A DNA stretch of 64,000 bases from Caulobacter sp. SLTY (GTDB taxonomy: Bacteria; Pseudomonadota; Alphaproteobacteria; Caulobacterales; Caulobacteraceae). Below the pieces are notes generated by a model. The model saw only the letters and a program-made list of their open reading frames with translations, was not told the DNA's origin and did no database searches. The stretch spans positions 62,001 through 126,000 of the forward strand of contig NZ_JAAALA010000005.1 of the NCBI RefSeq assembly GCF_009905535.1, given 5' to 3'. The position numbers and the translations under genes are program-made. Numbering within the stretch: the first letter of the stretch is position 1; each line of letters opens with the position of its first letter. Below are positions 1-64,000 of this stretch, piece after piece.

Positions 1-822
1 CTCGACGGCGGGATCGGCGACGACATCCTGAATGGCGGCGGCGGCATCGACAATCTGATCGGCGGCATCGGGGCCGACACCCTGGATGGCGGCGCCGGCG
101 TCGACATCATGGACGGCGGGGTCGGAAACGACACCTACATCGTCGATGACCTGGCCGACGTGATCATCGAAACCCTGACCAGCGGGACGTCCGACCGGGT
201 GCGTACGGCCATGTCCAGCTACACCCTCGGCGACCACCTCGAGGGCTTGGCCTACACCGGATCGGGGGTGTTCACCGGCACGGGCAACGCCCTGGCGAAC
301 ATCCTGACCGGCGGCACGGGGTCCGACACCTTCTACGGCATGGGCGGCGGGGACGACATCCGCGCCGGGATGGGCGTCGACACCCTCTACGGCGGTGATG
401 GGGTCGACAAACTCTACGGCGAGGCCGGCGACGACTTCCTGCTGGGCGAGGCGGCCACGGACTACCTCTACGGCGGGGCCGGGGCAGACACCCAGACCGG
501 CGGGGCGGGGGCGGACTACTTCACCCTCAACGCCCTGGGCGACTCCGGCGTGGGCGCCGGGCTGCGCGATGTCATCACCGACTTCGACAGCGCCGACTTC
601 ATCGACCTGCGCCTGATCGACGCCAATACCGGCGCGGGCGGGGACCAGGCGTTCAGCTTCATCGGAAACGGGGCGTTCACGAACGTCGCCGGGCAGCTCC
701 GCTACAGCTTCGATGGCGTCGACACCCACGTGTTCGGCGACGTGAACGGCGATGGCGTGGCGGACTTCGAGGTGCTGGTGAACGGCTCGGTGGCCCTGAA
801 CGCCGGCGACTTCCTGCTCTAG
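1..822 (+). CDS. RTX (haemolysin-type calcium-binding) exoprotein, C-terminal part
   Basis: The reading frame is open from the first base, so the 5' part of the gene lies outside the window. The visible part (273 residues) is built of glycine/aspartate-rich nonapeptide repeats of the form GGxGxDxLx in two blocks (about residues 1-45 and 105-165), the calcium-binding beta-roll of RTX proteins. The middle (about 50-100) is a repeat-poor spacer common in Caulobacter-type RTX proteins. The tail resembles the serralysin C-terminal domain and includes an EF-hand-like loop DVNGDGVADFE, ending in GDFLL, which suits a C-terminal type I secretion signal. Such proteins are secreted unfolded through an ABC/TolC channel and fold in external calcium. 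The effector domain, if any, is upstream, so the specific function cannot be told. Confidence 0.85.
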   Translation, partial: LDGGIGDDILNGGGGIDNLIGGIGADTLDGGAGVDIMDGGVGNDTYIVDDLADVIIETLTSGTSDRVRTAMSSYTLGDHLEGLAYTGSGVFTGTGNALANILTGGTGSDTFYGMGGGDDIRAGMGVDTLYGGDGVDKLYGEAGDDFLLGEAATDYLYGGAGADTQTGGAGADYFTLNALGDSGVGAGLRDVITDFDSADFIDLRLIDANTGAGGDQAFSFIGNGAFTNVAGQLRYSFDGVDTHVFGDVNGDGVADFEVLVNGSVALNAGDFLL

Positions 823-827
823 ACCCC

Positions 828-859
828 AGCCTGCCCGGCGATGCTTCGCCGGGCAGGCT
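828..859 (+). terminator. Rho-independent-type terminator hairpin after the RTX gene
   Basis: A 14-bp perfect inverted repeat (828-841 with 846-859, loop TGCT) begins six bases after the RTX stop codon. It is GC-rich and followed by a weakly T-rich stretch (GTTGGTTG). It most likely ends transcription of the RTX gene and insulates the paoABC operon. Confidence 0.75.
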
Positions 860-1031
860 GTTGGTTGCCTCAGGCTGTGGCCGTTGTCCGACCACCGCGT
901 CTGATGATTGTTAAGCCTGGCTCAAAACGGCATTCGGAGGCCGGCGGATTTTCGCGTCCGCCGAACCCTTTAGGCTCGCCCGGCGTTGGGTGTTCGGCGG
1001 AGGCCGAAGCCGCCATCTCCGGAGCCTATGC

Positions 1032-1676
1032 ATGGACCGTCTTGTCGAGGCCGATATGTCACGCCGCGATCTCCTCATCGCCAGCGCCGCCTCGGTGGCG
1101 GCGGGCGGCACAGCGGCGCAGGCCGCCGACGCTCTGGCGCCCGCCGGTTCGACGCCAGGTCCGCCGGGCGCGGAGGTGTCGCTGAAGGTCAACGGCCAGG
1201 ACCGGACCCTCACGCTCGACAACCGCACCACCCTGCTGGACGCCCTGCGCGAACATCTGCAGCTGACCGGCGCCAAGAAGGGCTGCGATCACGGCCAGTG
1301 CGGCACCTGTACGGTGATCGTCGAGGGACGGCGCATCAACAGCTGCCTAACCCTGGCTGTGATGCACCAGGGCGAAGAGATCACCACCATCGAGGGGCTG
1401 GGCAAGCCTGGCGACCTGCACCCCATGCAGGCGGCGTTCGTCAAGCATGACGGCTACCAGTGCGGCTATTGCACCCCGGGCCAGATCTGCTCGGCCGTGT
1501 CGGTGCTGGAGGAGATCAAGGCGGGAATCCCCAGCCACGTCAGCGACGACCTCAACGCCAGGCCCAAGGTTACGGCCGAGGAGCTGCGCGAGCGGATGAG
1601 CGGCAACATTTGCCGCTGCGGGGCCTACTCCAACATTGTCGATGCGATCACCGACGTCTCGGGAGGTCGCGCATGA
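1032..1676 (+). CDS. paoA: Aldehyde oxidoreductase, 2Fe-2S subunit, Tat-exported (PaoA/YagT type)
   Basis: Small subunit of a xanthine-oxidase-family molybdenum hydroxylase; it passes electrons from the Mo site to FAD through two [2Fe-2S] clusters. Residues 10-15 (SRRDLL) followed by an Ala-rich stretch form a Tat signal, as in E. coli PaoA, so the folded complex should act in the periplasm. Plant-type cluster cysteines are at about 85, 90, 93 and 105; the second cluster uses C144, C147, C194 and C196. The ATG at 1032 has GGAG seven bases upstream; ATG 1056, just before SRRDLL, is the alternative. The stop overlaps the next start (ATGA), so it is translationally coupled to the FAD subunit. 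Confidence 0.9.
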
Positions 1677-2623
1677 GGGCGTTTTCCTACGAGAAGGCGA
1701 CCTCGCCGTCCGCCGCGGCCGCCGCCCTGGCCAAGCGGCCGAACGCCAGGTTCATCGCCGGCGGCACCAATCTGCTCGACCTGATGAAGCTGGAAATCGA
1801 GACGCCGGAGCATCTGATCGACGTCAACGGGCTGGCGCTGGACAAGATCGAGCGCACGTCAGACGGCGGCTTGCGCATCGGCGCCCTCGTTCGCAACACC
1901 GACCTGGCGGCCGACAAGACGGTGCGAAAGGACTACGCGGTGCTGTCGCGGGCCCTGCTGGCCGGGGCCTCGGGCCAGCTGCGCAACAAGGCGACCACTG
2001 CGGGCAACCTGTTGCAGCGCACCCGCTGCCCCTACTTCTACGATACCGCCCAGCCCTGCAATAAGCGCAAGCCCGGCAGCGGCTGCTCGGCCATCGGCGG
2101 GGTCAGCCGCCAGCTGGCCGTGGTCGGGTCCAGCGAAGCCTGCATCGCCACCCACCCCAGCGACATGGCGGTGGCCATGCGGGTGCTCGACGCCACGGTC
2201 GAGACGGTTCGCGCGGATGGCCAGACGCGCGCCATCCCCATCGCCGACTTCCACCGCCTGCCCGGCAACACCCCGCATATCGAGACCAGCCTGGAGGCCG
2301 GCGAGCTGATCACCGCCGTGACCCTGCCCAAGCCGGTCGGCGGGACCCAGGTCTATCGCAAGGTCCGAGACCGGGCCTCCTACGCCTTCGCCCTGGTCTC
2401 GGTGGCGGCGATCGTCCAGGAGGATGGGCAGGGGCGGGTCGCGTTTGGCGGCGTGGCGCACAAGCCCTGGCGGGTCGAGGCGGCCGACGCGGCCCTGCCG
2501 CGCGGGGCCAAGGCAGCGGCGCAGGCCGCCTTCGAAGGCGCTAGGCCGACGGAAGAAAACGCCTTCAAGGTCACCCTGGCGGAACGCACCCTGGCCGGGG
2601 TGCTGGCGGAAACGAGGGCCTGA
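1673..2623 (+). CDS. paoB: Aldehyde oxidoreductase, FAD-binding subunit (PaoB/YagS type)
   Basis: 316-residue FAD subunit of the molybdenum hydroxylase, carrying electrons from the iron-sulfur subunit to the final acceptor. The FAD-domain signature is near residues 28-40 ([13 protein letters not shown]), followed by the C-terminal CO-dehydrogenase flavoprotein-like domain. A cysteine cluster, CPYF (C119), C129 and GSGC (C138), matches the insertion that holds an extra [4Fe-4S] cluster in E. coli PaoB and separates this subfamily from ordinary xanthine dehydrogenase FAD subunits. The ATG at 1673 overlaps the paoA stop by four bases and is a much better start than upstream in-frame codons. Middle gene of paoABC. 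Confidence 0.9.
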
Positions 2624-2626
2624 GCC

Positions 2627-4819
2627 ATGAAGTTCGAGACCCCCGCAGGCGACAATCCCATCGACAAGCTGACCCACGTCGGCAAGCCGTTGGACCGCAT
2701 CGATGGCCCGCTCAAGACCAGCGGCCAGGCCCGCTATGCCTACGAGCGGCACGACATGGCGCCGGACGCCGCCTACGGCTACGTGCTGGGCACGACCATC
2801 GCCAAGGGCCGGATCAAGGCCATCGATACGTCCAAGGCGCGCGCCGCCCCCGGCGTGTTGGCCGTGGTCACCCACCAGAACGCCGGCAAGCTTGGCAAGG
2901 GCAAGATGAACACCGCCAGGCTGCTGGCCGGGCCGGAGGTGGAGCACTACCACCAGGCCGTCGCTGTGGTGGTGGCGGAGACTTTCGAACAGGCGCGCGC
3001 CGCCGCCGGCCTGATCCGCGTCGACTATGCCGAAGCCAAGGGCGCCTTCGACCTGAAGGCCGCCAAGGGCTCGGCCGAGCCGGTGAAGGACCCGCCCGAC
3101 GCCCGCGCCGGCGACTTCGAGAAGGCCTTTGCCGCCGCCGAGGTCAAGGTGGACGCCGAATACACGACGCCCGATCAGGCCCATGCGATGATGGAGCCGC
3201 ATGCCAGCGTCGCTGTCTGGCAGGATGACGCCCTGACCCTGTGGACCTCCAACCAGATGATCGACTGGGGCCGCGGCGATGTCGCCGCCACGCTTGGCAT
3301 TCCGAAGGTGAAGGTGCGGATCGTCTCGCCCTTCATCGGCGGCGGGTTCGGCGGCAAGCTGTTCGTGCGGGCGGACGCCCTGATGGCGGCGCTGGGCGCC
3401 AAGGCGGCGGGCCGGGCGGTCAAGGTGGCCCTCAGTCGGCCGATGATGTTCAACAACACCACCCACCGGCCGGCCACCATCCAGCGCATCCGCATCGGCG
3501 CCGGCAAGGACGGCAGGATCACCGCCATCGGCCACGAGACCTGGTCCGGCGACCTGCCCGGCGGCGGGCCGGAGACGGCGGCCGAACAGACCAAGCTGCT
3601 TTACGCCGGCGAGAACCGGATGACCGCCACGCGCCTGGCCGTGCTGGACCTGCCGGAAGGCAACGCCATGCGGGCGCCGGGCGAGGCGCCGGGGCTGATG
3701 GCCCTGGAGGTGGCGATCGATGAGATGGCCGAAAAGCTGGGCCTCGATCCTGTCGAGTTCCGCATCCGCAACGACACCCAGGTCGACCCGCACAAGCCGG
3801 AACGGCCCTTCTCCCAACGCCAGCTGGTCGAATGCCTGCGCCAGGGGGCGGACCGGTTCGGCTGGAGCAAGCGCGGCAAGCCCGGCGCCCGGCGCGAGGG
3901 CCGCTGGCTGGTCGGCATGGGCGTGGCGGCGGCCTTCCGCAACAACCTGACCATGAAGTCGGGCGCCCGCATGCGGCTGCAACCGGACGGGATGCTGGTC
4001 GTCGAGACCGACATGACCGACATCGGCACCGGCAGCTACACCATCATCGCCCAGACGGCGGCGGAGGTGATGGGCGTGCCGATGAAGTCGGTGATCGTGC
4101 GGCTGGGCGACTCCCAGTTTCCGGTCTCGGCCGGGTCGGGCGGCCAGTGGGGCGCCAACAGCTCGACGGCGGGTGTCTATGCCGCCGGGATGAAGCTGCG
4201 CGGCGTCGTGGCCCAGAAGCTGGGCCTGGATCCGGAAGCCGCCGAATTTGCCGATGGTCGGGTCAAGGTCGGCAACGCCAGCCATGCCCTGCGCGACGCC
4301 GCTAAGGACGGCGACCTCGTCGTCGAGGACTTCATCGAATTCGGCGACCTGGCCAAGAAATACCAGCAGTCGACCTTCGGCGGCCATTTCGTCGAGGTCG
4401 CCGTCGACGCCTGGACGGCTGAGGTTCGCGTGCGCCGCATGCTGGCGGTCTGCGCCGCCGGTCGCATCCTCAATCCCAAGTCCGCCCGCAGCCAGGTGAT
4501 CGGCGCCATGGTCATGGGCACGGGGGCGGCGCTGATGGAGGACCTGGTTGTCGACAAGCGCCGCGGCTTCTTCGCCAACCACGACCTGGCGGGCTACGAA
4601 GTGCCGGTCCATGCCGACATTCCGCATCAGGAGGTGGTCTTCCTCGACGAGGTCGATCCGACCTCGTCGCCGATGAAGGCGAAGGGCGTGGGCGAGCTCG
4701 GCATCTGCGGTGTCGGGGCGGCGGTGGCCAATGCCGTCTACAACGCCACCGGCGTGCGGATTCGCGACTATCCGATCACCCTCGACAAGCTTCTGAAGGA
4801 CATGCCGGCGGTCGCCTGA
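2627..4819 (+). CDS. paoC: Aldehyde oxidoreductase, molybdenum-cofactor subunit (PaoC/YagR type)
   Basis: 730-residue catalytic subunit that binds the molybdopterin cofactor and hydroxylates (mainly aromatic) aldehydes to acids. A Moco-contacting FIGGGFGGK motif lies near residues 236-244, and the catalytic glutamate is in GVGELGICG (E690), close to the position in E. coli PaoC. The N-terminal hammerhead domain and C-terminal Mo-binding domains are both present at full length. It begins three bases after paoB. It has no signal of its own and should be carried through Tat by PaoA. The Moco chaperone PaoD is not seen next to the operon. Substrate specificity cannot be read from the sequence. 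Confidence 0.9.
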   Translation: MKFETPAGDNPIDKLTHVGKPLDRIDGPLKTSGQARYAYERHDMAPDAAYGYVLGTTIAKGRIKAIDTSKARAAPGVLAVVTHQNAGKLGKGKMNTARLLAGPEVEHYHQAVAVVVAETFEQARAAAGLIRVDYAEAKGAFDLKAAKGSAEPVKDPPDARAGDFEKAFAAAEVKVDAEYTTPDQAHAMMEPHASVAVWQDDALTLWTSNQMIDWGRGDVAATLGIPKVKVRIVSPFIGGGFGGKLFVRADALMAALGAKAAGRAVKVALSRPMMFNNTTHRPATIQRIRIGAGKDGRITAIGHETWSGDLPGGGPETAAEQTKLLYAGENRMTATRLAVLDLPEGNAMRAPGEAPGLMALEVAIDEMAEKLGLDPVEFRIRNDTQVDPHKPERPFSQRQLVECLRQGADRFGWSKRGKPGARREGRWLVGMGVAAAFRNNLTMKSGARMRLQPDGMLVVETDMTDIGTGSYTIIAQTAAEVMGVPMKSVIVRLGDSQFPVSAGSGGQWGANSSTAGVYAAGMKLRGVVAQKLGLDPEAAEFADGRVKVGNASHALRDAAKDGDLVVEDFIEFGDLAKKYQQSTFGGHFVEVAVDAWTAEVRVRRMLAVCAAGRILNPKSARSQVIGAMVMGTGAALMEDLVVDKRRGFFANHDLAGYEVPVHADIPHQEVVFLDEVDPTSSPMKAKGVGELGICGVGAAVANAVYNATGVRIRDYPITLDKLLKDMPAVA

Positions 4820-4915
4820 TCCTTGACCCCTGGCGGAACGCCGTTTGGTCTCTATATGTTCTCCTACGGGCCTGGGGCGGAGCGACTCGCCGACCTGTGC
4901 GTTGGGAGAGGCGGG

Positions 4916-6169
4916 ATGGCTTTTGATACCGACGACCGCGAAACCCTAGCTCGGAGCCTGGCCAGGGTCCGCGAACGGACGCGCGCCCTGGCGGCGCCCC
5001 TGAGCCCGGAGGACATGCAGCCCCAGGCCATGCCCGACGCCAGCCCGACCAAATGGCATCTGGCCCACACCACCTGGTTCTTCGACGAATTCATCCTCGG
5101 CCCGGCCGGCTATTCGCCGCCGGCGCCCGAGGGCGCGCGGTACCTGTTCAACAGTTACTACGAGGCGGTCGGCGAGCGCCAGGCGCGGCCTGAACGAGGT
5201 CTGACCACGCGGCCCTCGGCGGTTGAGATCCTCGACTGGCGGGCGCGGGTCGATGAGGCGCTGGAGCGGATGTTCGCCCAGGGCGGCTCGGCGCTGATCA
5301 ACGACCTGGCGCCATTGATCGAGCTTGGTCTGAACCATGAGGAGCAGCACCAGGAACTGCTGCTGATGGACATTCTGTCCCTGTTCGCCCTGCATCCGGG
5401 CGCGCCGGCCTATCGTACCGACCTGGCCTCGGCCGAGGGGCCGGCGGCCGGGCCGACCGGCTGGATTTCCAGCGATGGCGGCCTGGTCGAGATTGGCGCG
5501 GGGCAGGGCGGGTTCGCCTTCGACTGCGAACGGCCGCGCCAGCGGGTCTGGCTGGAGCCCTTCGCCCTGGCCGACCGTCTGGTGACCTGCGGTGAGTGGC
5601 AGGCCTTCATGGCCGATGGCGGCTACGATCAACCGGCCCACTGGCTGTCCGACGGCTGGGATCGGGCCCGCGCCGAGGGCTGGCGCGCGCCCGCCTATTG
5701 GGAAGAGGCGGACGGCGTCTGGACACGCCGCACTCTCGCCGGCCGTGAAGTCGTCGATCCCGACGCACCGGTCTGCCACGTCAGCTACTACGAAGCCGAC
5801 GCCTACGCTCGGTGGGCCGGGGCGCGGCTCCCCAGCGAGGGCGAGTGGGAGTCCATCGCCGCCACGCGGCCGGTGGCCGGCAACGTCCTCGAACGCGACA
5901 TCCTGCGCACCGCCCCCTCAGCCGGCGACCAGCTGTTCGGCGACGTCTGGGAATGGACGGCCAGCGCCTACTCGCCCTATCGCGGTTTCGCTCCGGCGGC
6001 CGGGGCGGTGGGCGAGTACAACGGCAAGTTCATGTCGGGACGCCAGGTGATGCGCGGCGGCTGCTGCGTCACGCCCGGCGCCCATCTGCGGGCCAGCTAC
6101 CGCAACTTCTTCGAACCCCACCAGCGCTGGATGTTCTCCGGGCTGCGCCTAGCCAGGGATTGCGCATGA
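4916..6169 (+). CDS. egtB: Ergothioneine biosynthesis sulfoxide synthase EgtB
   Basis: 417-residue non-haem iron enzyme that joins hercynine to a thiol donor (gamma-glutamylcysteine or cysteine) with O2. The N-terminal DinB-like helical domain carries the iron-binding histidines: H51 in WHLAHT and H141/H145 in NHEEQHQE. The C-terminal half (from about residue 185) is the formylglycine-generating-enzyme/sulfatase-modifying fold and ends with a typical RGGCC...GLRLA region. The ATG at 4916 is preceded by GGGAGAG; in-frame starts at 4823 (TTG) and 4857 would add a low-quality leader. The stop overlaps the egtD start (ATGA). No egtA or egtC is visible in the window, so the thiol donor is open. 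Confidence 0.92.
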   Translation: MAFDTDDRETLARSLARVRERTRALAAPLSPEDMQPQAMPDASPTKWHLAHTTWFFDEFILGPAGYSPPAPEGARYLFNSYYEAVGERQARPERGLTTRPSAVEILDWRARVDEALERMFAQGGSALINDLAPLIELGLNHEEQHQELLLMDILSLFALHPGAPAYRTDLASAEGPAAGPTGWISSDGGLVEIGAGQGGFAFDCERPRQRVWLEPFALADRLVTCGEWQAFMADGGYDQPAHWLSDGWDRARAEGWRAPAYWEEADGVWTRRTLAGREVVDPDAPVCHVSYYEADAYARWAGARLPSEGEWESIAATRPVAGNVLERDILRTAPSAGDQLFGDVWEWTASAYSPYRGFAPAAGAVGEYNGKFMSGRQVMRGGCCVTPGAHLRASYRNFFEPHQRWMFSGLRLARDCA

Positions 6170-7119
6170 ACCAGATCACCCCCCTGTATCCGGACCTAGA
6201 ACAGGCCCTGTTCGCCGAGGACATGGTCGCCGGCCTGTCGCGGAGCCCGAAGGCCACCCCGCCCAAATGGTTCTACGACGCCGCCGGCTCGGCGCTGTTC
6301 GACGACATCACCCGGTTGCCGGAATACTATCCGACCCGCACCGAGCGGGCCCTGCTCGACGCCAAGGGGGCCGAGATCGCCGCCGCCATCGGCCCTGGCC
6401 GCACGGTGGTGGAATATGGCTCTGGCTCAGCGGCCAAGGCCATCGCCCTTTTGAGCCAGCTGCAGGAGCCGGCCGGCTACCTCTGCGTCGAGATCGACCC
6501 CGGCGCGGCGCGGGCCACAGCAGCGGAGGTCAAGCGTGCCTATCCGGACCTGGCAGTGCGCGGCGTGGCCGGTGACTTCACCCATCTGGAGGGCGAGGTG
6601 ATGGCCGGGCGCCGGCCGCGCCTGGGCTTCTTCCCCGGCTCGACGGTCGGCAACTTCCCGCCGGAGGAGGCCGGGCGGCTGCTCGGCGCCATGCGTCGGC
6701 ACCTGGGCGAGGGGGCGCAATTGCTGCTCGGCGCCGACCTGATCAAGGATCGCGCCACGCTCGAGGCAGCCTATGACGACGCCGCCGGCGTAACCGCGCG
6801 CTTCAACAAGAACCTGCTGGTCCGGGCCAACCGCGAGCTGGGCGCCGACTTCGACCTCGACAGCTTCGAGCACCGGGCGGTGTGGAACGCCCACCAGGCG
6901 CGGATCGAGATGCGTCTGGTTTCCACCCGCGACCAGACGGTCCAGCTGGCCGGCCGCCGCTTCGTCTTCGAGCCCGGCGAAAGCATCCATACCGAGAGCA
7001 GCTACAAGTTCGACCGGCCACGCCTGGAAACCCTGGCGGCCGCCGGCGGCTGGCGGATCGCCCAGATGTGGACACCGGCGGACGGGGCCTTCTCGCTCAG
7101 CCTGCTGACGGCGGACTGA
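6166..7119 (+). CDS. egtD: L-histidine N-alpha-methyltransferase EgtD
   Basis: 317-residue SAM-dependent enzyme that trimethylates histidine to hercynine, the first step of ergothioneine synthesis. The SAM-binding loop VVEYGSGSAAKA is at about residues 80-91, and the family features KWFYDAAGSALFDDI and the LPEYYPTRTE segment near the N-terminus are clear. Its ATG overlaps the egtB stop, giving a two-gene coupled operon in order B-D. Together they make cytosolic ergothioneine, a redox-protective thione. Confidence 0.93.
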   Translation: MNQITPLYPDLEQALFAEDMVAGLSRSPKATPPKWFYDAAGSALFDDITRLPEYYPTRTERALLDAKGAEIAAAIGPGRTVVEYGSGSAAKAIALLSQLQEPAGYLCVEIDPGAARATAAEVKRAYPDLAVRGVAGDFTHLEGEVMAGRRPRLGFFPGSTVGNFPPEEAGRLLGAMRRHLGEGAQLLLGADLIKDRATLEAAYDDAAGVTARFNKNLLVRANRELGADFDLDSFEHRAVWNAHQARIEMRLVSTRDQTVQLAGRRFVFEPGESIHTESSYKFDRPRLETLAAAGGWRIAQMWTPADGAFSLSLLTAD

Positions 7120-7212
7120 GCCGTGGACGCCAGAATCGCGGCATAGGGTTCCATTGGCGGCGGACTGTGACTAGGTTCGCCACCTTTCGGGGCGGGCTGC
7201 GTTAGGCGAACT

Positions 7213-8175
7213 ATGGTCCATCACTATCTCGAGTTCGAACGGCCGATCGCCGAACTGGAAGGCAAGATCGAGGAGCTGTCCAAGCTCTCCGAATCCGCCG
7301 GGGCCGGCGCGTTCGATGGCGAGATCGACGCCCTGCGTCGCCGGCTGGACGACCTGCGTCGCGAGGCCTACGGCAAGCTCGACCCCTGGCAGAAGACCCA
7401 GGTGGCGCGCCATCCCGAGCGGCCGCACTTCGTCGATTTTCTCGCGGGTCTGATCGACGAGTTCGTCGAGCTGCGCGGCGACCGCAAGTTCGCCGATGAC
7501 CAGGCGATCCTGGGCGGCCTCGGCCGGTTCCGCGGCGTGCCTGTCCTGCTGATCGGCCAGGAGAAGGGCCACGACACCACCACCCGGCTGAAGCACAACT
7601 TCGGCATGGCCCGGCCCGAGGGCTACCGTAAGGCCGTGCGGCTGATGGACATGGCCGAGCAGTTCAACCTGCCGGTGCTCAGCTTCGTCGACACCGCCGG
7701 CGCCTATCCGGGCCTGGGGGCCGAGGAACGGGGCCAGGCTGAAGCCATCGCCCGCGGCACCGAGCGCTGCCTGACCCTGAAGACCCCGATGATCGCCACG
7801 GTGACCGGCGAGGGGATGAGCGGGGGGGCCATCGGCATCGCCGCCGCCAACCGCGTGCTGATCATGGAGCACGGAATCTATTCGGTGATCAGCCCCGAGG
7901 GCGCCGCCTCCATCCTGTGGCGCGACGGCGCCCGGGCCCGCGACGCGGCCACCCAGATGCACATCACCGCCCAGGACCTGATCAAGACTGGCGTCGTCGA
8001 TCGAATCATCGACGAGCCTCCGGGCGGCGCCCACTCCGATCCCGAAGCGGCGATCCGCCTTGTCGGCGACGTGATCGAGGACGAGCTGAAGCTGTTGCTG
8101 AACCTCAGCCCCGAGCAGCTGTTGGCTCAGCGGGCAGAGCGCTACTACGCAATCGGGCGCACCTCCCCAGTCTGA
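7213..8175 (+). CDS. accA: Acetyl-CoA carboxylase carboxyltransferase subunit alpha
   Basis: 320 residues, normal length for AccA, which with AccD transfers the carboxyl group from biotin to acetyl-CoA to make malonyl-CoA for fatty-acid synthesis. The N-terminal helical region YLEFERPIAELEGKIEEL and the crotonase-fold core (VDTAGAYPG, GEGMSGGAIG, SPEGAASILW) are typical. It stands alone here, separated from egtD by 93 bases. The start at 7213 matches the family's usual N-terminus. Essential cytoplasmic enzyme. Confidence 0.96.
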   Translation: MVHHYLEFERPIAELEGKIEELSKLSESAGAGAFDGEIDALRRRLDDLRREAYGKLDPWQKTQVARHPERPHFVDFLAGLIDEFVELRGDRKFADDQAILGGLGRFRGVPVLLIGQEKGHDTTTRLKHNFGMARPEGYRKAVRLMDMAEQFNLPVLSFVDTAGAYPGLGAEERGQAEAIARGTERCLTLKTPMIATVTGEGMSGGAIGIAAANRVLIMEHGIYSVISPEGAASILWRDGARARDAATQMHITAQDLIKTGVVDRIIDEPPGGAHSDPEAAIRLVGDVIEDELKLLLNLSPEQLLAQRAERYYAIGRTSPV

Positions 8176-8277
8176 GGTCTACCTGGTCTTTGAACGAATT
8201 CGTTGAACGCATTCGTCCAATTAACCTTACAGTTACGACCGCGTCGCAATCCTACATCGGGGGGTGGGGTCGCGTTT

Positions 8278-8895
8278 ATGAGTACTACCGGAGGGCCGTC
8301 GGCCGCCGCCAACGGCGCTGGTGACACCGGTCTCCACATGGGGACCATCTTCAACCTGTCGAGGGCGACCGTGATGGTCGTGGACGACAACAGCTATTCC
8401 CTGCGACTGACAACCCAGACCCTTCTGGGCTTCGGCATGCAGAGCCGGCGTCTGTGCTCGAGCGCGGATCAGGCCAGGGCATTCCTCGCGGCCAATGTGG
8501 TCGATCTCCTCATCGTCGACTGCGACATGCCGGAGGAGGACGGCTACGACCTGGTCCGCTGGCTTCGGCACTCGGGCATGGACCCCAACGCGTTCGCGCC
8601 GGTGCTGATGATCTCCGGCCACATTCGCCGTTCGATGGTCGACAAGGCCCGCGATTGCGGCGCCAACTTCATCGTCACGCGACCGTTAACGCCTTCGGTA
8701 CTGCTCGAGCGCATCCTCTGGCTGGCCAGGGATCCGCGTCCCTTTATTCAGGCGGGCGACTACCTGGGGCCGGACCGGCGGTTCAACGAGCCGACCCTGC
8801 CGCCAGGACAGATCGAACGTCGGTCCGACCGGTTGAGGGCGATGTCCGCCGAGGCGGAAGCCGCCGCCCGGAACGCGGCCGAGCAAGGGGGTTGA
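8278..8895 (+). CDS. CheY-like response regulator with Lys-to-Arg change
   Basis: 205 residues: a receiver domain at about 30-150 and a short polar C-terminal tail without a recognisable output domain. The acidic pair D36/D37, phosphoacceptor D81 (in IVDCDMP) and Ser113 (MISGH) are present. The usual switch lysine of the KP motif is an arginine (R135 in VTRPLTP). A GPDRRF motif follows the domain, as in several Caulobacter single-domain regulators. ATG 8278 lies eight bases after a G-rich stretch; ATG 8338 is a shorter alternative. The next gene begins three bases downstream, so the pair is likely an operon. Upstream bases 8176-8277 presumably hold the promoter; no clear motif was seen. Confidence 0.8.
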   Translation: MSTTGGPSAAANGAGDTGLHMGTIFNLSRATVMVVDDNSYSLRLTTQTLLGFGMQSRRLCSSADQARAFLAANVVDLLIVDCDMPEEDGYDLVRWLRHSGMDPNAFAPVLMISGHIRRSMVDKARDCGANFIVTRPLTPSVLLERILWLARDPRPFIQAGDYLGPDRRFNEPTLPPGQIERRSDRLRAMSAEAEAAARNAAEQGG

Positions 8896-8898
8896 ACC

Positions 8899-9372
8899 AT
8901 GGCCGTCACCGTATTTCGCCGCCGCTCCAACCTGTCCAAACTGGTTGATACCAGTGGGGGGATGACCGCGCTGGCGGCCCTGCGTGGGGCCGAGCGGGAA
9001 ACCGCCGAGGTCCGGGATGAAGGCCGGGCCATCCTCATGGAAGCCCTCGCAGCCCTCGAAAGCGCCGCGGGCCAGCCACCTTCGACTGTGGCTTGGCTGG
9101 ACGCCGTCTATGCGGCCGCAGGGGACATCCTGGACGTCTGCCCTGCCGAACTGCCGGCGCTCTACAAGGCGGTCCACGGCCTGTGCGAACTGGCCGACAT
9201 GCAGCGGCGCGCCGGTCGGCTGGACGCCCCGCCGATCCAGGTCCACATCGCCGCCCTGCGTCCGCTCAGCCAGCCGGGCCAGGACCTGAAAGCCGCCGCT
9301 CCGGTGCTCGCGGGGCTCGACGCGCTGCTGAGGCGCGAGGCCGCCAAAACGGTCTTGCCTGACGCCGGGTGA
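8899..9372 (+). CDS. Hypothetical helical protein paired with the response regulator
   Basis: 157 residues, no family recognised. It is rich in Ala and Leu, predicted mostly helical, soluble, with no signal peptide. The N-terminus FRRRSNLSKLVDTSGG is basic and resembles other Caulobacteraceae proteins of unknown function. It follows the response regulator by three bases, with AAGGGGG before its ATG, so both are probably made together and may interact. Codon use is normal for the window. The proposed partnership is inferred from position only. Confidence 0.7.
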   Translation: MAVTVFRRRSNLSKLVDTSGGMTALAALRGAERETAEVRDEGRAILMEALAALESAAGQPPSTVAWLDAVYAAAGDILDVCPAELPALYKAVHGLCELADMQRRAGRLDAPPIQVHIAALRPLSQPGQDLKAAAPVLAGLDALLRREAAKTVLPDAG

Positions 9373-10416
<1,044 letters not shown>

Positions 10417-10620
10417 GCCGCCAATAGAATCTGCGAGGGCGCCACTGTCGGGAATTTGATCAGTATACGTCAAATGCCGTTTCTGGATTCTGCCAGGCAA
10501 TAGACTAGAAACAACTGTGACGGTCCTGTGAAGTTTTCGCGAATAGGCAACCGGAAACCGCCGTCTTAGGTCAGCGTTAGTAAGCGTCCGGCAAATCCAC
10601 CGCATGTGTGGAGCTTGTCG

Positions 10621-12840
10621 ATGCTGACCCTGCGTGAGGCCGTGACATCCGTCATTCCGGCGCGGCCGGACGATCCCGGCGGCCTGCTATACGATCGCTT
10701 CAGCGCCGAGCCCGACACCCTGATCGTGCCGGTCGTCGACGAAGGCGGCCGGCCCGTGGGGCTGCTCGATCGCAACAGCTTCTTCCTTAAGATGGCCGCC
10801 GAGTTCGGCCGCGCCCTCTATGCCCGTCGGCCAATCTCGGCGCTGATGAACACCGAGCCTCTGCTGGTCGACGTCCATGTGCCGCTGGCCGACTTTACCG
10901 CCGACAGCCTCTCGGCCCAGCCCTCGGAGCTGCTCAGCGGCTTCATCGTCACCCAGGACGGGCGATACCTGGGCGTCGGCACCGTCCTGGCCCTGCTGCA
11001 GGCGTCCAGTGACGCCAACCGCCGGGTCGCCCGCGCCCTGGCCGAGGCCAGCGCCGAGGCCCAGCGCGCCCGCAAGTTCATGACCGAGGTGGTCGAGGCC
11101 ATGCCGGCCGTGGTCTTTGTCAAGCGGGCCAGCGACCTGTCCTATGTGCTGGTCAACGCCGCCTGCGAACAGCAACTGGGCTATTCCAGCGAAGAAATGG
11201 TCGGCCGCACCGACGCGGCCTTCTACGAACCGGACCTGGCCGCCATCTACCGCGAGCGTGACCAGGAGGTGCTGGCGTCCGGCGAGGTGCGGGTGGTTGA
11301 GGAGGACATCATTCCCCGGCCCGACGGCGGCCATGTCACCCTGCGCACAAAGAAGCGCGCCATTCTCGGCCCCGACGGACGGCCTGAATACCTGATCGGC
11401 GTTTCCGAGGATATCTCGGAGCGCAAGCGGGCCGAGGCCCAGATCGCCCGTCTGGCGCACTACGATCCCCTTACCGACCTGCCCAACCGGGTGCTGTTCC
11501 AGTCGGCCCTGCGCGAGGCCCTGGCGCGTTCGGCGCGGCAGGGCTCGCCGGTGGCGGTGCACTGCGTCGATCTGGACCGGTTCAAGGTGGTCAACGATAC
11601 GCTTGGGCACCCAGCAGGCGACGCGCTGTTGCGGGCGGCGGCGGAGCGGCTGCGGGGCTGCGCGCGAGAAGGTGACACGGTGGCCAGGCTCGGCGGGGAC
11701 GAGTTCGCGGTGGTCCAGTGCGGCCTGACCGGGGGCGGCGCCGACGCCACCCGGCTGGCGGCCCGCATCGTCGAGGCCATGGCTCAGCCGTTCGACATCC
11801 AGGGACAGCAGGTGGTGGCCGGGGCGAGCGTCGGCGTCGCCCTGTCCCCCGACGACGGGACCGAGCCGGACGAACTGCTCAAGAAGGCCGACATGGCCCT
11901 GTACCGCGCCAAGGCCGAGGGCCGCGGCGCCTTCCATTTCTTCGAACGCTCGATGGACGAGAAGCTGCAGGCCCGCCGCCTGCTGGAGCTGGATCTCCGC
12001 CGGGCGTTGGGCGCCGGGGAGTTCGAGCTCTACTACCAGCCGCTCTTCTGCCTGGCCCGCGACCGGGTCAGCGGCTGCGAGGCTCTGATCCGCTGGCGCC
12101 ATCCCGAGCGCGGCATGATCTCGCCGGCCGAGTTCATCCCCCTGGCCGAGGAGATCGGCCTGATCGTGCCGCTTGGCGACTGGGTGCTGCGCCAGGCCTG
12201 CGCCGAAGCGGCCAACTGGCCGATGGACGTGCGGCTGGCGGTCAACCTCTCGCCCACCCAGTTCCGCGGCAAGCATCTGGTTCAGTCGGTGATCTCGGCC
12301 CTGGCCGCCTCGGGCCTCGATCCCCGCCGCCTGGAGCTGGAGATCACCGAGTCGGTGCTGCTGCAGGACAGCGCCGCCAACCTGGCCGTGCTGCACGACC
12401 TTAAGGATCTCGGCGTCCGCATCTCGATGGACGACTTCGGCACCGGCTATTCGTCGCTGAGCTACCTGCGCAGTTTCCCGTTCGACAAGATCAAGATCGA
12501 CCAGACCTTCGTCCGCGACATCCTGCATGATGATGACGCCCTGGCCATCATTCGGGCGGTGACCGGCCTCGGCGCCAGCCTCGGGATTGTGACCACCGCC
12601 GAAGGGGTGGAGACCACCGAGCAATTGGACGAACTGCGCCAGCAGGGGTGCCAGGAAATCCAGGGCTATGTGATCAGCCGCCCGGCGCCGGCGTCCGAGA
12701 TAGCTGCGCTGCTGGGCGTCAATCGGCCAGTCGCGGAGACGTTGGCGGAGCCTAGCCCTGCCGCGCCACGGTCTGGTTCGGGAACAGCGCGTCCCGCGCG
12801 GCGGTCAGCCGGCGGCGCAACCCGCGGTGCGCGCGGGTGA
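10621..12840 (+). CDS. c-di-GMP signalling protein: N-terminal CBS-like region, PAS, GGDEF, EAL
   Basis: 739 residues. Residues 1-140 resemble a CBS-domain pair (LIVPVVDEGGRPVGLLDR), then a PAS domain at about 155-280, a GGDEF domain with intact GGDEF (358-362) and inhibitory I-site RxxD (R349-D352, five residues before GGDEF), and an EAL domain with E487 in CEALIRW and the DDFGTGYSS loop. Both synthesis and hydrolysis of c-di-GMP are possible from the motifs. No membrane segment, so cytosolic. Start at ATG 10621 or the GTG at 10606. Its last 89 bases overlap the 3' end of the convergent hydrolase gene. The 204-base gap upstream (10417-10620) is relatively AT-rich and probably holds its promoter. 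Confidence 0.88.
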   Translation: MLTLREAVTSVIPARPDDPGGLLYDRFSAEPDTLIVPVVDEGGRPVGLLDRNSFFLKMAAEFGRALYARRPISALMNTEPLLVDVHVPLADFTADSLSAQPSELLSGFIVTQDGRYLGVGTVLALLQASSDANRRVARALAEASAEAQRARKFMTEVVEAMPAVVFVKRASDLSYVLVNAACEQQLGYSSEEMVGRTDAAFYEPDLAAIYRERDQEVLASGEVRVVEEDIIPRPDGGHVTLRTKKRAILGPDGRPEYLIGVSEDISERKRAEAQIARLAHYDPLTDLPNRVLFQSALREALARSARQGSPVAVHCVDLDRFKVVNDTLGHPAGDALLRAAAERLRGCAREGDTVARLGGDEFAVVQCGLTGGGADATRLAARIVEAMAQPFDIQGQQVVAGASVGVALSPDDGTEPDELLKKADMALYRAKAEGRGAFHFFERSMDEKLQARRLLELDLRRALGAGEFELYYQPLFCLARDRVSGCEALIRWRHPERGMISPAEFIPLAEEIGLIVPLGDWVLRQACAEAANWPMDVRLAVNLSPTQFRGKHLVQSVISALAASGLDPRRLELEITESVLLQDSAANLAVLHDLKDLGVRISMDDFGTGYSSLSYLRSFPFDKIKIDQTFVRDILHDDDALAIIRAVTGLGASLGIVTTAEGVETTEQLDELRQQGCQEIQGYVISRPAPASEIAALLGVNRPVAETLAEPSPAAPRSGSGTARPARRSAGGATRGARG

Positions 12841-13729
12841 TAGCATAGTCGATCGTCTCGGCCAGGCTGACGTGCAGAGGCGCGCGCACCGGCAGGCATG
12901 CCTCCAGCTCAGCGATCAGGTCTTCAGCTGGTCCATCGTTGAGAAAATGGTTCGCGCCCGGCACCCGGCGGAAGCGCATCGGCCGCAGCGTCCGCACCTC
13001 CTTGACCAGCCGCTCGGCGGTCTCGATGGGGGCGAAGTCGTCCTGGTCGCCATGCACCAGATGGATGGGGGTGATGATGCGCTCCAGCGCCTGACGCATG
13101 TGGATCAGCTGGCCGGGCTGACCGGCCACCTCCAGCACGGCGTTGCGCAGGTCGCGCGGCACCGGCACATGGCGCAGCAGGAACTGGCCGAACCGCACCA
13201 GGAACCGAGCGGTCGGACCCGGATCGCCCAGATAGCCGGACAGCAGCACCAACCCCGCCAGATTTCTGGGCCGACGCGCGGCCATCAGGCTGGCGATCGC
13301 CGCGCCGTAGGATTGGCCAACCAGCAGCAGCTTCTGGCCAGGCGCAACGCTCAGCAGAGGCATGAGGGCTTCGGCCTGGATGCGAATGTCGCCGACGTAC
13401 TCGGCCTCGCCGCTGCCGGCATAGCCGGGCCGGTCGACAACAATCATCTCGCGGTCGCCCGGCAGGGCGGCCAGCACCGGCGCCCAGTATTCGGCCCAGC
13501 TTGGCGCGCCGGTCACCACCACGATCTTCACCGGCGCAGGCTTGACGCGCGGGGTAGTCAGGGCGCTCAGGGTCCAGCCGTGACTGCCGCCGCAAGGCAT
13601 GCTGATGCGCTTGACCTGGCTCTCTTCATAGAGCTCGGCCAGCGGCACATGTTCGATCCGGCCCTGCCGCTCGCTTTCCCAAGCGGCCCAGCCGAGTTCC
13701 AGCACACCTTTGGGGCGTTTGCGCGCCAC
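12752..13729 (-). CDS. Alpha/beta hydrolase
   Basis: 325 residues with an alpha/beta-hydrolase core: oxyanion region VVVTGAPSWAEYW, nucleophile elbow VGQSYGAAIA, acid HGDQDDFAPIE and histidine GANHFLND. The GTG at 13729 has AGGAG seven bases upstream and is preferred over a TTG at 13774. The C-terminal tail is basic and overlaps the end of the GGDEF-EAL gene by 89 bases on the other strand. The 143 bases to the divergent LysR gene hold both promoters. Substrate unknown; a role with the neighbouring D-glutamate genes is possible only by position. Confidence 0.8.
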   Translation of the reverse strand: MARKRPKGVLELGWAAWESERQGRIEHVPLAELYEESQVKRISMPCGGSHGWTLSALTTPRVKPAPVKIVVVTGAPSWAEYWAPVLAALPGDREMIVVDRPGYAGSGEAEYVGDIRIQAEALMPLLSVAPGQKLLLVGQSYGAAIASLMAARRPRNLAGLVLLSGYLGDPGPTARFLVRFGQFLLRHVPVPRDLRNAVLEVAGQPGQLIHMRQALERIITPIHLVHGDQDDFAPIETAERLVKEVRTLRPMRFRRVPGANHFLNDGPAEDLIAELEACLPVRAPLHVSLAETIDYAITRAHRGLRRRLTAARDALFPNQTVARQG

Positions 13730-13872
13730 GATCCGTCTCCTGTATTTGCCCGCCTGTCCCAGCGGGATTTCCAACGTGCTTGCGGCCCAAGAGTTCTCCA
13801 GGAGAAGCTTAGGGTCACCGATCTTTTTCGTAATGTTGCATATGCGCCCTGAACCTCGGCTAAACAGGCCGT

Positions 13873-14769
13873 ATGCGCCTTCGTCACATCGAGGTTTTCC
13901 ACGCGGTCTACGCCCACGGTTCGATCAGCACCGCGGCGCGGACGCTGAACGTCTCCCAGCCCTCGGTCAGCAAGGTGCTCAAGCATGCCGAGGACCAGTT
14001 GGGCTTCCGCCTGTTCCGGCGGGTGAAGGGCAGGTTGGCGCCGACCGACGAGGCCCACGCCCTGTTCCGGGAGGTCAAGGAGGTGTTCGAACGCCTCGAT
14101 TCCCTCAAACAGGCGGCCCGCAATCTGAAGCTGGGGGAGGGCGGCCACATCCGCGCCGCGGTCCTGCCGGCCCTGGGGCTCAGCATTGCGCCCTCGGCGG
14201 TGGCCCGCTTCCGCGCCAAACACCCGACGGTGACCTTCGACTTCCGGACTCTGCACTACGACGAGGTCCTGCGCTCGCTCTATGAGCACGAGGTCGACAT
14301 GGCGCTCGCCTACGACTCCATCCAGCACCCGCGGGTGAACAACTTCCAGATCGGCCAAGGCGAGCTGATGATGATGTTCCGGCGCGGCGAGTTCGGCGAG
14401 GCGCCGGGCGAGCGGCTGGACCTCAAGGACCTGGAGAGCCGCAACTATATCGGCTCGGGCGCGACCGGCCCGGTCAGCGACATCTTCTCCGCCGAGGTCG
14501 AGGGCCGGGGTCTCGTGATCAACGAGCCCATAACCGTCTCGACCTTCTACATGGCCGCCTCCCTGGTGCGGCACGGGGTCGGGGTGGCGGTGGTCGACGA
14601 GTTCACCGCCCGGGCCGAGGCGTCCGAGCTTATCGACTTCCGCCCGCTGGAGCCGGCCCTGGCCTTCGGCGTCTACTGCATGCACCTGGAAGACCGGCCG
14701 CTGTCGCACCTGTCCGAAAGCTTCGTGAAGGTGATGCGGGAGGTGTTGGAGGAAGTTCGGGGGAGTTAG
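13873..14769 (+). CDS. LysR-family regulator, candidate DgcR
   Basis: 298 residues, standard LysR length. The N-terminal winged helix-turn-helix (MRLRHIEVFHAVYAHGSIST, then AARTLNVSQPSVSKVLKHAE) begins at residue 1, followed by an inducer-binding domain. It lies just upstream and in the same direction as dgcN-dgcA. In characterised proteobacterial D-glutamate loci a LysR protein (DgcR) responds to D-Glu and activates dgcN/dgcA, so this is a good candidate for that role. A 13-base dyad overlaps its own stop codon in front of dgcN, and a related one precedes the TonB receptor. Confidence 0.85.
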   Translation: MRLRHIEVFHAVYAHGSISTAARTLNVSQPSVSKVLKHAEDQLGFRLFRRVKGRLAPTDEAHALFREVKEVFERLDSLKQAARNLKLGEGGHIRAAVLPALGLSIAPSAVARFRAKHPTVTFDFRTLHYDEVLRSLYEHEVDMALAYDSIQHPRVNNFQIGQGELMMMFRRGEFGEAPGERLDLKDLESRNYIGSGATGPVSDIFSAEVEGRGLVINEPITVSTFYMAASLVRHGVGVAVVDEFTARAEASELIDFRPLEPALAFGVYCMHLEDRPLSHLSESFVKVMREVLEEVRGS

Positions 14770-14779
14770 CCAAAAGCTA
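14767..14779. promoter_or_regulatory. Candidate LysR-type operator (T-N11-A dyad) before dgcN
   Basis: The 13-mer TAGCCAAAAGCTA fits the LysR consensus T-N11-A with dyad arms TAGC/GCTA. It overlaps the stop codon of the LysR gene and lies 87 bases before dgcN. A close relative, TACCCAAAGGCTA, occurs at 16860-16872, before the TonB receptor. Binding is inferred. Confidence 0.5.
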
Positions 14780-14865
14780 TAGGGCATGCTCGTAACCGAA
14801 CTTGCCGCCTGAAGCCTACCCCGCGAATAGTCCGCGCCAGTTCAACGGCCGCGCGGAAGGGCGCC

Positions 14866-15903
14866 ATGATTGCCTCCCCCTATCTCCTCTACCTCGGCGC
14901 GGCGACCGACCCGCTGGCGGTGAAGACCGCGCGCGGCGTCGCCGAATGGCGGCCCGACCGCTGCCTTGGCCAGATCCGCCTGCCGGGCGCCACGGTCAGC
15001 CTGAACCTGCCCGACCTGACCATCGAGCGGGCCGCCGCCCAGGGCGCCAAAACGCTGATCATCGGCGAGGCCAACGCCGGCGGCGTGCTGAGCCCCGCCG
15101 CCATCCCTGTGGTCCTGGCCGCGCTCGAAGCCGGGCTCGATGTCGCCAGCGGCCTGCACCAGCGGCTGGGCGAGGTTCCGGCCATCCGCGAAGCCGCCCA
15201 GCGCCTTGGCCGTACGCTCACCGACGTGCGGGAGCCGCCGGCAGACCTGATCGTCGGCAAGGGCGTTCCTCGCCCCGGCCTTCGGTTGCTGACCGTCGGC
15301 ACCGACTGTTCTGTCGGCAAGATGTACAGCTCCCTCGCCATCGAGCGAGAGATGCGGTCTCGGGGCCTGGCCGCCGACTTCCGCGCCACCGGCCAGACCG
15401 GCATCCTGATCACCGGCGACGGTGTCCCGGTCGATGCGGTGATCGCCGACTTCATCTCCGGCGCCGTGGAGCGGGTCAGCCCTGCCCGCGATGACGGTGG
15501 CTGGGACGTCATCGAGGGCCAGGGCTCGCTGTTCCATCCCTCCTACGCCGGGGTCACCCTGGGCCTGATCCACGGCGCCCAGCCGGACGCCCTGGTCCTC
15601 TGCCACGAGCCCGGCCGCCCGCATATGCGCGGCGTACCTGGCCATCCGGTGCCGGACCTGGCCACCTGCCTGGAGCGGAACCTGGAGGCTGCCCGGTTGA
15701 CCAATCCCGATGTCATCGCGGTTGGGGTCGCCCTCAACACCTCCGCCATGGGGGCCCAGGCGGCCCTCGACCTCTGCGCCCGCGTCTCGGACCAGTTGGG
15801 CCTGCCCTGCCAGGACCCGGTCGCCCACGGAACCCACCTCATCGTCGATCGGCTGGTCTCATGCTTCGCCACGCAAACGTCCGCCGCCAGCGCTGGCCGC
15901 TGA
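14866..15903 (+). CDS. dgcN: DgcN: DUF1611-family D-glutamate N-acetyltransferase
   Basis: 345 residues, full-length DUF1611 protein. The N-terminal part has a Rossmann-like region (TLIIGEANAGG); the C-terminal part has a P-loop-like TVGTDCSVGKM near residue 145 and the conserved segments EGQGSLFHPSYAG and LCHEPGRPHMRG. Members of this family beside an enolase-superfamily epimerase were shown to N-acetylate D-glutamate (DgcN) so that DgcA can racemise it. Its 3' end overlaps the next gene by 43 bases, a strong sign of coupled expression. Cytoplasmic. Older annotations call it NAD-dependent epimerase/dehydratase-like, without support. Confidence 0.82.
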   Translation: MIASPYLLYLGAATDPLAVKTARGVAEWRPDRCLGQIRLPGATVSLNLPDLTIERAAAQGAKTLIIGEANAGGVLSPAAIPVVLAALEAGLDVASGLHQRLGEVPAIREAAQRLGRTLTDVREPPADLIVGKGVPRPGLRLLTVGTDCSVGKMYSSLAIEREMRSRGLAADFRATGQTGILITGDGVPVDAVIADFISGAVERVSPARDDGGWDVIEGQGSLFHPSYAGVTLGLIHGAQPDALVLCHEPGRPHMRGVPGHPVPDLATCLERNLEAARLTNPDVIAVGVALNTSAMGAQAALDLCARVSDQLGLPCQDPVAHGTHLIVDRLVSCFATQTSAASAGR

Positions 15904-16853
15904 AGGCGCCCTTCCGCATCTCGCGCGGGGTGAAGACCGCCGCCGAGACGGTGATCGTCACCCTGCGCCGGGGCGAGGCCTGCGGCCGGGGGGAGGGCAC
16001 GCCCTATCCCCGCTACGGCGAGAGCGCCGAGGGGGTGCTGGCCCTGCTGGCCGAACCGCTCGCCGCCTTCGAGGCCGGCGCGCCCGATGACGCTGTGCTG
16101 GCCCTCCTGCCGGCCGGGGCGGCGCGCAACGCCCTCGACTGCGCTCTATGGGACCTCAGGGCCCGTGAGGGCGGCCGCTCGGTTGCCGCGATGACTGGCC
16201 TGGCCCGCCCGGCCGAGGTCGTCTGCGCCATCACCCTGAGCCTGGACGAGCCCGACGCGATGGCCGCCGCCGCCCGCGCCAGCGCCGGGGCGCCGCTGAT
16301 CAAGATCAAGCTCGACGCCGACAGTCCGGCCGAGCGGCTGGAAGCGGTGGCCGCCGCCGCGCCCCGTTCCCGTTTCATCGTCGATCCCAATGAGGGCTGG
16401 ACCCGCGCCATCCTCGACGATCTGCGACCCTTGCTGGCCCGCCTGCCCATCGCCCTGATCGAACAGCCGCTGCCGACCGATTCCGACCACGACCTTGAAG
16501 GCTTCGATCCGCCCGCCCCGGTCTGCGCTGACGAGAGCCTGCACACTGCCGAGGACCTGGCCGGCCTGCGCGGTCGCTACCAGGCGGTCAATATCAAGCT
16601 CGACAAGACCGGCGGCCTGACCGAGGCCGTCGCCACCCTCCGCGCCGCCCGGGCCATGGGCTTCCAGGTGATGACCGGCTGCATGGTCGCCTCGTCACTG
16701 GCCATCACCCCCGCCCTGCATATCGCCGGGGCCAGCGATGTGGTCGACCTGGACGGCCCCTGGTGGCTGGCCGGCGACTGGCCCGCCGGGGTGCGGCTGG
16801 AAGGTGGCGTGATGCGCGCGCCCAAGCTGGGCTTCTGGGGCGATCAGCCGTGA
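15861..16853 (+). CDS. dgcA: DgcA: enolase-superfamily epimerase (N-acetyl-D-glutamate racemase / dipeptide epimerase)
   Basis: 330 residues, muconate-lactonising subgroup of the enolase superfamily. Acid/base lysines lie in LIKIKLD, metal ligands in DPNEGW, IEQP and ADES, and the opposite lysine in NIKLDKTGG. The closing segment VVDLDGPWWLAGD is typical of L-Ala-D/L-Glu epimerases. Next to dgcN this fits DgcA, which converts N-acetyl-D-Glu to N-acetyl-L-Glu; a classic dipeptide epimerase recycling murein peptides is the alternative, and both act on D-Glu units. Start ATG 15861 gives the family N-terminus RWPLKAPFRISRG and overlaps dgcN. Confidence 0.85.
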   Translation: MLRHANVRRQRWPLKAPFRISRGVKTAAETVIVTLRRGEACGRGEGTPYPRYGESAEGVLALLAEPLAAFEAGAPDDAVLALLPAGAARNALDCALWDLRAREGGRSVAAMTGLARPAEVVCAITLSLDEPDAMAAAARASAGAPLIKIKLDADSPAERLEAVAAAAPRSRFIVDPNEGWTRAILDDLRPLLARLPIALIEQPLPTDSDHDLEGFDPPAPVCADESLHTAEDLAGLRGRYQAVNIKLDKTGGLTEAVATLRAARAMGFQVMTGCMVASSLAITPALHIAGASDVVDLDGPWWLAGDWPAGVRLEGGVMRAPKLGFWGDQP

Positions 16854-16859
16854 GCTGTA

Positions 16860-16872
16860 TACCCAAAGGCTA
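16860..16872. promoter_or_regulatory. Candidate LysR-type operator before the TonB receptor
   Basis: TACCCAAAGGCTA, again T-N11-A, differs from the ideal dyad TAGCCAAAGGCTA by one base. It begins seven bases after the dgcA stop and lies 126 bases before the receptor start. With the copy at 14767-14779 it suggests co-regulation of uptake and catabolism. Confidence 0.45.
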
Positions 16873-16997
16873 TGACTTTCGGAACGATGCGAAAGGCTGA
16901 GGTTATTGGCTCGCGGCGCCTGCGAGGCGATGGTGTCACAGTCCGGACACAAGACCGAAGATCGGCCCGGCGCAGGATTTACATGGGGGTAGTGGGC

Positions 16998-19900
16998 ATG
17001 GCCCGTCGTCAATTCAACGAGACTCTGAAAACCGTCCTGCTGGCCTCCGCCGCCAGCCTGATCGCCGGCGCAACCTTCGCGCAGGACGCACCGGTCGCCA
17101 CCGGCGAGGAAACCGACGTCGAGGAGATCACGGTCGTCGGCAGCCAGATCAAGGGCAACAAGGCCACCGAGGCCCTGCCGGTCACCGTGCTGAACAATGA
17201 CGACATCGACGCCGCCGCGCCCGGCAGCGGCGACGAGCTGTTCCGCTCCATTCCGCAGGCCGGGGACGTCAGTTTCACCGAATCGCGCACGACCGGCGGC
17301 ATCAATGACGCCCGCGGCGACACGGCCTCGATCAACCTGCGCAGCCTTGGCACCGGCAACACCCTGGTGCTGCTGAACGGTCGCCGCCTGGTGCTGCACC
17401 CAGCCATCCAGGTCGAGAACCTGGTGCCGGTCGCGACCGTCAACACCAACACCATTCCGGTCAGCGGCGTGCGCCGCATCGAGGTGCTGCGCGACGGCGC
17501 CTCGGCCATCTACGGCACCGACGCCGTGGCCGGGGTGATCAACACCGTCCTGAAGTCCAGCTTCGACGGCTTCACCATCGACAGCGAGCTGGGCTTCACC
17601 GCGGACAGCGGCCAGGAGCAGTTCGAACTGTCGTTCGAACTGGGCAAGGACTTCAACGGCGGCCGCAGCAACATCTCGCTGTTCGGCGCCTACACCCAGC
17701 GCGACCCGCTTTGGGCCTACGAGCGGCGGTTCTCGCGCAACAGCGACATGCGCGGGCTGTTCAAGAAAGGGCCTTGGGCCGGCGACACCGACTGGCAGAA
17801 CAACTCGCTCGACACCCCCTGGGGCGAGTTCCAGCGGCTGACCGCCAGCTACGCCGTCTCCACCACGACGGCGAGCTATAACGGGACCAGCTTCACCACC
17901 AGCGGCATCTTCCATGTCCAGCCGTCGACCAACGAGGGCTGTATCGTGCCGCTGTCGGGCAACGTCTGCTACGACAACTCCAGCCTCTCGACCGCCAGCA
18001 CCGACAACAACCTGCGCTACAATTCCAACGATGAGCGCACCCTGTGGGGCGAACTCGAGCGCATCAACCTGTTCGGCTTCGCCAACCATGAGTTCGAGAA
18101 CGGCATCGAGCTCTACTCCGAACTTGGATACTTCAAGTCGACGTCGACCGGCTCGCGCGAGCAGGAAACCACCCTCACGAACCAGCGGGTGATCGTTCCG
18201 ATCAATGGCTATTGGAATCCCCTTGGCCCGGTCGGCAGCCCGAACCGCCTGCCGGGCCTGACCGGCGTGGCCACCACCGGCGTGCCGATCGAGCTGATCG
18301 ATTACCGCCTGGTCGATGCCGGCGCCCAGACCTACACGGTCGACCAATCGGTCACCCGCTACCTGGTCGGCGTTCGCGGCGAGCATTGGGGCTGGGACTG
18401 GGACAGCGCCTTCGTCTACAGCCGCGCCGAAACCGAGGACGTCCAGCGGGCGCCCAGCCTGACCCTGTTCCAGGCGGCCTTGGGAGGCACGACCGCCGAC
18501 ACTGCCTACAATCCGTTCAACGGTGGTGACCCGGCGAACCCTGACGAAGGCGACAGCTCGCCCAACGCCCGGAGCATCATCAGCAGCTTCATTGTGCCGG
18601 TGACCCGCAAGAGCCACACCTCCATGGCCCTGTGGGACTTCAAGGTGTCGAAGCCCGACCTGTTCACCTGGTGGGGCGGCGACATCGGCATGGCCGCCGG
18701 CGTCGAGCTGCGCCGCGAAACTTACGGGGACGACCGCGACAAGCGCCTGGACGGCACGATCACCTACACCGACCTGGCCGGGACCACGACCGGCAGCGAC
18801 GTGATGGGCGTCAGCCCGACCCCGGACACCTCGGGGGCCCGCAACGTCCAGGGCGCCTTCATCGAGTTCGCGATCCCGCTGGTCGAGCGCGGCAAGTTCC
18901 CGATGGGCCTCTACTCGCTGGATGTGCAGCTGGCGGCCCGATACGAGAACTACACCCTGTTCGGCGACGTGCTGAAGCCGAAGGTGGCGGTCAGCTACCG
19001 GCCGTTCGAGTTCCTGCAACTGCGCGGCGCCTGGTCGGAGGGCTTCCGGGCGCCCAACCTTCCCCAGCAGTACGAGCGCGGCATTCAGCGCAGCAACAGC
19101 CGCACCGACTGGATCCGTTGCGAGATCGCCGTGCGGGCCGGTACGACCGCCGACTTCGACAGCTGCTCGGCCTCGGTTTCGGTGATTTCCAACCGCTCCG
19201 GCAACGAACAGCTGAAGCCGGAGGATTCCGAGAACCTCACCTACGGCATCACCTTCGAAACCACCTTCCTGCCGCGTCGCTTCGGCCGGTTCACCGCGAC
19301 CATCGACTACTGGAAGGTCGAGCAGAACAACATCATCGGCCTGTTCGGGGACGGCAACGCCCTGACGCTGGACTACTACCTGCGCACCCTGGCGCAGGTC
19401 GACCCGACCAATCCGCTGCCGGATAGCAATGTGAATGTCGTTCGCGCGCCGGCCACCCCGACGCAGCTGGCCGACTTCGCCGCCGCCGGTTTCGGTCCGC
19501 CGTCTGCCGCTCCCGGTTCGATCATCAACGTGATCGACAACTACCGGAACCTGGGTCCGCGCGAGGCGGAGGGCGTCGACTTCGGGCTGTTCTACAGCAT
19601 CGACGACACCCCCTGGGGCGACTTCGACGTCAAGGTCAACGCCGCCAAGCTGCTGACCTTCTACCAGACGCCCGGTCCGGAACAGCAGCTGCTGCTCGAC
19701 GCCCAGGCGGCCGGGGTCATCGATCCCAGCATCGTCATTGCGGGCGCCGAGAGCCTGATCCGCCAGAACGGCCGGCCCGAGTGGCGCTGGACCGGGACGG
19801 TGACCTGGCGCAAGGGCGGCTGGGGCGTGGGCTACTACACCGCCTATGTCGGCGATGTGGAGGACACCTCCGCCACCCTGCCGGACGGCACCCGCTGGGT

Positions 19901-20105
19901 GGTGGACGACGTCCAGACCCACAACCTCTACGTCCAGTACACCATCGATTCCAACGATTGGTCGGACGGAACGCGGATCCGTGTCGGCGCCCGCAACATC
20001 TTCGACGAACAGCCGCCGCTGGCCGACAGCGACCTGGGCTTCCTGGGCGAGCTCCACTCGCCGCGGGGCCGGGTGGTCTACGCCAGCATCCGCAAGCGGT
20101 TCTGA
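16998..20105 (+). CDS. TonB-dependent outer-membrane receptor
   Basis: 1035 residues with a signal peptide (TLKTVLLASAASLIAGATFA, cut before QDAPVA). A TonB box-like EEITVVGSQI follows, then a plug domain (about 40-170, with ALPVTVLNNDDIDAAAPGSG and INLRSLGTGNTLVLLNGRR) and a 22-strand-type beta-barrel ending in a terminal Phe (YASIRKRF). It imports a bulky substrate with TonB energy. Between dgcA and a glutamate-type symporter and two gamma-glutamyltransferases, the cargo is most likely a gamma-glutamyl or murein-derived peptide or polymer fragment (inference). ATG 16998 puts the signal peptide at the N-terminus; ATG 16983 is five codons longer. Confidence 0.92.
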   Translation: MARRQFNETLKTVLLASAASLIAGATFAQDAPVATGEETDVEEITVVGSQIKGNKATEALPVTVLNNDDIDAAAPGSGDELFRSIPQAGDVSFTESRTTGGINDARGDTASINLRSLGTGNTLVLLNGRRLVLHPAIQVENLVPVATVNTNTIPVSGVRRIEVLRDGASAIYGTDAVAGVINTVLKSSFDGFTIDSELGFTADSGQEQFELSFELGKDFNGGRSNISLFGAYTQRDPLWAYERRFSRNSDMRGLFKKGPWAGDTDWQNNSLDTPWGEFQRLTASYAVSTTTASYNGTSFTTSGIFHVQPSTNEGCIVPLSGNVCYDNSSLSTASTDNNLRYNSNDERTLWGELERINLFGFANHEFENGIELYSELGYFKSTSTGSREQETTLTNQRVIVPINGYWNPLGPVGSPNRLPGLTGVATTGVPIELIDYRLVDAGAQTYTVDQSVTRYLVGVRGEHWGWDWDSAFVYSRAETEDVQRAPSLTLFQAALGGTTADTAYNPFNGGDPANPDEGDSSPNARSIISSFIVPVTRKSHTSMALWDFKVSKPDLFTWWGGDIGMAAGVELRRETYGDDRDKRLDGTITYTDLAGTTTGSDVMGVSPTPDTSGARNVQGAFIEFAIPLVERGKFPMGLYSLDVQLAARYENYTLFGDVLKPKVAVSYRPFEFLQLRGAWSEGFRAPNLPQQYERGIQRSNSRTDWIRCEIAVRAGTTADFDSCSASVSVISNRSGNEQLKPEDSENLTYGITFETTFLPRRFGRFTATIDYWKVEQNNIIGLFGDGNALTLDYYLRTLAQVDPTNPLPDSNVNVVRAPATPTQLADFAAAGFGPPSAAPGSIINVIDNYRNLGPREAEGVDFGLFYSIDDTPWGDFDVKVNAAKLLTFYQTPGPEQQLLLDAQAAGVIDPSIVIAGAESLIRQNGRPEWRWTGTVTWRKGGWGVGYYTAYVGDVEDTSATLPDGTRWVVDDVQTHNLYVQYTIDSNDWSDGTRIRVGARNIFDEQPPLADSDLGFLGELHSPRGRVVYASIRKRF

Positions 20106-20180
20106 TCAAGGAATAGACGAAAGGAAGCCGTCGAATGATCCGGCCCCACGGCCGAGGAGCGCCATCGCCTGGCCTGGAGG

Positions 20181-20202
20181 GAGGGGGTAACCAACCCCCC
20201 TC
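20181..20202 (+). terminator. Hairpin after the TonB receptor
   Basis: GAGGGGG (20181-20187) pairs with CCCCCTC (20196-20202) across an eight-base loop. There is no T-tract, so it may be a weak terminator or an mRNA-stabilising hairpin that lets the receptor be expressed more than the following transporter. The remaining gap 20106-20265 shows nothing else clear. Confidence 0.3.
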
Positions 20203-20265
20203 GCCAATCGCCGCCCGGCGAGAGACGATGGCCGCTTCGACGACTCCTTCGAAAGCCATCGCTTC

Positions 20266-21573
20266 ATGACAGACGCCGCCCCACCCATCGCCGAAACGGC
20301 GCCCCAACCCCAACCCAAGAAGGGCGGTCCGCTGCGCTTCTGGTTCGCCATCCCGTTGTGGCAGCGGATCCTCGTCGCCCTGATCCTGGGCGGGGTGATC
20401 GGCTACTTCTGGGGAGAGGGCGCAAACAGCATCAAATGGATCGGGGATGTCTTCATCCGCCTGATCCGGATGATCGTCGCCCCGCTGGTGTTCTTCATCA
20501 TCGCCTCCGGCGTGGCCCAGCTGGGCGACGCCCGCCGACTGGGGTCCATCGGCTTCAAAACCATCGGCATGTATCTGCTGACGACAATCATAGCCGTCAG
20601 CATCGGCCTGACCATCGCGACGATCATCGCACCGGGCCTGGGCGCCACCTTCCAGGGGGTGACGCCGGGGGTGGTGACGCCGCCCAAGAGTACGGCGGAG
20701 ATGTTCATCTCCATCGTCCCGACCAACCCGATCAAGTCGCTGGCCGAGGGCGAGACCCTGTCGATCATCTTCTTCGCCCTGATCATCGGGGTGGCGGTGA
20801 TCCTTGCCGGCAAGAGCGGCGAGCCGGTGGCCAGGGGGCTCCAGTCGGGCTCCGAGGTCATGCTGAAGGTCGTCGAGATGGTGATGGAGGTCGCCCCGTT
20901 CGGCGTCTTCGCCCTGATCTGCGTGCTGATGGGCAACGGCGGGGCCGAAATCTTCACCAACATCGCCAAGCTGGCGGCCTGCGTGCTGATCGGGTCGTTG
21001 ATCCAGACCTTCATCACCCACGGCGCGGTGATACGGTTCGGGGCTTGGCTGCCGTTGATCCCCTTCTACCGCGGGGTGGCCGACGCCATCATGGTCGGCT
21101 TCTCCACATCCTCCAGCTCCGCCACCCTTCCGGTGGCCATCCGGGTGGCGGAAGAAAACCTCGGCATCAAGCCGACGATCAGCTCCACCGTCCTGCCGCT
21201 CGGCGCCACCATCGGCATGGACGGCACGGCCATGTACATCGGCATGCTGACCCTGTTCGCCTGCCAGGCCTTCGGCGTCGAGCTCAGCATCGTGCAGTAT
21301 GTGCTGGTCGCCCTGACGATCGCCATCGTGGCCATGGGCGCAGCGCCGGTCCCCTCGGGCAGTTTCTTCGTCCTGCCGGCTGTGCTGGCCTCGATCGGCA
21401 TCGTCGACGCCCAGACGGCCCTGATCGTCGGTTTCATCCTGCCCTTCGACCGCATCCTCGACATGATGCGGACTGTCCCCAACGTCACCTGTGATCTCGC
21501 CATCGCCACTGCTGTCGCGCGCTGGGAAGGGGAGATCGACGTGGACGAATACAAGTCAGCCAAGGACGTGTGA
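20266..21573 (+). CDS. Dicarboxylate/amino acid:cation symporter (GltP/DctA family)
   Basis: 435 residues, inner-membrane transporter of the DAACS family. The hallmark re-entrant loop motif SSSSATLPVAIR and the transmembrane motif GMDGTAMY (cation and substrate site) are intact; several hydrophobic spans precede them (IPLWQRILVALILGGVIGYF and others). These transporters take up glutamate, aspartate or C4-dicarboxylates with H+ or Na+. Between the TonB receptor and two glutamate-releasing transferases, glutamate (L and/or D) is the likely substrate. The N-terminal ~25 residues are a proline-rich cytosolic lead. Confidence 0.9.
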   Translation: MTDAAPPIAETAPQPQPKKGGPLRFWFAIPLWQRILVALILGGVIGYFWGEGANSIKWIGDVFIRLIRMIVAPLVFFIIASGVAQLGDARRLGSIGFKTIGMYLLTTIIAVSIGLTIATIIAPGLGATFQGVTPGVVTPPKSTAEMFISIVPTNPIKSLAEGETLSIIFFALIIGVAVILAGKSGEPVARGLQSGSEVMLKVVEMVMEVAPFGVFALICVLMGNGGAEIFTNIAKLAACVLIGSLIQTFITHGAVIRFGAWLPLIPFYRGVADAIMVGFSTSSSSATLPVAIRVAEENLGIKPTISSTVLPLGATIGMDGTAMYIGMLTLFACQAFGVELSIVQYVLVALTIAIVAMGAAPVPSGSFFVLPAVLASIGIVDAQTALIVGFILPFDRILDMMRTVPNVTCDLAIATAVARWEGEIDVDEYKSAKDV

Positions 21574-21577
21574 TCCC

Positions 21578-23314
21578 GTGAAAGCCGCCAAGCCCTTCCG
21601 CCTTGTCGCAGCCGCCCTGGCCGCCCTGTCGCTGGCCCTCGCGCCGGCGGCGGGCATGACCCAGCCGCAGCGGCGCCAGTTGCTGGAATACCCCTCGATC
21701 CATCATCCGGTGGTGGGCGAGAAGGGCATGGTGGTCAGCCAGAGCGCCCTGGCCAGCGAGATCGGCGCCCAGATCCTGCGCAAGGGCGGCAACGCGGTGG
21801 ACGCCCATGTTGCCGTCGCCTTCGCCCTGGCCGTCACCCTCCCCCGGGCCGGCAACATCGGCGGCGATGGCTTCACGATGATCTGGGTGGCGGCCGAGCA
21901 GAAGATGGTGGTCATCGACTACCGCTCGGTGGCCCCGCGGGGCGCCAAGCTGACCGACTTCGTCAACCGCGACGGCGAGGAGACCCCCGTCGCCTCCAAG
22001 GGTTACAAAGCCGCCGCCGTCCCCGGCACCGTGGCCGGCCTGCACCTGGCCCACGCCCGCTATGGCAAGCTGCCCTGGAAGACGGTGATCGCCCCGGCGA
22101 TCAAGCTGGCGGAGGAGGGGGTGGTTCTGACCCCCGACGAGGCCTTCGTCTTCTCCTGGGGCAAGGAGCGGCTGAGCGAGAGCGCGGACGCCAAGAAGAC
22201 ATTCTACAAGCCGGACGGCAGTCTCTACCGCGCCGGCGAGACCCTGAAACAGCCTGACCTGGCCTGGTCCCTGCGGCAGATCGCCGACAAGGGTCCGGAC
22301 GCCTTCTATCGCGGCGAGATCGCCAAGCGGTTCGTCGCCGACATGAAGGCCAACGGCGGCCTGATCACCGCCGAGGACCTGGCCGCCTACCGCCCGCAGG
22401 TCCGCGAGGCCCTGGTCGGGACCTATCGCGGCCACACCGTCTACACCACCCCGCCAGCCAGCGCCGGCGGCGCAACCCTCCTGCAGATGCTCAACATCCT
22501 GGAGCGCTATGATCTGAAGGCCATGGGCTGGGGCGCCCAGTCCCTGCATCTGCAGGCCGAGGCGATGAAGCTGGCCTACGCCGACCGCTACGAGTTCCTA
22601 GGCGACACCGACTTCGTGAAGGCCCCGCTGAAAGGCTTCACCTCCAAGGCCTATGCCGACGAACAGGCGGCCAAGATCGATCCGAAGAAGGCCAAGCCGG
22701 CCAAGGACCTGCGTGGCGGCAACCCGTGGAAGTACGAGAGCCCCAGCACCACCCACTATTCGGTGGCCGACGCCGACGGCAACGCGGTCTCCACCACCTA
22801 CACCCTGGGCGCCGACTTCGGCTCGGGCGTGATGCCGGCCGGCACCGGCTTCCTGCTCAACAACCAGATGAACAACTACAGCCACGAACAGGCGGTCGAA
22901 GCCGGCGAGAAGGGCGAGGCGATGCCGCTCAACGCCATGGCGCCCGGCAAGCGGATGCTGTCGACCATGATGCCGACCATGGTGTTCAAGGACGGCAAGC
23001 CCTGGCTGATCACCGGCACCCCCGGCGGCAGCACCATCATCGACACGGTGCTGCAGGTGATCGTCAACGTGGTCGACTTCGACATGAACGTGGCCGCCGC
23101 CACCCATCAGCCCCGCATCTTCCAGGCCGCCACCGACACCCTGGAGATCGAACCCGGCTTCAACCAGGACACCGTCGCCGGGCTGAAGGCCATGGGCCAT
23201 CCGGTGAAGACCAGCCAGACCATGGGCAGCGCCCAGTCGATCATGATCGACCAGGGCCTGTTCCTCGGGGCGGCGGATCCCAGGCGCCCAGGCGCCCTGG
23301 CCGTGGCGCCGTAG
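21578..23314 (+). CDS. ggt: Gamma-glutamyltransferase 1, periplasmic
   Basis: 578-residue Ntn-hydrolase that hydrolyses or transfers gamma-glutamyl groups from peptides such as glutathione. A signal peptide covers about residues 1-25 (FRLVAAALAALSLALAPAAG). The self-cleavage and nucleophile threonine is T391 in the TTHYS motif, followed by GNAVSTTYTLGADFGSG; the substrate loop MLSTMMPT and GTPGGSTIID are also present. The GTG at 21578 starts five bases after the symporter stop; the AAGGA upstream is far (about 12 bases). Codes for the large plus small chain as one precursor. Not obviously the same subfamily as the next gene. Confidence 0.9.
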   Translation: MKAAKPFRLVAAALAALSLALAPAAGMTQPQRRQLLEYPSIHHPVVGEKGMVVSQSALASEIGAQILRKGGNAVDAHVAVAFALAVTLPRAGNIGGDGFTMIWVAAEQKMVVIDYRSVAPRGAKLTDFVNRDGEETPVASKGYKAAAVPGTVAGLHLAHARYGKLPWKTVIAPAIKLAEEGVVLTPDEAFVFSWGKERLSESADAKKTFYKPDGSLYRAGETLKQPDLAWSLRQIADKGPDAFYRGEIAKRFVADMKANGGLITAEDLAAYRPQVREALVGTYRGHTVYTTPPASAGGATLLQMLNILERYDLKAMGWGAQSLHLQAEAMKLAYADRYEFLGDTDFVKAPLKGFTSKAYADEQAAKIDPKKAKPAKDLRGGNPWKYESPSTTHYSVADADGNAVSTTYTLGADFGSGVMPAGTGFLLNNQMNNYSHEQAVEAGEKGEAMPLNAMAPGKRMLSTMMPTMVFKDGKPWLITGTPGGSTIIDTVLQVIVNVVDFDMNVAAATHQPRIFQAATDTLEIEPGFNQDTVAGLKAMGHPVKTSQTMGSAQSIMIDQGLFLGAADPRRPGALAVAP

Positions 23315-23328
23315 ACAAGGACAGATCC

Positions 23329-25080
23329 GTGATCCTCTCCCGTTCCTTGAAGCTGCTGGGCGCCGGCCTGGCCGCGCTGGCCCTGCTCAACGCCACGGCC
23401 CTCGCCCAGACCGTCACCGCGCCCGTCCGCGCCCCCGCTCCCCAGGCCGGCGCCAAGGTTCCCGGCTTCGTGGCCGCCGCCAATCTGATGGCGGTGGAGG
23501 CGGGCCTTTCCGTCCTGCGCCGGGGCGGCAGCGCCGCCGACGCGGCGGTCGCCGTGCAGGTCATGCTGGGCTTGGTCGAGCCGCAGTCCAGCGGCATCGG
23601 CGGCGGCGGTTTCGTGATGCACTACGAGGCGAAGACCGGAAAGGTCACCGCCTGGAACGGCCGCGAGACGGCCCCCGCCGCCGCCAGCCCGACCATGTTC
23701 CTCGACGAGGACGGCACGCCCCTGAAACGCCCCGACGCCATCCGCAGCGGCCGCGCCACCGGCGTTCCCGGCGCCATGGCCGTGCTGGAGGCAGTGCATG
23801 GCCGCTATGGCAAGCTGCCCTGGAACAGCCTGTTCGAGGACACCGCCAAGGTGGCCGAGGACGGATTCGTCGTCACGCCCCGGCTGGAAGACCAGATCAA
23901 GCGGTTCATCTCGCAGGACAAATCGCCGGACGGCGCGAAGTACTTCTCCCATCCGGACGGCACGCCGCTGCGCACCGGCGACCTCCTGAAGAACCCCGCC
24001 TATGCCGGCGTCATGCGCCGCATGGCCGCCAAGGGCGCGGGCGTCCTCCACAACGGCCCCATCGCCCAGAAGATTGTCGATCGCACCCGCGCCGGCCCCT
24101 ACGGCGGGGCGATGACCGCCGCCGACCTCGCCGGCTACAAACCGCAGGAGATCCCGCCCCTCTGCCGCCCCTATCGCGCCTACGTCCTCTGTGCGCCCTC
24201 GCCGCCGGCCAGCGGGGTGGGCCTGCTCGAACTGATGGGCCTGCTGGAGCGCACCGACATTGCCTCACGCGGTCCGACCGACCCCCAGGCCTGGTACCTG
24301 TTCGCCGAGGCCAGCCGCGTGATGTACGCCGACCGCGACCGCTACGTGGGCGATCCCCGCTTCGTGTCCGTGCCCGTCGAAGGCCTGCTCAACGCCGGTT
24401 ATCTCGACACCCGCGCGAAGGCCATAGGCCAGACCGCCCGCTCTGGCGCTCACGACGCCGGCCTGCCCCCCGGCGCCAAGTTGGTCGGCATCGACGCCAC
24501 CGCCGAGGTCCCCGGCACCACCCACTTCGTGGTCGTGGACGGGGAGGGGAACGTGGTCTCGATGACCACCACGGTGGAGAGCTTCTTCGGCTCGGGCCGC
24601 ATGGTGGAGGGCTTCTTCCTCAACAACCAGATGACCGATTTTTCCTTCCGCCCGACCGAGAAGGACGGCGCCCCCACCGCCAACGCCGTGGCTGGTGGCA
24701 AGCGGCCGCGCTCCTCGATGACCCCGGTGATCATCCTCGACAAACAGGGCCGGTTCGTCGGCGCCATCGGCTCGCCGGGCGGTAACAACATCCCGGCCTA
24801 TGTCGCCAAGACCCTGGTCGGCGTCCTCGACTGGGGACTGCCCCTGCAGCAGGCCATTGATCTCCCCAACCTCGTCGCCCGGGGAACCGACTTCAACGGC
24901 GAGGCCCACAAGTTCGCCCCCGGCGTGCTCGAAGGCCTCAAGGCCCGCGGCGTCGAGGTCAAGCGCGGCGCCGGCGAGGAGAGCGGCCTGCACGGCGTCA
25001 TCCTCCGCGCCGACGGCTCGATAGATGGTGGGGCGGACGGCCGGCGCGAGGGCCAGGCCCGGGTGCTGGTAAAGCCATGA
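23329..25080 (+). CDS. Gamma-glutamyltransferase 2, periplasmic
   Basis: 583-residue gamma-glutamyltransferase-family precursor with its own signal peptide (SLKLLGAGLAALALLNATALA). The nucleophile T397 lies in GTTHFVVVDGEGN, followed by MTTTVESFFGSG and the oxyanion loop SSMTPVII and GSPGGNNIPAYV. It is clearly divergent from the upstream enzyme, with THFVVVD in place of THYSVAD, so the pair may act on different acyl groups or donors, including cephalosporin acylase-like substrates. The GTG at 23329 follows AAGGA at a good distance. Its stop overlaps the start of the DapA-family gene (ATGA). Confidence 0.9.
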   Translation: MILSRSLKLLGAGLAALALLNATALAQTVTAPVRAPAPQAGAKVPGFVAAANLMAVEAGLSVLRRGGSAADAAVAVQVMLGLVEPQSSGIGGGGFVMHYEAKTGKVTAWNGRETAPAAASPTMFLDEDGTPLKRPDAIRSGRATGVPGAMAVLEAVHGRYGKLPWNSLFEDTAKVAEDGFVVTPRLEDQIKRFISQDKSPDGAKYFSHPDGTPLRTGDLLKNPAYAGVMRRMAAKGAGVLHNGPIAQKIVDRTRAGPYGGAMTAADLAGYKPQEIPPLCRPYRAYVLCAPSPPASGVGLLELMGLLERTDIASRGPTDPQAWYLFAEASRVMYADRDRYVGDPRFVSVPVEGLLNAGYLDTRAKAIGQTARSGAHDAGLPPGAKLVGIDATAEVPGTTHFVVVDGEGNVVSMTTTVESFFGSGRMVEGFFLNNQMTDFSFRPTEKDGAPTANAVAGGKRPRSSMTPVIILDKQGRFVGAIGSPGGNNIPAYVAKTLVGVLDWGLPLQQAIDLPNLVARGTDFNGEAHKFAPGVLEGLKARGVEVKRGAGEESGLHGVILRADGSIDGGADGRREGQARVLVKP

Positions 25081-26000
25081 CACTCGATCACACCGCCGCC
25101 GGCGTCTACGCCATCGCCGTGACGCCGTTCACGCCGGACGGCGCCATCGACGAGGCCTCGGTCGACCGCATGGTCGACTGGTACGAACAGACAGGCGTCG
25201 ACGGCCTGACCATCCTCGGGATTCTGGGGGAGGCGCCCAAGCTTGACGCCGCCGAGGCCCTGGCCTTCGCCGCCCGTGTCATCAAGCGCACCAAACTGCC
25301 GATCATCGTTGGGGTCTCGGCCCCCGGCTTTGCGGCCATGTCGTCCCTCGCCAAGGCCTCGATGGACGCTGGCGCCGTCGGGGTGATGATCGGGCCTCAG
25401 CCGTCCCTGCGCACCGACGACCAGATCGCAACCTACTTCGCCCAGGCGGCCGAGGCGGTCGGCGACGCCCCCTGGGTCCTGCAGGACTACCCCCTGACCC
25501 TGACCGTCCAGATCGCGCCCGGCGTCATCCGCCGCATCGTTCAGGACAACCCCGGCTGTGTGATGCTCAAGCACGAGGACTGGCCGGGCCTCGAGAAGAT
25601 CACCGCCCTGCGCCGCTTCCAGGCCGAGGGCTCCATGCGCCCCATCTCCATCCTCTGCGGCAACGGCGGCCTGTTCCTCGACTTCGAAGTGGAGCGCGGC
25701 GCCGACGGCGCCATGACCGGCTACGCCTTCCCGGAGATGCTGGTCGACCTCGTCCGGCTGACCAAGGCCGGCCGGCGCGACGCCGCCCACGACCTGTTCG
25801 ACGCTCACGTGCCCCTGCTCCGGTACGAGCACCAGCAGCGCGTCGGCCTGGCGGTCCGCAAATACATCCTCCAACGGCGCGGGGTGATCGCCAGCGACGC
25901 GATGCGCAAGCCCGCGCCGGTGCTGTCGGCAGCGGCGAAGGCCGAGGTCGACTACCTGCTGGCCCGTCTCGCGCGGCGCGATGCGAGGGCGGCGCTGTGA
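25077..26000 (+). CDS. DapA-family (N-acetylneuraminate lyase / dihydrodipicolinate synthase) aldolase
   Basis: 307-residue TIM-barrel Schiff-base lyase. The lysine is K165 in VMLKHED and the tyrosine is Y138 in LQDYPLT; GILGEAPKL replaces the usual G-x-x-G-E of true DapA, and the C-terminal helices are longer. It is therefore probably not the lysine-pathway enzyme but a catabolic keto-acid lyase or dehydratase. It is translationally coupled to the second gamma-glutamyltransferase and followed, after a repeat, by an SDR and an RraA-like protein. Products and substrates cannot be named. Confidence 0.82.
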   Translation: MTLDHTAAGVYAIAVTPFTPDGAIDEASVDRMVDWYEQTGVDGLTILGILGEAPKLDAAEALAFAARVIKRTKLPIIVGVSAPGFAAMSSLAKASMDAGAVGVMIGPQPSLRTDDQIATYFAQAAEAVGDAPWVLQDYPLTLTVQIAPGVIRRIVQDNPGCVMLKHEDWPGLEKITALRRFQAEGSMRPISILCGNGGLFLDFEVERGADGAMTGYAFPEMLVDLVRLTKAGRRDAAHDLFDAHVPLLRYEHQQRVGLAVRKYILQRRGVIASDAMRKPAPVLSAAAKAEVDYLLARLARRDARAAL

Positions 26001-26048
26001 CCTTGGCCGATCCAGCAATCCTCCGGGTTTGGACAGCGGTCGATCGCA

Positions 26049-26228
26049 GCCTCTGGGCTCCCTTCTCCCCTTGCGGGAGAAGGTGGCGCGAAGCGCCGGA
26101 TGAGGGGTCGATGACTCCTCAAGCTGCGTGCGGCGGTGGGGCCGGGCCGCGTCGAGGCCGGTGCGACCCCTCATCCGTCGGCTTCGCCGACACCTTCTCC
26201 CGCAAGGGGAGAAGGGGAGCCCCGAGGC
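26049..26228. repeat. 180-bp inverted-repeat element, copy 1
   Basis: Two arms of about 65 bp form a near-perfect inverted repeat around a variable centre (about 26115-26164). Each arm holds nested hairpins (a 9-bp stem on CTTGC, and a GAA-loop stem). A second copy lies at 46268-46451 and shares arms, parts of the centre (GTCGATNNCTC) and the flank AGGCGAACTCAC. No protein-coding signal. It separates the DapA-family gene from the SDR gene. It looks like a miniature non-autonomous element or large REP structure. Confidence 0.8.
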
Positions 26229-26258
26229 GAACTCACCTCAATCTAGGAACTCTCTGAC

Positions 26259-27044
26259 ATGGACCTCGGCATCGCCGGAAAGACCGCCCTCGTGCTGGGG
26301 GCCAGCAGTGGCCTCGGGCGCGCCATGGCGCTGGCCCTGGCCAGGGAGGGCGCCAACGTCGCCCTGGCCGCCCGCCGCGCAGACCTGCTCAGCGACCTCG
26401 CCGCCGAGTGCCGGGCCTTGGGTGTCCGCGCCCTGCCGATCGCCTGGGACCTGTCCGACCGCTCAGTGATCGACGCCAACGTCTCCGACATCGAGCAGGA
26501 TCTCGGCCCCGTCGACATTCTGATCAACAATACCGGCGGCCCGCCCCCGACCCTCGCCGCGGGCCAGGATCCGGACCTGTGGATCGCCCAGTTCCAGTCG
26601 ATGGTCGCCTCGGTGATCGCCATCACCGACCGGGTCCTGCCGGGCATGCGCCAGCGGAAGTTCGGCCGCATCCTCACCTCCACTTCCTCCGGCGTGGTCG
26701 CTCCGATCCCCGGCCTGGCCCTGTCCAACGCTCTGCGGCTGTCGCTGGTCGGTTGGTCCAAGACCCTGGCCCGCGAGGTCGCCAGGGACGGCGTCACCTG
26801 CAACGTGATCGTTCCGGGCCGCATCTCAACCGACCGCACCCGCTTCCTCGACGAGAAGCGGGCCGAGCGCGAGGGCAAGGACCTCGCCGCCGTCGAGGCC
26901 GCCAGCCTGGCCGCCATCCCCATGGACCGGTTCGGCGATCCGGCCGAGTACGGCGCCGTCGCCGCCTTCCTCTGTTCCGTTCCCGCCGCCTACGTCACAG
27001 GCTCCATCGTCCGGGTCGACGGCGGCCAGATCCCAAGCCTCTAG
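26259..27044 (+). CDS. SDR-fold protein lacking the catalytic Tyr-Lys
   Basis: 261-residue short-chain dehydrogenase/reductase fold. The cofactor motif VLGASSGLGRA (about residues 11-21) and INNTGG are present. At the active site, STSS is kept but the YxxxK pair is replaced by a segment reading LALSNALR, so the usual proton-relay tyrosine and lysine are missing. A known atypical SDR subgroup has the same SNALR segment. Redox activity is therefore uncertain; it may use another mechanism or act on a keto acid. It lies just before the RraA-like gene (14 bases) and probably shares its transcript. Confidence 0.85.
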   Translation: MDLGIAGKTALVLGASSGLGRAMALALAREGANVALAARRADLLSDLAAECRALGVRALPIAWDLSDRSVIDANVSDIEQDLGPVDILINNTGGPPPTLAAGQDPDLWIAQFQSMVASVIAITDRVLPGMRQRKFGRILTSTSSGVVAPIPGLALSNALRLSLVGWSKTLAREVARDGVTCNVIVPGRISTDRTRFLDEKRAEREGKDLAAVEAASLAAIPMDRFGDPAEYGAVAAFLCSVPAAYVTGSIVRVDGGQIPSL

Positions 27045-27058
27045 GAAGCGATCTCCCC

Positions 27059-27763
27059 ATGTCTCTCTCCCCCGAGACCAAGGCCAAGCTGGACGGCGTG
27101 TCCACGGCCACCCTGACCACCATCCTCTTGAAGAAGGGCCTGCGGAACGTCTGGCTGCGGGGCGCTGCCCCCTGGTCCTCGGGCCAGGCCCGCGTGGTCG
27201 GACCCGCCTTCACCATGCGCTTCGTCCCTGCCCGCGAAGACCTGGCGACGCCCGAATCCTGGGCCTCCCCCACCTCCACCCGCGCCGCCGTCGAGGCCAT
27301 GGAGGCGGGTCAGATCGCCGTGATCGACGCCCAGGGCGTCACCGACGCCGGCGTGTTCGGCGACATTCTCTGCGCCCGGATGGTCAAGCGGGGTGTCGCC
27401 GCCCTGGTCACCGACGGGGTGATCCGAGACGCCGTCGGCGTGCGCGGCACGGGCCTGGCCGTCTGGTGCGCCGGGGTCTCGGCCCCGCCCTCGGTGGCGG
27501 GCCTCACCTTCGTGGGCTGGCAGGAGCCGGTCTCGGTCGGCGGCGTGGCCATCTTCCCGGGCGACGTGATCAGCGCCGACGAGGACGGCGCCGTGGTCAT
27601 CCCCGCTGCCCTGGTCGACGAAGTCGCCGAACTCGGGGTCGAACAGGAGCGGTTCGAAGGCTGGGTGGTCAGCGAGGTCGAGCGCGGCGTGATCCTGCCC
27701 GGCCTCTACCCGCCCAACGCCGAGACCAAGGCTCGCTACGAGGCCTGGAAGGCCGCGGGGTGA
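27059..27763 (+). CDS. RraA-like / 4-hydroxy-4-methyl-2-oxoglutarate aldolase family protein
   Basis: 234 residues, RraA/HMG-aldolase fold. The substrate and metal loop GDILCARMVKRGVAALVTDG followed by RDAVGV matches the G-x(about 20)-R-D pattern of the divalent-metal pyruvate aldolases of this family. The N-terminal AxLTTILLKKGLRN is also typical. In catabolic clusters these enzymes cleave hydroxy-oxo-acids to pyruvate; true RraA inhibits RNase E and is usually shorter (about 160). The extra C-terminal helix and the SDR and DapA-family neighbours favour a catabolic lyase. AGGAAG precedes the ATG. Confidence 0.8.
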   Translation: MSLSPETKAKLDGVSTATLTTILLKKGLRNVWLRGAAPWSSGQARVVGPAFTMRFVPAREDLATPESWASPTSTRAAVEAMEAGQIAVIDAQGVTDAGVFGDILCARMVKRGVAALVTDGVIRDAVGVRGTGLAVWCAGVSAPPSVAGLTFVGWQEPVSVGGVAIFPGDVISADEDGAVVIPAALVDEVAELGVEQERFEGWVVSEVERGVILPGLYPPNAETKARYEAWKAAG

Positions 27764-27935
27764 AAAGTTCCCCGTGCCGCTGGTGGGCCCGGCGGCGCGG
27801 GCAGGGGACGGCGGGCCCGGTCTGTGGGCCCGGAGGCTGCCCGCTACGGCTCAAACCCCTCGAGCCACGGCAGGTCTCCGGCGCGGGTTTCGCCGTCCCC
27901 GTTCCATCCTATGAGTTGAAGTGAAGGAGAGCAGC

Positions 27936-28823
27936 ATGCGCATCATCGTTCCGGCCCTGGCCGCCCTGCTGGCCCTGAGCGCCCCTGTCGGCGCCGGCGC
28001 CCCCGCCGTGGCCCAAGAGGCCGCCGTCGCCGCGCCCGACCGCGTCACCTTCCGCAGCATGGACGACGCCAAGACCGAGCTGGTCGCCTACCTGTTCAAG
28101 CCGGTGAACCCGGCCCCCAAGGCGCCCGCCGTGGTGCTGATGCACGGCCGTGCCGGCGCCTATTCCTCGCTGGCCGACGGGACCTTCAACGCCGAAACCC
28201 TGACCATGCGCCACAAGTATTGGGCGCGCTATTGGGCCAGCCGCGGCTACTACGCCCTGGTCATCGACGGGTTCGGCCCGCGCGGCTATCCCGGCGGCTT
28301 CGCGGCCGGCACCTACAACGATCGTCCCGACAGCATCGACGAGGTCACCATCCGCCCGCTCGATGCCTACGCCGGCCTGCGTTTCCTGCGCAGCCTGCCG
28401 GGGGTGGACGGCGACCGCATCGGCCTGATGGGCTGGTCTAACGGGGGCAGCGCCACCCTGGCCGCCATGGCCGACGACAAGCCCGGCGACATGAAGAAGC
28501 TCGGCTTCCGCGCCGGCATCTCCTTCTACCCCGGCTGCGGCCTGAAGAACCGATTCAAGGCCAAGGGCTGGAAGTCCTACGCCCCGGTCCTGGTGCTGAT
28601 GGGCACGGCCGACGAGGAGGTCTCGCCCAAGTCCTGCGACGCCTTCGTCAAACGCAGCCAGGGCCTTGGCGGCCAGGTCGAAATGATCACCTACGAGGGC
28701 GCCGCCCACAGCTTCGACGACCCCGGCAAGAAGAAACAGTCGGTCCCCGCCAACGCCGCCGCCACGGCCGATGCGCGCAAGCGGGCGGCGGACTTCTTCG
28801 AGGTTCAGCTAGCGCCACGCTGA
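27936..28823 (+). CDS. Dienelactone hydrolase-family protein, exported
   Basis: 295 residues with a signal peptide (IIVPALAALLALSAPVGAGA, cleavage likely near VAQEA). Alpha/beta-hydrolase core: VVLMHGRAG, nucleophile elbow GWSNGGSATL, acid GTADEEV and histidine in GAAHSFDD. The nucleophile is Ser rather than the Cys of classical dienelactone hydrolase. AAGGAG lies six bases before ATG 27936. The upstream gap (27764-27935) is very GC-rich with three GGGCCCGG copies. It overlaps the convergent membrane protein gene by 19 bases. Periplasmic esterase of unknown substrate. Confidence 0.83.
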   Translation: MRIIVPALAALLALSAPVGAGAPAVAQEAAVAAPDRVTFRSMDDAKTELVAYLFKPVNPAPKAPAVVLMHGRAGAYSSLADGTFNAETLTMRHKYWARYWASRGYYALVIDGFGPRGYPGGFAAGTYNDRPDSIDEVTIRPLDAYAGLRFLRSLPGVDGDRIGLMGWSNGGSATLAAMADDKPGDMKKLGFRAGISFYPGCGLKNRFKAKGWKSYAPVLVLMGTADEEVSPKSCDAFVKRSQGLGGQVEMITYEGAAHSFDDPGKKKQSVPANAAATADARKRAADFFEVQLAPR

Positions 28824-29236
28824 CGCTCAGCTTTGCGTCGTATGTGGGCGATCGTCCCGATGACCAGGGTCAGGAAGATGGCGTAGCCGATCAGGTTCAG
28901 CGCCGTCGCATAGACCAGGCTGATCACCTTCTGCTGCGCCCAGAAGGCCAGGTGGATCACCACCCCAAGCCCTTGCAGCCCCGCAGTCCACAGGGTCCAC
29001 CACCGGTCGGCGAACAGCGCCAGGGCGACAAACAGGCCGAAGGCGAGGATGTCGATGCACATCACCGCGAACTGCACATCCATCCAGCGGCGGTCGGCGA
29101 CCAGGAAGGTGATTTGGGCGCTGACGAACAGAAAGATGCCGGTCAGTCGCTCTGGCGGGCCGCCCTTCCAGACGGCGAACCCGTTGACCAGCACCGCGAT
29201 GCCGAAGGAGACGATCAACCAAAGAGGAATGGTCAA
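28805..29236 (-). CDS. Small four-helix membrane protein
   Basis: About 143 residues with four hydrophobic segments (for example LTIPLWLIVSFGIAVLVNGF, DILAFGLFVALALF and ISLVYATALNLIGYAIFLTL) and a basic C-terminal tail (IRRKAERQRGAS). No family recognised. No ATG or GTG fits the N-terminus; the proposed start is TTG 29236. A longer frame from TTG 29269 would run through a strong terminator hairpin and is less likely. Gene end overlaps the dienelactone-hydrolase-like gene by 19 bases. Confidence 0.6.
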   Translation of the reverse strand: MTIPLWLIVSFGIAVLVNGFAVWKGGPPERLTGIFLFVSAQITFLVADRRWMDVQFAVMCIDILAFGLFVALALFADRWWTLWTAGLQGLGVVIHLAFWAQQKVISLVYATALNLIGYAIFLTLVIGTIAHIRRKAERQRGAS

Positions 29237-29240
29237 AGCA

Positions 29241-29268
29241 AAAGGGCCCCGCTTGAAAGCAGGGCCCA
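29241..29268 (-). terminator. Rho-independent terminator of the small LuxR operon
   Basis: On the minus strand an 11-bp stem (GGGCCCTGCTT with AAGCGGGGCCC, one G-T pair) is followed by TTTTGCTTT. It lies 25 bases after the stop of the 117-residue gene and just before the membrane protein. Confidence 0.8.
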
Positions 29269-29292
29269 ATCTGGCGCCATCCAGACGTGTTG

Positions 29293-29646
29293 TCAGGCGG
29301 CTTTCACCTCATGCAGATGGATTCCGGTCGGCTTCGGATCGGTCTCCGGCTTGTCGTTCTGCGTGCCGGTCGCGAACCGCTTCAGGCCCAGCTGTTCCTG
29401 CGCCACCGACAGCGCCTTGTGAGTTGCAATGATGGTGCGGCGCGCCTGGGTCAGGTGACCCAGGGTCTCGCTGGCGCCCTCGAAGGCTTCCTGAGCGTAG
29501 AGCACAGAAAGGTTGGCCTTCTGCCGCTCGGCCGGCATGGTCACCGCAAGCCCCGCCACTGCGGCCAGGGCCACGTCGAGCGCCGCTTCAGCCTCGAACA
29601 GTTGCTTGGACACCGCTTCCATCGCGGCGCGTCGTTGATGCAGCAT
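29293..29646 (-). CDS. Hypothetical helical protein
   Basis: 117 residues, no family recognised, probably an alpha-helical bundle or coiled-coil (AVSKQLFEAEAALDVALAAV and LGHLTQARRTIIATHKAL), no signal peptide. AGGAGG lies eight bases before ATG 29646, an excellent ribosome-binding site, so the shorter start is preferred to ATG 29670. It is the last gene of a small operon behind the LuxR-type regulator and ends at a strong terminator. Confidence 0.75.
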   Translation of the reverse strand: MLHQRRAAMEAVSKQLFEAEAALDVALAAVAGLAVTMPAERQKANLSVLYAQEAFEGASETLGHLTQARRTIIATHKALSVAQEQLGLKRFATGTQNDKPETDPKPTGIHLHEVKAA

Positions 29647-29717
29647 TAGATCGCCTCCTAAGCCCCCCACCGGGGCGTTCCTGTTGAAGTCCGGGTTCCC
29701 GCCCGGACCTCCGCAGG

Positions 29718-30482
29718 TCAGGGGCGGATCAGTTGTTGCAGGGCCAGAAGCCCCGACAGCGTGGTCCCGAAGGCCAGGGCGGTGAACAGCATGATGGCGC
29801 CGATCACCCCGAGCCTCTGGACCGGCGCTAGGCGGTTGAGCCGTCCTCCAGGCTCGGCGGCGAAAAGTCGCCGTCCATAACCGCGAAGGCCGCGCACAAG
29901 ATCTCCCGCAAGACCATCTCCGGCGGGAGCCACCGGGACTGCTTGCGAACCGCCGAAACCAGCTCCGGCGTCGCGGAAGCCATGGCCGGGCTCGAGGCCA
30001 GGCTGACGAGCTGTCGCTCCAGCTGCTCCCAGGTCCACACCGGCAGCGGCGTTCTCGTTTGCGGGCTGCTCCGGAACGAGGCTTCGAACCGGTCCACCTC
30101 GCTCTTCATCCACAGGGTCTGGCTGAGGCCCGGGCTGAAGGCGGCGTTGTGATCGTTTGCGGGTGTCATCGCTTGCTCCGACTTGTGGAGCAGACGATGG
30201 GCGATCGGCGGCCGGCGGCGCCATGACCGGCGTCATGCCTGACACGTTGCGTGTCATGCCACCCTCGGCCTGCCGCAGCAGGCGGGCGGCCTCATAGCGG
30301 CTGGTCACCCCCACCTTCTCGCGCGCCTTGCGCAGGTGGTTGACCACGGTGTGGTCGGCGATGCCCAGCTCGCGACCGATTTCCTTGCTGTTGAGATGCT
30401 CGCCGACCAGACGGAGGATTTGGCGCTCACGCTCGGTAAGCGTCGCCAGTCCCTGCTCCCTCTTCACGTCTTTCCCGGCCAT
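29718..30482 (-). CDS. LuxR-type HTH regulator with C-terminal membrane helix
   Basis: 254 residues if read through. A LuxR/GerE helix-turn-helix lies at about residues 11-75 (LTERERQILRLVGEHLNSKE, then GRELGIADHTVVNHLRKARE). A hydrophobic C-terminal segment (LGVIGAIMLFTALAFGTTLS) suggests a membrane anchor, an architecture seen in several Caulobacteraceae regulators. The linker between them (about 30170-29880) has poor codon bias in this frame, while another frame there encodes a convincing 113-residue protein. Start ATG 30482; an in-frame GTG at 30497 is possible. Whether linker and tail are translated as one protein is uncertain. Confidence 0.7.
   Translation of the reverse strand: MAGKDVKREQGLATLTERERQILRLVGEHLNSKEIGRELGIADHTVVNHLRKAREKVGVTSRYEAARLLRQAEGGMTRNVSGMTPVMAPPAADRPSSAPQVGASDDTRKRSQRRLQPGPQPDPVDEERGGPVRSLVPEQPANENAAAGVDLGAAGATARQPGLEPGHGFRDAGAGFGGSQAVPVAPAGDGLAGDLVRGLRGYGRRLFAAEPGGRLNRLAPVQRLGVIGAIMLFTALAFGTTLSGLLALQQLIRP
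29828..30169 (-). CDS. Hypothetical protein nested out of frame in the LuxR-type gene
   Basis: 113 residues, start ATG 30169 with GGAG seven bases upstream. Nearly all codons end in G or C (13 exceptions by hand count), the pattern of real genes here, whereas the overlapping regulator frame has about half G/C third positions over the same bases. Composition is protein-like (VWTWEQLERQLVSLASSP, then ELVSAVRKQSRWLPPEMVLR). No family recognised; soluble and helical. It lies wholly inside the annotated regulator frame, so the region may be a true overlap or a regulator whose frame has shifted. Confidence 0.65.
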   Translation of the reverse strand: MTPANDHNAAFSPGLSQTLWMKSEVDRFEASFRSSPQTRTPLPVWTWEQLERQLVSLASSPAMASATPELVSAVRKQSRWLPPEMVLREILCAAFAVMDGDFSPPSLEDGSTA

Positions 30483-30580
30483 CTCTGAACCCGTCACCCA
30501 CCAGGCGGCAGATAGACCAGCGGTTCCGCCTGGCCCTCTCACCGCCTCCCGGTAGCAACCATAACCCGAACGAGGTGCGA

Positions 30581-30598
30581 CTAGAATGACCTTTCTAG
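30581..30598. promoter_or_regulatory. Palindromic operator-like site between regulator and phasin
   Basis: CTAGAA (30581-30586) and TTCTAG (30593-30598) form a perfect 6-bp inverted repeat with a six-base spacer. It lies in the 168-base divergent gap between the LuxR-type regulator and the phasin gene, 68 bases before the phasin start. The AT-rich arms stand out from the GC-rich surroundings. The bound protein is unknown. Confidence 0.4.
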
Positions 30599-30665
30599 AG
30601 ACGCCCCCTATTTGAGTATCACCGGCGCCGCTCCCCTGGCGCCGACCCAGACACAGGAGCCCCTC

Positions 30666-31160
30666 ATGGCCGCCGCCAAGAAGACCAAGACCGCCGACAA
30701 GACCGCCCCGGAAACCGGCGCCGACACCGACATCGCCCGCAAGATCTGGCTGGCCGGCGTGGGCGCCTATGGCCGCGCCTTCACGGAAGCGCGCGAGTCC
30801 GCCGAAAAGCTGGCGCAGGGCGCCGGCGAGGCCTTCGACCAGCTGGTCGCCAAGGGCGAAGAGATCGAGGACACCGTCCGCGACCGTATCGCCGCCGCCC
30901 CGGCCGGCAAGAAGGTCTCCACCCTGGTCGGCGACCTGACCAAGCAGTCCAAGGCCCGCCGCGCCGCCCTCGAAGAGCGTATCGGCAAGGTCCGCAAGAC
31001 CCTGACCGAGACCCTGGCCCCCTACAACCTCGCCGCCCTCGGCGAGGCGGTGCAGGCCCTGACCACCCAGGTCGAAGCCCTCACCGAGGAAGTGGCCTCG
31101 CTGAAGGCCGAGAAGGCGGCCAAGAAGGCTCCGGCGAAGGCGGCTCAGGACGCCGCCTGA
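30666..31160 (+). CDS. Phasin, PHA granule-associated protein (PhaF/PhaI type)
   Basis: 164 residues. The N-terminal segment IARKIWLAGVGAYGRAFTEA matches the PhaI/PhaF phasin signature, followed by a long amphipathic coiled-coil (about 45-140) and an Ala/Lys-rich tail (EKAAKKAPAKAAQ) like a short PhaF histone-like end. Phasins coat polyhydroxyalkanoate granules and help segregate them. AGGAG lies six bases before ATG 30666. It belongs with the PhaC, PhaZ and PhaD-like genes downstream. Confidence 0.88.
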   Translation: MAAAKKTKTADKTAPETGADTDIARKIWLAGVGAYGRAFTEARESAEKLAQGAGEAFDQLVAKGEEIEDTVRDRIAAAPAGKKVSTLVGDLTKQSKARRAALEERIGKVRKTLTETLAPYNLAALGEAVQALTTQVEALTEEVASLKAEKAAKKAPAKAAQDAA

Positions 31161-31202
31161 GGACCTCTTCCGACCCTGCACATTGGCGAACGGCTGGGTT
31201 CT

Positions 31203-31330
31203 AGCCCCTCTCCCGCGAGGGAGAGGGAGGGGCCCGCCACGCAGCGGTGGGAGGGAGAGGGTTTACGGCGCCGGCCAACCTCCCAACGACCCTAAGCCCT
31301 CCCCCTACCCCTCCCTCAGGGAGGGGGGCT
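31203..31330. repeat. Intergenic inverted-repeat element in the PHA cluster
   Basis: Two hairpins, CCCTCTCCCGCGAGGGAGAGG near 31206-31226 written here as stem CCTCTCCC/GGGAGAGG, and CCCCTCCCT/AGGGAGGGG near 31308-31326, face each other across a 70-base centre. The outer ends (AGCCCC and GGGGCT) are complementary. It sits between the convergent phasin and TetR genes and may end both transcripts. It differs in sequence from the 180-bp element but is built alike. Confidence 0.6.
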
Positions 31331-31381
31331 CCAGGACAACCGCGCGCCAACGATGGCCCAATCCCACCCTCCCCCCGGGGA

Positions 31382-31963
31382 TCAGGTTGCCAACGAAGCC
31401 GTCGGAAGCATGACCTGGGCCGCCGCCCGAGCCACGAGCTCTCGCGGCGGCCCAGCGTCCCCCCTGAGCGACAGGGTCACGGCGTGGAACGCCACCCCCG
31501 TCGCCATCTGCCCGGCCAAGCCGTCGCGCACCTCCGCCGAGGCCTTGATCGCCCCGGCCTTGTTGAGAGCCTTCAGGCAATCCCCCAGACCCCCGACCAG
31601 TCCCGCCATGATCCGCCGCGCGCTGGCCGCCACGGCCTCGTTGCCCATGGCCAGGGCCGGTTCACGCCAGAAGAAGCGGGCGTCGAAGGCCTCCTCGACC
31701 AGGATATGGATGTGGGTCCACAGGGTCTCGATTTGGGGCTGCTTGCCGCAGGCCTCCCGCGCCGCCTCCAACACCATCTCCATCTCGACCGCGTGGGCCG
31801 CCATCAGCTCGGCCAGGATCTGGGGTTTGCCCTTGAAGTGGTAGTAGAGATGCCCGGCGCTCATCCCCAGCGAGGAGGCGATATCGACCGCCGACAGCGG
31901 TCCGACGCCCTCGGCGTTGAACAGCTCCCGGGAGGCTTCGAGAATGCGATCTCGCGTCTTCAC
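31382..31963 (-). CDS. phaD: TetR-family regulator, PhaD-like
   Basis: 193 residues. The N-terminal VKTRDRILEASRELFNAEG and helix-turn-helix (AVDIASSLGMSAGHLYYHFK) closely follow Pseudomonas PhaD, the TetR-family activator of the mcl-PHA cluster. That similarity also supports the GTG at 31963, since PhaD starts with MKTRDRIL; AAGGA precedes it closely. The C-terminal ligand domain is less conserved. It is divergent from phaC (90-base gap) and convergent with the phasin gene, so it probably controls both. Confidence 0.78.
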   Translation of the reverse strand: MKTRDRILEASRELFNAEGVGPLSAVDIASSLGMSAGHLYYHFKGKPQILAELMAAHAVEMEMVLEAAREACGKQPQIETLWTHIHILVEEAFDARFFWREPALAMGNEAVAASARRIMAGLVGGLGDCLKALNKAGAIKASAEVRDGLAGQMATGVAFHAVTLSLRGDAGPPRELVARAAAQVMLPTASLAT

Positions 31964-32053
31964 CAGTCCTTGCGCCCCATTGAACAGCGGTCCAGCATAG
32001 TCCCCGAGAGCGCAGCCGGGCGAGAACGATCTGGCGCGCGGGGAGGAACAAGC

Positions 32054-33745
32054 ATGACCAAACCCGGCATCCGCCTGGACACCGGCGGCGCGACCGACAG
32101 CGCCGGCGGCCTCAACCCCATCGTGGGCGTGGCCCGAGAAGACCTGATCGGCGCCGTCGGCGCCTTGCTGCGCGAGACGGCCGGCCGACCGGTCAAAACG
32201 CTGAAGCACGTGGCCGCCTTCAACGGCGAGGTGGTCAAGATCCTGACCGGCAAGTCGGAGCTGGCGGCCGAGCCCAAGGACAAGCGGTTCGCCGACCCGG
32301 CCTGGCGCTACAACCCGCTCTACAAGGCCGGGATGCAGTACTATCTGGCGGTCCAGAAGGGCGTCGCCGGCTGGATCGACGATGTCGAGTTCGACGAGCT
32401 GGAGCGCGCCCGCGCCAACTTCGTCACCGGCATGATCCTCGACAGCCTGTCGCCGTCCAACACCCTGATCGGCAACCCCTCGGCCATCAAGCGGGCCTAT
32501 GACACCGGCGGCGGCTCCCTGCTCAAGGGCCTGAAGAACGCTTACGACGACCTGACCAAGAACGACGGCATTGTCAGCCAGGTCGACAAGCGCCCCTTCA
32601 AGGTCGGCGAGAACCTGGCCACCAGCCCCGGCGCGGTGATCCACCGCACCGAGATGATGGAGCTGATCCAGTACCAGCCGACCACGCCGGAGGTGCGGGA
32701 GATCCCGCTGCTGATCATTCCGCCGCAGATCAACAAGGCCTACGTCAACGATCTGTCGCCGGACAAATCCATGGTCCGCTTCCTGGTCGCCAGCGGCTTC
32801 CAGGTCTTCCTGGTCAGCTGGCGCAACCCGACCAAGGACCACGCCGAATGGGGCCTGGGCGACTATGTCGACAGCCTGATCGAGGCCACCGACATCATCG
32901 CCAAGGTCACCGGAAGCAAGAAGGTCAACCTCACCGGCGCCTGCTCGGGCGGCATCACCACCGCTACCCTGCTGTCGAAGCTGCAGGCCCAGGGAGACGA
33001 TCGCATCGGCGCCGTCTCCCTGATGGTCTGCGTCCTCGACCCCGACGCCTCCGACAGCGAGGCCGGGGCGCTGGTCTCCAAGCACGGCATCGAGATGGCC
33101 CGCCAGCGCTCGGCCAAGAAGGGCATTCTGGAGGGTTCGAACCTCTCGCGCACCTTCGCCTGGCTGCGGCCGAACGACCTGGTCTGGAACTATGTGATCA
33201 ACAACTACCTGCACGGGGACGACCCGCCGCCGTTCGACGTTCTGTTCTGGAATAACGACAGCACCAACCTGACCGCCGCCCTGCATTCCGACTACCTGGG
33301 CGTCTATGAGGACCAGCCGTTCCGCAACCACGGCCAGGTCGACATGGCCGGGCATAGGGTCGATCTCTCGGCGGTCAAGAACGACGTCTTTGTCGTGGCG
33401 GGCGTCACCGACCACATCACCCCCTGGAAGGCCTGCTACCGCCTGACCCAGCTGATCGGCTCGCCGAAGGTGGACTTCGTTCTCAGCCAGGCCGGCCACA
33501 TCCAGGCCCTGCTCAACCCACCCGGCAACCCCAAGGCCAAATATTTCCACAGCGCCGAGCGCCCAGGTCCGTCCATCGACGCCTGGATGAACGGCCAGGC
33601 GGAGGAAAAGGCCGGGTCCTGGTGGCCCTTCTGGGCCGAATGGATGGGCGAGCGGGCGGGCGGCATGAAACCTGCTCCCAAGAGCCTCGGCTCGAAAAAA
33701 CACAAAGCCATGGAGGCCGCTCCGGGCCTCTATGCGTTTGAATAG
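32054..33745 (+). CDS. phaC: Poly(3-hydroxyalkanoate) synthase, class II-like
   Basis: 563 residues, the length of Pseudomonas class II synthases. It polymerises 3-hydroxyacyl-CoA at the granule surface. The catalytic triad is C297 in the lipase-like box GACSGG, D453 in GVTDHITPW and H482 in QAGHIQ, positions nearly the same as in P. aeruginosa PhaC1. The N-terminal block (RFADPAWRYNPLYKAGMQYY) also follows class II enzymes. GGGAGGA precedes ATG 32054. Followed by PhaZ. This suggests medium-chain-length polymer, but class I activity cannot be excluded from sequence. Confidence 0.92.
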   Translation: MTKPGIRLDTGGATDSAGGLNPIVGVAREDLIGAVGALLRETAGRPVKTLKHVAAFNGEVVKILTGKSELAAEPKDKRFADPAWRYNPLYKAGMQYYLAVQKGVAGWIDDVEFDELERARANFVTGMILDSLSPSNTLIGNPSAIKRAYDTGGGSLLKGLKNAYDDLTKNDGIVSQVDKRPFKVGENLATSPGAVIHRTEMMELIQYQPTTPEVREIPLLIIPPQINKAYVNDLSPDKSMVRFLVASGFQVFLVSWRNPTKDHAEWGLGDYVDSLIEATDIIAKVTGSKKVNLTGACSGGITTATLLSKLQAQGDDRIGAVSLMVCVLDPDASDSEAGALVSKHGIEMARQRSAKKGILEGSNLSRTFAWLRPNDLVWNYVINNYLHGDDPPPFDVLFWNNDSTNLTAALHSDYLGVYEDQPFRNHGQVDMAGHRVDLSAVKNDVFVVAGVTDHITPWKACYRLTQLIGSPKVDFVLSQAGHIQALLNPPGNPKAKYFHSAERPGPSIDAWMNGQAEEKAGSWWPFWAEWMGERAGGMKPAPKSLGSKKHKAMEAAPGLYAFE

Positions 33746-33770
33746 TGCACTGCACAAAAAGGATACCCCA

Positions 33771-34643
33771 GTGACCCGAACCGCCAAGCCCGCCAGCCAG
33801 GGCGACACCAAGCCCGAGTTCTCCATCCTGCGGGCGGGCGGACGCATGCTGCGGGTCGCCGTGTGGAAGGCGCGGCCGCCTGTCGGCCAGGCGCCGGCCC
33901 GGCCGCTGCTGTTCTTCAACGGCATCGGGGCCAACATCGAGCTGATGAGCCCCCTGGCCGACTGGTTTCCCGACCGCGACCTGATCACCTTCGACATGCC
34001 GGGCGTCGGCGGCTCGCCCAAGCCCGTCACCCCCTACCGCCCCTGGTCCATGGCCTGGACCGCGGCCCGGCTGCTCGACCAGCTCGGCTATGACAAGGTC
34101 GACGTCATGGGCGTTTCCTGGGGCGGGGGCCTGGCCCAGCAGTTCGCCTTCCAGCATCCCAAGCGCACCGGCCGCCTGGTCCTGGCCGCCACCTCGGCCG
34201 GCGTCATCATGGTCCCCGGCGACCTGAAGGCCCTGAGCAAGATGGCCGACCCCAAGCGCTATGTGGACCCCGAGTTCATGCGCAAGAACTTCGAGACCCT
34301 CTACGGCGGCGAGACCACCGGCTCCGACGGCCACATCGGCCGCATCGAGCCGCCCACCCGCACCGGCTACCTCTACCAGCTGATGGCCATGAGCGGCTGG
34401 ACCAGCGTCCCCTTCCTGCCCTTCGTCAAAGCCCCGACCCTGATCATGATGGGCGACGCCGACCGCATCGTCCCCCTCGCCAACGGCCACTTCCTGGCCA
34501 AGCTGATCCCCAACTCGCGCCTGGAAGTGATCAAGAACGGTGGCCACCTGTTCCTGGTCGCCCAGGCCAGCCAAAGCGCCCCCCTGATCCGGGAGTTCCT
34601 CGATGAGGGTCGGCTGAAGAAGGTCCGTCAGAAGGCGGCCTGA
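33771..34643 (+). CDS. phaZ: Poly(3-hydroxyalkanoate) depolymerase, intracellular, PhaZ type
   Basis: 290 residues, alpha/beta hydrolase resembling intracellular Pseudomonas PhaZ, which releases hydroxyacids from stored mcl-PHA. Features: LLFFNGIGANIELM oxyanion region, nucleophile in GVSWGGGLAQQFA, acid in MGDADRIV, histidine in NGGHLFLV. AAGGA lies about seven bases before GTG 33771; an ATG at 33732 would overlap phaC by 14 bases and is less likely. Order phaC-phaZ with phaD and phasin close by mirrors the pseudomonad cluster. Confidence 0.87.
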   Translation: MTRTAKPASQGDTKPEFSILRAGGRMLRVAVWKARPPVGQAPARPLLFFNGIGANIELMSPLADWFPDRDLITFDMPGVGGSPKPVTPYRPWSMAWTAARLLDQLGYDKVDVMGVSWGGGLAQQFAFQHPKRTGRLVLAATSAGVIMVPGDLKALSKMADPKRYVDPEFMRKNFETLYGGETTGSDGHIGRIEPPTRTGYLYQLMAMSGWTSVPFLPFVKAPTLIMMGDADRIVPLANGHFLAKLIPNSRLEVIKNGGHLFLVAQASQSAPLIREFLDEGRLKKVRQKAA

Positions 34644-34652
34644 CGTCGTTCC

Positions 34653-34719
34653 GCTCTCCCCCATCGCAGATGGGGGAGTGGCTTTGGCGAGCGCTGCAAG
34701 CGAGCCAAACCGAGGGGGT
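34653..34719. repeat. Palindromic intergenic repeat
   Basis: CTCCCCCATC and GATGGGGGAG flank GCA (34655-34677), followed by a second stem GGCTTTGGCGAGCG / CGCTGCAAGCGAGCC-like region and GAGGGGGTC. This dispersed palindrome type is frequent between genes in Caulobacteraceae. It follows phaZ and may serve as its terminator. The rest of the gap to 34899 includes another hairpin (CCGCCCC/GGGGCGG near 34799-34818) and no gene. Confidence 0.55.
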
Positions 34720-34899
34720 CCCACCGCCGGTTCAAGGCTAACCCCAACCGCCGGCGTTGCCCGCCTCCTGGTCCGTCGCTCACGCTCCGAACCGTCCTCC
34801 GCCCCCTCCCGGGGGCGGAGAGCGAAAGCCGCCAAACCCCGCTTCCTCAACCACACGCAAAGGCGTACCACCCCCCTGTCAGCGGAAGGGGATAGCCGC

Positions 34900-36180
34900 A
34901 TGCACTACGACATCGTCATTGTGGGCGGCGGCGCCGGCGGACTGGAACTGGCCGCGCAACTGGGCCGCAAGCTCGGCCGCCGCAAGGGCGCCGAACGCAT
35001 CCTGCTCATCGACCGCACGGTCTTCCACATCTGGAAGCCGACCCTGCACGAGGTCGCCGCGGGCACCCTCGATACCCACCAGGAGGGCCTCAGCTACCCC
35101 ATCCTCGCCCGCCGCAACCACTTCAGCTTCACTCTCGGCGAACTGGCCGCCCTCGACCCCGCCGCCCGCACCCTGACCCTCGCCCCCATGGCCGACGAGC
35201 AGGGCCGCGAACTCGCGCCCGAGCGCACCATCGCCTTCACCCACCTGGTCCTGGCCATCGGCGGCGGCGCCAACCTGTTCGGCACCCCCGGCGCCGAAAC
35301 CGCACACCTGCTGGAAAACACCGCCGACGCCGAGCGCTTCCACCACCGCCTGCTGACCGCCTTCACCCGCGCCAGCTTCGCCCCCGAGCGGGCGCTGGCC
35401 ATCGCGATCGTCGGCGGCGGCGCCACCGGCGTGGAACTGTCAGCCGAGCTGATCGAAGCCCACGCCGAATTCCTCGACGGCCTGGCCAAGGACCAGCGGT
35501 TCCGCCTCGACATCACCATTCTGGAGGCCGCTGAACGCATCCTCGGCGCCCTGCCGGAGAAGATCTCCGCCCAGGCCCAGACCGCCCTCGAACGCAAAGG
35601 GGTGACCGTGCTCACCGGCGCCCGCGTCCAGGCCGTGGAGGAGGGCCGCCTGGTCACCAGCAAGGGCGACATCCCCGCCGCCCTCATCGTCTGGGCCGCC
35701 GGGGTCAAGGCCGCCGACACCAACCCAGCCTTCGGCCTGGAAACCAACCGCCTCAACCAGTTCGTGGTCAACGACCGCCTGGAAACCTCCGCCCCCGGCG
35801 TCTGGGCCATGGGCGACTGCGCCGCCGCCCCCTGGACCGAGGGCCGCACCATCCCCGCCCGCGCCCAGGCCGCCCACCAGCAGGCAGACTACCTGGCATC
35901 CGTGCTCACCGCCCGCCTGGCTGAGCGCCGCCACGAGCCGGCCTTCCAGTACCGCGACTTCGGCTCGCTGGTGTCGCTCGGCGAAAGCCGCGGCGTCGGC
36001 TCCCTGATGGGCGGTCTTGGCGGTCCCAACTTCTTCATCGAGGGACTGATCGCCAAGTGGATCTACATGTCCCTCCACCTGGCCCATCACCGCGCCATCC
36101 TGGGAACCGGCAAGACCATCGTCCTGGCGCTGGCGCGCCTGCTCCAGGAACGGGTCTCCGGCCGCCTCAAGCTGCATTGA
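34900..36180 (+). CDS. ndh: Type II NADH dehydrogenase (NDH-2)
   Basis: 426-residue single-subunit flavoprotein that oxidises NADH and reduces quinone without pumping protons. FAD-binding VIVGGGAGGLELA at the N-terminus, NADH-binding IVGGGATGVELSAEL near the middle, the second FAD segment WAMGDCAA, the quinone-site AQAAHQQADY and a C-terminal amphipathic membrane helix (KWIYMSLHLAHHRAIL) are all seen. GGAAGGGG lies before the ATG at 34900. Bound to the cytoplasmic face of the inner membrane. Single-gene unit. Confidence 0.93.
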   Translation: MHYDIVIVGGGAGGLELAAQLGRKLGRRKGAERILLIDRTVFHIWKPTLHEVAAGTLDTHQEGLSYPILARRNHFSFTLGELAALDPAARTLTLAPMADEQGRELAPERTIAFTHLVLAIGGGANLFGTPGAETAHLLENTADAERFHHRLLTAFTRASFAPERALAIAIVGGGATGVELSAELIEAHAEFLDGLAKDQRFRLDITILEAAERILGALPEKISAQAQTALERKGVTVLTGARVQAVEEGRLVTSKGDIPAALIVWAAGVKAADTNPAFGLETNRLNQFVVNDRLETSAPGVWAMGDCAAAPWTEGRTIPARAQAAHQQADYLASVLTARLAERRHEPAFQYRDFGSLVSLGESRGVGSLMGGLGGPNFFIEGLIAKWIYMSLHLAHHRAILGTGKTIVLALARLLQERVSGRLKLH

Positions 36181-36232
36181 CGCACGTGGGGGAACCCGGC
36201 CCAGCCTGATGCAAAATCAGGGAAACGCCGTC

Positions 36233-37027
36233 ATGACCCACCCCACCGTCGAACTGCTCGAACACCCCCTCTCGCCCTATGCCCAGAAGGTGAAGATCGC
36301 TCTGGCCGAAAAGGGCGTGCCCTTCGAGGCCAAGATCCCCGGCGCCATCGGCTCGGGCCAGGTCACCGACGAATTCGCCCGCGCCAACCCGCGCGGCGAG
36401 GTGCCGGTGCTCTATGTCGAGGGTCAGGCCATCTTCGACTCCACCATCATCCTGGAGTTCATCGAGGACCGCTTCCCCAGCCCGCCCCTGCTGCCCGCCA
36501 GCGCCGCCGACCGCGCCCGCGTCCGGATGATCGAGGATCTGGTCGACACCCACTACGAGGCCATCACCTGGGGCCTGTCGGAAATCGCCAACTTCAAGCG
36601 CGCCACCGGCGACCAGGCCACCGCGATGCAGGCCAAGGCCGGCGAGGAGCTGGCCCAACTCCACGCCTGGCTGGAGGCCCAGCTCGGCGACCGCGACTGG
36701 TTCAACGGCGAGGCCTTCGGCTGGGGCGACCTCTGCGTGGCGCCCTTCGTGGCCGGCGCCATCGGCTTCGGCTTCCCGCCCACCGGCAAGCTGTCGGCCT
36801 GGTTCGCCCGCGTCGCCGCCCGCCCGTCGGTGGCCACATCCCTCAACCAGGCCCGAGAGATGGCCGCCGCCATGGCCGGCGTCGCCCAGGTGGTCGAGGC
36901 GGGCCTGTTCAAGCGCCAGTACCGCGACCACCGCCTGGAATGGATGATCCGCGCCGGCGGCCTGTCCGTCGTCCAGGCCGGGCTGGAGCGGAACAACATC
37001 CGCTTCAACGCCGCGCCAAGAGCCTGA
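36233..37027 (+). CDS. Glutathione S-transferase family protein
   Basis: 264 residues. N-terminal thioredoxin-like domain (ELLEHPLSPYAQKVKIALAE, GEVPVLY, FDSTIILEFIEDRF) and an all-helical C-terminal domain (WFNGEAFGWGDLCVAPF). The last about 45 residues extend past the usual GST end. ATG 36233 has AGGGAAA nine bases upstream; ATG 36209 is eight codons longer. Cytosolic glutathione-dependent enzyme or chaperone-like GST of unknown substrate. Confidence 0.87.
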   Translation: MTHPTVELLEHPLSPYAQKVKIALAEKGVPFEAKIPGAIGSGQVTDEFARANPRGEVPVLYVEGQAIFDSTIILEFIEDRFPSPPLLPASAADRARVRMIEDLVDTHYEAITWGLSEIANFKRATGDQATAMQAKAGEELAQLHAWLEAQLGDRDWFNGEAFGWGDLCVAPFVAGAIGFGFPPTGKLSAWFARVAARPSVATSLNQAREMAAAMAGVAQVVEAGLFKRQYRDHRLEWMIRAGGLSVVQAGLERNNIRFNAAPRA

Positions 37028-37053
37028 CCCCCACACCTCCGACGCGCGAGAAT

Positions 37054-37064
37054 TGTGCTATAAC
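37054..37064 (+). promoter_or_regulatory. Extended -10 promoter candidate for the nuclease-protease gene
   Basis: TGTGCTATAAC, with TATAAC at 37059-37064 preceded by TG-C, is the only sigma70-like AT-rich box in this gap. A clear -35 is not visible. It lies about 99 bases before the gene start. Confidence 0.35.
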
Positions 37065-37089
37065 GCCGTTCGCTGTGTGCGAGCGCGCG

Positions 37090-37105
37090 CGTGATGCTTG
37101 TCACA
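37090..37105. promoter_or_regulatory. CRP/FNR-like dyad in the leader of the nuclease-protease gene
   Basis: CGTGATGCTTGTCACA matches TGTGA-N6-TCACA except for the first base and sits in an inverted repeat GTGATG/CATCAC (37091-37109). It lies 58 bases before the start codon and downstream of the putative -10, a position suited to repression. Confidence 0.35.
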
Positions 37106-37162
37106 TCACCGACGCCTGCGACCGGTCAAAGTCACGATCGACGCTGGTTCCAAGGGGGCTCC

Positions 37163-38980
37163 ATGACCGACTTCACCACCATCCATCCGCTCAGCGCGGC
37201 GATGGCCCACCACCTCGACATCCACCTGTGGCGCGGGCCGCCCCAGAACCTCAAGGCCGACCGGCCCGTGCAGATCCTGGTCAACCAGGGCTACGTCGTC
37301 GGCTTTTCGCCCACCACTCTTCAGCCGGCCTGGTCGGCCTATTCGGTGGCCCATGCCACCGACGCGGTCGATTTCAACCGGCCGCTCCACTACTATGCCG
37401 ACGCCCGCCTCGACCCCGCCCTGCGGCTCAGCAACCGCACCTTCGGCAAGATCGGCGGCATCCCCCTCAACGTCGGCCACATGACGCCTAACGAGGTCAT
37501 CAACCGCCAGTTCGGACGTTTGGCGCAGGCCGAGACCTTCCTGATGTCGAACATGAGCCCGCAGTATGGCTCGCTCAACAGCGGCGTCTGGCTGAAACTC
37601 GAAGACGCCATCCGCGAGGTCCAGACCCAGCCTCTGCAGGGTCAGAACAAGGGCTTTGTCTGGGTCACCGTCGGCCCGGTCTTCGGCGAAGACCCCGAGT
37701 ACATCTCCCGCGATGGCGGCAAGCGCGTGCCGGTGCCCGAGGCCTATTTCGCCATCGTGGTTGAGCCGAAGAACTACCCCTACGATACGCCGGGCAGCGT
37801 CCATATCGACTGCTTCATCATCCCGCAGACCGCGCCGCGCGACACCGACCCTGACGCCTATCCCTCCACCTTGGAGGAGATCGAGGCGCGGACCGGCCTC
37901 AATTTCTTCCACGGCTGGGCCCGGACCTACACCCTTGGCCAGAAGCAGGATGAGGCGGAGGGTGTGATTCATCAGGCCTCCGAGAGCCGGCTTCGACAAG
38001 CGATCGAAACCCGTCGGGCGGCGTGGAGCCTGCAGCTGGTCCCGGAAACGCCGGCCGCCCAGCCGACGGCCAGCACCATCGACGGCCTGATCGCCGACCT
38101 GAAGGCGGAAGCCGACCGCAGCAGCCAGCAGATTCGCGATGAAGCGCGCCAGACCCGTCCCGAGGAGAAGGCCCGCGCGGCGGCCCTGCAGCACACCCTG
38201 ACCTGGCTGATGCGCGCCAAGGAGGTCGCCGGCCAGGACCAGCCTGCCCCCGCCGCGCCGGCCGACCAGGCGAGCTCGAACATCATCACCTACAAGATCG
38301 AAGAGGACATCGGCGACAGGCTGAAGAACGGCGCCCGCGCCGCCTGCAACTTCTGGAACCGCTTCGTCCTGCCGCGCTATTCGATCGTCATCCGCCTGGG
38401 CCTGTTCACCAGCATCGGCAACACCATCGCTCGCGCCTACAAGCCCTATGAGAAGGACGGCGTGCGCTACGGCAAGGTCGAGTTCAATACCGCCTTCCTG
38501 CTCAGATACTCGGCCGACGAGATCGCCGGCACCATCATTCACGAGATCGGCCACACCCTGGGCTTTGGCTGGGACAGCTGGGACCAGCTGTTCAACCCCG
38601 GAACCGGCAGGTTCCTGGAGGGCGCCATCGGTCGCATTGCCGCTCTGGGGCTGATGGAGGTCGAGCGCGACGGCGGTCCGGGCACGGCCCTGTCACACTG
38701 GGACGAGGCGCTGTTCGATCGCGAACTGATGACCGGCTACAAGGATGTCGGCGGCGAGCACGTCCTGCCGATCACCATCGATGTGATGGAGGCCTTGGGC
38801 CACGAGGTCGCCGAGCGGCTGGCGCGGCAGACCAGCCTGGAAGAGCTGCTCCAAGGCATCGCCAGCATGGTGTTCTCGCGGCAGGAGGACGTGCGCCAGA
38901 TCGATCTCGACTACTTCGTGGAAACCGAACTCCGGGAAAAAGTGCCCCACGAACCGATACCGGATCAGACGTCAGGCTGA
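37163..38980 (+). CDS. Fusion: DNA/RNA non-specific endonuclease domain + HExxH zinc metalloprotease domain
   Basis: 605 residues, no signal peptide. Residues about 15-285 resemble the NUC1 (EndoG/Serratia nuclease) fold: VGHMTPN holds the putative general base H106 (normal DRGH reads NVGH), FLMSNMSPQYGSLNSGVW holds the likely metal-binding N139, then VWVTVGPVF and the family C-terminal mark TGLNFFHGW. Residues about 300-385 are a charged, Ala/Gln-rich linker. Residues about 390-575 form a metalloprotease-like domain: HEIGH (H460, E461, H464), then GFGWDS, and SHWDE (H512) followed by FDRELMTGY, the pattern of leishmanolysin-like M8 metzincins. AAGGGGG precedes ATG 37163. No immunity-like neighbour. 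Possibly a protease-controlled nuclease effector; function is inferred. Confidence 0.8.
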   Translation: MTDFTTIHPLSAAMAHHLDIHLWRGPPQNLKADRPVQILVNQGYVVGFSPTTLQPAWSAYSVAHATDAVDFNRPLHYYADARLDPALRLSNRTFGKIGGIPLNVGHMTPNEVINRQFGRLAQAETFLMSNMSPQYGSLNSGVWLKLEDAIREVQTQPLQGQNKGFVWVTVGPVFGEDPEYISRDGGKRVPVPEAYFAIVVEPKNYPYDTPGSVHIDCFIIPQTAPRDTDPDAYPSTLEEIEARTGLNFFHGWARTYTLGQKQDEAEGVIHQASESRLRQAIETRRAAWSLQLVPETPAAQPTASTIDGLIADLKAEADRSSQQIRDEARQTRPEEKARAAALQHTLTWLMRAKEVAGQDQPAPAAPADQASSNIITYKIEEDIGDRLKNGARAACNFWNRFVLPRYSIVIRLGLFTSIGNTIARAYKPYEKDGVRYGKVEFNTAFLLRYSADEIAGTIIHEIGHTLGFGWDSWDQLFNPGTGRFLEGAIGRIAALGLMEVERDGGPGTALSHWDEALFDRELMTGYKDVGGEHVLPITIDVMEALGHEVAERLARQTSLEELLQGIASMVFSRQEDVRQIDLDYFVETELREKVPHEPIPDQTSG

Positions 38981-40237
38981 CTCCTCGGCCTCGGCCGGCG
39001 GCTGCCGCTCTCCCTTCGCCAGCATGGTGGTCACCCCCATGTCGGCGGTGACGTTGCCCAGGGTGCGGAAGATGTCGGGCACGACCTCGACCGCCAGCAG
39101 GATGGGCAGCAGGTCGATCGGTGCGCCCAGCGCGATACAGATCGGCGCCACGCTGGCGAAGAAGCTGATCTGGCCGGGCAGGCCGACCGAGCCGACAGAG
39201 ACGGCGAAGGCCACCAACACGGCGCCGGCAATCTGCGGCAGGCCCGGCTCGACCCCATAGAGGCTGGCCACGAACAGGGCGGCCGCCAGGTTGCCGACCG
39301 GGCTGGTAGCGCGGAACACCGCCACGGCAAGCGGAAGCACCAGGCCGGTGATCCGGTCCGGAACGCCCAGGTTGTCCCGCGTCCGCTCCAGCATCGCCGG
39401 CAGGCTGGCGAGCGACGACTGGGTGGAGAAGGCCACCGCCAGCACCGGCCCTGAGGCCCGCAGAAACTCGCCAAACCGCGCCGAGCGGGTGAGGGCGACA
39501 ACGAGCATCATGATCACCGTGATCCCGGCGATGATCGTTGAGACCATAACGATGTACTGCAACAGGGTGGCGGCGCTGGCGATGCCCGTCCGCAGGCCCA
39601 CGCTGAGCGACAGGGCGAACACCCCGACGGGCGCCACCCACAGCACCCAGCGGACGATGGTCAGCATGGTCTCGGCGATGGCCCGGAACACCGTCAGCAA
39701 CGGCTGTTTCAACTCTTCGGGCAGGCGGCTGGCGGCGAAGCCGAAGAACACCCCGAACACCACCAGCGGCAGGATGGCGTCCTCCACCGCCGCCTTCAGG
39801 GCGTTCGCCGGGGCGAGGCCCTTGAGGAAATCGGCGAAGGTCGAGGCCTGGGCGGCCGCCGCGTCCGGCGCCTGGGCGCTGGCCCGCAACGCCGCGCCGG
39901 CGACCTCGTCGATGGGCCAGATGGCCAGCCAGCCCTGGGTGGCCAGGACAGCGTAGATGGAAAACACCGTCAGGAAGATGGCGAACAGGAAGATGGCCCT
40001 CGCCGCCAGCTTGCCGGTCGCCGCTGCGTCGGCCACTGAGGCGATGCCCAGCACGAGCAGGGTGAAGACCAGCGGCACGATGGTCATCCGCAGGGCGTTG
40101 AGCCACAGCGACCCCAGCGCCTCGACGATCGCCGCCCCATCCTGAACCGCCGGCGGCGCCCACAGCTGCAATCCCGCCCCGACCAGCAGCCCCAGCACCA
40201 GGGCGATCAGCACGCGGACAGCGAGGGAGCGAAGCAT
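38972..40237 (-). CDS. Dicarboxylate:cation symporter family protein, atypical
   Basis: 421 residues, inner-membrane DAACS-family transporter with N-terminal helix SLAVRVLIALVLGLLVGAGL and several more spans. The usual SSSS loop reads STQSSLASLPAML and the NMDGT-like cation motif is replaced by VFRATSPVGN, so coupling ion and substrate may differ from GltP/DctA. It is unrelated in detail to the symporter at 20266. Overlaps the nuclease-protease gene end by nine bases (convergent). Start ATG 40237. Confidence 0.82.
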   Translation of the reverse strand: MLRSLAVRVLIALVLGLLVGAGLQLWAPPAVQDGAAIVEALGSLWLNALRMTIVPLVFTLLVLGIASVADAAATGKLAARAIFLFAIFLTVFSIYAVLATQGWLAIWPIDEVAGAALRASAQAPDAAAAQASTFADFLKGLAPANALKAAVEDAILPLVVFGVFFGFAASRLPEELKQPLLTVFRAIAETMLTIVRWVLWVAPVGVFALSLSVGLRTGIASAATLLQYIVMVSTIIAGITVIMMLVVALTRSARFGEFLRASGPVLAVAFSTQSSLASLPAMLERTRDNLGVPDRITGLVLPLAVAVFRATSPVGNLAAALFVASLYGVEPGLPQIAGAVLVAFAVSVGSVGLPGQISFFASVAPICIALGAPIDLLPILLAVEVVPDIFRTLGNVTADMGVTTMLAKGERQPPAEAEESA

Positions 40238-40325
40238 TGGAATTCCTACCGGCGGAGGGGGTGAACCTTGCCTGTTCGGCTTGGCGCGTAAAGGGCGTTC
40301 TCAAGCCCTCAAGCCATACCCAAAA

Positions 40326-40360
40326 CCCGTCATTCTCGGCCTTGTGCCGAGGATGACGGG
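40326..40360. repeat. REP-like palindrome after the S9 peptidase gene
   Basis: CCCGTCATTCTCGGC (40326-40340) pairs with GCCGAGGATGACGGG (40346-40360), one mismatch, loop CTTGT. This palindrome type is widespread in alphaproteobacterial intergenic DNA. It lies 29 bases past the S9 peptidase stop on the minus strand and could end or stabilise that transcript. Confidence 0.65.
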
Positions 40361-40388
40361 GGAGGGGACGGACGGTGGCGGTAACCCC

Positions 40389-42815
<2,427 letters not shown>

Positions 42816-42986
42816 GCGGTCCCCAAACGGCCTGTACTCAAGTCCTGCCGCGATTGTCTTCAGCATGCGTCACGGTGTCTACCTTCATCGTTTTGGGTCA
42901 CACCAAGCTTGAGCTGCCCTCATTCTGGTGCATCTTACCCTCGGGTATCCTGCATGGGACCCGTCTCAAACCGTCGGGGGACGAGC

Positions 42987-43472
42987 ATGTCGCAAAGAGC
43001 TGTAAAGACGGCCGGCTATCTGGCCGTGGTGAACGAAGACACGCCGCAGGATCGCAAGCGGCTGGTCACCCGTATCAGTTCGCGTTGGCTGTTGAGCTCC
43101 TTGTCTATGGTCCGCACCTTCGGCAACGGCGACATCCTGGACGGCCTCATCCTGCTGGCCATCACCGACGCCAATACGCGGCATCTGAACGGGGCCGAGG
43201 GCGCCTACGCGGGCGTCGACGACATCCCGCCGGACGAACTGCGCCAGCCGGTCAGCGTCTACGTGATCGCCCGCGACCTCGGCCTCTCCTACGAGACGGC
43301 GCGCCGCCACGTGCAGCGCCTGATCAAGGCCGGACGAATCGACCGGGTCGAGGACGGTGTGGTGGTGCCGAACCGGGTGTTCGCCGAACAGGACACCATG
43401 GGCCTGACCTCGCGGGCCTATTCCAGCACCCGCCGGTTCATCGACCAGCTGCGCGAAGCCGGCGTCATCTAA
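42987..43472 (+). CDS. Winged helix-turn-helix regulator, Caulobacteraceae type
   Basis: 161 residues. The C-terminal half holds a wHTH: VIARDLGLSYETARRHVQRL with LIKAGRIDRVEDGVVVPN as wing. The N-terminal half (RLVTRISSRWLLSSLSMVRT and DGLILLAITDAN) is of unknown fold. No named family. GGGGG precedes ATG 42987. It diverges from the S9 peptidase gene (171-base gap) and precedes the nucleoside hydrolase operon by 41 bases, so it may control either. Confidence 0.7.
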   Translation: MSQRAVKTAGYLAVVNEDTPQDRKRLVTRISSRWLLSSLSMVRTFGNGDILDGLILLAITDANTRHLNGAEGAYAGVDDIPPDELRQPVSVYVIARDLGLSYETARRHVQRLIKAGRIDRVEDGVVVPNRVFAEQDTMGLTSRAYSSTRRFIDQLREAGVI

Positions 43473-43513
43473 CCCGCTTGCGGGGACAGCCCGCGCTGGC
43501 CGACAATGCGCCG

Positions 43514-44440
43514 GTGTCAAATCTCTCCCTGATCATCGACTGCGATCCGGGCGTGGATGACGGCGTGGCCCTACTGCTCGCCTTCGCCAGCCCGCGGATC
43601 GAGCTCCTCGGCATCACCACCGTGGCCGGCAATGTCAGCGCCGCCCTGACCGCGCGCAATGCGCGCGTCATCCGCCAGATCGCCGGCCGGCCCGACGTGC
43701 CCGTCTTCGCCGGCTGCGCCCGGCCGATGGTGCGGGTCCCCATCGAGGCCGGCCATTTCCACGGCGAATCGGGCCTCGGCGACCTCGCCTTGCCGAAGGT
43801 CGCCGACGAGCCGGGTCCCCACGCGGTCGATTTTATGGTCCGCACCCTGATGGACCGGCCCCCCGGCACGGTCGACCTGGCCGTCACCGGCCCGTTCACC
43901 AACCTGGCCATGGCCATGATCCTTGAGCCGGCCATCATCCCGCGCCTGCGCCGGGTGGTGGTGATGGGCGGGGCCCGCACCGAGGGCGGCAACATCACCG
44001 CCTCGGCCGAGTACAACATCTTCGCCGATCCGCACGCGGCCCATGTGGTGTTCAGCTCCGGCGCGCAGGTGATCGTCCACGGCCTGGACGCCACCCACCA
44101 GGTGCGCGCCACCGAGGCGCGGATCGCCGCCATCGAGGCTATCGGCACGGGGCCGGCGAAAGCCTGCGCCACCCTGCTGCGCTTCTCCCGCCATATCGAG
44201 CACAAGATCGTCCGGGGCCTGGACGCGCCGCTGCACGACCCTTGCCCGATCGCCTGGCTCCTGAAGCCCGAACTCTTCGACACCGTCCCCTGCGCCCTGA
44301 TGGTCGAGACCGCCTCGCCCCTGACCCTGGGGCACACCGCCGTGGAATTCCGGCTGAGTGAGCCCTCGCCGATCCAGTGGGTCACGCGCGCCGACGGCCA
44401 GGGCGTGTTCGACCTGATCACCGAGGCGCTTTCCCGATGA
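43514..44440 (+). CDS. Inosine/uridine-preferring nucleoside hydrolase
   Basis: 308 residues. The calcium-binding hallmark DCDPGVDD lies at about residues 8-15; TGPFTNLAMA, VVMGGARTEGGN and AEYNIFADPHAA are also conserved. It hydrolyses ribonucleosides to base and ribose. No convincing ribosome-binding site; GTG 43514 gives the normal family N-terminus (VSNLSLIIDCDPG). The stop overlaps the ribokinase start, matching function since ribose is passed to it. Confidence 0.92.
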   Translation: MSNLSLIIDCDPGVDDGVALLLAFASPRIELLGITTVAGNVSAALTARNARVIRQIAGRPDVPVFAGCARPMVRVPIEAGHFHGESGLGDLALPKVADEPGPHAVDFMVRTLMDRPPGTVDLAVTGPFTNLAMAMILEPAIIPRLRRVVVMGGARTEGGNITASAEYNIFADPHAAHVVFSSGAQVIVHGLDATHQVRATEARIAAIEAIGTGPAKACATLLRFSRHIEHKIVRGLDAPLHDPCPIAWLLKPELFDTVPCALMVETASPLTLGHTAVEFRLSEPSPIQWVTRADGQGVFDLITEALSR

Positions 44441-45291
44441 GCGTCTCCCTCACGGTCGTCGGCTCGATCAACCTCGACTTCGTGGCCTCCGCCGCCCATC
44501 TGCCGGCCCCCGGCGAGACGGTCACGGGCGCAACCCTCGCCCGCCACCCCGGCGGCAAGGGCGCCAACCAGGCCCTGGCTGCCCGCCGACTTGGCGCGGT
44601 CGTCCAGCTGATCGGCGCGGTCGGCAAGGACGGCATGGGCGATGAGGCGCTGGGGCTGCTGCGCCGCGACGGCGTCGATCTCTGGGAGGTGGCCACCCGC
44701 GAGGGCCTGGCCAGCGGCGTTGCCCTGATCGCCGTCTCGGCCGATGGCGAGAACCAGATTATCGTCGCCCCCGGCGCCAACGCCGCGGTCCAGCCGGGCG
44801 ATCTTCCCAACACCCTGGAGGGCGCTGTCGTCCTCCAGCTGGAGCTGCCCATCCCCACGGTCGCCGCCGCCGCCGAGCGCGCCACCGGCTTCGTGGCGGT
44901 CAACCTGGCCCCCGCCGCCGAGGTTCCGCCCGCCCTGCTGCAGCGGGCCGACCTGATCGTGGTCAACCAGACCGAGGCCGCCTTCTATGGCGAGGCGCTC
45001 TACGCCGCGCCCGGCCTGGTCGCGGTCACCCTGGGGGCCGCCGGGGCGCGCCTCTATAAGGATGGCGTCCAGATCGCCTCCGCCGCCCCGCCGCCGGTTT
45101 CTGTGGTCGATACGGTGGGGGCAGGGGACTGCTTCGTCGCCGCCCTGACCGTGGCCCTGCTGGAAGGCCAGGCCCCAGAGGCCGCCCTGGCCTTCGCCTG
45201 CGCCGCTGGGGCATTGACCACCACCAGGCCCGGCGCCCAGCCGGCCCTGCCCTGGCGGGCGGAGGTCGACGGCGTCCTTGGGCAGGCGTAA
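44437..45291 (+). CDS. rbsK: Ribokinase (PfkB family)
   Basis: 284 residues. PfkB signatures: substrate motif GGKGANQALAARRLGA near the N-terminus and catalytic VDTVGAGDCFVAAL near the end, with anion-hole and catalytic Asp in DTVGAGD. Phosphorylates ribose to ribose-5-phosphate. Translationally coupled (ATGA) to the nucleoside hydrolase, giving a two-step nucleoside ribose salvage unit. Confidence 0.9.
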   Translation: MSVSLTVVGSINLDFVASAAHLPAPGETVTGATLARHPGGKGANQALAARRLGAVVQLIGAVGKDGMGDEALGLLRRDGVDLWEVATREGLASGVALIAVSADGENQIIVAPGANAAVQPGDLPNTLEGAVVLQLELPIPTVAAAAERATGFVAVNLAPAAEVPPALLQRADLIVVNQTEAAFYGEALYAAPGLVAVTLGAAGARLYKDGVQIASAAPPPVSVVDTVGAGDCFVAALTVALLEGQAPEAALAFACAAGALTTTRPGAQPALPWRAEVDGVLGQA

Positions 45292-45300
45292 AATCGCACG

Positions 45301-46230
45301 ATGATCAAACGCGTCCCAGAACTCAGCCTCAAGGCCTACACCCACGGCGACGCCGCCAGCCGGGCGGCCTTTTGCGAAGACCTGTACCGGGGCCTGCGCG
45401 AGTACGGCTTCTTCACCCTGGCCGACCACAACGTCTCGCCCGACCTTCTGGAGCAGGCTTACGACCTCTCGGCCCGGCTGTTCGCCCTGCCCGAGGCGAC
45501 CAAGCGACAGTACGCCGCCGGCATGCGCGGCTACACCCCCTTCGGCGTCGAGCACGCCAAGGACAACGCCAAGCCGGACCTCAAGGAATTCTGGCAGATC
45601 GGCCACGACCCCAGCCCGGACGCCCCCGCTGACGAGCCCTTCCCGGCAAACGTCTGGCCCGCCGAGGTCGCCGAGTTCGAAGACGTCTTCACCCGCCTGT
45701 TCGCCGCCCTGAACGAGACCGGCCAGATCCTGCTCCGCGCCCTCGCCCCCAACCTCGGCCTGCCGGAGACCTGGTTCGACGCCAAGGTGAAGTACGGCAC
45801 CTCCCTGTTGCGGGTCCTGCACTATCCGCCGGTCGCCGGGGACGCCGACGGGGCGGTCCGCTCGGCCGCGCACGAGGACATCAACTTCATCACCATCCTG
45901 GTCGCCGCCAAGGGCGCCGGCCTGCAGCTCCTCGACCGCGACGGGACCTGGCTGCCGGTCGAGACCGCATCGAAGAACCTGATCGTCGATTCCGGCGACA
46001 TGCTCCAGCGCCTGACCAACGGATTGATCCCCTCCACCACCCACCGCGTGGTCAATCCGGATGGCGCCGAGAACGTGAGCCGCTACTCCATGCCCTTCTT
46101 CATGCACCCCACCCTGGCCACGCCCCTGGACGTGTTGCCCAGCTGCCTGGGCGACGGCGCCAAATATCCGCCGATCACCGCCGGCGAGTTTTTGCATGAA
46201 CGGCTGAAGGCGATCGGGCTGGCCGGGTAG
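45301..46230 (+). CDS. Isopenicillin N synthase-like 2-oxoglutarate/Fe(II) oxygenase
   Basis: 309 residues, double-stranded beta-helix oxygenase. Iron ligands in AAHEDINF (HxD) and STTHRVVNP (distal His), 2OG-binding arginine in SRYSMPFF. The N-terminal domain (YGFFTLADHNVSPDLLEQAY) is the DIOX_N type. Starts nine bases after rbsK, so likely co-transcribed with nucleoside hydrolase and ribokinase; a nucleoside-derived or modified-base substrate is possible but not shown. Confidence 0.85.
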   Translation: MIKRVPELSLKAYTHGDAASRAAFCEDLYRGLREYGFFTLADHNVSPDLLEQAYDLSARLFALPEATKRQYAAGMRGYTPFGVEHAKDNAKPDLKEFWQIGHDPSPDAPADEPFPANVWPAEVAEFEDVFTRLFAALNETGQILLRALAPNLGLPETWFDAKVKYGTSLLRVLHYPPVAGDADGAVRSAAHEDINFITILVAAKGAGLQLLDRDGTWLPVETASKNLIVDSGDMLQRLTNGLIPSTTHRVVNPDGAENVSRYSMPFFMHPTLATPLDVLPSCLGDGAKYPPITAGEFLHERLKAIGLAG

Positions 46231-46267
46231 GCAATCGCACATGCTGGAGTTGGCCAGGATCCGGTCA

Positions 46268-46451
46268 GCCGCCGTGAGTGTCCCTTCTCCCCTTGCGGGA
46301 GAAGGTGTCGCGAAGCGACGGATGAGGGGTCGATAGCTCTTTAAGCCGCGATGAGGCGCTGACGACAGGCTGTGTCGAGAGCCGGCGCGCCCCCTCATCC
46401 GACGCCTTCGGCGCCACCTTCTCCCGCGAGGGGAGAAGGGAGCCCAGAGGC
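46268..46451. repeat. 180-bp inverted-repeat element, copy 2
   Basis: Second copy of the element at 26049-26228. Arms GTCCCTTCTCCCC... and ...GGGGAGAAGGGAGC are near-perfect inverted repeats with inner CTTGC/GCGAG loops and a GCGAAGC hairpin; the centre is diverged. The flank AGGCGAACTCAC at the right end is shared with copy 1, and GTGAGT occurs at the left. The remainder of the gap to 46622 shows no gene; an AT-rich stretch near 46500-46520 may be the wecB promoter. Confidence 0.8.
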
Positions 46452-46622
46452 GAACTCACTCGCTATCGAGCAATTTCAAACAGACCCTCCCTCAATCCCT
46501 ACCAATCCTCTCGTAATATGAACGCCGGACAACGGCGATCTCAGAACCGGTTCAATCCCGTTCATCCACTTCTGGCCCCAGGGGACGGCGATGGGCCTAC
46601 CCCCATGCAAGGGGCGACGAAC

Positions 46623-47753
46623 GTGAGGGTGGCGATTGTGGCCGGGACCCGGCCTGAGGTGGTGAAGCTGGCGCCGGTCAGGGCGGCGTTGGCGGCGAAG
46701 GGCGGCTTCACGCCGGTGTGGATATCAACCGAACAGCAGGCGGCTCTGAACCGCCAGGCGCTGGATACCCTGGGCATCGCGCCCGACGTGGCCCTGCCGG
46801 CCCCGGCCAACGACGCCAGCCTGGCCGCCCGCTTCGCCCATGTCATGGACCAGCTCGACCGCGCCTATGAGAAGGTCCAGCCGGACCTGGTGGTGGTGCA
46901 GGGCGACACCTCCAGCACCGCCGCCGGCGCGATGGCCGCCTTCGCCCGCCGCCTGCCGGTGGCTCATGTCGAGGCGGGCCTGCGAACCTTCGACCTGGCC
47001 AGTCCCTTCCCCGAGGAGGGCTGGCGCTGCGTAGTCGGCCAGCTGGCTGAGCTGCATTTTGCCCCAACGGGAGTGGCGGCCGGCAACCTTACCCGCCAGG
47101 GCGTCGCCGACAGCCGGGTGTTCGTCACCGGCAACACCGGGGTCGACTCGGTGCGACTGGCCGCCGCCGGCCTGGCGCCGGAACCGGCCACCGAGGGCCT
47201 GCGCCGGATCATGGTCACCCTGCACCGGCGGGAGAACTGGGGCGAGGCGCTGGAGAACGTGCTGGGCGCCCTGCTGGACATCCGCGACCACGTGCCGGAC
47301 GTCGAGATCGTCTTCGTCGCCCACGCCAACCCGGCCCTGCGCCAGCGGGTGTTCGCCCTGCTGGAGGGCCAGGCGCGGATGCGGGTGATCGGGCCGCTGG
47401 AATACACCGACTTCCTGCGCCTCCTGAAAAGCTGCGTGATGGTCATGTCCGACAGCGGCGGGGTGCAGGAGGAGGCGCCGGTGTTCGGCGTGCCGGTGCT
47501 GGTGCTGCGGGAGTCCACCGAGCGGATGGAGGCGGTCACCGCCGGCGTCGCCCGGCTCGCGGGCGTCAGCCGCGCCGGCGTGGCGGGCCTGGCCTGCCTG
47601 CTGCTCACCGACGAGGCCGAGCGCCAGACGATGGCCCGCGCCCTCAGCCCCTTCGGCGACGGCTACGCCGCCGAGCGGATCGTCGAGGTTCTCACCCGCC
47701 ACTACGCGCAAAGGCTTGCCGACGACCCGATCTCGCGGCTGAATGCCGGTTAA
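46623..47753 (+). CDS. wecB: UDP-N-acetylglucosamine 2-epimerase (non-hydrolysing)
   Basis: 376 residues. Converts UDP-GlcNAc to UDP-ManNAc. Family motifs: AGTRPEVVKLAPV at the N-terminus, QGDTSST, HVEAGLRT, TLHRRENW, and SDSGGVQEEAPVFGVPVLVL with the following RESTERMEAV. GTG 46623 lies nine bases after AAGGGG and matches the family start; ATG 46605 and 46518 are longer alternatives. It is followed after 29 bases by an NfrB-like glycosyltransferase, which would use UDP-ManNAc. Confidence 0.92.
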   Translation: MRVAIVAGTRPEVVKLAPVRAALAAKGGFTPVWISTEQQAALNRQALDTLGIAPDVALPAPANDASLAARFAHVMDQLDRAYEKVQPDLVVVQGDTSSTAAGAMAAFARRLPVAHVEAGLRTFDLASPFPEEGWRCVVGQLAELHFAPTGVAAGNLTRQGVADSRVFVTGNTGVDSVRLAAAGLAPEPATEGLRRIMVTLHRRENWGEALENVLGALLDIRDHVPDVEIVFVAHANPALRQRVFALLEGQARMRVIGPLEYTDFLRLLKSCVMVMSDSGGVQEEAPVFGVPVLVLRESTERMEAVTAGVARLAGVSRAGVAGLACLLLTDEAERQTMARALSPFGDGYAAERIVEVLTRHYAQRLADDPISRLNAG

Positions 47754-47782
47754 CCTTTTGCGAGGGTTGGGGGAGGGGGATC

Positions 47783-50065
47783 ATGCTGGCGGCCTGGCTC
47801 GCCGAGGCGTCCGGATGGCTGTCGTCGGTGGGGACCACCGGCGCCGGCGTCCATGGCGCGCTGGTCGCCTACTGGGGCGTCCTGAAGGTGGCCATCGTGG
47901 TCACCGCCGTGCTGATCACCATCAGCTCGATCGACGACCTGATCATCGACATCCTCTACTGGTGGCGCCAATGGGTCCGCCTGTTCGACTTCTGGGGCCG
48001 GCCGCCGAAACAGGCGCGGCTGGACGCCCACCCCGAGAAGATGATCGCCATCATGGTGCCGGCCTGGCAGGAGAGCGATGTCATCGCCAACATGGTGGCC
48101 AACACCAACAAGACCTTCGACTACGCCCGCTACAAGATCTTTGTCGGGGTCTACGCCAACGATCCGGACACCGCCCGCGAGGTGGAGAAGGTCCGCCAGC
48201 GTTTTCCCAACACCTACCGCGCCGAGGTCCCGCACGACGGGCCGACCAGCAAGGCCGACTGCCTCAACTGGCTGGTCCAGAACATCCTGCTGCACGAGCA
48301 GCGGACGGGGGATCGGTTCGACGTCTTCATGATGCACGACGCCGAGGACGTGGTGCACCCCTACGGCCTGAAGACCGTGAACTGGTTCATCGAGGACAAC
48401 GGGATGATCCAGATGCCGGTGCTCAGCATGGACCGGCAGTGGCACAAGCTGGTTGCCTGCCACTACATGGACGAGTTCGCCGAGTTCCATACCAAGGACT
48501 TGCCGGTCCGCTCTGACATCTCCCGGATGACGCCGTCGGCCGGGGTGGCCACAGCCTTCGCCCGGTCGGCCATGCTGGCGCTAGTGCGAGAGAAGGACGG
48601 CCAGCCGTTCAACACCGACAGCCTGACCGAGGACTACGATGTCGCCCATCGGCTGAGCGCGCTGGGCTATCCCTCCGAATTCATCCGCTACCACGCCCGG
48701 GTGCCCCGCCAGCGCAAGCGCTGGTTCGGCAAGGGCGAGGTCAGCGTCATGAGGCGCGAACTGGTGGCGACCAAGGAGTTCTTCCCCGACCGCTTCCAGA
48801 CCTCGGTGCGCCAGAAGACCCGCTGGATGCTGGGCATCTCCTACCTGGGCTGGAAACAGCTGGGCTGGTTCGGCGACCTGGCCAACCGCTACTACCTGTT
48901 CCGCGACCGCAAGGCGCTGTTCACCTCGCCGGTCGGGGCGTTGGCCTATCTGATCGTGCTGCAGGTGCTGGGCTACTGGGGGATCGTGGCCATCTGGCCC
49001 CAGGCGGCCACCCTGCCGCCGCTGATCGACCAGGCCTGGGTCTGGTGGCTGGTGGGTCTGAACTTCCTGTTCCTGGTCAACCGTATCCTGCACCGGGCCT
49101 GGTTCACCGGCATCAACCATGGCCTCAAGCATGTGCCGCTGACGCCGGTGCGGATCGTGGTCTCTAACCTGATCGGCTTTGGGGCCTTCTTCCGCTCCCT
49201 GCGCCAGTACATCAGCCACCTGATCACCGGCCGCACCATCGCCTGGGACAAGACCCAGCACAGCTATCCCTCACTGACCGAGCTGCAGCGCGGCGGCAGG
49301 GTCGGCGATGTTCTGAGGTTCTGGAACCATCTGTCGGAGGAGGACCTGGAGACGGCCCTGGCCGCCCAGAAGGTCTCCTACCGGCCCATCGGCCTGCTGC
49401 TGCTGGATCTCGGCATGGTCGAGGACGAGCACCTGGCCGAGGCCTTCGCCGAGCGGGGCGAGGTCTATGCCTCCATCTTCGATCCCTTCCAGATCGAGGA
49501 CAGCGTCCTCTGGCTGCTGACCCCCGAACAGGCGGCCCGGTTCGCCGCCGTGCCCCTGCGCCGCCAGAACGGCACGGTGGACGTGGCCCTGGCCGAGCCG
49601 TTGGTCGCCGCTCGCCGGGCGGAGCTGGAGAAGATCCTCGGCGCGCGCGGCGTGAAGACGGTGCGCTACCTCTATGCCCCGCTCAGCGACGTGGCCTTCG
49701 CCATCCGCTTCGCCTGGCGTGAGGCGCCGTTCGCCAAGGGTCGGGCGCTGATCGCCAGGGCTCGCGAACAGGGGCGGATCAGCGCCTCGGACGAGGCGGC
49801 CGCCTGGCGGGCGATCCGCGCGCCCTACGTGCGGCTGGGCGACCTGCTGGTGCGGGCGGGGGCCATCAGCCATGACACGCTGCAGGCGGCGCTGGCCGAG
49901 GGCGGCGATCGGCTGGGCGAGCAACTGGTGGCGGCCGGCCGGATCACGCCCGGGCAGAGGGACGCGGCCCTGGCGGTCCAGCTGTCCGAGGACGGGGTGG
50001 CGTCGCGGCTGGCCGAACTGGCAGCCAGGGCCTCAGAAGCTGAACCCGCCCGATACGCCTACTGA
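47783..50065 (+). CDS. NfrB-like glycosyltransferase with C-terminal MshEN-like c-di-GMP region
   Basis: 760 residues. N-terminal membrane segment (about 30-50), cytosolic GT2 domain with HDAED (DxD-like), LTEDYDVAHRL (TED) and RQKTRW (QxxRW of processive synthases), then further membrane segments (about 385-470) and a cytosolic C-terminal region (about 500-740) with repeated RLGDLL-xxxGAI- and IGLLLLDLGMV patterns like MshEN (GspE N-terminal) domains that bind c-di-GMP. This is the architecture of E. coli NfrB, part of a c-di-GMP-controlled ManNAc exopolysaccharide synthase and phage N4 receptor system that needs WecB. Convergent 33-base overlap with the barrel gene. Confidence 0.87.
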   Translation: MLAAWLAEASGWLSSVGTTGAGVHGALVAYWGVLKVAIVVTAVLITISSIDDLIIDILYWWRQWVRLFDFWGRPPKQARLDAHPEKMIAIMVPAWQESDVIANMVANTNKTFDYARYKIFVGVYANDPDTAREVEKVRQRFPNTYRAEVPHDGPTSKADCLNWLVQNILLHEQRTGDRFDVFMMHDAEDVVHPYGLKTVNWFIEDNGMIQMPVLSMDRQWHKLVACHYMDEFAEFHTKDLPVRSDISRMTPSAGVATAFARSAMLALVREKDGQPFNTDSLTEDYDVAHRLSALGYPSEFIRYHARVPRQRKRWFGKGEVSVMRRELVATKEFFPDRFQTSVRQKTRWMLGISYLGWKQLGWFGDLANRYYLFRDRKALFTSPVGALAYLIVLQVLGYWGIVAIWPQAATLPPLIDQAWVWWLVGLNFLFLVNRILHRAWFTGINHGLKHVPLTPVRIVVSNLIGFGAFFRSLRQYISHLITGRTIAWDKTQHSYPSLTELQRGGRVGDVLRFWNHLSEEDLETALAAQKVSYRPIGLLLLDLGMVEDEHLAEAFAERGEVYASIFDPFQIEDSVLWLLTPEQAARFAAVPLRRQNGTVDVALAEPLVAARRAELEKILGARGVKTVRYLYAPLSDVAFAIRFAWREAPFAKGRALIARAREQGRISASDEAAAWRAIRAPYVRLGDLLVRAGAISHDTLQAALAEGGDRLGEQLVAAGRITPGQRDAALAVQLSEDGVASRLAELAARASEAEPARYAY

Positions 50066-51688
50066 CACCTTCGGCCCGACGAACTGGGCCGGCACCCCCA
50101 CCGTGTCACCGAGCGGGGCGGCGTATAGCACATCCAGGTTCCAGCGGCCGTCGAGGCTGAGCCGCACCCCGCCGCCGGCGAAGGTCCCGCTCATCTCCTG
50201 GGGGCCGATGGTGTCCTCGTTCCAGGCCCAGGCGCCCTCGACGAAGGCGGCCGGACGGATGGAGAGGCGATTGCCCAGCTTCGCCGCCGGGCCGTAGATG
50301 TCGAGCGAGCCGGAGACGCCGCTGTCGCCATAGAGGGCGCCGGGGTCCAGCGCCCGGCCGCCGATCAGGCCGCCGTAGGTGAACTCTTCGTACTGCAGCA
50401 GCGGGCTGTCGGAGGCCTGGGCCCGCAGGCGCGGCTCCAGCAGGAAGCCGCCGGTGACGAAGCTGCCCTGGCCCTCGAAACGCACCACGAAGGCCGCCGG
50501 CTTGGCCTGGACGCGGCTGAGCAGCGTATCGCCCTGCTGCGAGGCGCCCAGCCCCTCCAGCCCCTTGCGCAGGCTGAGGTAGCCGTAGGCCGAGCCGCCG
50601 TCCCCGCGATAGTCGGCCTGGACCCCCGCATAGACCACCCGCAGGTGATCACGCACCGTCGGCGGGCCGGTGGTCAGGTCGGTGTCCTGATTGATCCCCT
50701 CGAAGCCCAGGCGCCCGGCAACCAGCACCGCCGATCGCGGGCCGCTGGCCAGGCCCAGAGGATGGCGCAGTTCGAACCGCACCAACTGCGTGGTTCCGTA
50801 GGTGTCGGGGGTCGGCGCACGTTCGTCCGGCTGCTGCTCGAACCAGGCCAGGTCGCCCTTCAGCTCCAGCCCCGAGCGGGTCATCAGCACTTGGCTTGAG
50901 ACCTGGGCGCCGCGCTGGCCCTCGCCGGTCAGGTCGTGGAAGACCCCGATGATGGTCCGCTCATGCAGGGGGGTGAGGTTGCCGAAGATCAGGCTGGCCC
51001 CGCCGCTCCACGTCCCCACCGTCTCGGCCGAGGCGTTCTGGGCGCTGAGGAAGATCCCCGGCGGGCCGGGTGACACGGCCAGCACCAGCACGACCTCCTC
51101 GCCCTGCGCCCGCACCGACGGCGCAACGCCCCAGAAGCCGTAACGGGAGGCGGCGTCCGCGCCCCGCCGCAGGGTCCGCGCCTGCAGCAGCTCACCCGGA
51201 CGGACGTCGGCGTAGGCCCGGCGGATGAAGGCCTCCTGGGACGCATCCGCCCCCTGCACTTCCAGCCCGGCGATACGGCCTTCGCGCACCTTGATGCGCC
51301 AGATGTTGCCTTCGCGGGCGATCTCGCTGCGGGCTCCGACATAGCCGCGCGAGGCGTAGGTACAGTCGATCCAGGCCGCGACCTTGCCGGCCGTCTGGGC
51401 GTCGGCGCCGGGGTCGCCCAGATGCACCCATCCGGTGCGCAATTCTTCCTGGGTAAAAAGGCCGGCCCCGGTGATCTCGACCGGAACTTTCGCGGGCGCG
51501 GTGTCAGCAACTGGCAACAGGTTTCGGCATTCCGCAGCCGTTGGCAGGGTCAGCGGGATCGACCGCTGCGGCGCCTCGAAGCGCAACACCTCGGCCTGCG
51601 GCGGAGGCGGCGTCTGGGCCACGGCCAGGCCGGCGGCGAAGGCCAATGGCGCGGCCGCGGCCAGGCCGGAAAGACAGTGATTGGACAT
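50033..51688 (-). CDS. ShlB/FhaC-like outer-membrane protein (POTRA + beta-barrel)
   Basis: 551 residues. Signal peptide (CLSGLAAAAPLAFAAGLAVA). A POTRA-like region (about 75-200, with YASRGYVGARSEI and VREGRIAGLEVQGA) precedes a beta-barrel ending in SVGVSGGFSF. TpsB proteins of this type export partner polypeptides; no TpsA partner lies here. GGGGG precedes ATG 51688. Facing and overlapping the NfrB-like gene, it could be the outer-membrane export pore for the polymer, in place of NfrA; inference only. Confidence 0.8.
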   Translation of the reverse strand: MSNHCLSGLAAAAPLAFAAGLAVAQTPPPPQAEVLRFEAPQRSIPLTLPTAAECRNLLPVADTAPAKVPVEITGAGLFTQEELRTGWVHLGDPGADAQTAGKVAAWIDCTYASRGYVGARSEIAREGNIWRIKVREGRIAGLEVQGADASQEAFIRRAYADVRPGELLQARTLRRGADAASRYGFWGVAPSVRAQGEEVVLVLAVSPGPPGIFLSAQNASAETVGTWSGGASLIFGNLTPLHERTIIGVFHDLTGEGQRGAQVSSQVLMTRSGLELKGDLAWFEQQPDERAPTPDTYGTTQLVRFELRHPLGLASGPRSAVLVAGRLGFEGINQDTDLTTGPPTVRDHLRVVYAGVQADYRGDGGSAYGYLSLRKGLEGLGASQQGDTLLSRVQAKPAAFVVRFEGQGSFVTGGFLLEPRLRAQASDSPLLQYEEFTYGGLIGGRALDPGALYGDSGVSGSLDIYGPAAKLGNRLSIRPAAFVEGAWAWNEDTIGPQEMSGTFAGGGVRLSLDGRWNLDVLYAAPLGDTVGVPAQFVGPKVSVGVSGGFSF

Positions 51689-51781
51689 TCCGCCCCCTGA
51701 GATCCCCACGTTAACCACATCACGCCGGTCCGGCCGTGGTCAAGCGAGGCTGAGGGTCGCGCCTTGAACCGCCGCTGAACG

Positions 51782-51808
51782 AAAAAGGCCCGGGATCGCT
51801 CCCGGGCC
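51782..51808 (-). terminator. Rho-independent terminator of petABC
   Basis: On the minus strand GGCCCGGGA (51787-51795) pairs perfectly with TCCCGGGCC (51800-51808) and is followed by TTTTT (51782-51786). It lies 24 bases after the petC stop. Confidence 0.9.
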
Positions 51809-51831
51809 TCGATCGTCTGTGGACGAGGGCT

Positions 51832-52677
51832 TTAGTGGCTCTCGTTGCGCCACACCCGGCGGTAGCTGGCGTACAGCAGGCCGGAGAACAGCAGCAGGTA
51901 GATCAGCACCGCGAAGCCGGTCGCGTTGCGCTCTTCCAGCTTGGGCTCGGCGGCCCACATCAGGAAGGCGGCGACATCCCGAGCCTGGTTGGCCGCCGTC
52001 GACGGGGTGCCGTCGTCGAAGGTCACCTTGCCGGGGCCCAGCTGCGGCGGCATGGCCACGAAGCCGCCGGGCGGGACATGGTGCTTGTCACCGGTCCAGC
52101 CGGCCGAAAGGTCGCCCGGGAAGTAGGAGTTATAGTACTGGCCGGTCGGCACGGTCAGGCCCTTGGGCGGGGCCTCGTAGCCCATCAGGAAGGCAGCCAG
52201 GTATTCCGGCCCGCCAGAGCGGCCCTTGGCGATCACCGACAGGTCCGGGGGCAGGGCGCCGCCGTTGCCGGCACGCGCAGCGTAGTCGTTCTTGTAGGGC
52301 TTGGGGAACCGGTCGGCCGGGACGGCGGCGCGGGTGATCTCGTCGCCGGTCTCGGTGTCGATGTCCGGCACCTGGATGTCGGCGGCCAGCGCCTTCACAT
52401 AGGGGTTGTCGTTCGGGTTCTTGTACTTCTTGTCATAGAAGGGGCCGCCCTTGTCGCCGAGGTTCCGGAAGCTGAGCAGCTTCATGGAGTGGCAGGCCGA
52501 GCAGACCTCGCGATAGACCTTGTAGCCGCGTTGCAGCTGGGCCTGGTCGAACTTCCCGAAGGGACCTTCGAAGCTGTAGGCGATCTCCGGCGGCTTCTTG
52601 GCGCCGCCCGCGGCCAGGGCCGGGGCCGCGACCAGCGTGGTGAGCGCCGCCGCGATCAGGGTGAGTTTGCGCAGCAT
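51832..52677 (-). CDS. petC: Ubiquinol-cytochrome c reductase cytochrome c1
   Basis: 281 residues. Signal peptide (LTLIAAALTTLVAAPALA), haem-binding CSACH near residue 59-63, a methionine ligand region (FVAMPPQLGPG) and a C-terminal membrane anchor (TGFAVLIYLLLFSGLLYASY) with basic cytosolic tail. Third gene of petABC; six bases after petB. Passes electrons from the Rieske centre to soluble or membrane cytochrome c on the periplasmic side. Confidence 0.96.
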   Translation of the reverse strand: MLRKLTLIAAALTTLVAAPALAAGGAKKPPEIAYSFEGPFGKFDQAQLQRGYKVYREVCSACHSMKLLSFRNLGDKGGPFYDKKYKNPNDNPYVKALAADIQVPDIDTETGDEITRAAVPADRFPKPYKNDYAARAGNGGALPPDLSVIAKGRSGGPEYLAAFLMGYEAPPKGLTVPTGQYYNSYFPGDLSAGWTGDKHHVPPGGFVAMPPQLGPGKVTFDDGTPSTAANQARDVAAFLMWAAEPKLEERNATGFAVLIYLLLFSGLLYASYRRVWRNESH

Positions 52678-52683
52678 GGAGGC

Positions 52684-54003
52684 TCAGCCCTTCTTTTCGG
52701 CGTCGGCCGTGGCGCCCGCGGGCGTCGTGGCGGGGTGGGACAGCGCCGGAGAGGCGATGGTTTCCGGAGTCGGCTTCGGGGTCTCGATGAGGCCCAGCAG
52801 CGGCATGATCACCAGGAAGTAGGCGAAGTAGTAGAGGGTGGCCAAGCGCGACAGCCAGACCCAGCTGTTGATGTCGCTTTCCAGGATCTTGAAGGTGGTC
52901 AGGCCAGGGATGACCGGGTCGTCTGGCAGCTTGGCGCCGCAGAAGCCCAGGATCACGCAGACGATGACCAGGATGATGAAGTAGGCCTTGGCCATCGGCC
53001 GATAGCGCATGGAACGCACCTTGGAGGTGTCGAGCCAGGGCAGGGCGAACAGCACGCCGATGGCGCCGAACATGGCCACCACGCCCATCACCTTGTCCGG
53101 AACGGCGCGCAGGATGGCGTAGAAGGGCAGGAAGTACCACTCGGGCACGATGTGCGCCGGGGTCACCAGCGGGTTGGCCTCGATGTAGTTGTCGGCGTGG
53201 CCAAGCGCGTTCGGCATGTAGAACACGAAGATCGCGAACAGCACCAGGAAGACGCTCATGGCGAAGCCGTCCTTCACCGTCGCGTACGGGGTGAAGGGCA
53301 GGGTGTCGGCCTTGGACTTCGGATCGATGCCGGTCGGGTTGTTCTGGCCGACCACATGCAGCGCCCAGACGTGCAGGACAACGACGCCCGCGATCATGAA
53401 GGGCAGCAGGTAGTGCAGCGAGAAGAAGCGGTTCAGCGTGGCGTTGTCGACGGCGAAGCCGCCCTGCAGCCAGACCAGGATCGGCCCGCCGACCACCGGG
53501 ATGGCCCCGATGATGTTGGTGATCACGACCGCGCCGTGGAACGACATCTGGCCCCAGGGCAGGACGTAACCCATGAAGGCGGTGGCCATCATCAACAGGT
53601 AGATGACGCAGCCGAGAATCCACAGAACCTCACGCGGCGGCTTGTAGCTGCCGTAGTAGAGGCCCCGGAACATGTGCAGGTAGACCGCGATGAAGAACAT
53701 CGAGGCCCCGTTGGCGTGGGTGTAGCGGATCAGCCAGCCGTAATTCACATCGCGCATGATGTGCTCGACCGAGGCGAAGGCCCCGCTGGCGCTCGGCGTG
53801 TAGTGCATGGCCAGCACGATGCCGGTGACGATCTGGATCGCCAGGCAGAGGCTGAGGATGCCGCCGAAGGTCCACCAGTAGTTCAGGTTCCGCGGCGTCG
53901 GATAATCGACGAAGCTGTCCCAGACCAGGCGGGTGACGGGAAGGCGCTGGTCGAGCCAGCGGGTGATGCCGGATTTCGGCTCGTAAGTGGAATGTCCGCT
54001 CAT
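52684..54003 (-). CDS. petB: Ubiquinol-cytochrome c reductase cytochrome b
   Basis: 439 residues with eight predicted membrane helices. Haem-ligand pairs lie in helix B and D (for example [11 protein letters not shown] and [20 protein letters not shown]), and the Qo-site PEWYF motif is present ([11 protein letters not shown]). The C-terminal tail is extended and Lys/Ala-rich. The quinol-oxidising core of the bc1 complex. Start two bases after petA. Confidence 0.96.
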
Positions 54004-54005
54004 CG

Positions 54006-54548
54006 TCAGCCGATCTTGACCTTGGTGTCGGAAAGGAAGGCGTAGTCGGGGACCACGAGGTTGGTCGGCGCCGGACCCTTACGGATGCGGCCCGAAGTGT
54101 CGTAGCTCGACCCGTGGCAGGGGCAGAACCAGCCGCCGTACTCGCCGCCTCCAACCGTCGGCACACAACCGAGGTGGGTGCAGCTGCCGACCAGCACCAT
54201 CCACTGGGGCTTGCCTTCCTTGTGGCGCTGGGCGTCGGCCTGCGGGTCCTTCAGCTGCGCCGAGTCGTCACGGACGGCGGCGTCGATCTGGGCCTGGGTC
54301 CGATTGCGGATGAACAGGGGCTTGCCGCGCCAGTTGATGGTCACCTGTTGGCCCGGCTCGATCTTGGTCAGGTCGTACTCGACGCTGGCGAGAGCGAGGG
54401 TGTCGGCCGAAGGGTTCATCTGGCTGATCAACGGCCAGACCACCGAAGCGGCGGCGCCGCCGGCCGCGGCGATCGCCGCGATATGGATGAAGTCGCGCCG
54501 GGACGGATCGTCTCCGGCTGGTGTCGTATGAACGGCGCTGTCGGCCAC
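54006..54548 (-). CDS. petA: Rieske iron-sulfur subunit of bc1 complex
   Basis: 180 residues. Tat signal SRRDFI followed by a hydrophobic membrane anchor ([20 protein letters not shown]). Cluster-binding boxes CTHLGC and CPCHGS with the stabilising disulfide cysteines. GTG 54548 lies nine bases after AAGGG; a GTG at 54581 would add 11 residues. First gene of petABC. The 250-base gap to the divergent hemF holds both promoters and no gene. Confidence 0.95.
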
Positions 54549-54798
54549 CTGCAGGTCACCCTTCGCAAGACGCCGGCCCACGAGGCGGGGGCCGGACCAG
54601 AAAATTCCGAAGCGCGGCCCTTTGAGTGGCCCTTCGCGCGGAGCCTTGTGGCGCGCGCGATTCGAAGGGCCGCCCCGGTAAGGCCCAGCGATCGGGATCG
54701 CTTAGAACCTACCCAGCCCTTTTTCAACCGGCTGTGATCGGAAAAGGCGCCCAGCCTGCGCATGGACGCTCGCGCCTGACGCTGTAAAAGGCCTGCCC

Positions 54799-55671
54799 AT
54801 GACCGACACCGCCCTTCTCGATACCCGGAAACAGCGCGCCCAGGCCTGGTTCGAAACTCTCCGCGACCGCATTCTGGCCGCCTTCGAGGCCCTGGAGGAT
54901 GCCGCCCCCGCCGATCTCTATCCCGGCGAGCCTGGGCGGTTCGAGAAGAAACCCTGGGTCCGCGCCGCCGGCGGCGGCGGGGTCATGTCGATGATGCACG
55001 GTCGCTTCTTCGAGAAGGTCGGGGTGCATACCTCGGTGGTGTTCGGCACGTTCACCGAAGAGATGGCCAAGTCCATGCCGGGCGCGGCGGAGGATCCGCG
55101 GTTCTTCGCAACAGGGGTGTCGCTGATCGCCCATATGCGCAGCCCGCGCGTGCCGGCGGTGCATATGAACACCCGCTTCATCTGCACGACCAAGGGCTGG
55201 TTCGGCGGCGGCGGCGATCTCACCCCGCTGCTGGGCTACCAGCGCAACCAGGACTTCCCCGACGCCAAGGCCTTCCACGCCGCCTTCAAGGACGCATGCG
55301 ACCGCTTCGATCCGGACTGGCATCCCAAGTACAAGGCCTGGTGCGACGAGTACTTCTTCCTGCCCCACAGGAACGAGCCGCGCGGCATCGGCGGCATCTT
55401 CTACGACCACCACGACAGCGGGGACTGGGATCGCGATTTCGCCTTCACCCAGGCGGTGGGCGAGGCCTTCCTCGATTCCTATCCGAAGATCGCCGCCGGC
55501 CGGATGGCTGAGCCCTGGACGGAGGCGGAGCGGGAGGAGCAGTTGGTGCAGCGTGGCCGATACGTGGAGTTCAACCTGCTGTACGACCGGGGGACCATGT
55601 TCGGGCTGAAGACCGGCGGGAACGTGGAGTCGATCCTCAGCTCGATGCCGCCGACGGTGAAGTGGCCCTAA
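54799..55671 (+). CDS. hemF: Oxygen-dependent coproporphyrinogen III oxidase
   Basis: 290 residues, normal length. Decarboxylates coproporphyrinogen III to protoporphyrinogen IX in haem synthesis, using O2. Signatures: [47 protein letters not shown], and [15 protein letters not shown]. Single gene, divergent from petABC, overlapping the convergent cytochrome gene by four bases. Confidence 0.96.
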
Positions 55672-56333
55672 GCCGGACAGGCAGCGCCCGTATCGATCCA
55701 GGCCTTGATCAGCCCGCCGAACGTCGCCTGATCGCCGGGCGCCGGGGCGCGGCCCTTGCCGGGGTTCCAGCCCCAGCCGACCAGTTCGTCCTCGGCCATG
55801 TGGTGGCGCAGGGCTTCCAGGTCCTTGCCGCCGTTGCGGGCCGGATCCTTGATCTGGCGGCAGATCTCGCCCGGCGTCTTGCCCTGCCAAGCCATGCTCT
55901 TGGGGGCCAAGGCCCATTTGGGATTGCCGGGGATCGATTGGATACGGTCGCCGCCGACCTCGAAGTTTTCTGAGCCATGGCAGGTCGAGCAGCGCTGGCC
56001 GGCCGGACCGTGGCCATCCACGGCGCCGGTCATCGGCGGGCTGTGCACCTTCATCATCGCGCCCTGCCGCGGGACATTGTCGACCGGGTGGCAGTTCACG
56101 CAGCGGGGATGGGTGATGACCTTGGCCGCCTCGGCGTACAGGGCGAGGGAGCGGGCGTTGCGGTCGGTGATGGTGTCGAATGCCGAGGCCGGCTTCAGCG
56201 CATCACGCTTGGCCAGCACGGCCTCATAAGGCGCCAGCGAGGCGGTCGGCGCGGTCTCCGCCCGAGCGTTGAGGGTCCCCGCGGCGACGCAGAGGCCGAA
56301 GGTCGAAAGGCAGATGAGGCTGAAGGCGCGCAT
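55668..56333 (-). CDS. Dihaem-type periplasmic cytochrome c
   Basis: 221 residues. Signal peptide ([20 protein letters not shown], then AET). Two haem-binding motifs, CVNCH and CSTCH, about 45 residues apart, with a long loop after the second. Similar proteins occur near isoquinoline or aldehyde oxidoreductases and are electron acceptors, which makes a link with the periplasmic PaoABC complex possible but unproven. Stop overlaps hemF end. Confidence 0.8.
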
Positions 56334-56367
56334 GATCGCAGAACGGCGATCACGCCGATTAAGTTGC

Positions 56368-57627
56368 CTAGTAGACCATCCCTTGCGTCACGGCCTTCAG
56401 CCGCTCAACGGCCGCCAGCTTGTCGTCCATGAAGTCCTGGTCGATCCACCATTCCTCGACCTCGCGCATAACCTCGCCGATCAGCGGCCCCTTCGGCACG
56501 CCGGCGGCCAGCACCTCGTCGCCGGTCAGGGGGAAGGCGGGCGGGGTCCAGGTCTGGGCCAGGGCCAGCAGCCCGCGCCATTGCTGGGTGGTCGCCGGGC
56601 GGATGGAGGCGGCCCAGGCCAGCTTCACCCGGTCGGTGAAGGCGCGCAGACCGACGCGATAGACGCCGCGCCGGGCCTCGCGCGGGCTCATCCAGGAGAC
56701 GATGCGCGGCTCCTTGCCGGCCGCCTCGATCAGCCGGTCCTTGAGCGCGTTGGAGAGGCGCAGCCGCTCGGCGGTGTCGCGGGCGACGACCGGATCGTCG
56801 GGCAACAGGGCGGCCAGCCGCAGTTCGGCGTCGGTCTCGAACAGCTGCTCGTTCTGGATGCCGACCAGGGTCTCGAACCGGGTCAGCGCCTTGACCTGCG
56901 GCAGCACGGCAGACAGCACGCTGGTCGCCGCCATCAGCCGCAGGGCAGCCCGCGGGTCCTCTGCGCCCAGCAGCTTCAGCAGCTCCTTCTGGGTGCGTTC
57001 GGCGGCCCGGCCTGACAGCATGCCCTTCAGCGCCTTGCAGGCGGTCAGGGCCGCCTGGTCGGGCTCACCCTTGCCGTACCAGGCGTGGAAGCGGAACCAC
57101 CGCAGGATGCGCAGGTAGTCCTCGCGGATGCGGGTCATGGCATCGCCGACGAAGACGATCCGCCCGGCCATGCAGTCGGCGATCCCCTGGCCGGTAGGGT
57201 CGAACAGCCGGCCCTCGGCGTCCGCATAGAGGGCGTTGAGGCGGAAGTCGCGCCGCTGGGCGTCCTCCTCCCAGCTCTTGGTGAAGGCCACTACGGCCCG
57301 CCGCCCGTCGGTGGAGACGTCGCGGCGCAGGGTGGTCACCTCATAGGGCCGCCCGTCGCAGACGGCGGTGACCGTGCCGTGGTCGACCCCGGTCGGCACC
57401 ACCTTGATGCCGGCCGTCTCCAGCGCCTCGGTGACCTGATCGGGGGTCAGGGTGGTGGCGATATCGATATCGTCCACCTCGGCCTTCAGCAGGGAGTTGC
57501 GCACACAGCCGCCGACGAACCGGGCGCAGCCGGCGAACCCCTTGGCCTCCAGCGCCGCGATCACGGCCTGGGTGGACGGCAGGGTCATCCAGGCAGGCTT
57601 GCCGATGGTGTCGGGGAGGTTGGACAT
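56368..57627 (-). CDS. cca: CCA tRNA nucleotidyltransferase / polyA polymerase family
   Basis: 419 residues. Nucleotidyltransferase domain with GGCVRNSLL and the metal motif DDIDIATT, then RRDFRLNALY and IREDYLRILRWFRF of the head/neck domains. It adds or repairs the 3' CCA of tRNAs. Start ATG 57627 removes an unlikely leader to 57684 and avoids overlap with vapC; no strong ribosome-binding site. Single gene. Confidence 0.93.
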   Translation of the reverse strand: MSNLPDTIGKPAWMTLPSTQAVIAALEAKGFAGCARFVGGCVRNSLLKAEVDDIDIATTLTPDQVTEALETAGIKVVPTGVDHGTVTAVCDGRPYEVTTLRRDVSTDGRRAVVAFTKSWEEDAQRRDFRLNALYADAEGRLFDPTGQGIADCMAGRIVFVGDAMTRIREDYLRILRWFRFHAWYGKGEPDQAALTACKALKGMLSGRAAERTQKELLKLLGAEDPRAALRLMAATSVLSAVLPQVKALTRFETLVGIQNEQLFETDAELRLAALLPDDPVVARDTAERLRLSNALKDRLIEAAGKEPRIVSWMSPREARRGVYRVGLRAFTDRVKLAWAASIRPATTQQWRGLLALAQTWTPPAFPLTGDEVLAAGVPKGPLIGEVMREVEEWWIDQDFMDDKLAAVERLKAVTQGMVY

Positions 57628-57677
57628 GGCGGAAGGGAATAGACGGGACGTCCGGCGCTGCAAAGCCGGTATCGCGG

Positions 57678-58061
57678 CTACCAACCCAGCAACTTCAATC
57701 CGGGAATGTCGCGGAAGTCCGAGGGATTGAGGGTGACCAAGGTTGCGTCCGCCACCAAGGCCTGAGACGCGATCATGCGATCCGCCATCTTGCGGCGGGA
57801 AAAGCCCACTGCCTCGATGATCGAGCGATAGACGTCCGCCGCCTGATCATCAAAGGCAATCGTCGGCAGCATCTCCAGAATGGCGTCCAGGCGCTGTCGG
57901 CGGATGTGGGCGTCAGCGGGAACACGCTGGATTCCGCGCTCCAGTTCGATCTTGGTGATAATCGAAAGGACTAACGGCCCGTCGAGCGTTTCGACCTTCT
58001 CGGTGATTCCGGCCGCCGCGTCGCGAAGCTCGATCGCCACGCTGGTGTCCAGCAGGAACAT
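57678..58061 (-). CDS. vapC: VapC-type PIN-domain toxin
   Basis: 127 residues. PIN ribonuclease with acidic residues in LLDTS (D5), KIELERG (E), KMADRMIASQAL (D) and TLNPSDF. Cleaves specific RNAs, commonly tRNA, when free of antitoxin. Lies three bases after the antitoxin gene. Complete, with no disruption. Confidence 0.92.
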   Translation of the reverse strand: MFLLDTSVAIELRDAAAGITEKVETLDGPLVLSIITKIELERGIQRVPADAHIRRQRLDAILEMLPTIAFDDQAADVYRSIIEAVGFSRRKMADRMIASQALVADATLVTLNPSDFRDIPGLKLLGW

Positions 58062-58064
58062 GGG

Positions 58065-58304
58065 TCAGTCGACGCCGCGTTCGGGGAAGATGTCGGGATC
58101 GCGAACCTCGACATCGCTGGGGGCCGGCAACGCGCGAAGCTTCCGCAGCATGTCCTTCACGGACGGCCGAACAGGCGAAATGTTCACGCCCCACCCGGTC
58201 GACGTCACGCTGACCTCGACGCCGGCGGGAATGCCAGCGGCCTTCGGAAGGCGCACCGCGACGCTGTTGCCGCTCTTGAAGGTCTTGCTGATCACAGCGT
58301 TCAT
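58065..58304 (-). CDS. vapB: VapB-type AbrB/SpoVT antitoxin
   Basis: 79 residues. N-terminal swapped-hairpin AbrB domain (AVISKTFKSGNSVAVRLPKA) and a C-terminal toxin-binding tail. ATG 58304 has GGAG upstream; an ATG at 58355 would add 17 unlikely residues that run through the promoter dyad. Expected to bind and autoregulate its own promoter, where an imperfect palindrome is visible. Confidence 0.88.
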   Translation of the reverse strand: MNAVISKTFKSGNSVAVRLPKAAGIPAGVEVSVTSTGWGVNISPVRPSVKDMLRKLRALPAPSDVEVRDPDIFPERGVD

Positions 58305-58317
58305 ATGCCTGATCTCC

Positions 58318-58335
58318 GTATGTACCTGTATATAC
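58318..58335. promoter_or_regulatory. Imperfect palindrome in the vapBC promoter
   Basis: GTATGTACCTGTATATAC matches its own reverse complement at 14 of 18 bases (arms GTAT/ATAC). It lies 14 bases before the vapB start and is the AT-richest stretch nearby, suited as the VapBC autoregulatory operator. Confidence 0.45.
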
Positions 58336-58383
58336 GAAATCAGCTCCGAAACCAAACCGAACCTCGCGGCCGCCCCGTTGATG

Positions 58384-58767
58384 TCAGGCTTCTGGCGCGG
58401 CTCTCGGCCGTTTCGCGCCCCACTCCAGCAGGGCGTCCAGCGCCGGGCAGAGCGCCTCGCCCCATTGGGTCAGCCGATACTCCACCTTGGGCGGAACCTG
58501 CGGATAGACGGTGCGGGCGACGATGCCGTCGCGCTCCAGCTCGCGCAGTTGCTGGATCAGCATCTTCTGGGACACGGCCGGGATGGCCCGTTCGAGCTCC
58601 GAGAACCGCCGGGGCTCGCCCCCGAACAGCTGGAAGAGGATGACCATCTTCCAGCGGCCCTCGAGCATGCGAAAGGCGCTCTCGACGCCGCCGGCCGCCA
58701 TCTCGGGCGTGACGTCGAGGAGCTTACCTGTGGGTGAGTACCCTACTTTTCTGTCTGTACTTCCCAT
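58384..58767 (-). CDS. HxlR-family regulator
   Basis: 127 residues. Winged helix of HxlR type (GRWKMVILFQLFGGEPRRFS, then ELERAIPAVSQKMLIQQLRE). The first about 20 residues are encoded by unusually AT-rich, regulatory-looking DNA that holds an AGTAC/GTACT inverted repeat, so the true start may be ATG 58701 (105 residues). Divergent from an NTF2/SDR pair it probably controls. Confidence 0.85.
   Translation of the reverse strand: MGSTDRKVGYSPTGKLLDVTPEMAAGGVESAFRMLEGRWKMVILFQLFGGEPRRFSELERAIPAVSQKMLIQQLRELERDGIVARTVYPQVPPKVEYRLTQWGEALCPALDALLEWGAKRPRAAPEA
58737..58761. promoter_or_regulatory. AGTAC/GTACT inverted repeat in HxlR control region
   Basis: AGTAC (58737-58741) and GTACT (58757-58761) are 15 bases apart, a layout resembling HxlR-family operators, near a TAATGA -10-like box for the divergent gene at 58828. 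Confidence 0.45.
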
Positions 58768-58827
58768 AATGACGGCAAGAGATCACATCCATCGCGTCAT
58801 CGCAATCACCCAAGAAGGAGCGCTGTC

Positions 58828-59154
58828 GTGACCCTCTGTCTTCCTGAATTCATCCACCGCTATTTCGCCGCCGAAGCGGCCGGAAACTCCGCCGAGCTGG
58901 CGGCAACCTTCGCGCCCGACGGCGCCGTGCGGGACGAGGGGCGGGACATCCGGGGCGCGGCGGCCATCGCCGCCTGGATCGACGCGGCCAAGGCCCGGTA
59001 CGGCAACACCACCGAGCCGCTGAGGACCTTCGAGGCGGGCGGCAGGATCCATGTCATCGCCCGGGTGACCGGCAACTTCCCCGGCAGCCCGATCGAGCTG
59101 GACCATCGCTTCACGCAATCTCGGCTAGGCATCACCAGCCTGGAGATCGGCTGA
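58828..59154 (+). CDS. NTF2-like (SnoaL/ketosteroid isomerase-fold) protein
   Basis: 108 residues, small cone-shaped NTF2-like fold ([40 protein letters not shown]). Members are isomerases, cyclases or hydratases or non-catalytic. AAGGAG lies before GTG 58828. Coupled with the SDR (stop/start TGATG). Probably under the divergent HxlR protein. Confidence 0.85.
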
Positions 59155-59930
59155 TGTCAGGCGCGGATCTGAAGGGCCGGCGGGCCCTGGTCACGGGCGG
59201 CACCAAGGGGATCGGCCTGGCGGTCGTGCAGCGACTGCTGGAAGGCGGCGCGGAGGTGCTGGCCACCGCGCGGACGGCGCCGGAGGACCTCGCGGGCGCC
59301 GGCTTCGTGGCCGCTGACGTGGGCACGGCGGCGGGCGCGCTGACGGTGGCGCAGGCCGTCAGGGCGCGGCTGGGCGGCATCGACATCCTGGTGCATGTGG
59401 CGGGCGGCTCGTCCGCGCCTTCGGGCGGGTTCGGGGTGCTGGATGACGAGGAATGGCGCAAGGCCCTCGACCTCAACCTGATGTCGGCGGTGCGGCTGGA
59501 CCGCGAACTGCTGCCGCTGATGGTCAGCCAGAAGTCCGGGGTGGTGGTCCACATCACCTCGATCCAGCGCCAGCTGCCGCTGCCGGAATCGACCATCGCC
59601 TACGCGGCGGCCAAGGCGGCCCTGTCCACCTACAGCAAGGCCCTGTCCAAGGATGTGGCGCCGGCGGGGGTCCGGGTGGTGCGGGTCTCGCCGGGCTGGG
59701 TCGAAACGGAAGCCTCGGTGGCCCTGGTCGAGCGACTGGCGGCCGGCGGGGCGATGAGCGAGGACGCGGCGCGGCAGGGGCTGATGGACTCCCTGGGCGG
59801 CATTCCGCTCGGCCGGCCGGCGCGCCCGCGCGAGGTGGCGGATCTGGTCGCCTTCCTGGCTTCGGACCAGGCGGCCGCGATCACCGGGACGGAATATGTG
59901 ATCGACGGCGGGACGGTGCCGACCGTCTAG
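59154..59930 (+). CDS. SDR-family oxidoreductase
   Basis: 258 residues, classical short-chain dehydrogenase. Cofactor motif [15 protein letters not shown], catalytic Ser in HITSI and YAAAK (Tyr-Lys pair intact, unlike the SDR at 26259). Likely NADP-dependent from the TGGTKGIG loop, though this is not certain. Overlaps the NTF2 gene end and the convergent NUDIX gene (four bases). Confidence 0.9.
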
Positions 59931-60562
59931 GCCACCGCCGCCCCGTACAGCCGGTCGTACAGCGCCCGCAGCATGCCCGCCGTGGCGCCCCAGATCAGCT
60001 CGTCTTCCCAGGTCATGGCGTAGAAGCGCCGGCGGCCGCCGTCCGGCAGGTCGTAGTGGCGTTCCTCGTAGTTGGCAGGGTCCATCAGAAAGCCGAAGGG
60101 GGTCTCGAAGATACGGGCGACCTCGGCCTCGCTGGGCATCAGCGGCAGGTCGGGGGGCAGGAAGCCGACGACCGGGGTCACCAGGTAGCCTGTGCCGGTC
60201 CTGTAGGGGGTGGAGAGGCCGGCCAGCTCGACATGGGCCGGATCGAGGGCGATCTCCTCCTGGGCCTCGCGTAGGGCCGCCTGGACGGCCGTCTCGCCGG
60301 CGTCCATCCGCCCGCCGGGGAAGGCCACCTGGCCCGAATGGCGGCGCAGGGTCGAGGCGCGGCGGGTCAGGATCACCGACACCCCCTCGGGGCGCTCCAC
60401 CAGCGGCACCAACACCGCAGCCGGGGTGACGGCCGTTTCGCCTGGCCACATGTCAGGGTTCAGGTCGAAATCGGAGCGGAACGCGCCATGCGCCGCGCCC
60501 GGATCGTCAATCGGGTCGAGGTGATGGCTGATCCATTGTCGAAGCTGGGCGCCGGGCTTCAC
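59927..60562 (-). CDS. NUDIX hydrolase, CoA pyrophosphatase-like
   Basis: 211 residues. Nudix box [20 protein letters not shown] continues into QEEIAL, and the UPF0035-type LTRRAS and following motifs suit the CoA pyrophosphatase (NudL) group. Hydrolyses nucleoside-diphosphate-linked cofactors. ATGA overlap with the upstream DUF1285 gene, so co-transcribed. Confidence 0.88.
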
Positions 60563-61137
60563 GTGATGTGGGCCCCGGCCGGGCCGACGGGGAAGAAGGC
60601 GCCGCCGCTCGTCACGCCCAGGACCGGTCCGTCCGGGCCCTCCTGCTCGGCGGCCATCTCGACCAATTCGTAGAAGACCGGCCGGGCGATCCGGGCCTCC
60701 AGCCCCCGGCGGACATGGACATAGGGGCGGGGCTCGCCGGTGTCGCTATCGACCTCTACGCGGATCGCGTTGTCAGGGCCGGCGATGACCTCATCGCCCA
60801 CGTTGGTCAGGAATTTCAGGTCGCCGCCTTCGCGATCGACGCGCACGGCGATGAACGGGGCGTCCTCGACCGTGATCCGCATCTTCTCGACCGGCGTCAC
60901 CAGATGAAAGCCATCCGGGTCCTTGCGCAGCACAGTGGAGAACAGCCGCACCAACGCCTCGCGGCCGATGGGGCTGCCCTCATGAAACCACAGGCCGTCC
61001 TTGCGGATGACGATGTCGATCTCGCCGCAATGGGCCGGGTTCCACAGATGGACCGGCGGCAGGCCCTTGGCCGCCTTGCCCGCCGAGGATTGGGCGGCGG
61101 CGATCACGCCTTCGAGGCCGGGAGGGGAGCCAGTCAT
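60559..61137 (-). CDS. DUF1285 family protein
   Basis: 192 residues, matching the DUF1285 pattern (HLWNPAHCGEIDIVIRKDGL, WFHEGSPIGR, FIAVRVDRE, VHVRRGLEARI). No known biochemical role; structures show a small beta-rich fold. ATG 61137 is preferred to the in-frame ATG at 61191, which would add 18 residues over an upstream gap. Its stop overlaps the NUDIX start; proteobacterial genomes often keep this pair. Confidence 0.85.
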   Translation of the reverse strand: MTGSPPGLEGVIAAAQSSAGKAAKGLPPVHLWNPAHCGEIDIVIRKDGLWFHEGSPIGREALVRLFSTVLRKDPDGFHLVTPVEKMRITVEDAPFIAVRVDREGGDLKFLTNVGDEVIAGPDNAIRVEVDSDTGEPRPYVHVRRGLEARIARPVFYELVEMAAEQEGPDGPVLGVTSGGAFFPVGPAGAHIT

Positions 61138-61242
61138 GGTGCGGATGTAGGAGCCTTCCGTAGAGGTGTTCAAGGCGCGACAGGCAACCAATGCCGTCCC
61201 CGGCGGTTCGAAGGGGGCTCAGCGAAACAGGGAGGCCCGTTG

Positions 61243-61644
61243 ATGACGCCCAGACTCGCGCCGATGGAGGCGCCCCTGCGCGCCATCCTGTTGGCCTTCC
61301 CCATCGCCCTATTCACGACAGCTGTCGTCACGGATCTGGCCTATCTGGGCACCGCCCAGATCCAGTGGACCAACTTTTCCGCCTGGCTGATCACGGGCGG
61401 TCTGGTGTTCGGCGGCATCGTCGGGCTGTGGGCGATCATCGACGTGATCCGGCGGCGCGCGGGCGCGCTGGTCTACCTTCTTCTGCTCGCCGCCATGTGG
61501 GTCTTCGGCCTGATCAACGCCTTCCAGCACAGCCGGGACGGCTGGAGTTCGGTAGGGGCGGTTGGGTTGATCCTGTCACTGCTGACCGCGGGTCTCGCCC
61601 TGGCGGCGGGGTGGGTGCGCCATTCTCGCCCGGAGGGACACTGA
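61243..61644 (+). CDS. DUF2231-like small membrane protein
   Basis: 133 residues with four hydrophobic segments (AILLAFPIALFTTAVVTDLA, AWLITGGLVFGGIVGLWAII, YLLLLAAMWVFGLINAF, VGLILSLLTAGLALAAGW). The layout and PIALFTTAVVTDL fit DUF2231. AGGGAGG precedes ATG 61243. Its stop overlaps the next start (TGATG), suggesting it helps the following sugar-dehydrogenase-like lipoprotein, perhaps as a redox or cytochrome-linked membrane partner. Confidence 0.82.
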   Translation: MTPRLAPMEAPLRAILLAFPIALFTTAVVTDLAYLGTAQIQWTNFSAWLITGGLVFGGIVGLWAIIDVIRRRAGALVYLLLLAAMWVFGLINAFQHSRDGWSSVGAVGLILSLLTAGLALAAGWVRHSRPEGH

Positions 61645-62936
61645 TGATGCGCCGCCTGCTCTGCGCCAGCGCCCTGGTGCTCACCCTCGCCGCCTGCGGT
61701 GACGGGGACCGAAAGCTCGACCAGACCGGGCCGACGCCAACCCTGCCGGACCAGAGGCAGACCCTGGTCCCGCCGATGAAGATCGCCACGCCCGTCGGGT
61801 GGAACGGTGAGAAGCCGACGGCGCCCGCCGGGTTCACCGTCACCGCCTTCGCCGGCGACCTGAAGATTCCGCGCCAGATGCTGGTGCTGCCCAACGGCGA
61901 CGTGCTGGTGGCCGAGGGGTCGGGCGGCAAGGCCCCCAAGCTGCGGCCCAAGGACCTGATCGCCGGCGTGATCAAGGCCAAGGGCAAGTCCAAGGTGAAG
62001 GGCGGAAATCGCATCACCCTGCTGCGCGACGCCAACGGGGACGGCGTGGCCGAACTGAAGACTACCTTCATCGAGAACCTGGACGCGCCCTATGGCCTGG
62101 CGTTCGTCGATGGCTCGATCTACGTCGCCGAGCAGGGCGGCTTGCGCCGGTTCCCCTATGCCGAGGGGCAGACGAAGATCACCGATCCAGGCTGGACGGT
62201 CACACCGCTGCCGTCGGAGGTGAACCACCACTGGACCAAGGCCCTGGCGGCCAGCGCCGACGGGACCAAGCTCTATGTCGGCATTGGCTCCAACAGCAAT
62301 GTCGGCGAACGCGGCATGGCCATCGAGCAGGACCGCGCGGTGGTCTGGGAGGTTGATCGGCTGACCGGCGCCCACCGCACCCTTGCCAGCGGCATCCGAA
62401 ATCCCACCGCCCTGGCCATCGAGCCGCGCACGGGCCAGCTGTGGTCGGTGGTCAACGAGCGGGACGAGTTGGGCGCCGAACTTGTGCCCGACTACCTGAC
62501 CTCGGTGCGCGACGGCGCCTTCTACGGCTGGCCCTACAGCTATTGGGGCAAGACGGTGGACCCGCGCGTGCGGCCTCAGAACCCGGACCTGGTCAAGACG
62601 GCCATCGCCCCGGACTATGCGCTGGGCAGCCACGTCGCCGCCCTGGGCCTCAGCTTCGCGGTCGACGGGGGCTTTGGCGGATCGTTCGCCGAAGGAGCCT
62701 TTGTCGGCCAGCACGGCAGCTGGAACCGCAAGCAGCTGGCCGGCTACAAGGTGGTCTGGATCCCGTTCGTGGGCGGCCGACCGGCCGGCCAGCCGGTCGA
62801 CTTCCTTTCCGGCTTCATTAAGGATGGCAAGGCGCGGGGCCGACCGGTGGGCGTGGTGTTCGACCCGCGCAGCCGCTCGGTGCTGGTGGCCGACGACCTC
62901 TCAAACACCGTCTGGCGGGTGGCGCCGGTTCGCTGA
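61644..62936 (+). CDS. Sorbosone dehydrogenase-like (PQQ/soluble GDH fold) lipoprotein
   Basis: 430 residues. Lipobox LTLAAC near residue 17 marks lipid attachment. Beta-propeller of the glucose/sorbosone dehydrogenase family: PRQMLVLPNGDVLVAEGSG, NGDGVAELKTTF, EVNHHWTKALA, ERDELGAELVPDYL, GQHGSWNR and GVVFD. Probably an outer-membrane-attached PQQ-dependent sugar or aldose dehydrogenase; substrate open. Confidence 0.88.
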   Translation: MMRRLLCASALVLTLAACGDGDRKLDQTGPTPTLPDQRQTLVPPMKIATPVGWNGEKPTAPAGFTVTAFAGDLKIPRQMLVLPNGDVLVAEGSGGKAPKLRPKDLIAGVIKAKGKSKVKGGNRITLLRDANGDGVAELKTTFIENLDAPYGLAFVDGSIYVAEQGGLRRFPYAEGQTKITDPGWTVTPLPSEVNHHWTKALAASADGTKLYVGIGSNSNVGERGMAIEQDRAVVWEVDRLTGAHRTLASGIRNPTALAIEPRTGQLWSVVNERDELGAELVPDYLTSVRDGAFYGWPYSYWGKTVDPRVRPQNPDLVKTAIAPDYALGSHVAALGLSFAVDGGFGGSFAEGAFVGQHGSWNRKQLAGYKVVWIPFVGGRPAGQPVDFLSGFIKDGKARGRPVGVVFDPRSRSVLVADDLSNTVWRVAPVR

Positions 62937-63230
62937 TCAGTCGCGCGGCGCCACGGGCAGGATCTTCATCCTGCCCTGGTGGTCGGCGAGGTTGCGGACC
63001 GTTTCCATGAAGTCGAGGGAGCCAGGAACCTTGAAATGCGCCTCCAGCGCTTCCCGGTCCTCCCACTCCTCGTAGAAGACCAGGGTCATGGGGTTCTCCG
63101 CGTCGATGCTGACGCCGTGCTGCAGGCAACCGGGCTCGCCGCGCGAACGATGCACGTGCGCCAGGGCCGCCTCGAGCAATTCTTCGAAGGTGTCGGGCCG
63201 GGCCGTCACGGTTCCGGTAACGACGAGCAT
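62937..63230 (-). CDS. Antibiotic biosynthesis monooxygenase (ABM) domain protein
   Basis: 97 residues, ferredoxin-like ABM/YgiN fold (VVTGTVTARPDTFEELLEA, GCLQHGVSID, FYEEWEDREALEAHFKVPG). Members act as small quinol or haem monooxygenases or dimeric stress proteins. The start is coupled to the stop of the upstream acyl-CoA synthetase (TGATG). Confidence 0.87.
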   Translation of the reverse strand: MLVVTGTVTARPDTFEELLEAALAHVHRSRGEPGCLQHGVSIDAENPMTLVFYEEWEDREALEAHFKVPGSLDFMETVRNLADHQGRMKILPVAPRD

Positions 63231-64000
63231 CAGCTCTTGGCCGGGCCGTCGTAGGCGTCGCGCAGTTCGCGCTTCAGGACTTTGCCGATGTGGCTGCGCG
63301 GCAGGCTGTCGACGATCACCACATCGGCGATGCGCTGGGTCTTGCCGACCTTGGCGTTGGTGAATTCGCGGATCTCCTGGGGCGCGGCGGTCGTGCCGTC
63401 CTTGAGGGCGACGAAAGCGACCGGGGTCTCGCCCCAGTCCTTGGAAGGCACGCCGACCACGGCGGCCTCGACCACGGCGGGGTGCTCGACCATCACCGCC
63501 TCCATGTCGCTGGGATAGATGTTGAAGCCGCCGGAGATGATCATGTCCTTGCGGCGGTCCATCAGCTGCAGGAAGCCCTCGGAGTCGAGACGGCCGACAT
63601 CGCCGGTGCGGATGTAGATGTCGCCGGTCTCGGGATGCACCCACTGGGCCTCGGCGGTCTTGCCGGGCTGGTTGTGATAGCCGTTCATGGTGGCGGGGCT
63701 GTAGCCGACGATCTCGCCGATCTCGCCGGTGGGGACTTCGTTCCCCTCCTCATCGACCAGGCGGATGATGCAGCCGGGCGCCGGCTGACCGACCGTGTGC
63801 AGCTTGTCGGGGTGTTCGTGGGCCGCCAGCATGAAGCTGCCGCCACCTTCGGTCATGCCGTAGTACTCAATCAGGCCGCCGGGCCAGCGTTTCAGCACCT
63901 CGGCCTTCAGCTCGGCCGAGAAGGGGGCGCTGGTGCAGAACTTCATCTGGTAGCTCGACAGGTCGTAGTCGTCGAAGCCGGCGAACTCCATCAGGCGGCG
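63230..64000 (-). CDS. Acyl-CoA synthetase (AMP-binding), C-terminal part
   Basis: 256 visible residues; the N-terminal part lies beyond the window end, as the frame stays open to base 64000. ANL-superfamily features: EYYGMTEGGG (AMP-binding), IRTGDVGRLD, the hinge DRRKDMIISGGFNIYPSDME and the C-terminal catalytic lysine region PRSHIGKVLKREL. Acyl substrate unknown; the P-loop and substrate pocket are mostly outside. Confidence 0.88.
   Translation of the reverse strand, partial: RRLMEFAGFDDYDLSSYQMKFCTSAPFSAELKAEVLKRWPGGLIEYYGMTEGGGSFMLAAHEHPDKLHTVGQPAPGCIIRLVDEEGNEVPTGEIGEIVGYSPATMNGYHNQPGKTAEAQWVHPETGDIYIRTGDVGRLDSEGFLQLMDRRKDMIISGGFNIYPSDMEAVMVEHPAVVEAAVVGVPSKDWGETPVAFVALKDGTTAAPQEIREFTNAKVGKTQRIADVVIVDSLPRSHIGKVLKRELRDAYDGPAKS

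Follow-up and report, generated by a model that had tools for sequence, protein, structure and literature searches.

Known couplings of nucleases and proteases

Coupling of a nuclease to a protease is a known theme. The proteases described are mostly trypsin-like or caspases, and it is the combination with an M8 metalloprotease that we did not find described. In the available part of Kaur et al. 2020 (eLife; PMC7159879), "System 3" couples NucA (Endonuclease NS) to trypsin-like peptidases, sometimes with subtilisin, mainly in alphaproteobacteria, and its nuclease is predicted to be deployed by a proteolytic cascade. Some of these proteases have transmembrane segments, EAD1 or STAND partners, and the rare metallopeptidase effectors mentioned in the same excerpts belong to other (VMAP/vWA) systems. 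According to the accessible text on the LypABC CARD-NLR-like system of Caulobacter crescentus (PMC13236601), LypC combines protease and endonuclease domains (the latter with catalytic H471 and N505) in ~660 aa; the protease is required for lysis, and nuclease-site mutations have no effect on it. The sections available of Tuck et al. 2025 (PMC12799240) describe gated MBL-fold pro-nucleases activated by trypsin-like or caspase proteases in Hachiman, AVAST, and Canu, with such pairs also in Lamassu and DRT; they are mobile, their two genes co-evolve, and further nuclease homologues adjoin proteases of other, diverse families.

The gene studied here lies in a 64,000-nucleotide stretch of DNA from Caulobacter sp. 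SLTY (hereafter the window). Like System 3, in which the two are often one polypeptide, it joins a NucA-type nuclease to a peptidase; unlike System 3 as given in the available text, the peptidase is an M8 metalloprotease, the nuclease is N-terminal, and no partner gene is visible. LypC also holds protease and endonuclease in one protein, but by the accessible text (PMC13236601) its trypsin-like domain is N-terminal and its nuclease C-terminal, and it is encoded with an NLR-like ATPase. In two other members of the window's genus, LypC-like fusions are encoded within LypABC-like gene sets (L140:28-6859 and L141:1853-6933) in which the trypsin-nuclease fusion directly follows a gene for a ~1030-aa AAA ATPase, with a further trypsin gene in L140; both fusions keep the DRGH motif. 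In contrast to these two loci, adjacent NLR-like ATPase and protease genes are absent among the seven window neighbors scanned. With the gated pro-nucleases the window protein shares the pairing of nuclease and protease, its control being presumed, but in the available part of PMC12799240 the nuclease is of MBL fold and separately encoded, and the protease is either trypsin-like (fused to a core defense gene) or a caspase. The window nuclease is an Endonuclease_NS domain, not an MBL-fold nuclease with gating insertions. Bacterial leishmanolysin-like M8 proteins (L004, L005, and L101) have HExxH, an HW third ligand, and an ELMTG Met-turn as in the window protein, but they are separate proteins in other contexts, without a nuclease.

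An earlier sequence-only reading of the window knew of no described protein with this pairing. Nuclease-protease fusions as such are described, in System 3 and LypC, but for the M8 pairing our searches of open-licence PMC papers listed no description of an Endonuclease_NS-M8 protein, and the part of PMC8195603 that is available has nothing bearing on one.

The gene and its product

The nuclease-metalloprotease fusion gene (37163..38980, + strand) encodes 605 aa, as supported by ORF translation, Pfam, and full-length homologues. All residues named in the sequence-only reading (H106, N139, H460, E461, H464, and H512) are found in the translation, and the two-domain fusion that it proposed is recovered by Pfam as Endonuclease_NS plus Peptidase_M8, both over the cut-off. 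With an alternative GTG start, at 37091, the protein would be 24 residues longer, but homologue N termini fall at or near M1 of the 605-aa form; the purine-rich AAGGGGG lies immediately 5′ of 37163. Promoter and terminator scans at the gene gave no excess over shuffles.

The hydropathy scan agrees with the earlier statement that the protein lacks a signal peptide: neither a signal peptide nor a transmembrane segment is evident (best 19-residue hydropathy, 0.72 within residues 1-60 and 1.26 in the whole protein). Pfam matches to SprT-like, M57, Zincin_1, Astacin, and FUSC all fall under their own cut-offs, no trypsin domain is among the Pfam matches at E ≤ 1, and no sensor domain is visible by Pfam. 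NCBIfam gives only a sub-threshold metalloprotease match, and PADLOC gives none.

A conserved full-length family

A whole-length search, in which the 8000 candidates with the most shared words were scored, returned 226 proteins at E ≤ 0.001, query included. Query coverage is 98%-100% in the best 120 of the 226 (query included), and the other 119 of these are 56%-74% identical to the window protein. Precomputed Pfam labels, counted from the list, give both domains in 105 of the 120 and the nuclease only in 15. Sources among the matches listed include Novosphingobium, Roseibium, Hoeflea, Leisingera, Marinobacterium, Roseateles, and Aquimarina, as well as Acidobacteria and Bacteroidota MAGs.

We aligned 119 of the best 120, one 772-aa protein having been removed by a length filter (570-640). 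R73, V104, G105, H106, N139, and E147 in the N-terminal half and C395, H460, E461, H464, G467, H512, W513, and M523 in the protease unit are invariant in all 119 fused proteins, and R151 is present in 118. Mean pairwise identity is 0.75 in the nuclease, 0.69 in the M8 part, 0.54 in a segment between the domains (residues 300-355), and 0.72 in the N-terminal leader; two junctions are variable (0.36 at residues 255-290 and 0.20 at 356-372). Pairwise identities in one half track those in the other (Mantel test on the identity matrices, Spearman rho = 0.745; 0 of 300 permutations as high, maximum 0.118), so the halves appear to have been largely inherited together; rho is 0.72 once P0001-P0021 are left out. 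A single known family over the whole length, which would have spoken against the sequence-only reading, is not present in Pfam, NCBIfam, or PADLOC; a full-length family does exist but is uncatalogued. Judged by its sequences, the fusion is a conserved unit of this family, with strongly conserved predicted active sites.

The nuclease half

Residues 37-254 (37271..37924, +) form an Endonuclease_NS domain of the beta-beta-alpha metal type (PF01223, E = 6.4e-27; 95.1 bits against a curated cut-off of 23). The solved catalytic relatives closest in sequence are Serratia nuclease (4e-12), EXOG, and EndoG, and a PDB profile search supports this half; ENPP chains match too. The equivalent of the DRGH motif is NVGH (residues 103-106; 37469..37480, +), with N103-V104-G105-H106 aligned to D-R-G-H of Serratia nuclease. 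Downstream, the N139...E147...R151 block (NSGVWLKLEDAIR; 37577..37615, +) aligns with the Serratia block N-x-G-x-W-x-x-L-E-x-x-x-R. By its role in Serratia nuclease, we take H106 to be the general base, and we assume for Endonuclease_NS sites in general a catalytic His and an Mg-binding Asn, plus Glu and Arg.

Because all 119 fused proteins in the alignment have V instead of R, the departure from the classical DRGH is a trait of the family and no defect of the window copy. The sequence-only reading was correct that the motif reads NVGH, but its suggestion of an altered or regulated nuclease is weakened: xVGH is also common in nuclease relatives that stand alone, with no protease attached (89 of the 107 examined), so the motif need not signal regulation. 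By sequence, the xVGH nucleases of the fused proteins are best placed as a divergent branch of the Endonuclease_NS domain family.

The metalloprotease half

The M8-type unit spans residues 373-596 (38279..38950, +; PF01457, E = 2e-7). Peptidase_M8 scores 30.5 bits against a cut-off of 21, in two stretches, and PF01457 matches all 23 proteins scanned (22 relatives and the window protein) at E ≤ 0.01. The zinc site HEIGH (residues 460-464; 38540..38554, +) is followed at a distance by the third ligand H512, W513, and the Met-turn M523 (38696..38731, +), a spacing of M8 type as previously proposed. The PDB sequence profile search with this half returned no M8 structure, its rows at E ≤ 1 matching a helical segment to unrelated proteins; our assignment to the M8/metzincin type, fold included, is thus a prediction from sequence.

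The conserved segment between the domains (residues 300-355; 38060..38227, +) is probably helical and seems to be part of the protease unit, since standalone M8 proteins start with it. At the level of a guess, it could serve as a pro-segment of the protease and the invariant C395 as a cysteine switch.

Standalone relatives and origin of the fusion

We searched for each half within a length window that shut out proteins as long as the fusion; some proteins among the matches listed are fragments on short contigs. The M8 unit with its segment matched 451 proteins at E ≤ 0.001, including standalone forms of ~280 aa, and 81 of the best 120 of the 451 pass a filter for a start at about the 300-355 segment. 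The nuclease half matched 176 proteins, with standalone forms also of ~280 aa; among the best 120 of the 176, 107 are about full length with the motif, which is VGH in 89, RGH in 17, and LGH in one.

Trees were built by a quick method with SH-aLRT support only, each from a subsample of the fused proteins (35 or 25). The nuclease tree places the fused proteins inside a 36-row set (35 fused, support 99%) whose lone intruder, P0350, looks by eye like a frameshifted fragment. The first M8 tree is less simple: the fused label requires seven changes, the set with 96% support comprises 35 fused and seven other rows, and the smallest set holding all fused proteins has 41 rows, six of them other rows. 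By eye, at least five of these six resemble truncated fused genes; P0210 may be a real short protein. When the M8 tree is limited to full standalone forms, one branch separates fused from standalone proteins (98%), and in its nuclease counterpart two changes of the fused label are needed. A single fusion event would be the simplest reading of these trees, multiple fusions also being possible, and the R-to-V change seems to predate the fusion.

One orphan xVGH nuclease (G1632; L103:9064-9921) comes from the family of the Roseovarius genome that carries L004. It has no M8 neighbor, and its genome gives no second match at 1e-30, so a cell can carry this type of nuclease in the absence of the protease. 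We also considered a two-gene operon of split halves as the general rule and rejected it, on thin evidence: this nuclease, the one readable context, lacks an M8 neighbor, and by eye no large contig is common to both standalone halves among the matches listed.

Distribution and horizontal spread

The fusion gene is rare and patchy in the taxa sampled. Among the 61 nearest relatives, six genomes match at 1e-3, and only the window's genome does so at full length. With at most three candidates scored per genome, the fusion was found in 1 of 398 genomes of the order, 1 of 385 of the class, and 2 of 398 of the phylum (the window's genome among the matches), and in 1 of 397 of the family around G1109; the genus around G1109 gave 1 of 9, and G1109 itself is among the matches in both. 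In the family of the L004 genome, the one match in 169 is a nuclease-only protein, and in that of an Enhydrobacter MAG, the one match in 65 is the MAG itself.

Identities conflict with taxonomy: the copy in Marinobacterium shares 82% identity with that of a Rhodospirillaceae MAG and 76% with that of Hoeflea, and the Aquimarina copy is 68% identical to the Marinobacterium copy. Horizontal transfer of the gene between distant bacteria, across phyla, is therefore likely on these sequence comparisons. Carriage as cargo of mobile elements was considered and rejected: none of 117 matching plasmid records and none of seven matching phages covers 80% of the query, and none of the 80 loci retained from 118 confirmed in IMG/VR has a full-length copy, their partial matches being to the nuclease only.

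The locus in the window and other contexts

The gene is flanked on the left by a glutathione S-transferase gene in conserved synteny (GST1; 36209..37027, +; Pfam GST_N_3/GST_C) and on the right by a sodium:dicarboxylate symporter gene (38972..40237, −; Pfam SDF), with which its 3′ end overlaps by 9 bp. Of 61 genomes in the genus, 20 have the symporter, the window's included, and we read its surroundings in 15 others. Six of the 15 have GST1-symporter synteny, in each case with a second GST gene (GST2) between and without any match to the fusion gene. The remaining nine have no GST1. Blastn flank homology to the six syntenic relatives stops at 37017-37022 and resumes at 38983-39015, varying by relative, which delimits a segment without counterpart (37018..38982) in the place of GST2. 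As GST2 was not found in the window and is present in 6 of 6 syntenic relatives, the comparison indicates a single-gene swap, fusion gene in and GST2 out. The fusion gene has a GC3 of 0.88, versus 0.92-0.93 for the three neighbors measured.

The seven neighbors scanned encode an alpha/beta hydrolase, a pyridine nucleotide oxidoreductase, the GST, the symporter, a prolyl oligopeptidase, an ORF without family, and a UDP-GlcNAc 2-epimerase. None resembles an immunity gene, as the sequence-only reading had noted, and none is a trypsin, NLR-like ATPase/protease, secretion, or DNA-repair gene. In another genome of the genus (G019; L121:3972-6291), a TIR protein (~554 aa) followed by pNTSase1, a predicted nucleotide synthetase, is encoded between GST2 and the symporter. 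The GST2-symporter space may be an integration-prone place.

The surroundings of the fused gene were readable in two further cases. In Sphingomonas ursincola (L002), a 443-aa ORF with no Pfam match and, by eye, an export-signal-like start lies directly upstream, and TIR, TPR-S, Crp-like, CsgG/DUF4384, and caspase-PDZ genes surround the fusion gene (L002:3803-20904). In the Enhydrobacter MAG, the gene is at a contig edge. No neighbor common to these two contexts and the window was seen.

Proposed role and alternatives

By its sequence, the protein combines two complete catalytic sites, co-inherited halves, insertion as one gene without a visible partner, and no export signal. We tentatively read it as a single-gene intracellular conflict or suicide module whose nuclease is gated by, or acts with, the tethered protease, a reading that we consider possible but short of probable. 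An EndoG/Serratia-type nuclease would be held harmless in the cell, with the tethered M8-type zinc protease controlling it or acting with it; a trigger (e.g., phage infection or damage) would switch the protease on; the active protease would cut the variable junctions (255-290 or 356-372) or a partner; and the freed nuclease would destroy nucleic acid. We infer the cytosolic location, gating, junction cleavage, trigger, target, and protective or conflict role of the fusion; proteolytic gating of the fused nuclease is plausible. In favor of this reading are the invariance of both active sites, the co-inheritance of the halves, and the variable junctions between conserved domains; the rare and patchy occurrence with identities against taxonomy, the single-gene replacement, and the lack of a signal peptide; the TIR and pNTSase1 pair between the GST genes and the symporter in G019; and the precedents in the available parts of PMC12799240 (Hachiman, AVAST, and Canu) and PMC7159879 (System 3). 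Against it count the standalone occurrence of both halves and of the orphan nuclease, the lack of a PADLOC match and of a sensor domain visible by Pfam, and the metabolic, defense-free set of window neighbors scanned. The dispensability of the LypC nuclease site for lysis, as given in the accessible part of PMC13236601, likewise argues that a protease-tethered nuclease need not be a killer. We consider the fuller version doubtful: an immune or suicide system made of one gene, whose metzincin-type protease would gate an intrinsically slowed EndoG-like nuclease in cis, with 605 residues serving as sensor, activator, and executioner, and which would have spread horizontally over several phyla. 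Protease-activated nucleases are a newly recognized theme of bacterial immunity, and the cases shown so far use proteases of trypsin-like or caspase type and several partner genes; if the conflict reading is true, a self-contained metalloprotease version would mean that the principle arose again with unrelated enzymes. With one gene and strongly conserved active sites, cis-proteolytic control of a nuclease is directly testable with two point mutants.

The strongest rival, rather unlikely in our judgment, is a degrader of nucleoprotein, in which the tethered protease strips and the nuclease cuts DNA or RNA that has protein on it (protein-carrying phage genomes, DNA-protein crosslinks), both enzymes being active without gating and the R-to-V change keeping the nuclease tolerably slow. 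Sites invariant in all 119 proteins would fit this, and xVGH in 89 of 107 standalone relatives is as expected of an intrinsically tamed nuclease; the SprT-like match points the same way but is under its cut-off, M8 being the better match. An M8 unit on a viral contig with RecT- and RecE/PDDEXK-like ORFs (by eye, see below) also agrees with it, whereas the absence of a DNA-repair gene among the seven neighbors scanned does not, and the standalone halves imply that tethering is not needed. An effector that reaches other cells through signal-peptide-independent secretion or lysis, its nuclease being set free there by the protease, would account for the missing signal peptide, the lack of a visible immunity gene, and the patchy distribution. 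We think it improbable, as no delivery domain exceeds its Pfam cut-off, no secretion gene is among the seven neighbors scanned, and the conserved N-terminal leader (mean identity 0.72) speaks against a modular trafficking region.

It is less probable still that the protein is an ordinary scavenging or housekeeping hydrolase, fused for convenience and acting on post-lysis debris. Both halves do occur alone in many bacteria, and the gene stands alone beside metabolic genes, but a gene that is rare in the sampled taxa yet conserved and co-inherited across phyla is unlike a housekeeping gene, and there is no export signal. Membership in a TIR/TPR-S/caspase nucleotide-signaling module, as the S. 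ursincola neighborhood might suggest (TIR, TPR-S, caspase, and CsgG/DUF4384 genes within ~10 kb of the fusion gene), is very improbable. The TIR and pNTSase1 genes at the corresponding place in G019 add to it, but in the window's genus 30 of 51 genomes, the window's own among them, encode a homologue of the S. ursincola TIR protein; with TIR homologues this common the link is weak, which also counts against the conflict reading, and after this base-rate control we rejected the TIR/TPR-S link as the main reading. Each of the two contexts is known from one genome, the scanned window neighbors include no TIR, TPR-S, caspase, or CsgG gene, and the two small neighbors of the TIR genes have no detectable homology to each other.

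M8 units on a viral contig and a plasmid

A standalone M8 unit of 294 aa is encoded on a 42.7-kb IMG/VR contig (L142:244-1128). It is 50% identical to the standalone M8 protein P0134, adjoins an uncharacterized 422-aa protein, and lies near ORFs that by eye resemble RecT and a RecE/PDDEXK-type exonuclease. Plasmid pKN1 of Sphingobium yanoikuyae carries an unannotated partial match to the M8 unit (L099:8001-8388), in two pieces at 46% identity; genes for cyanophycin synthetase and cyanophycinase lie downstream of it.
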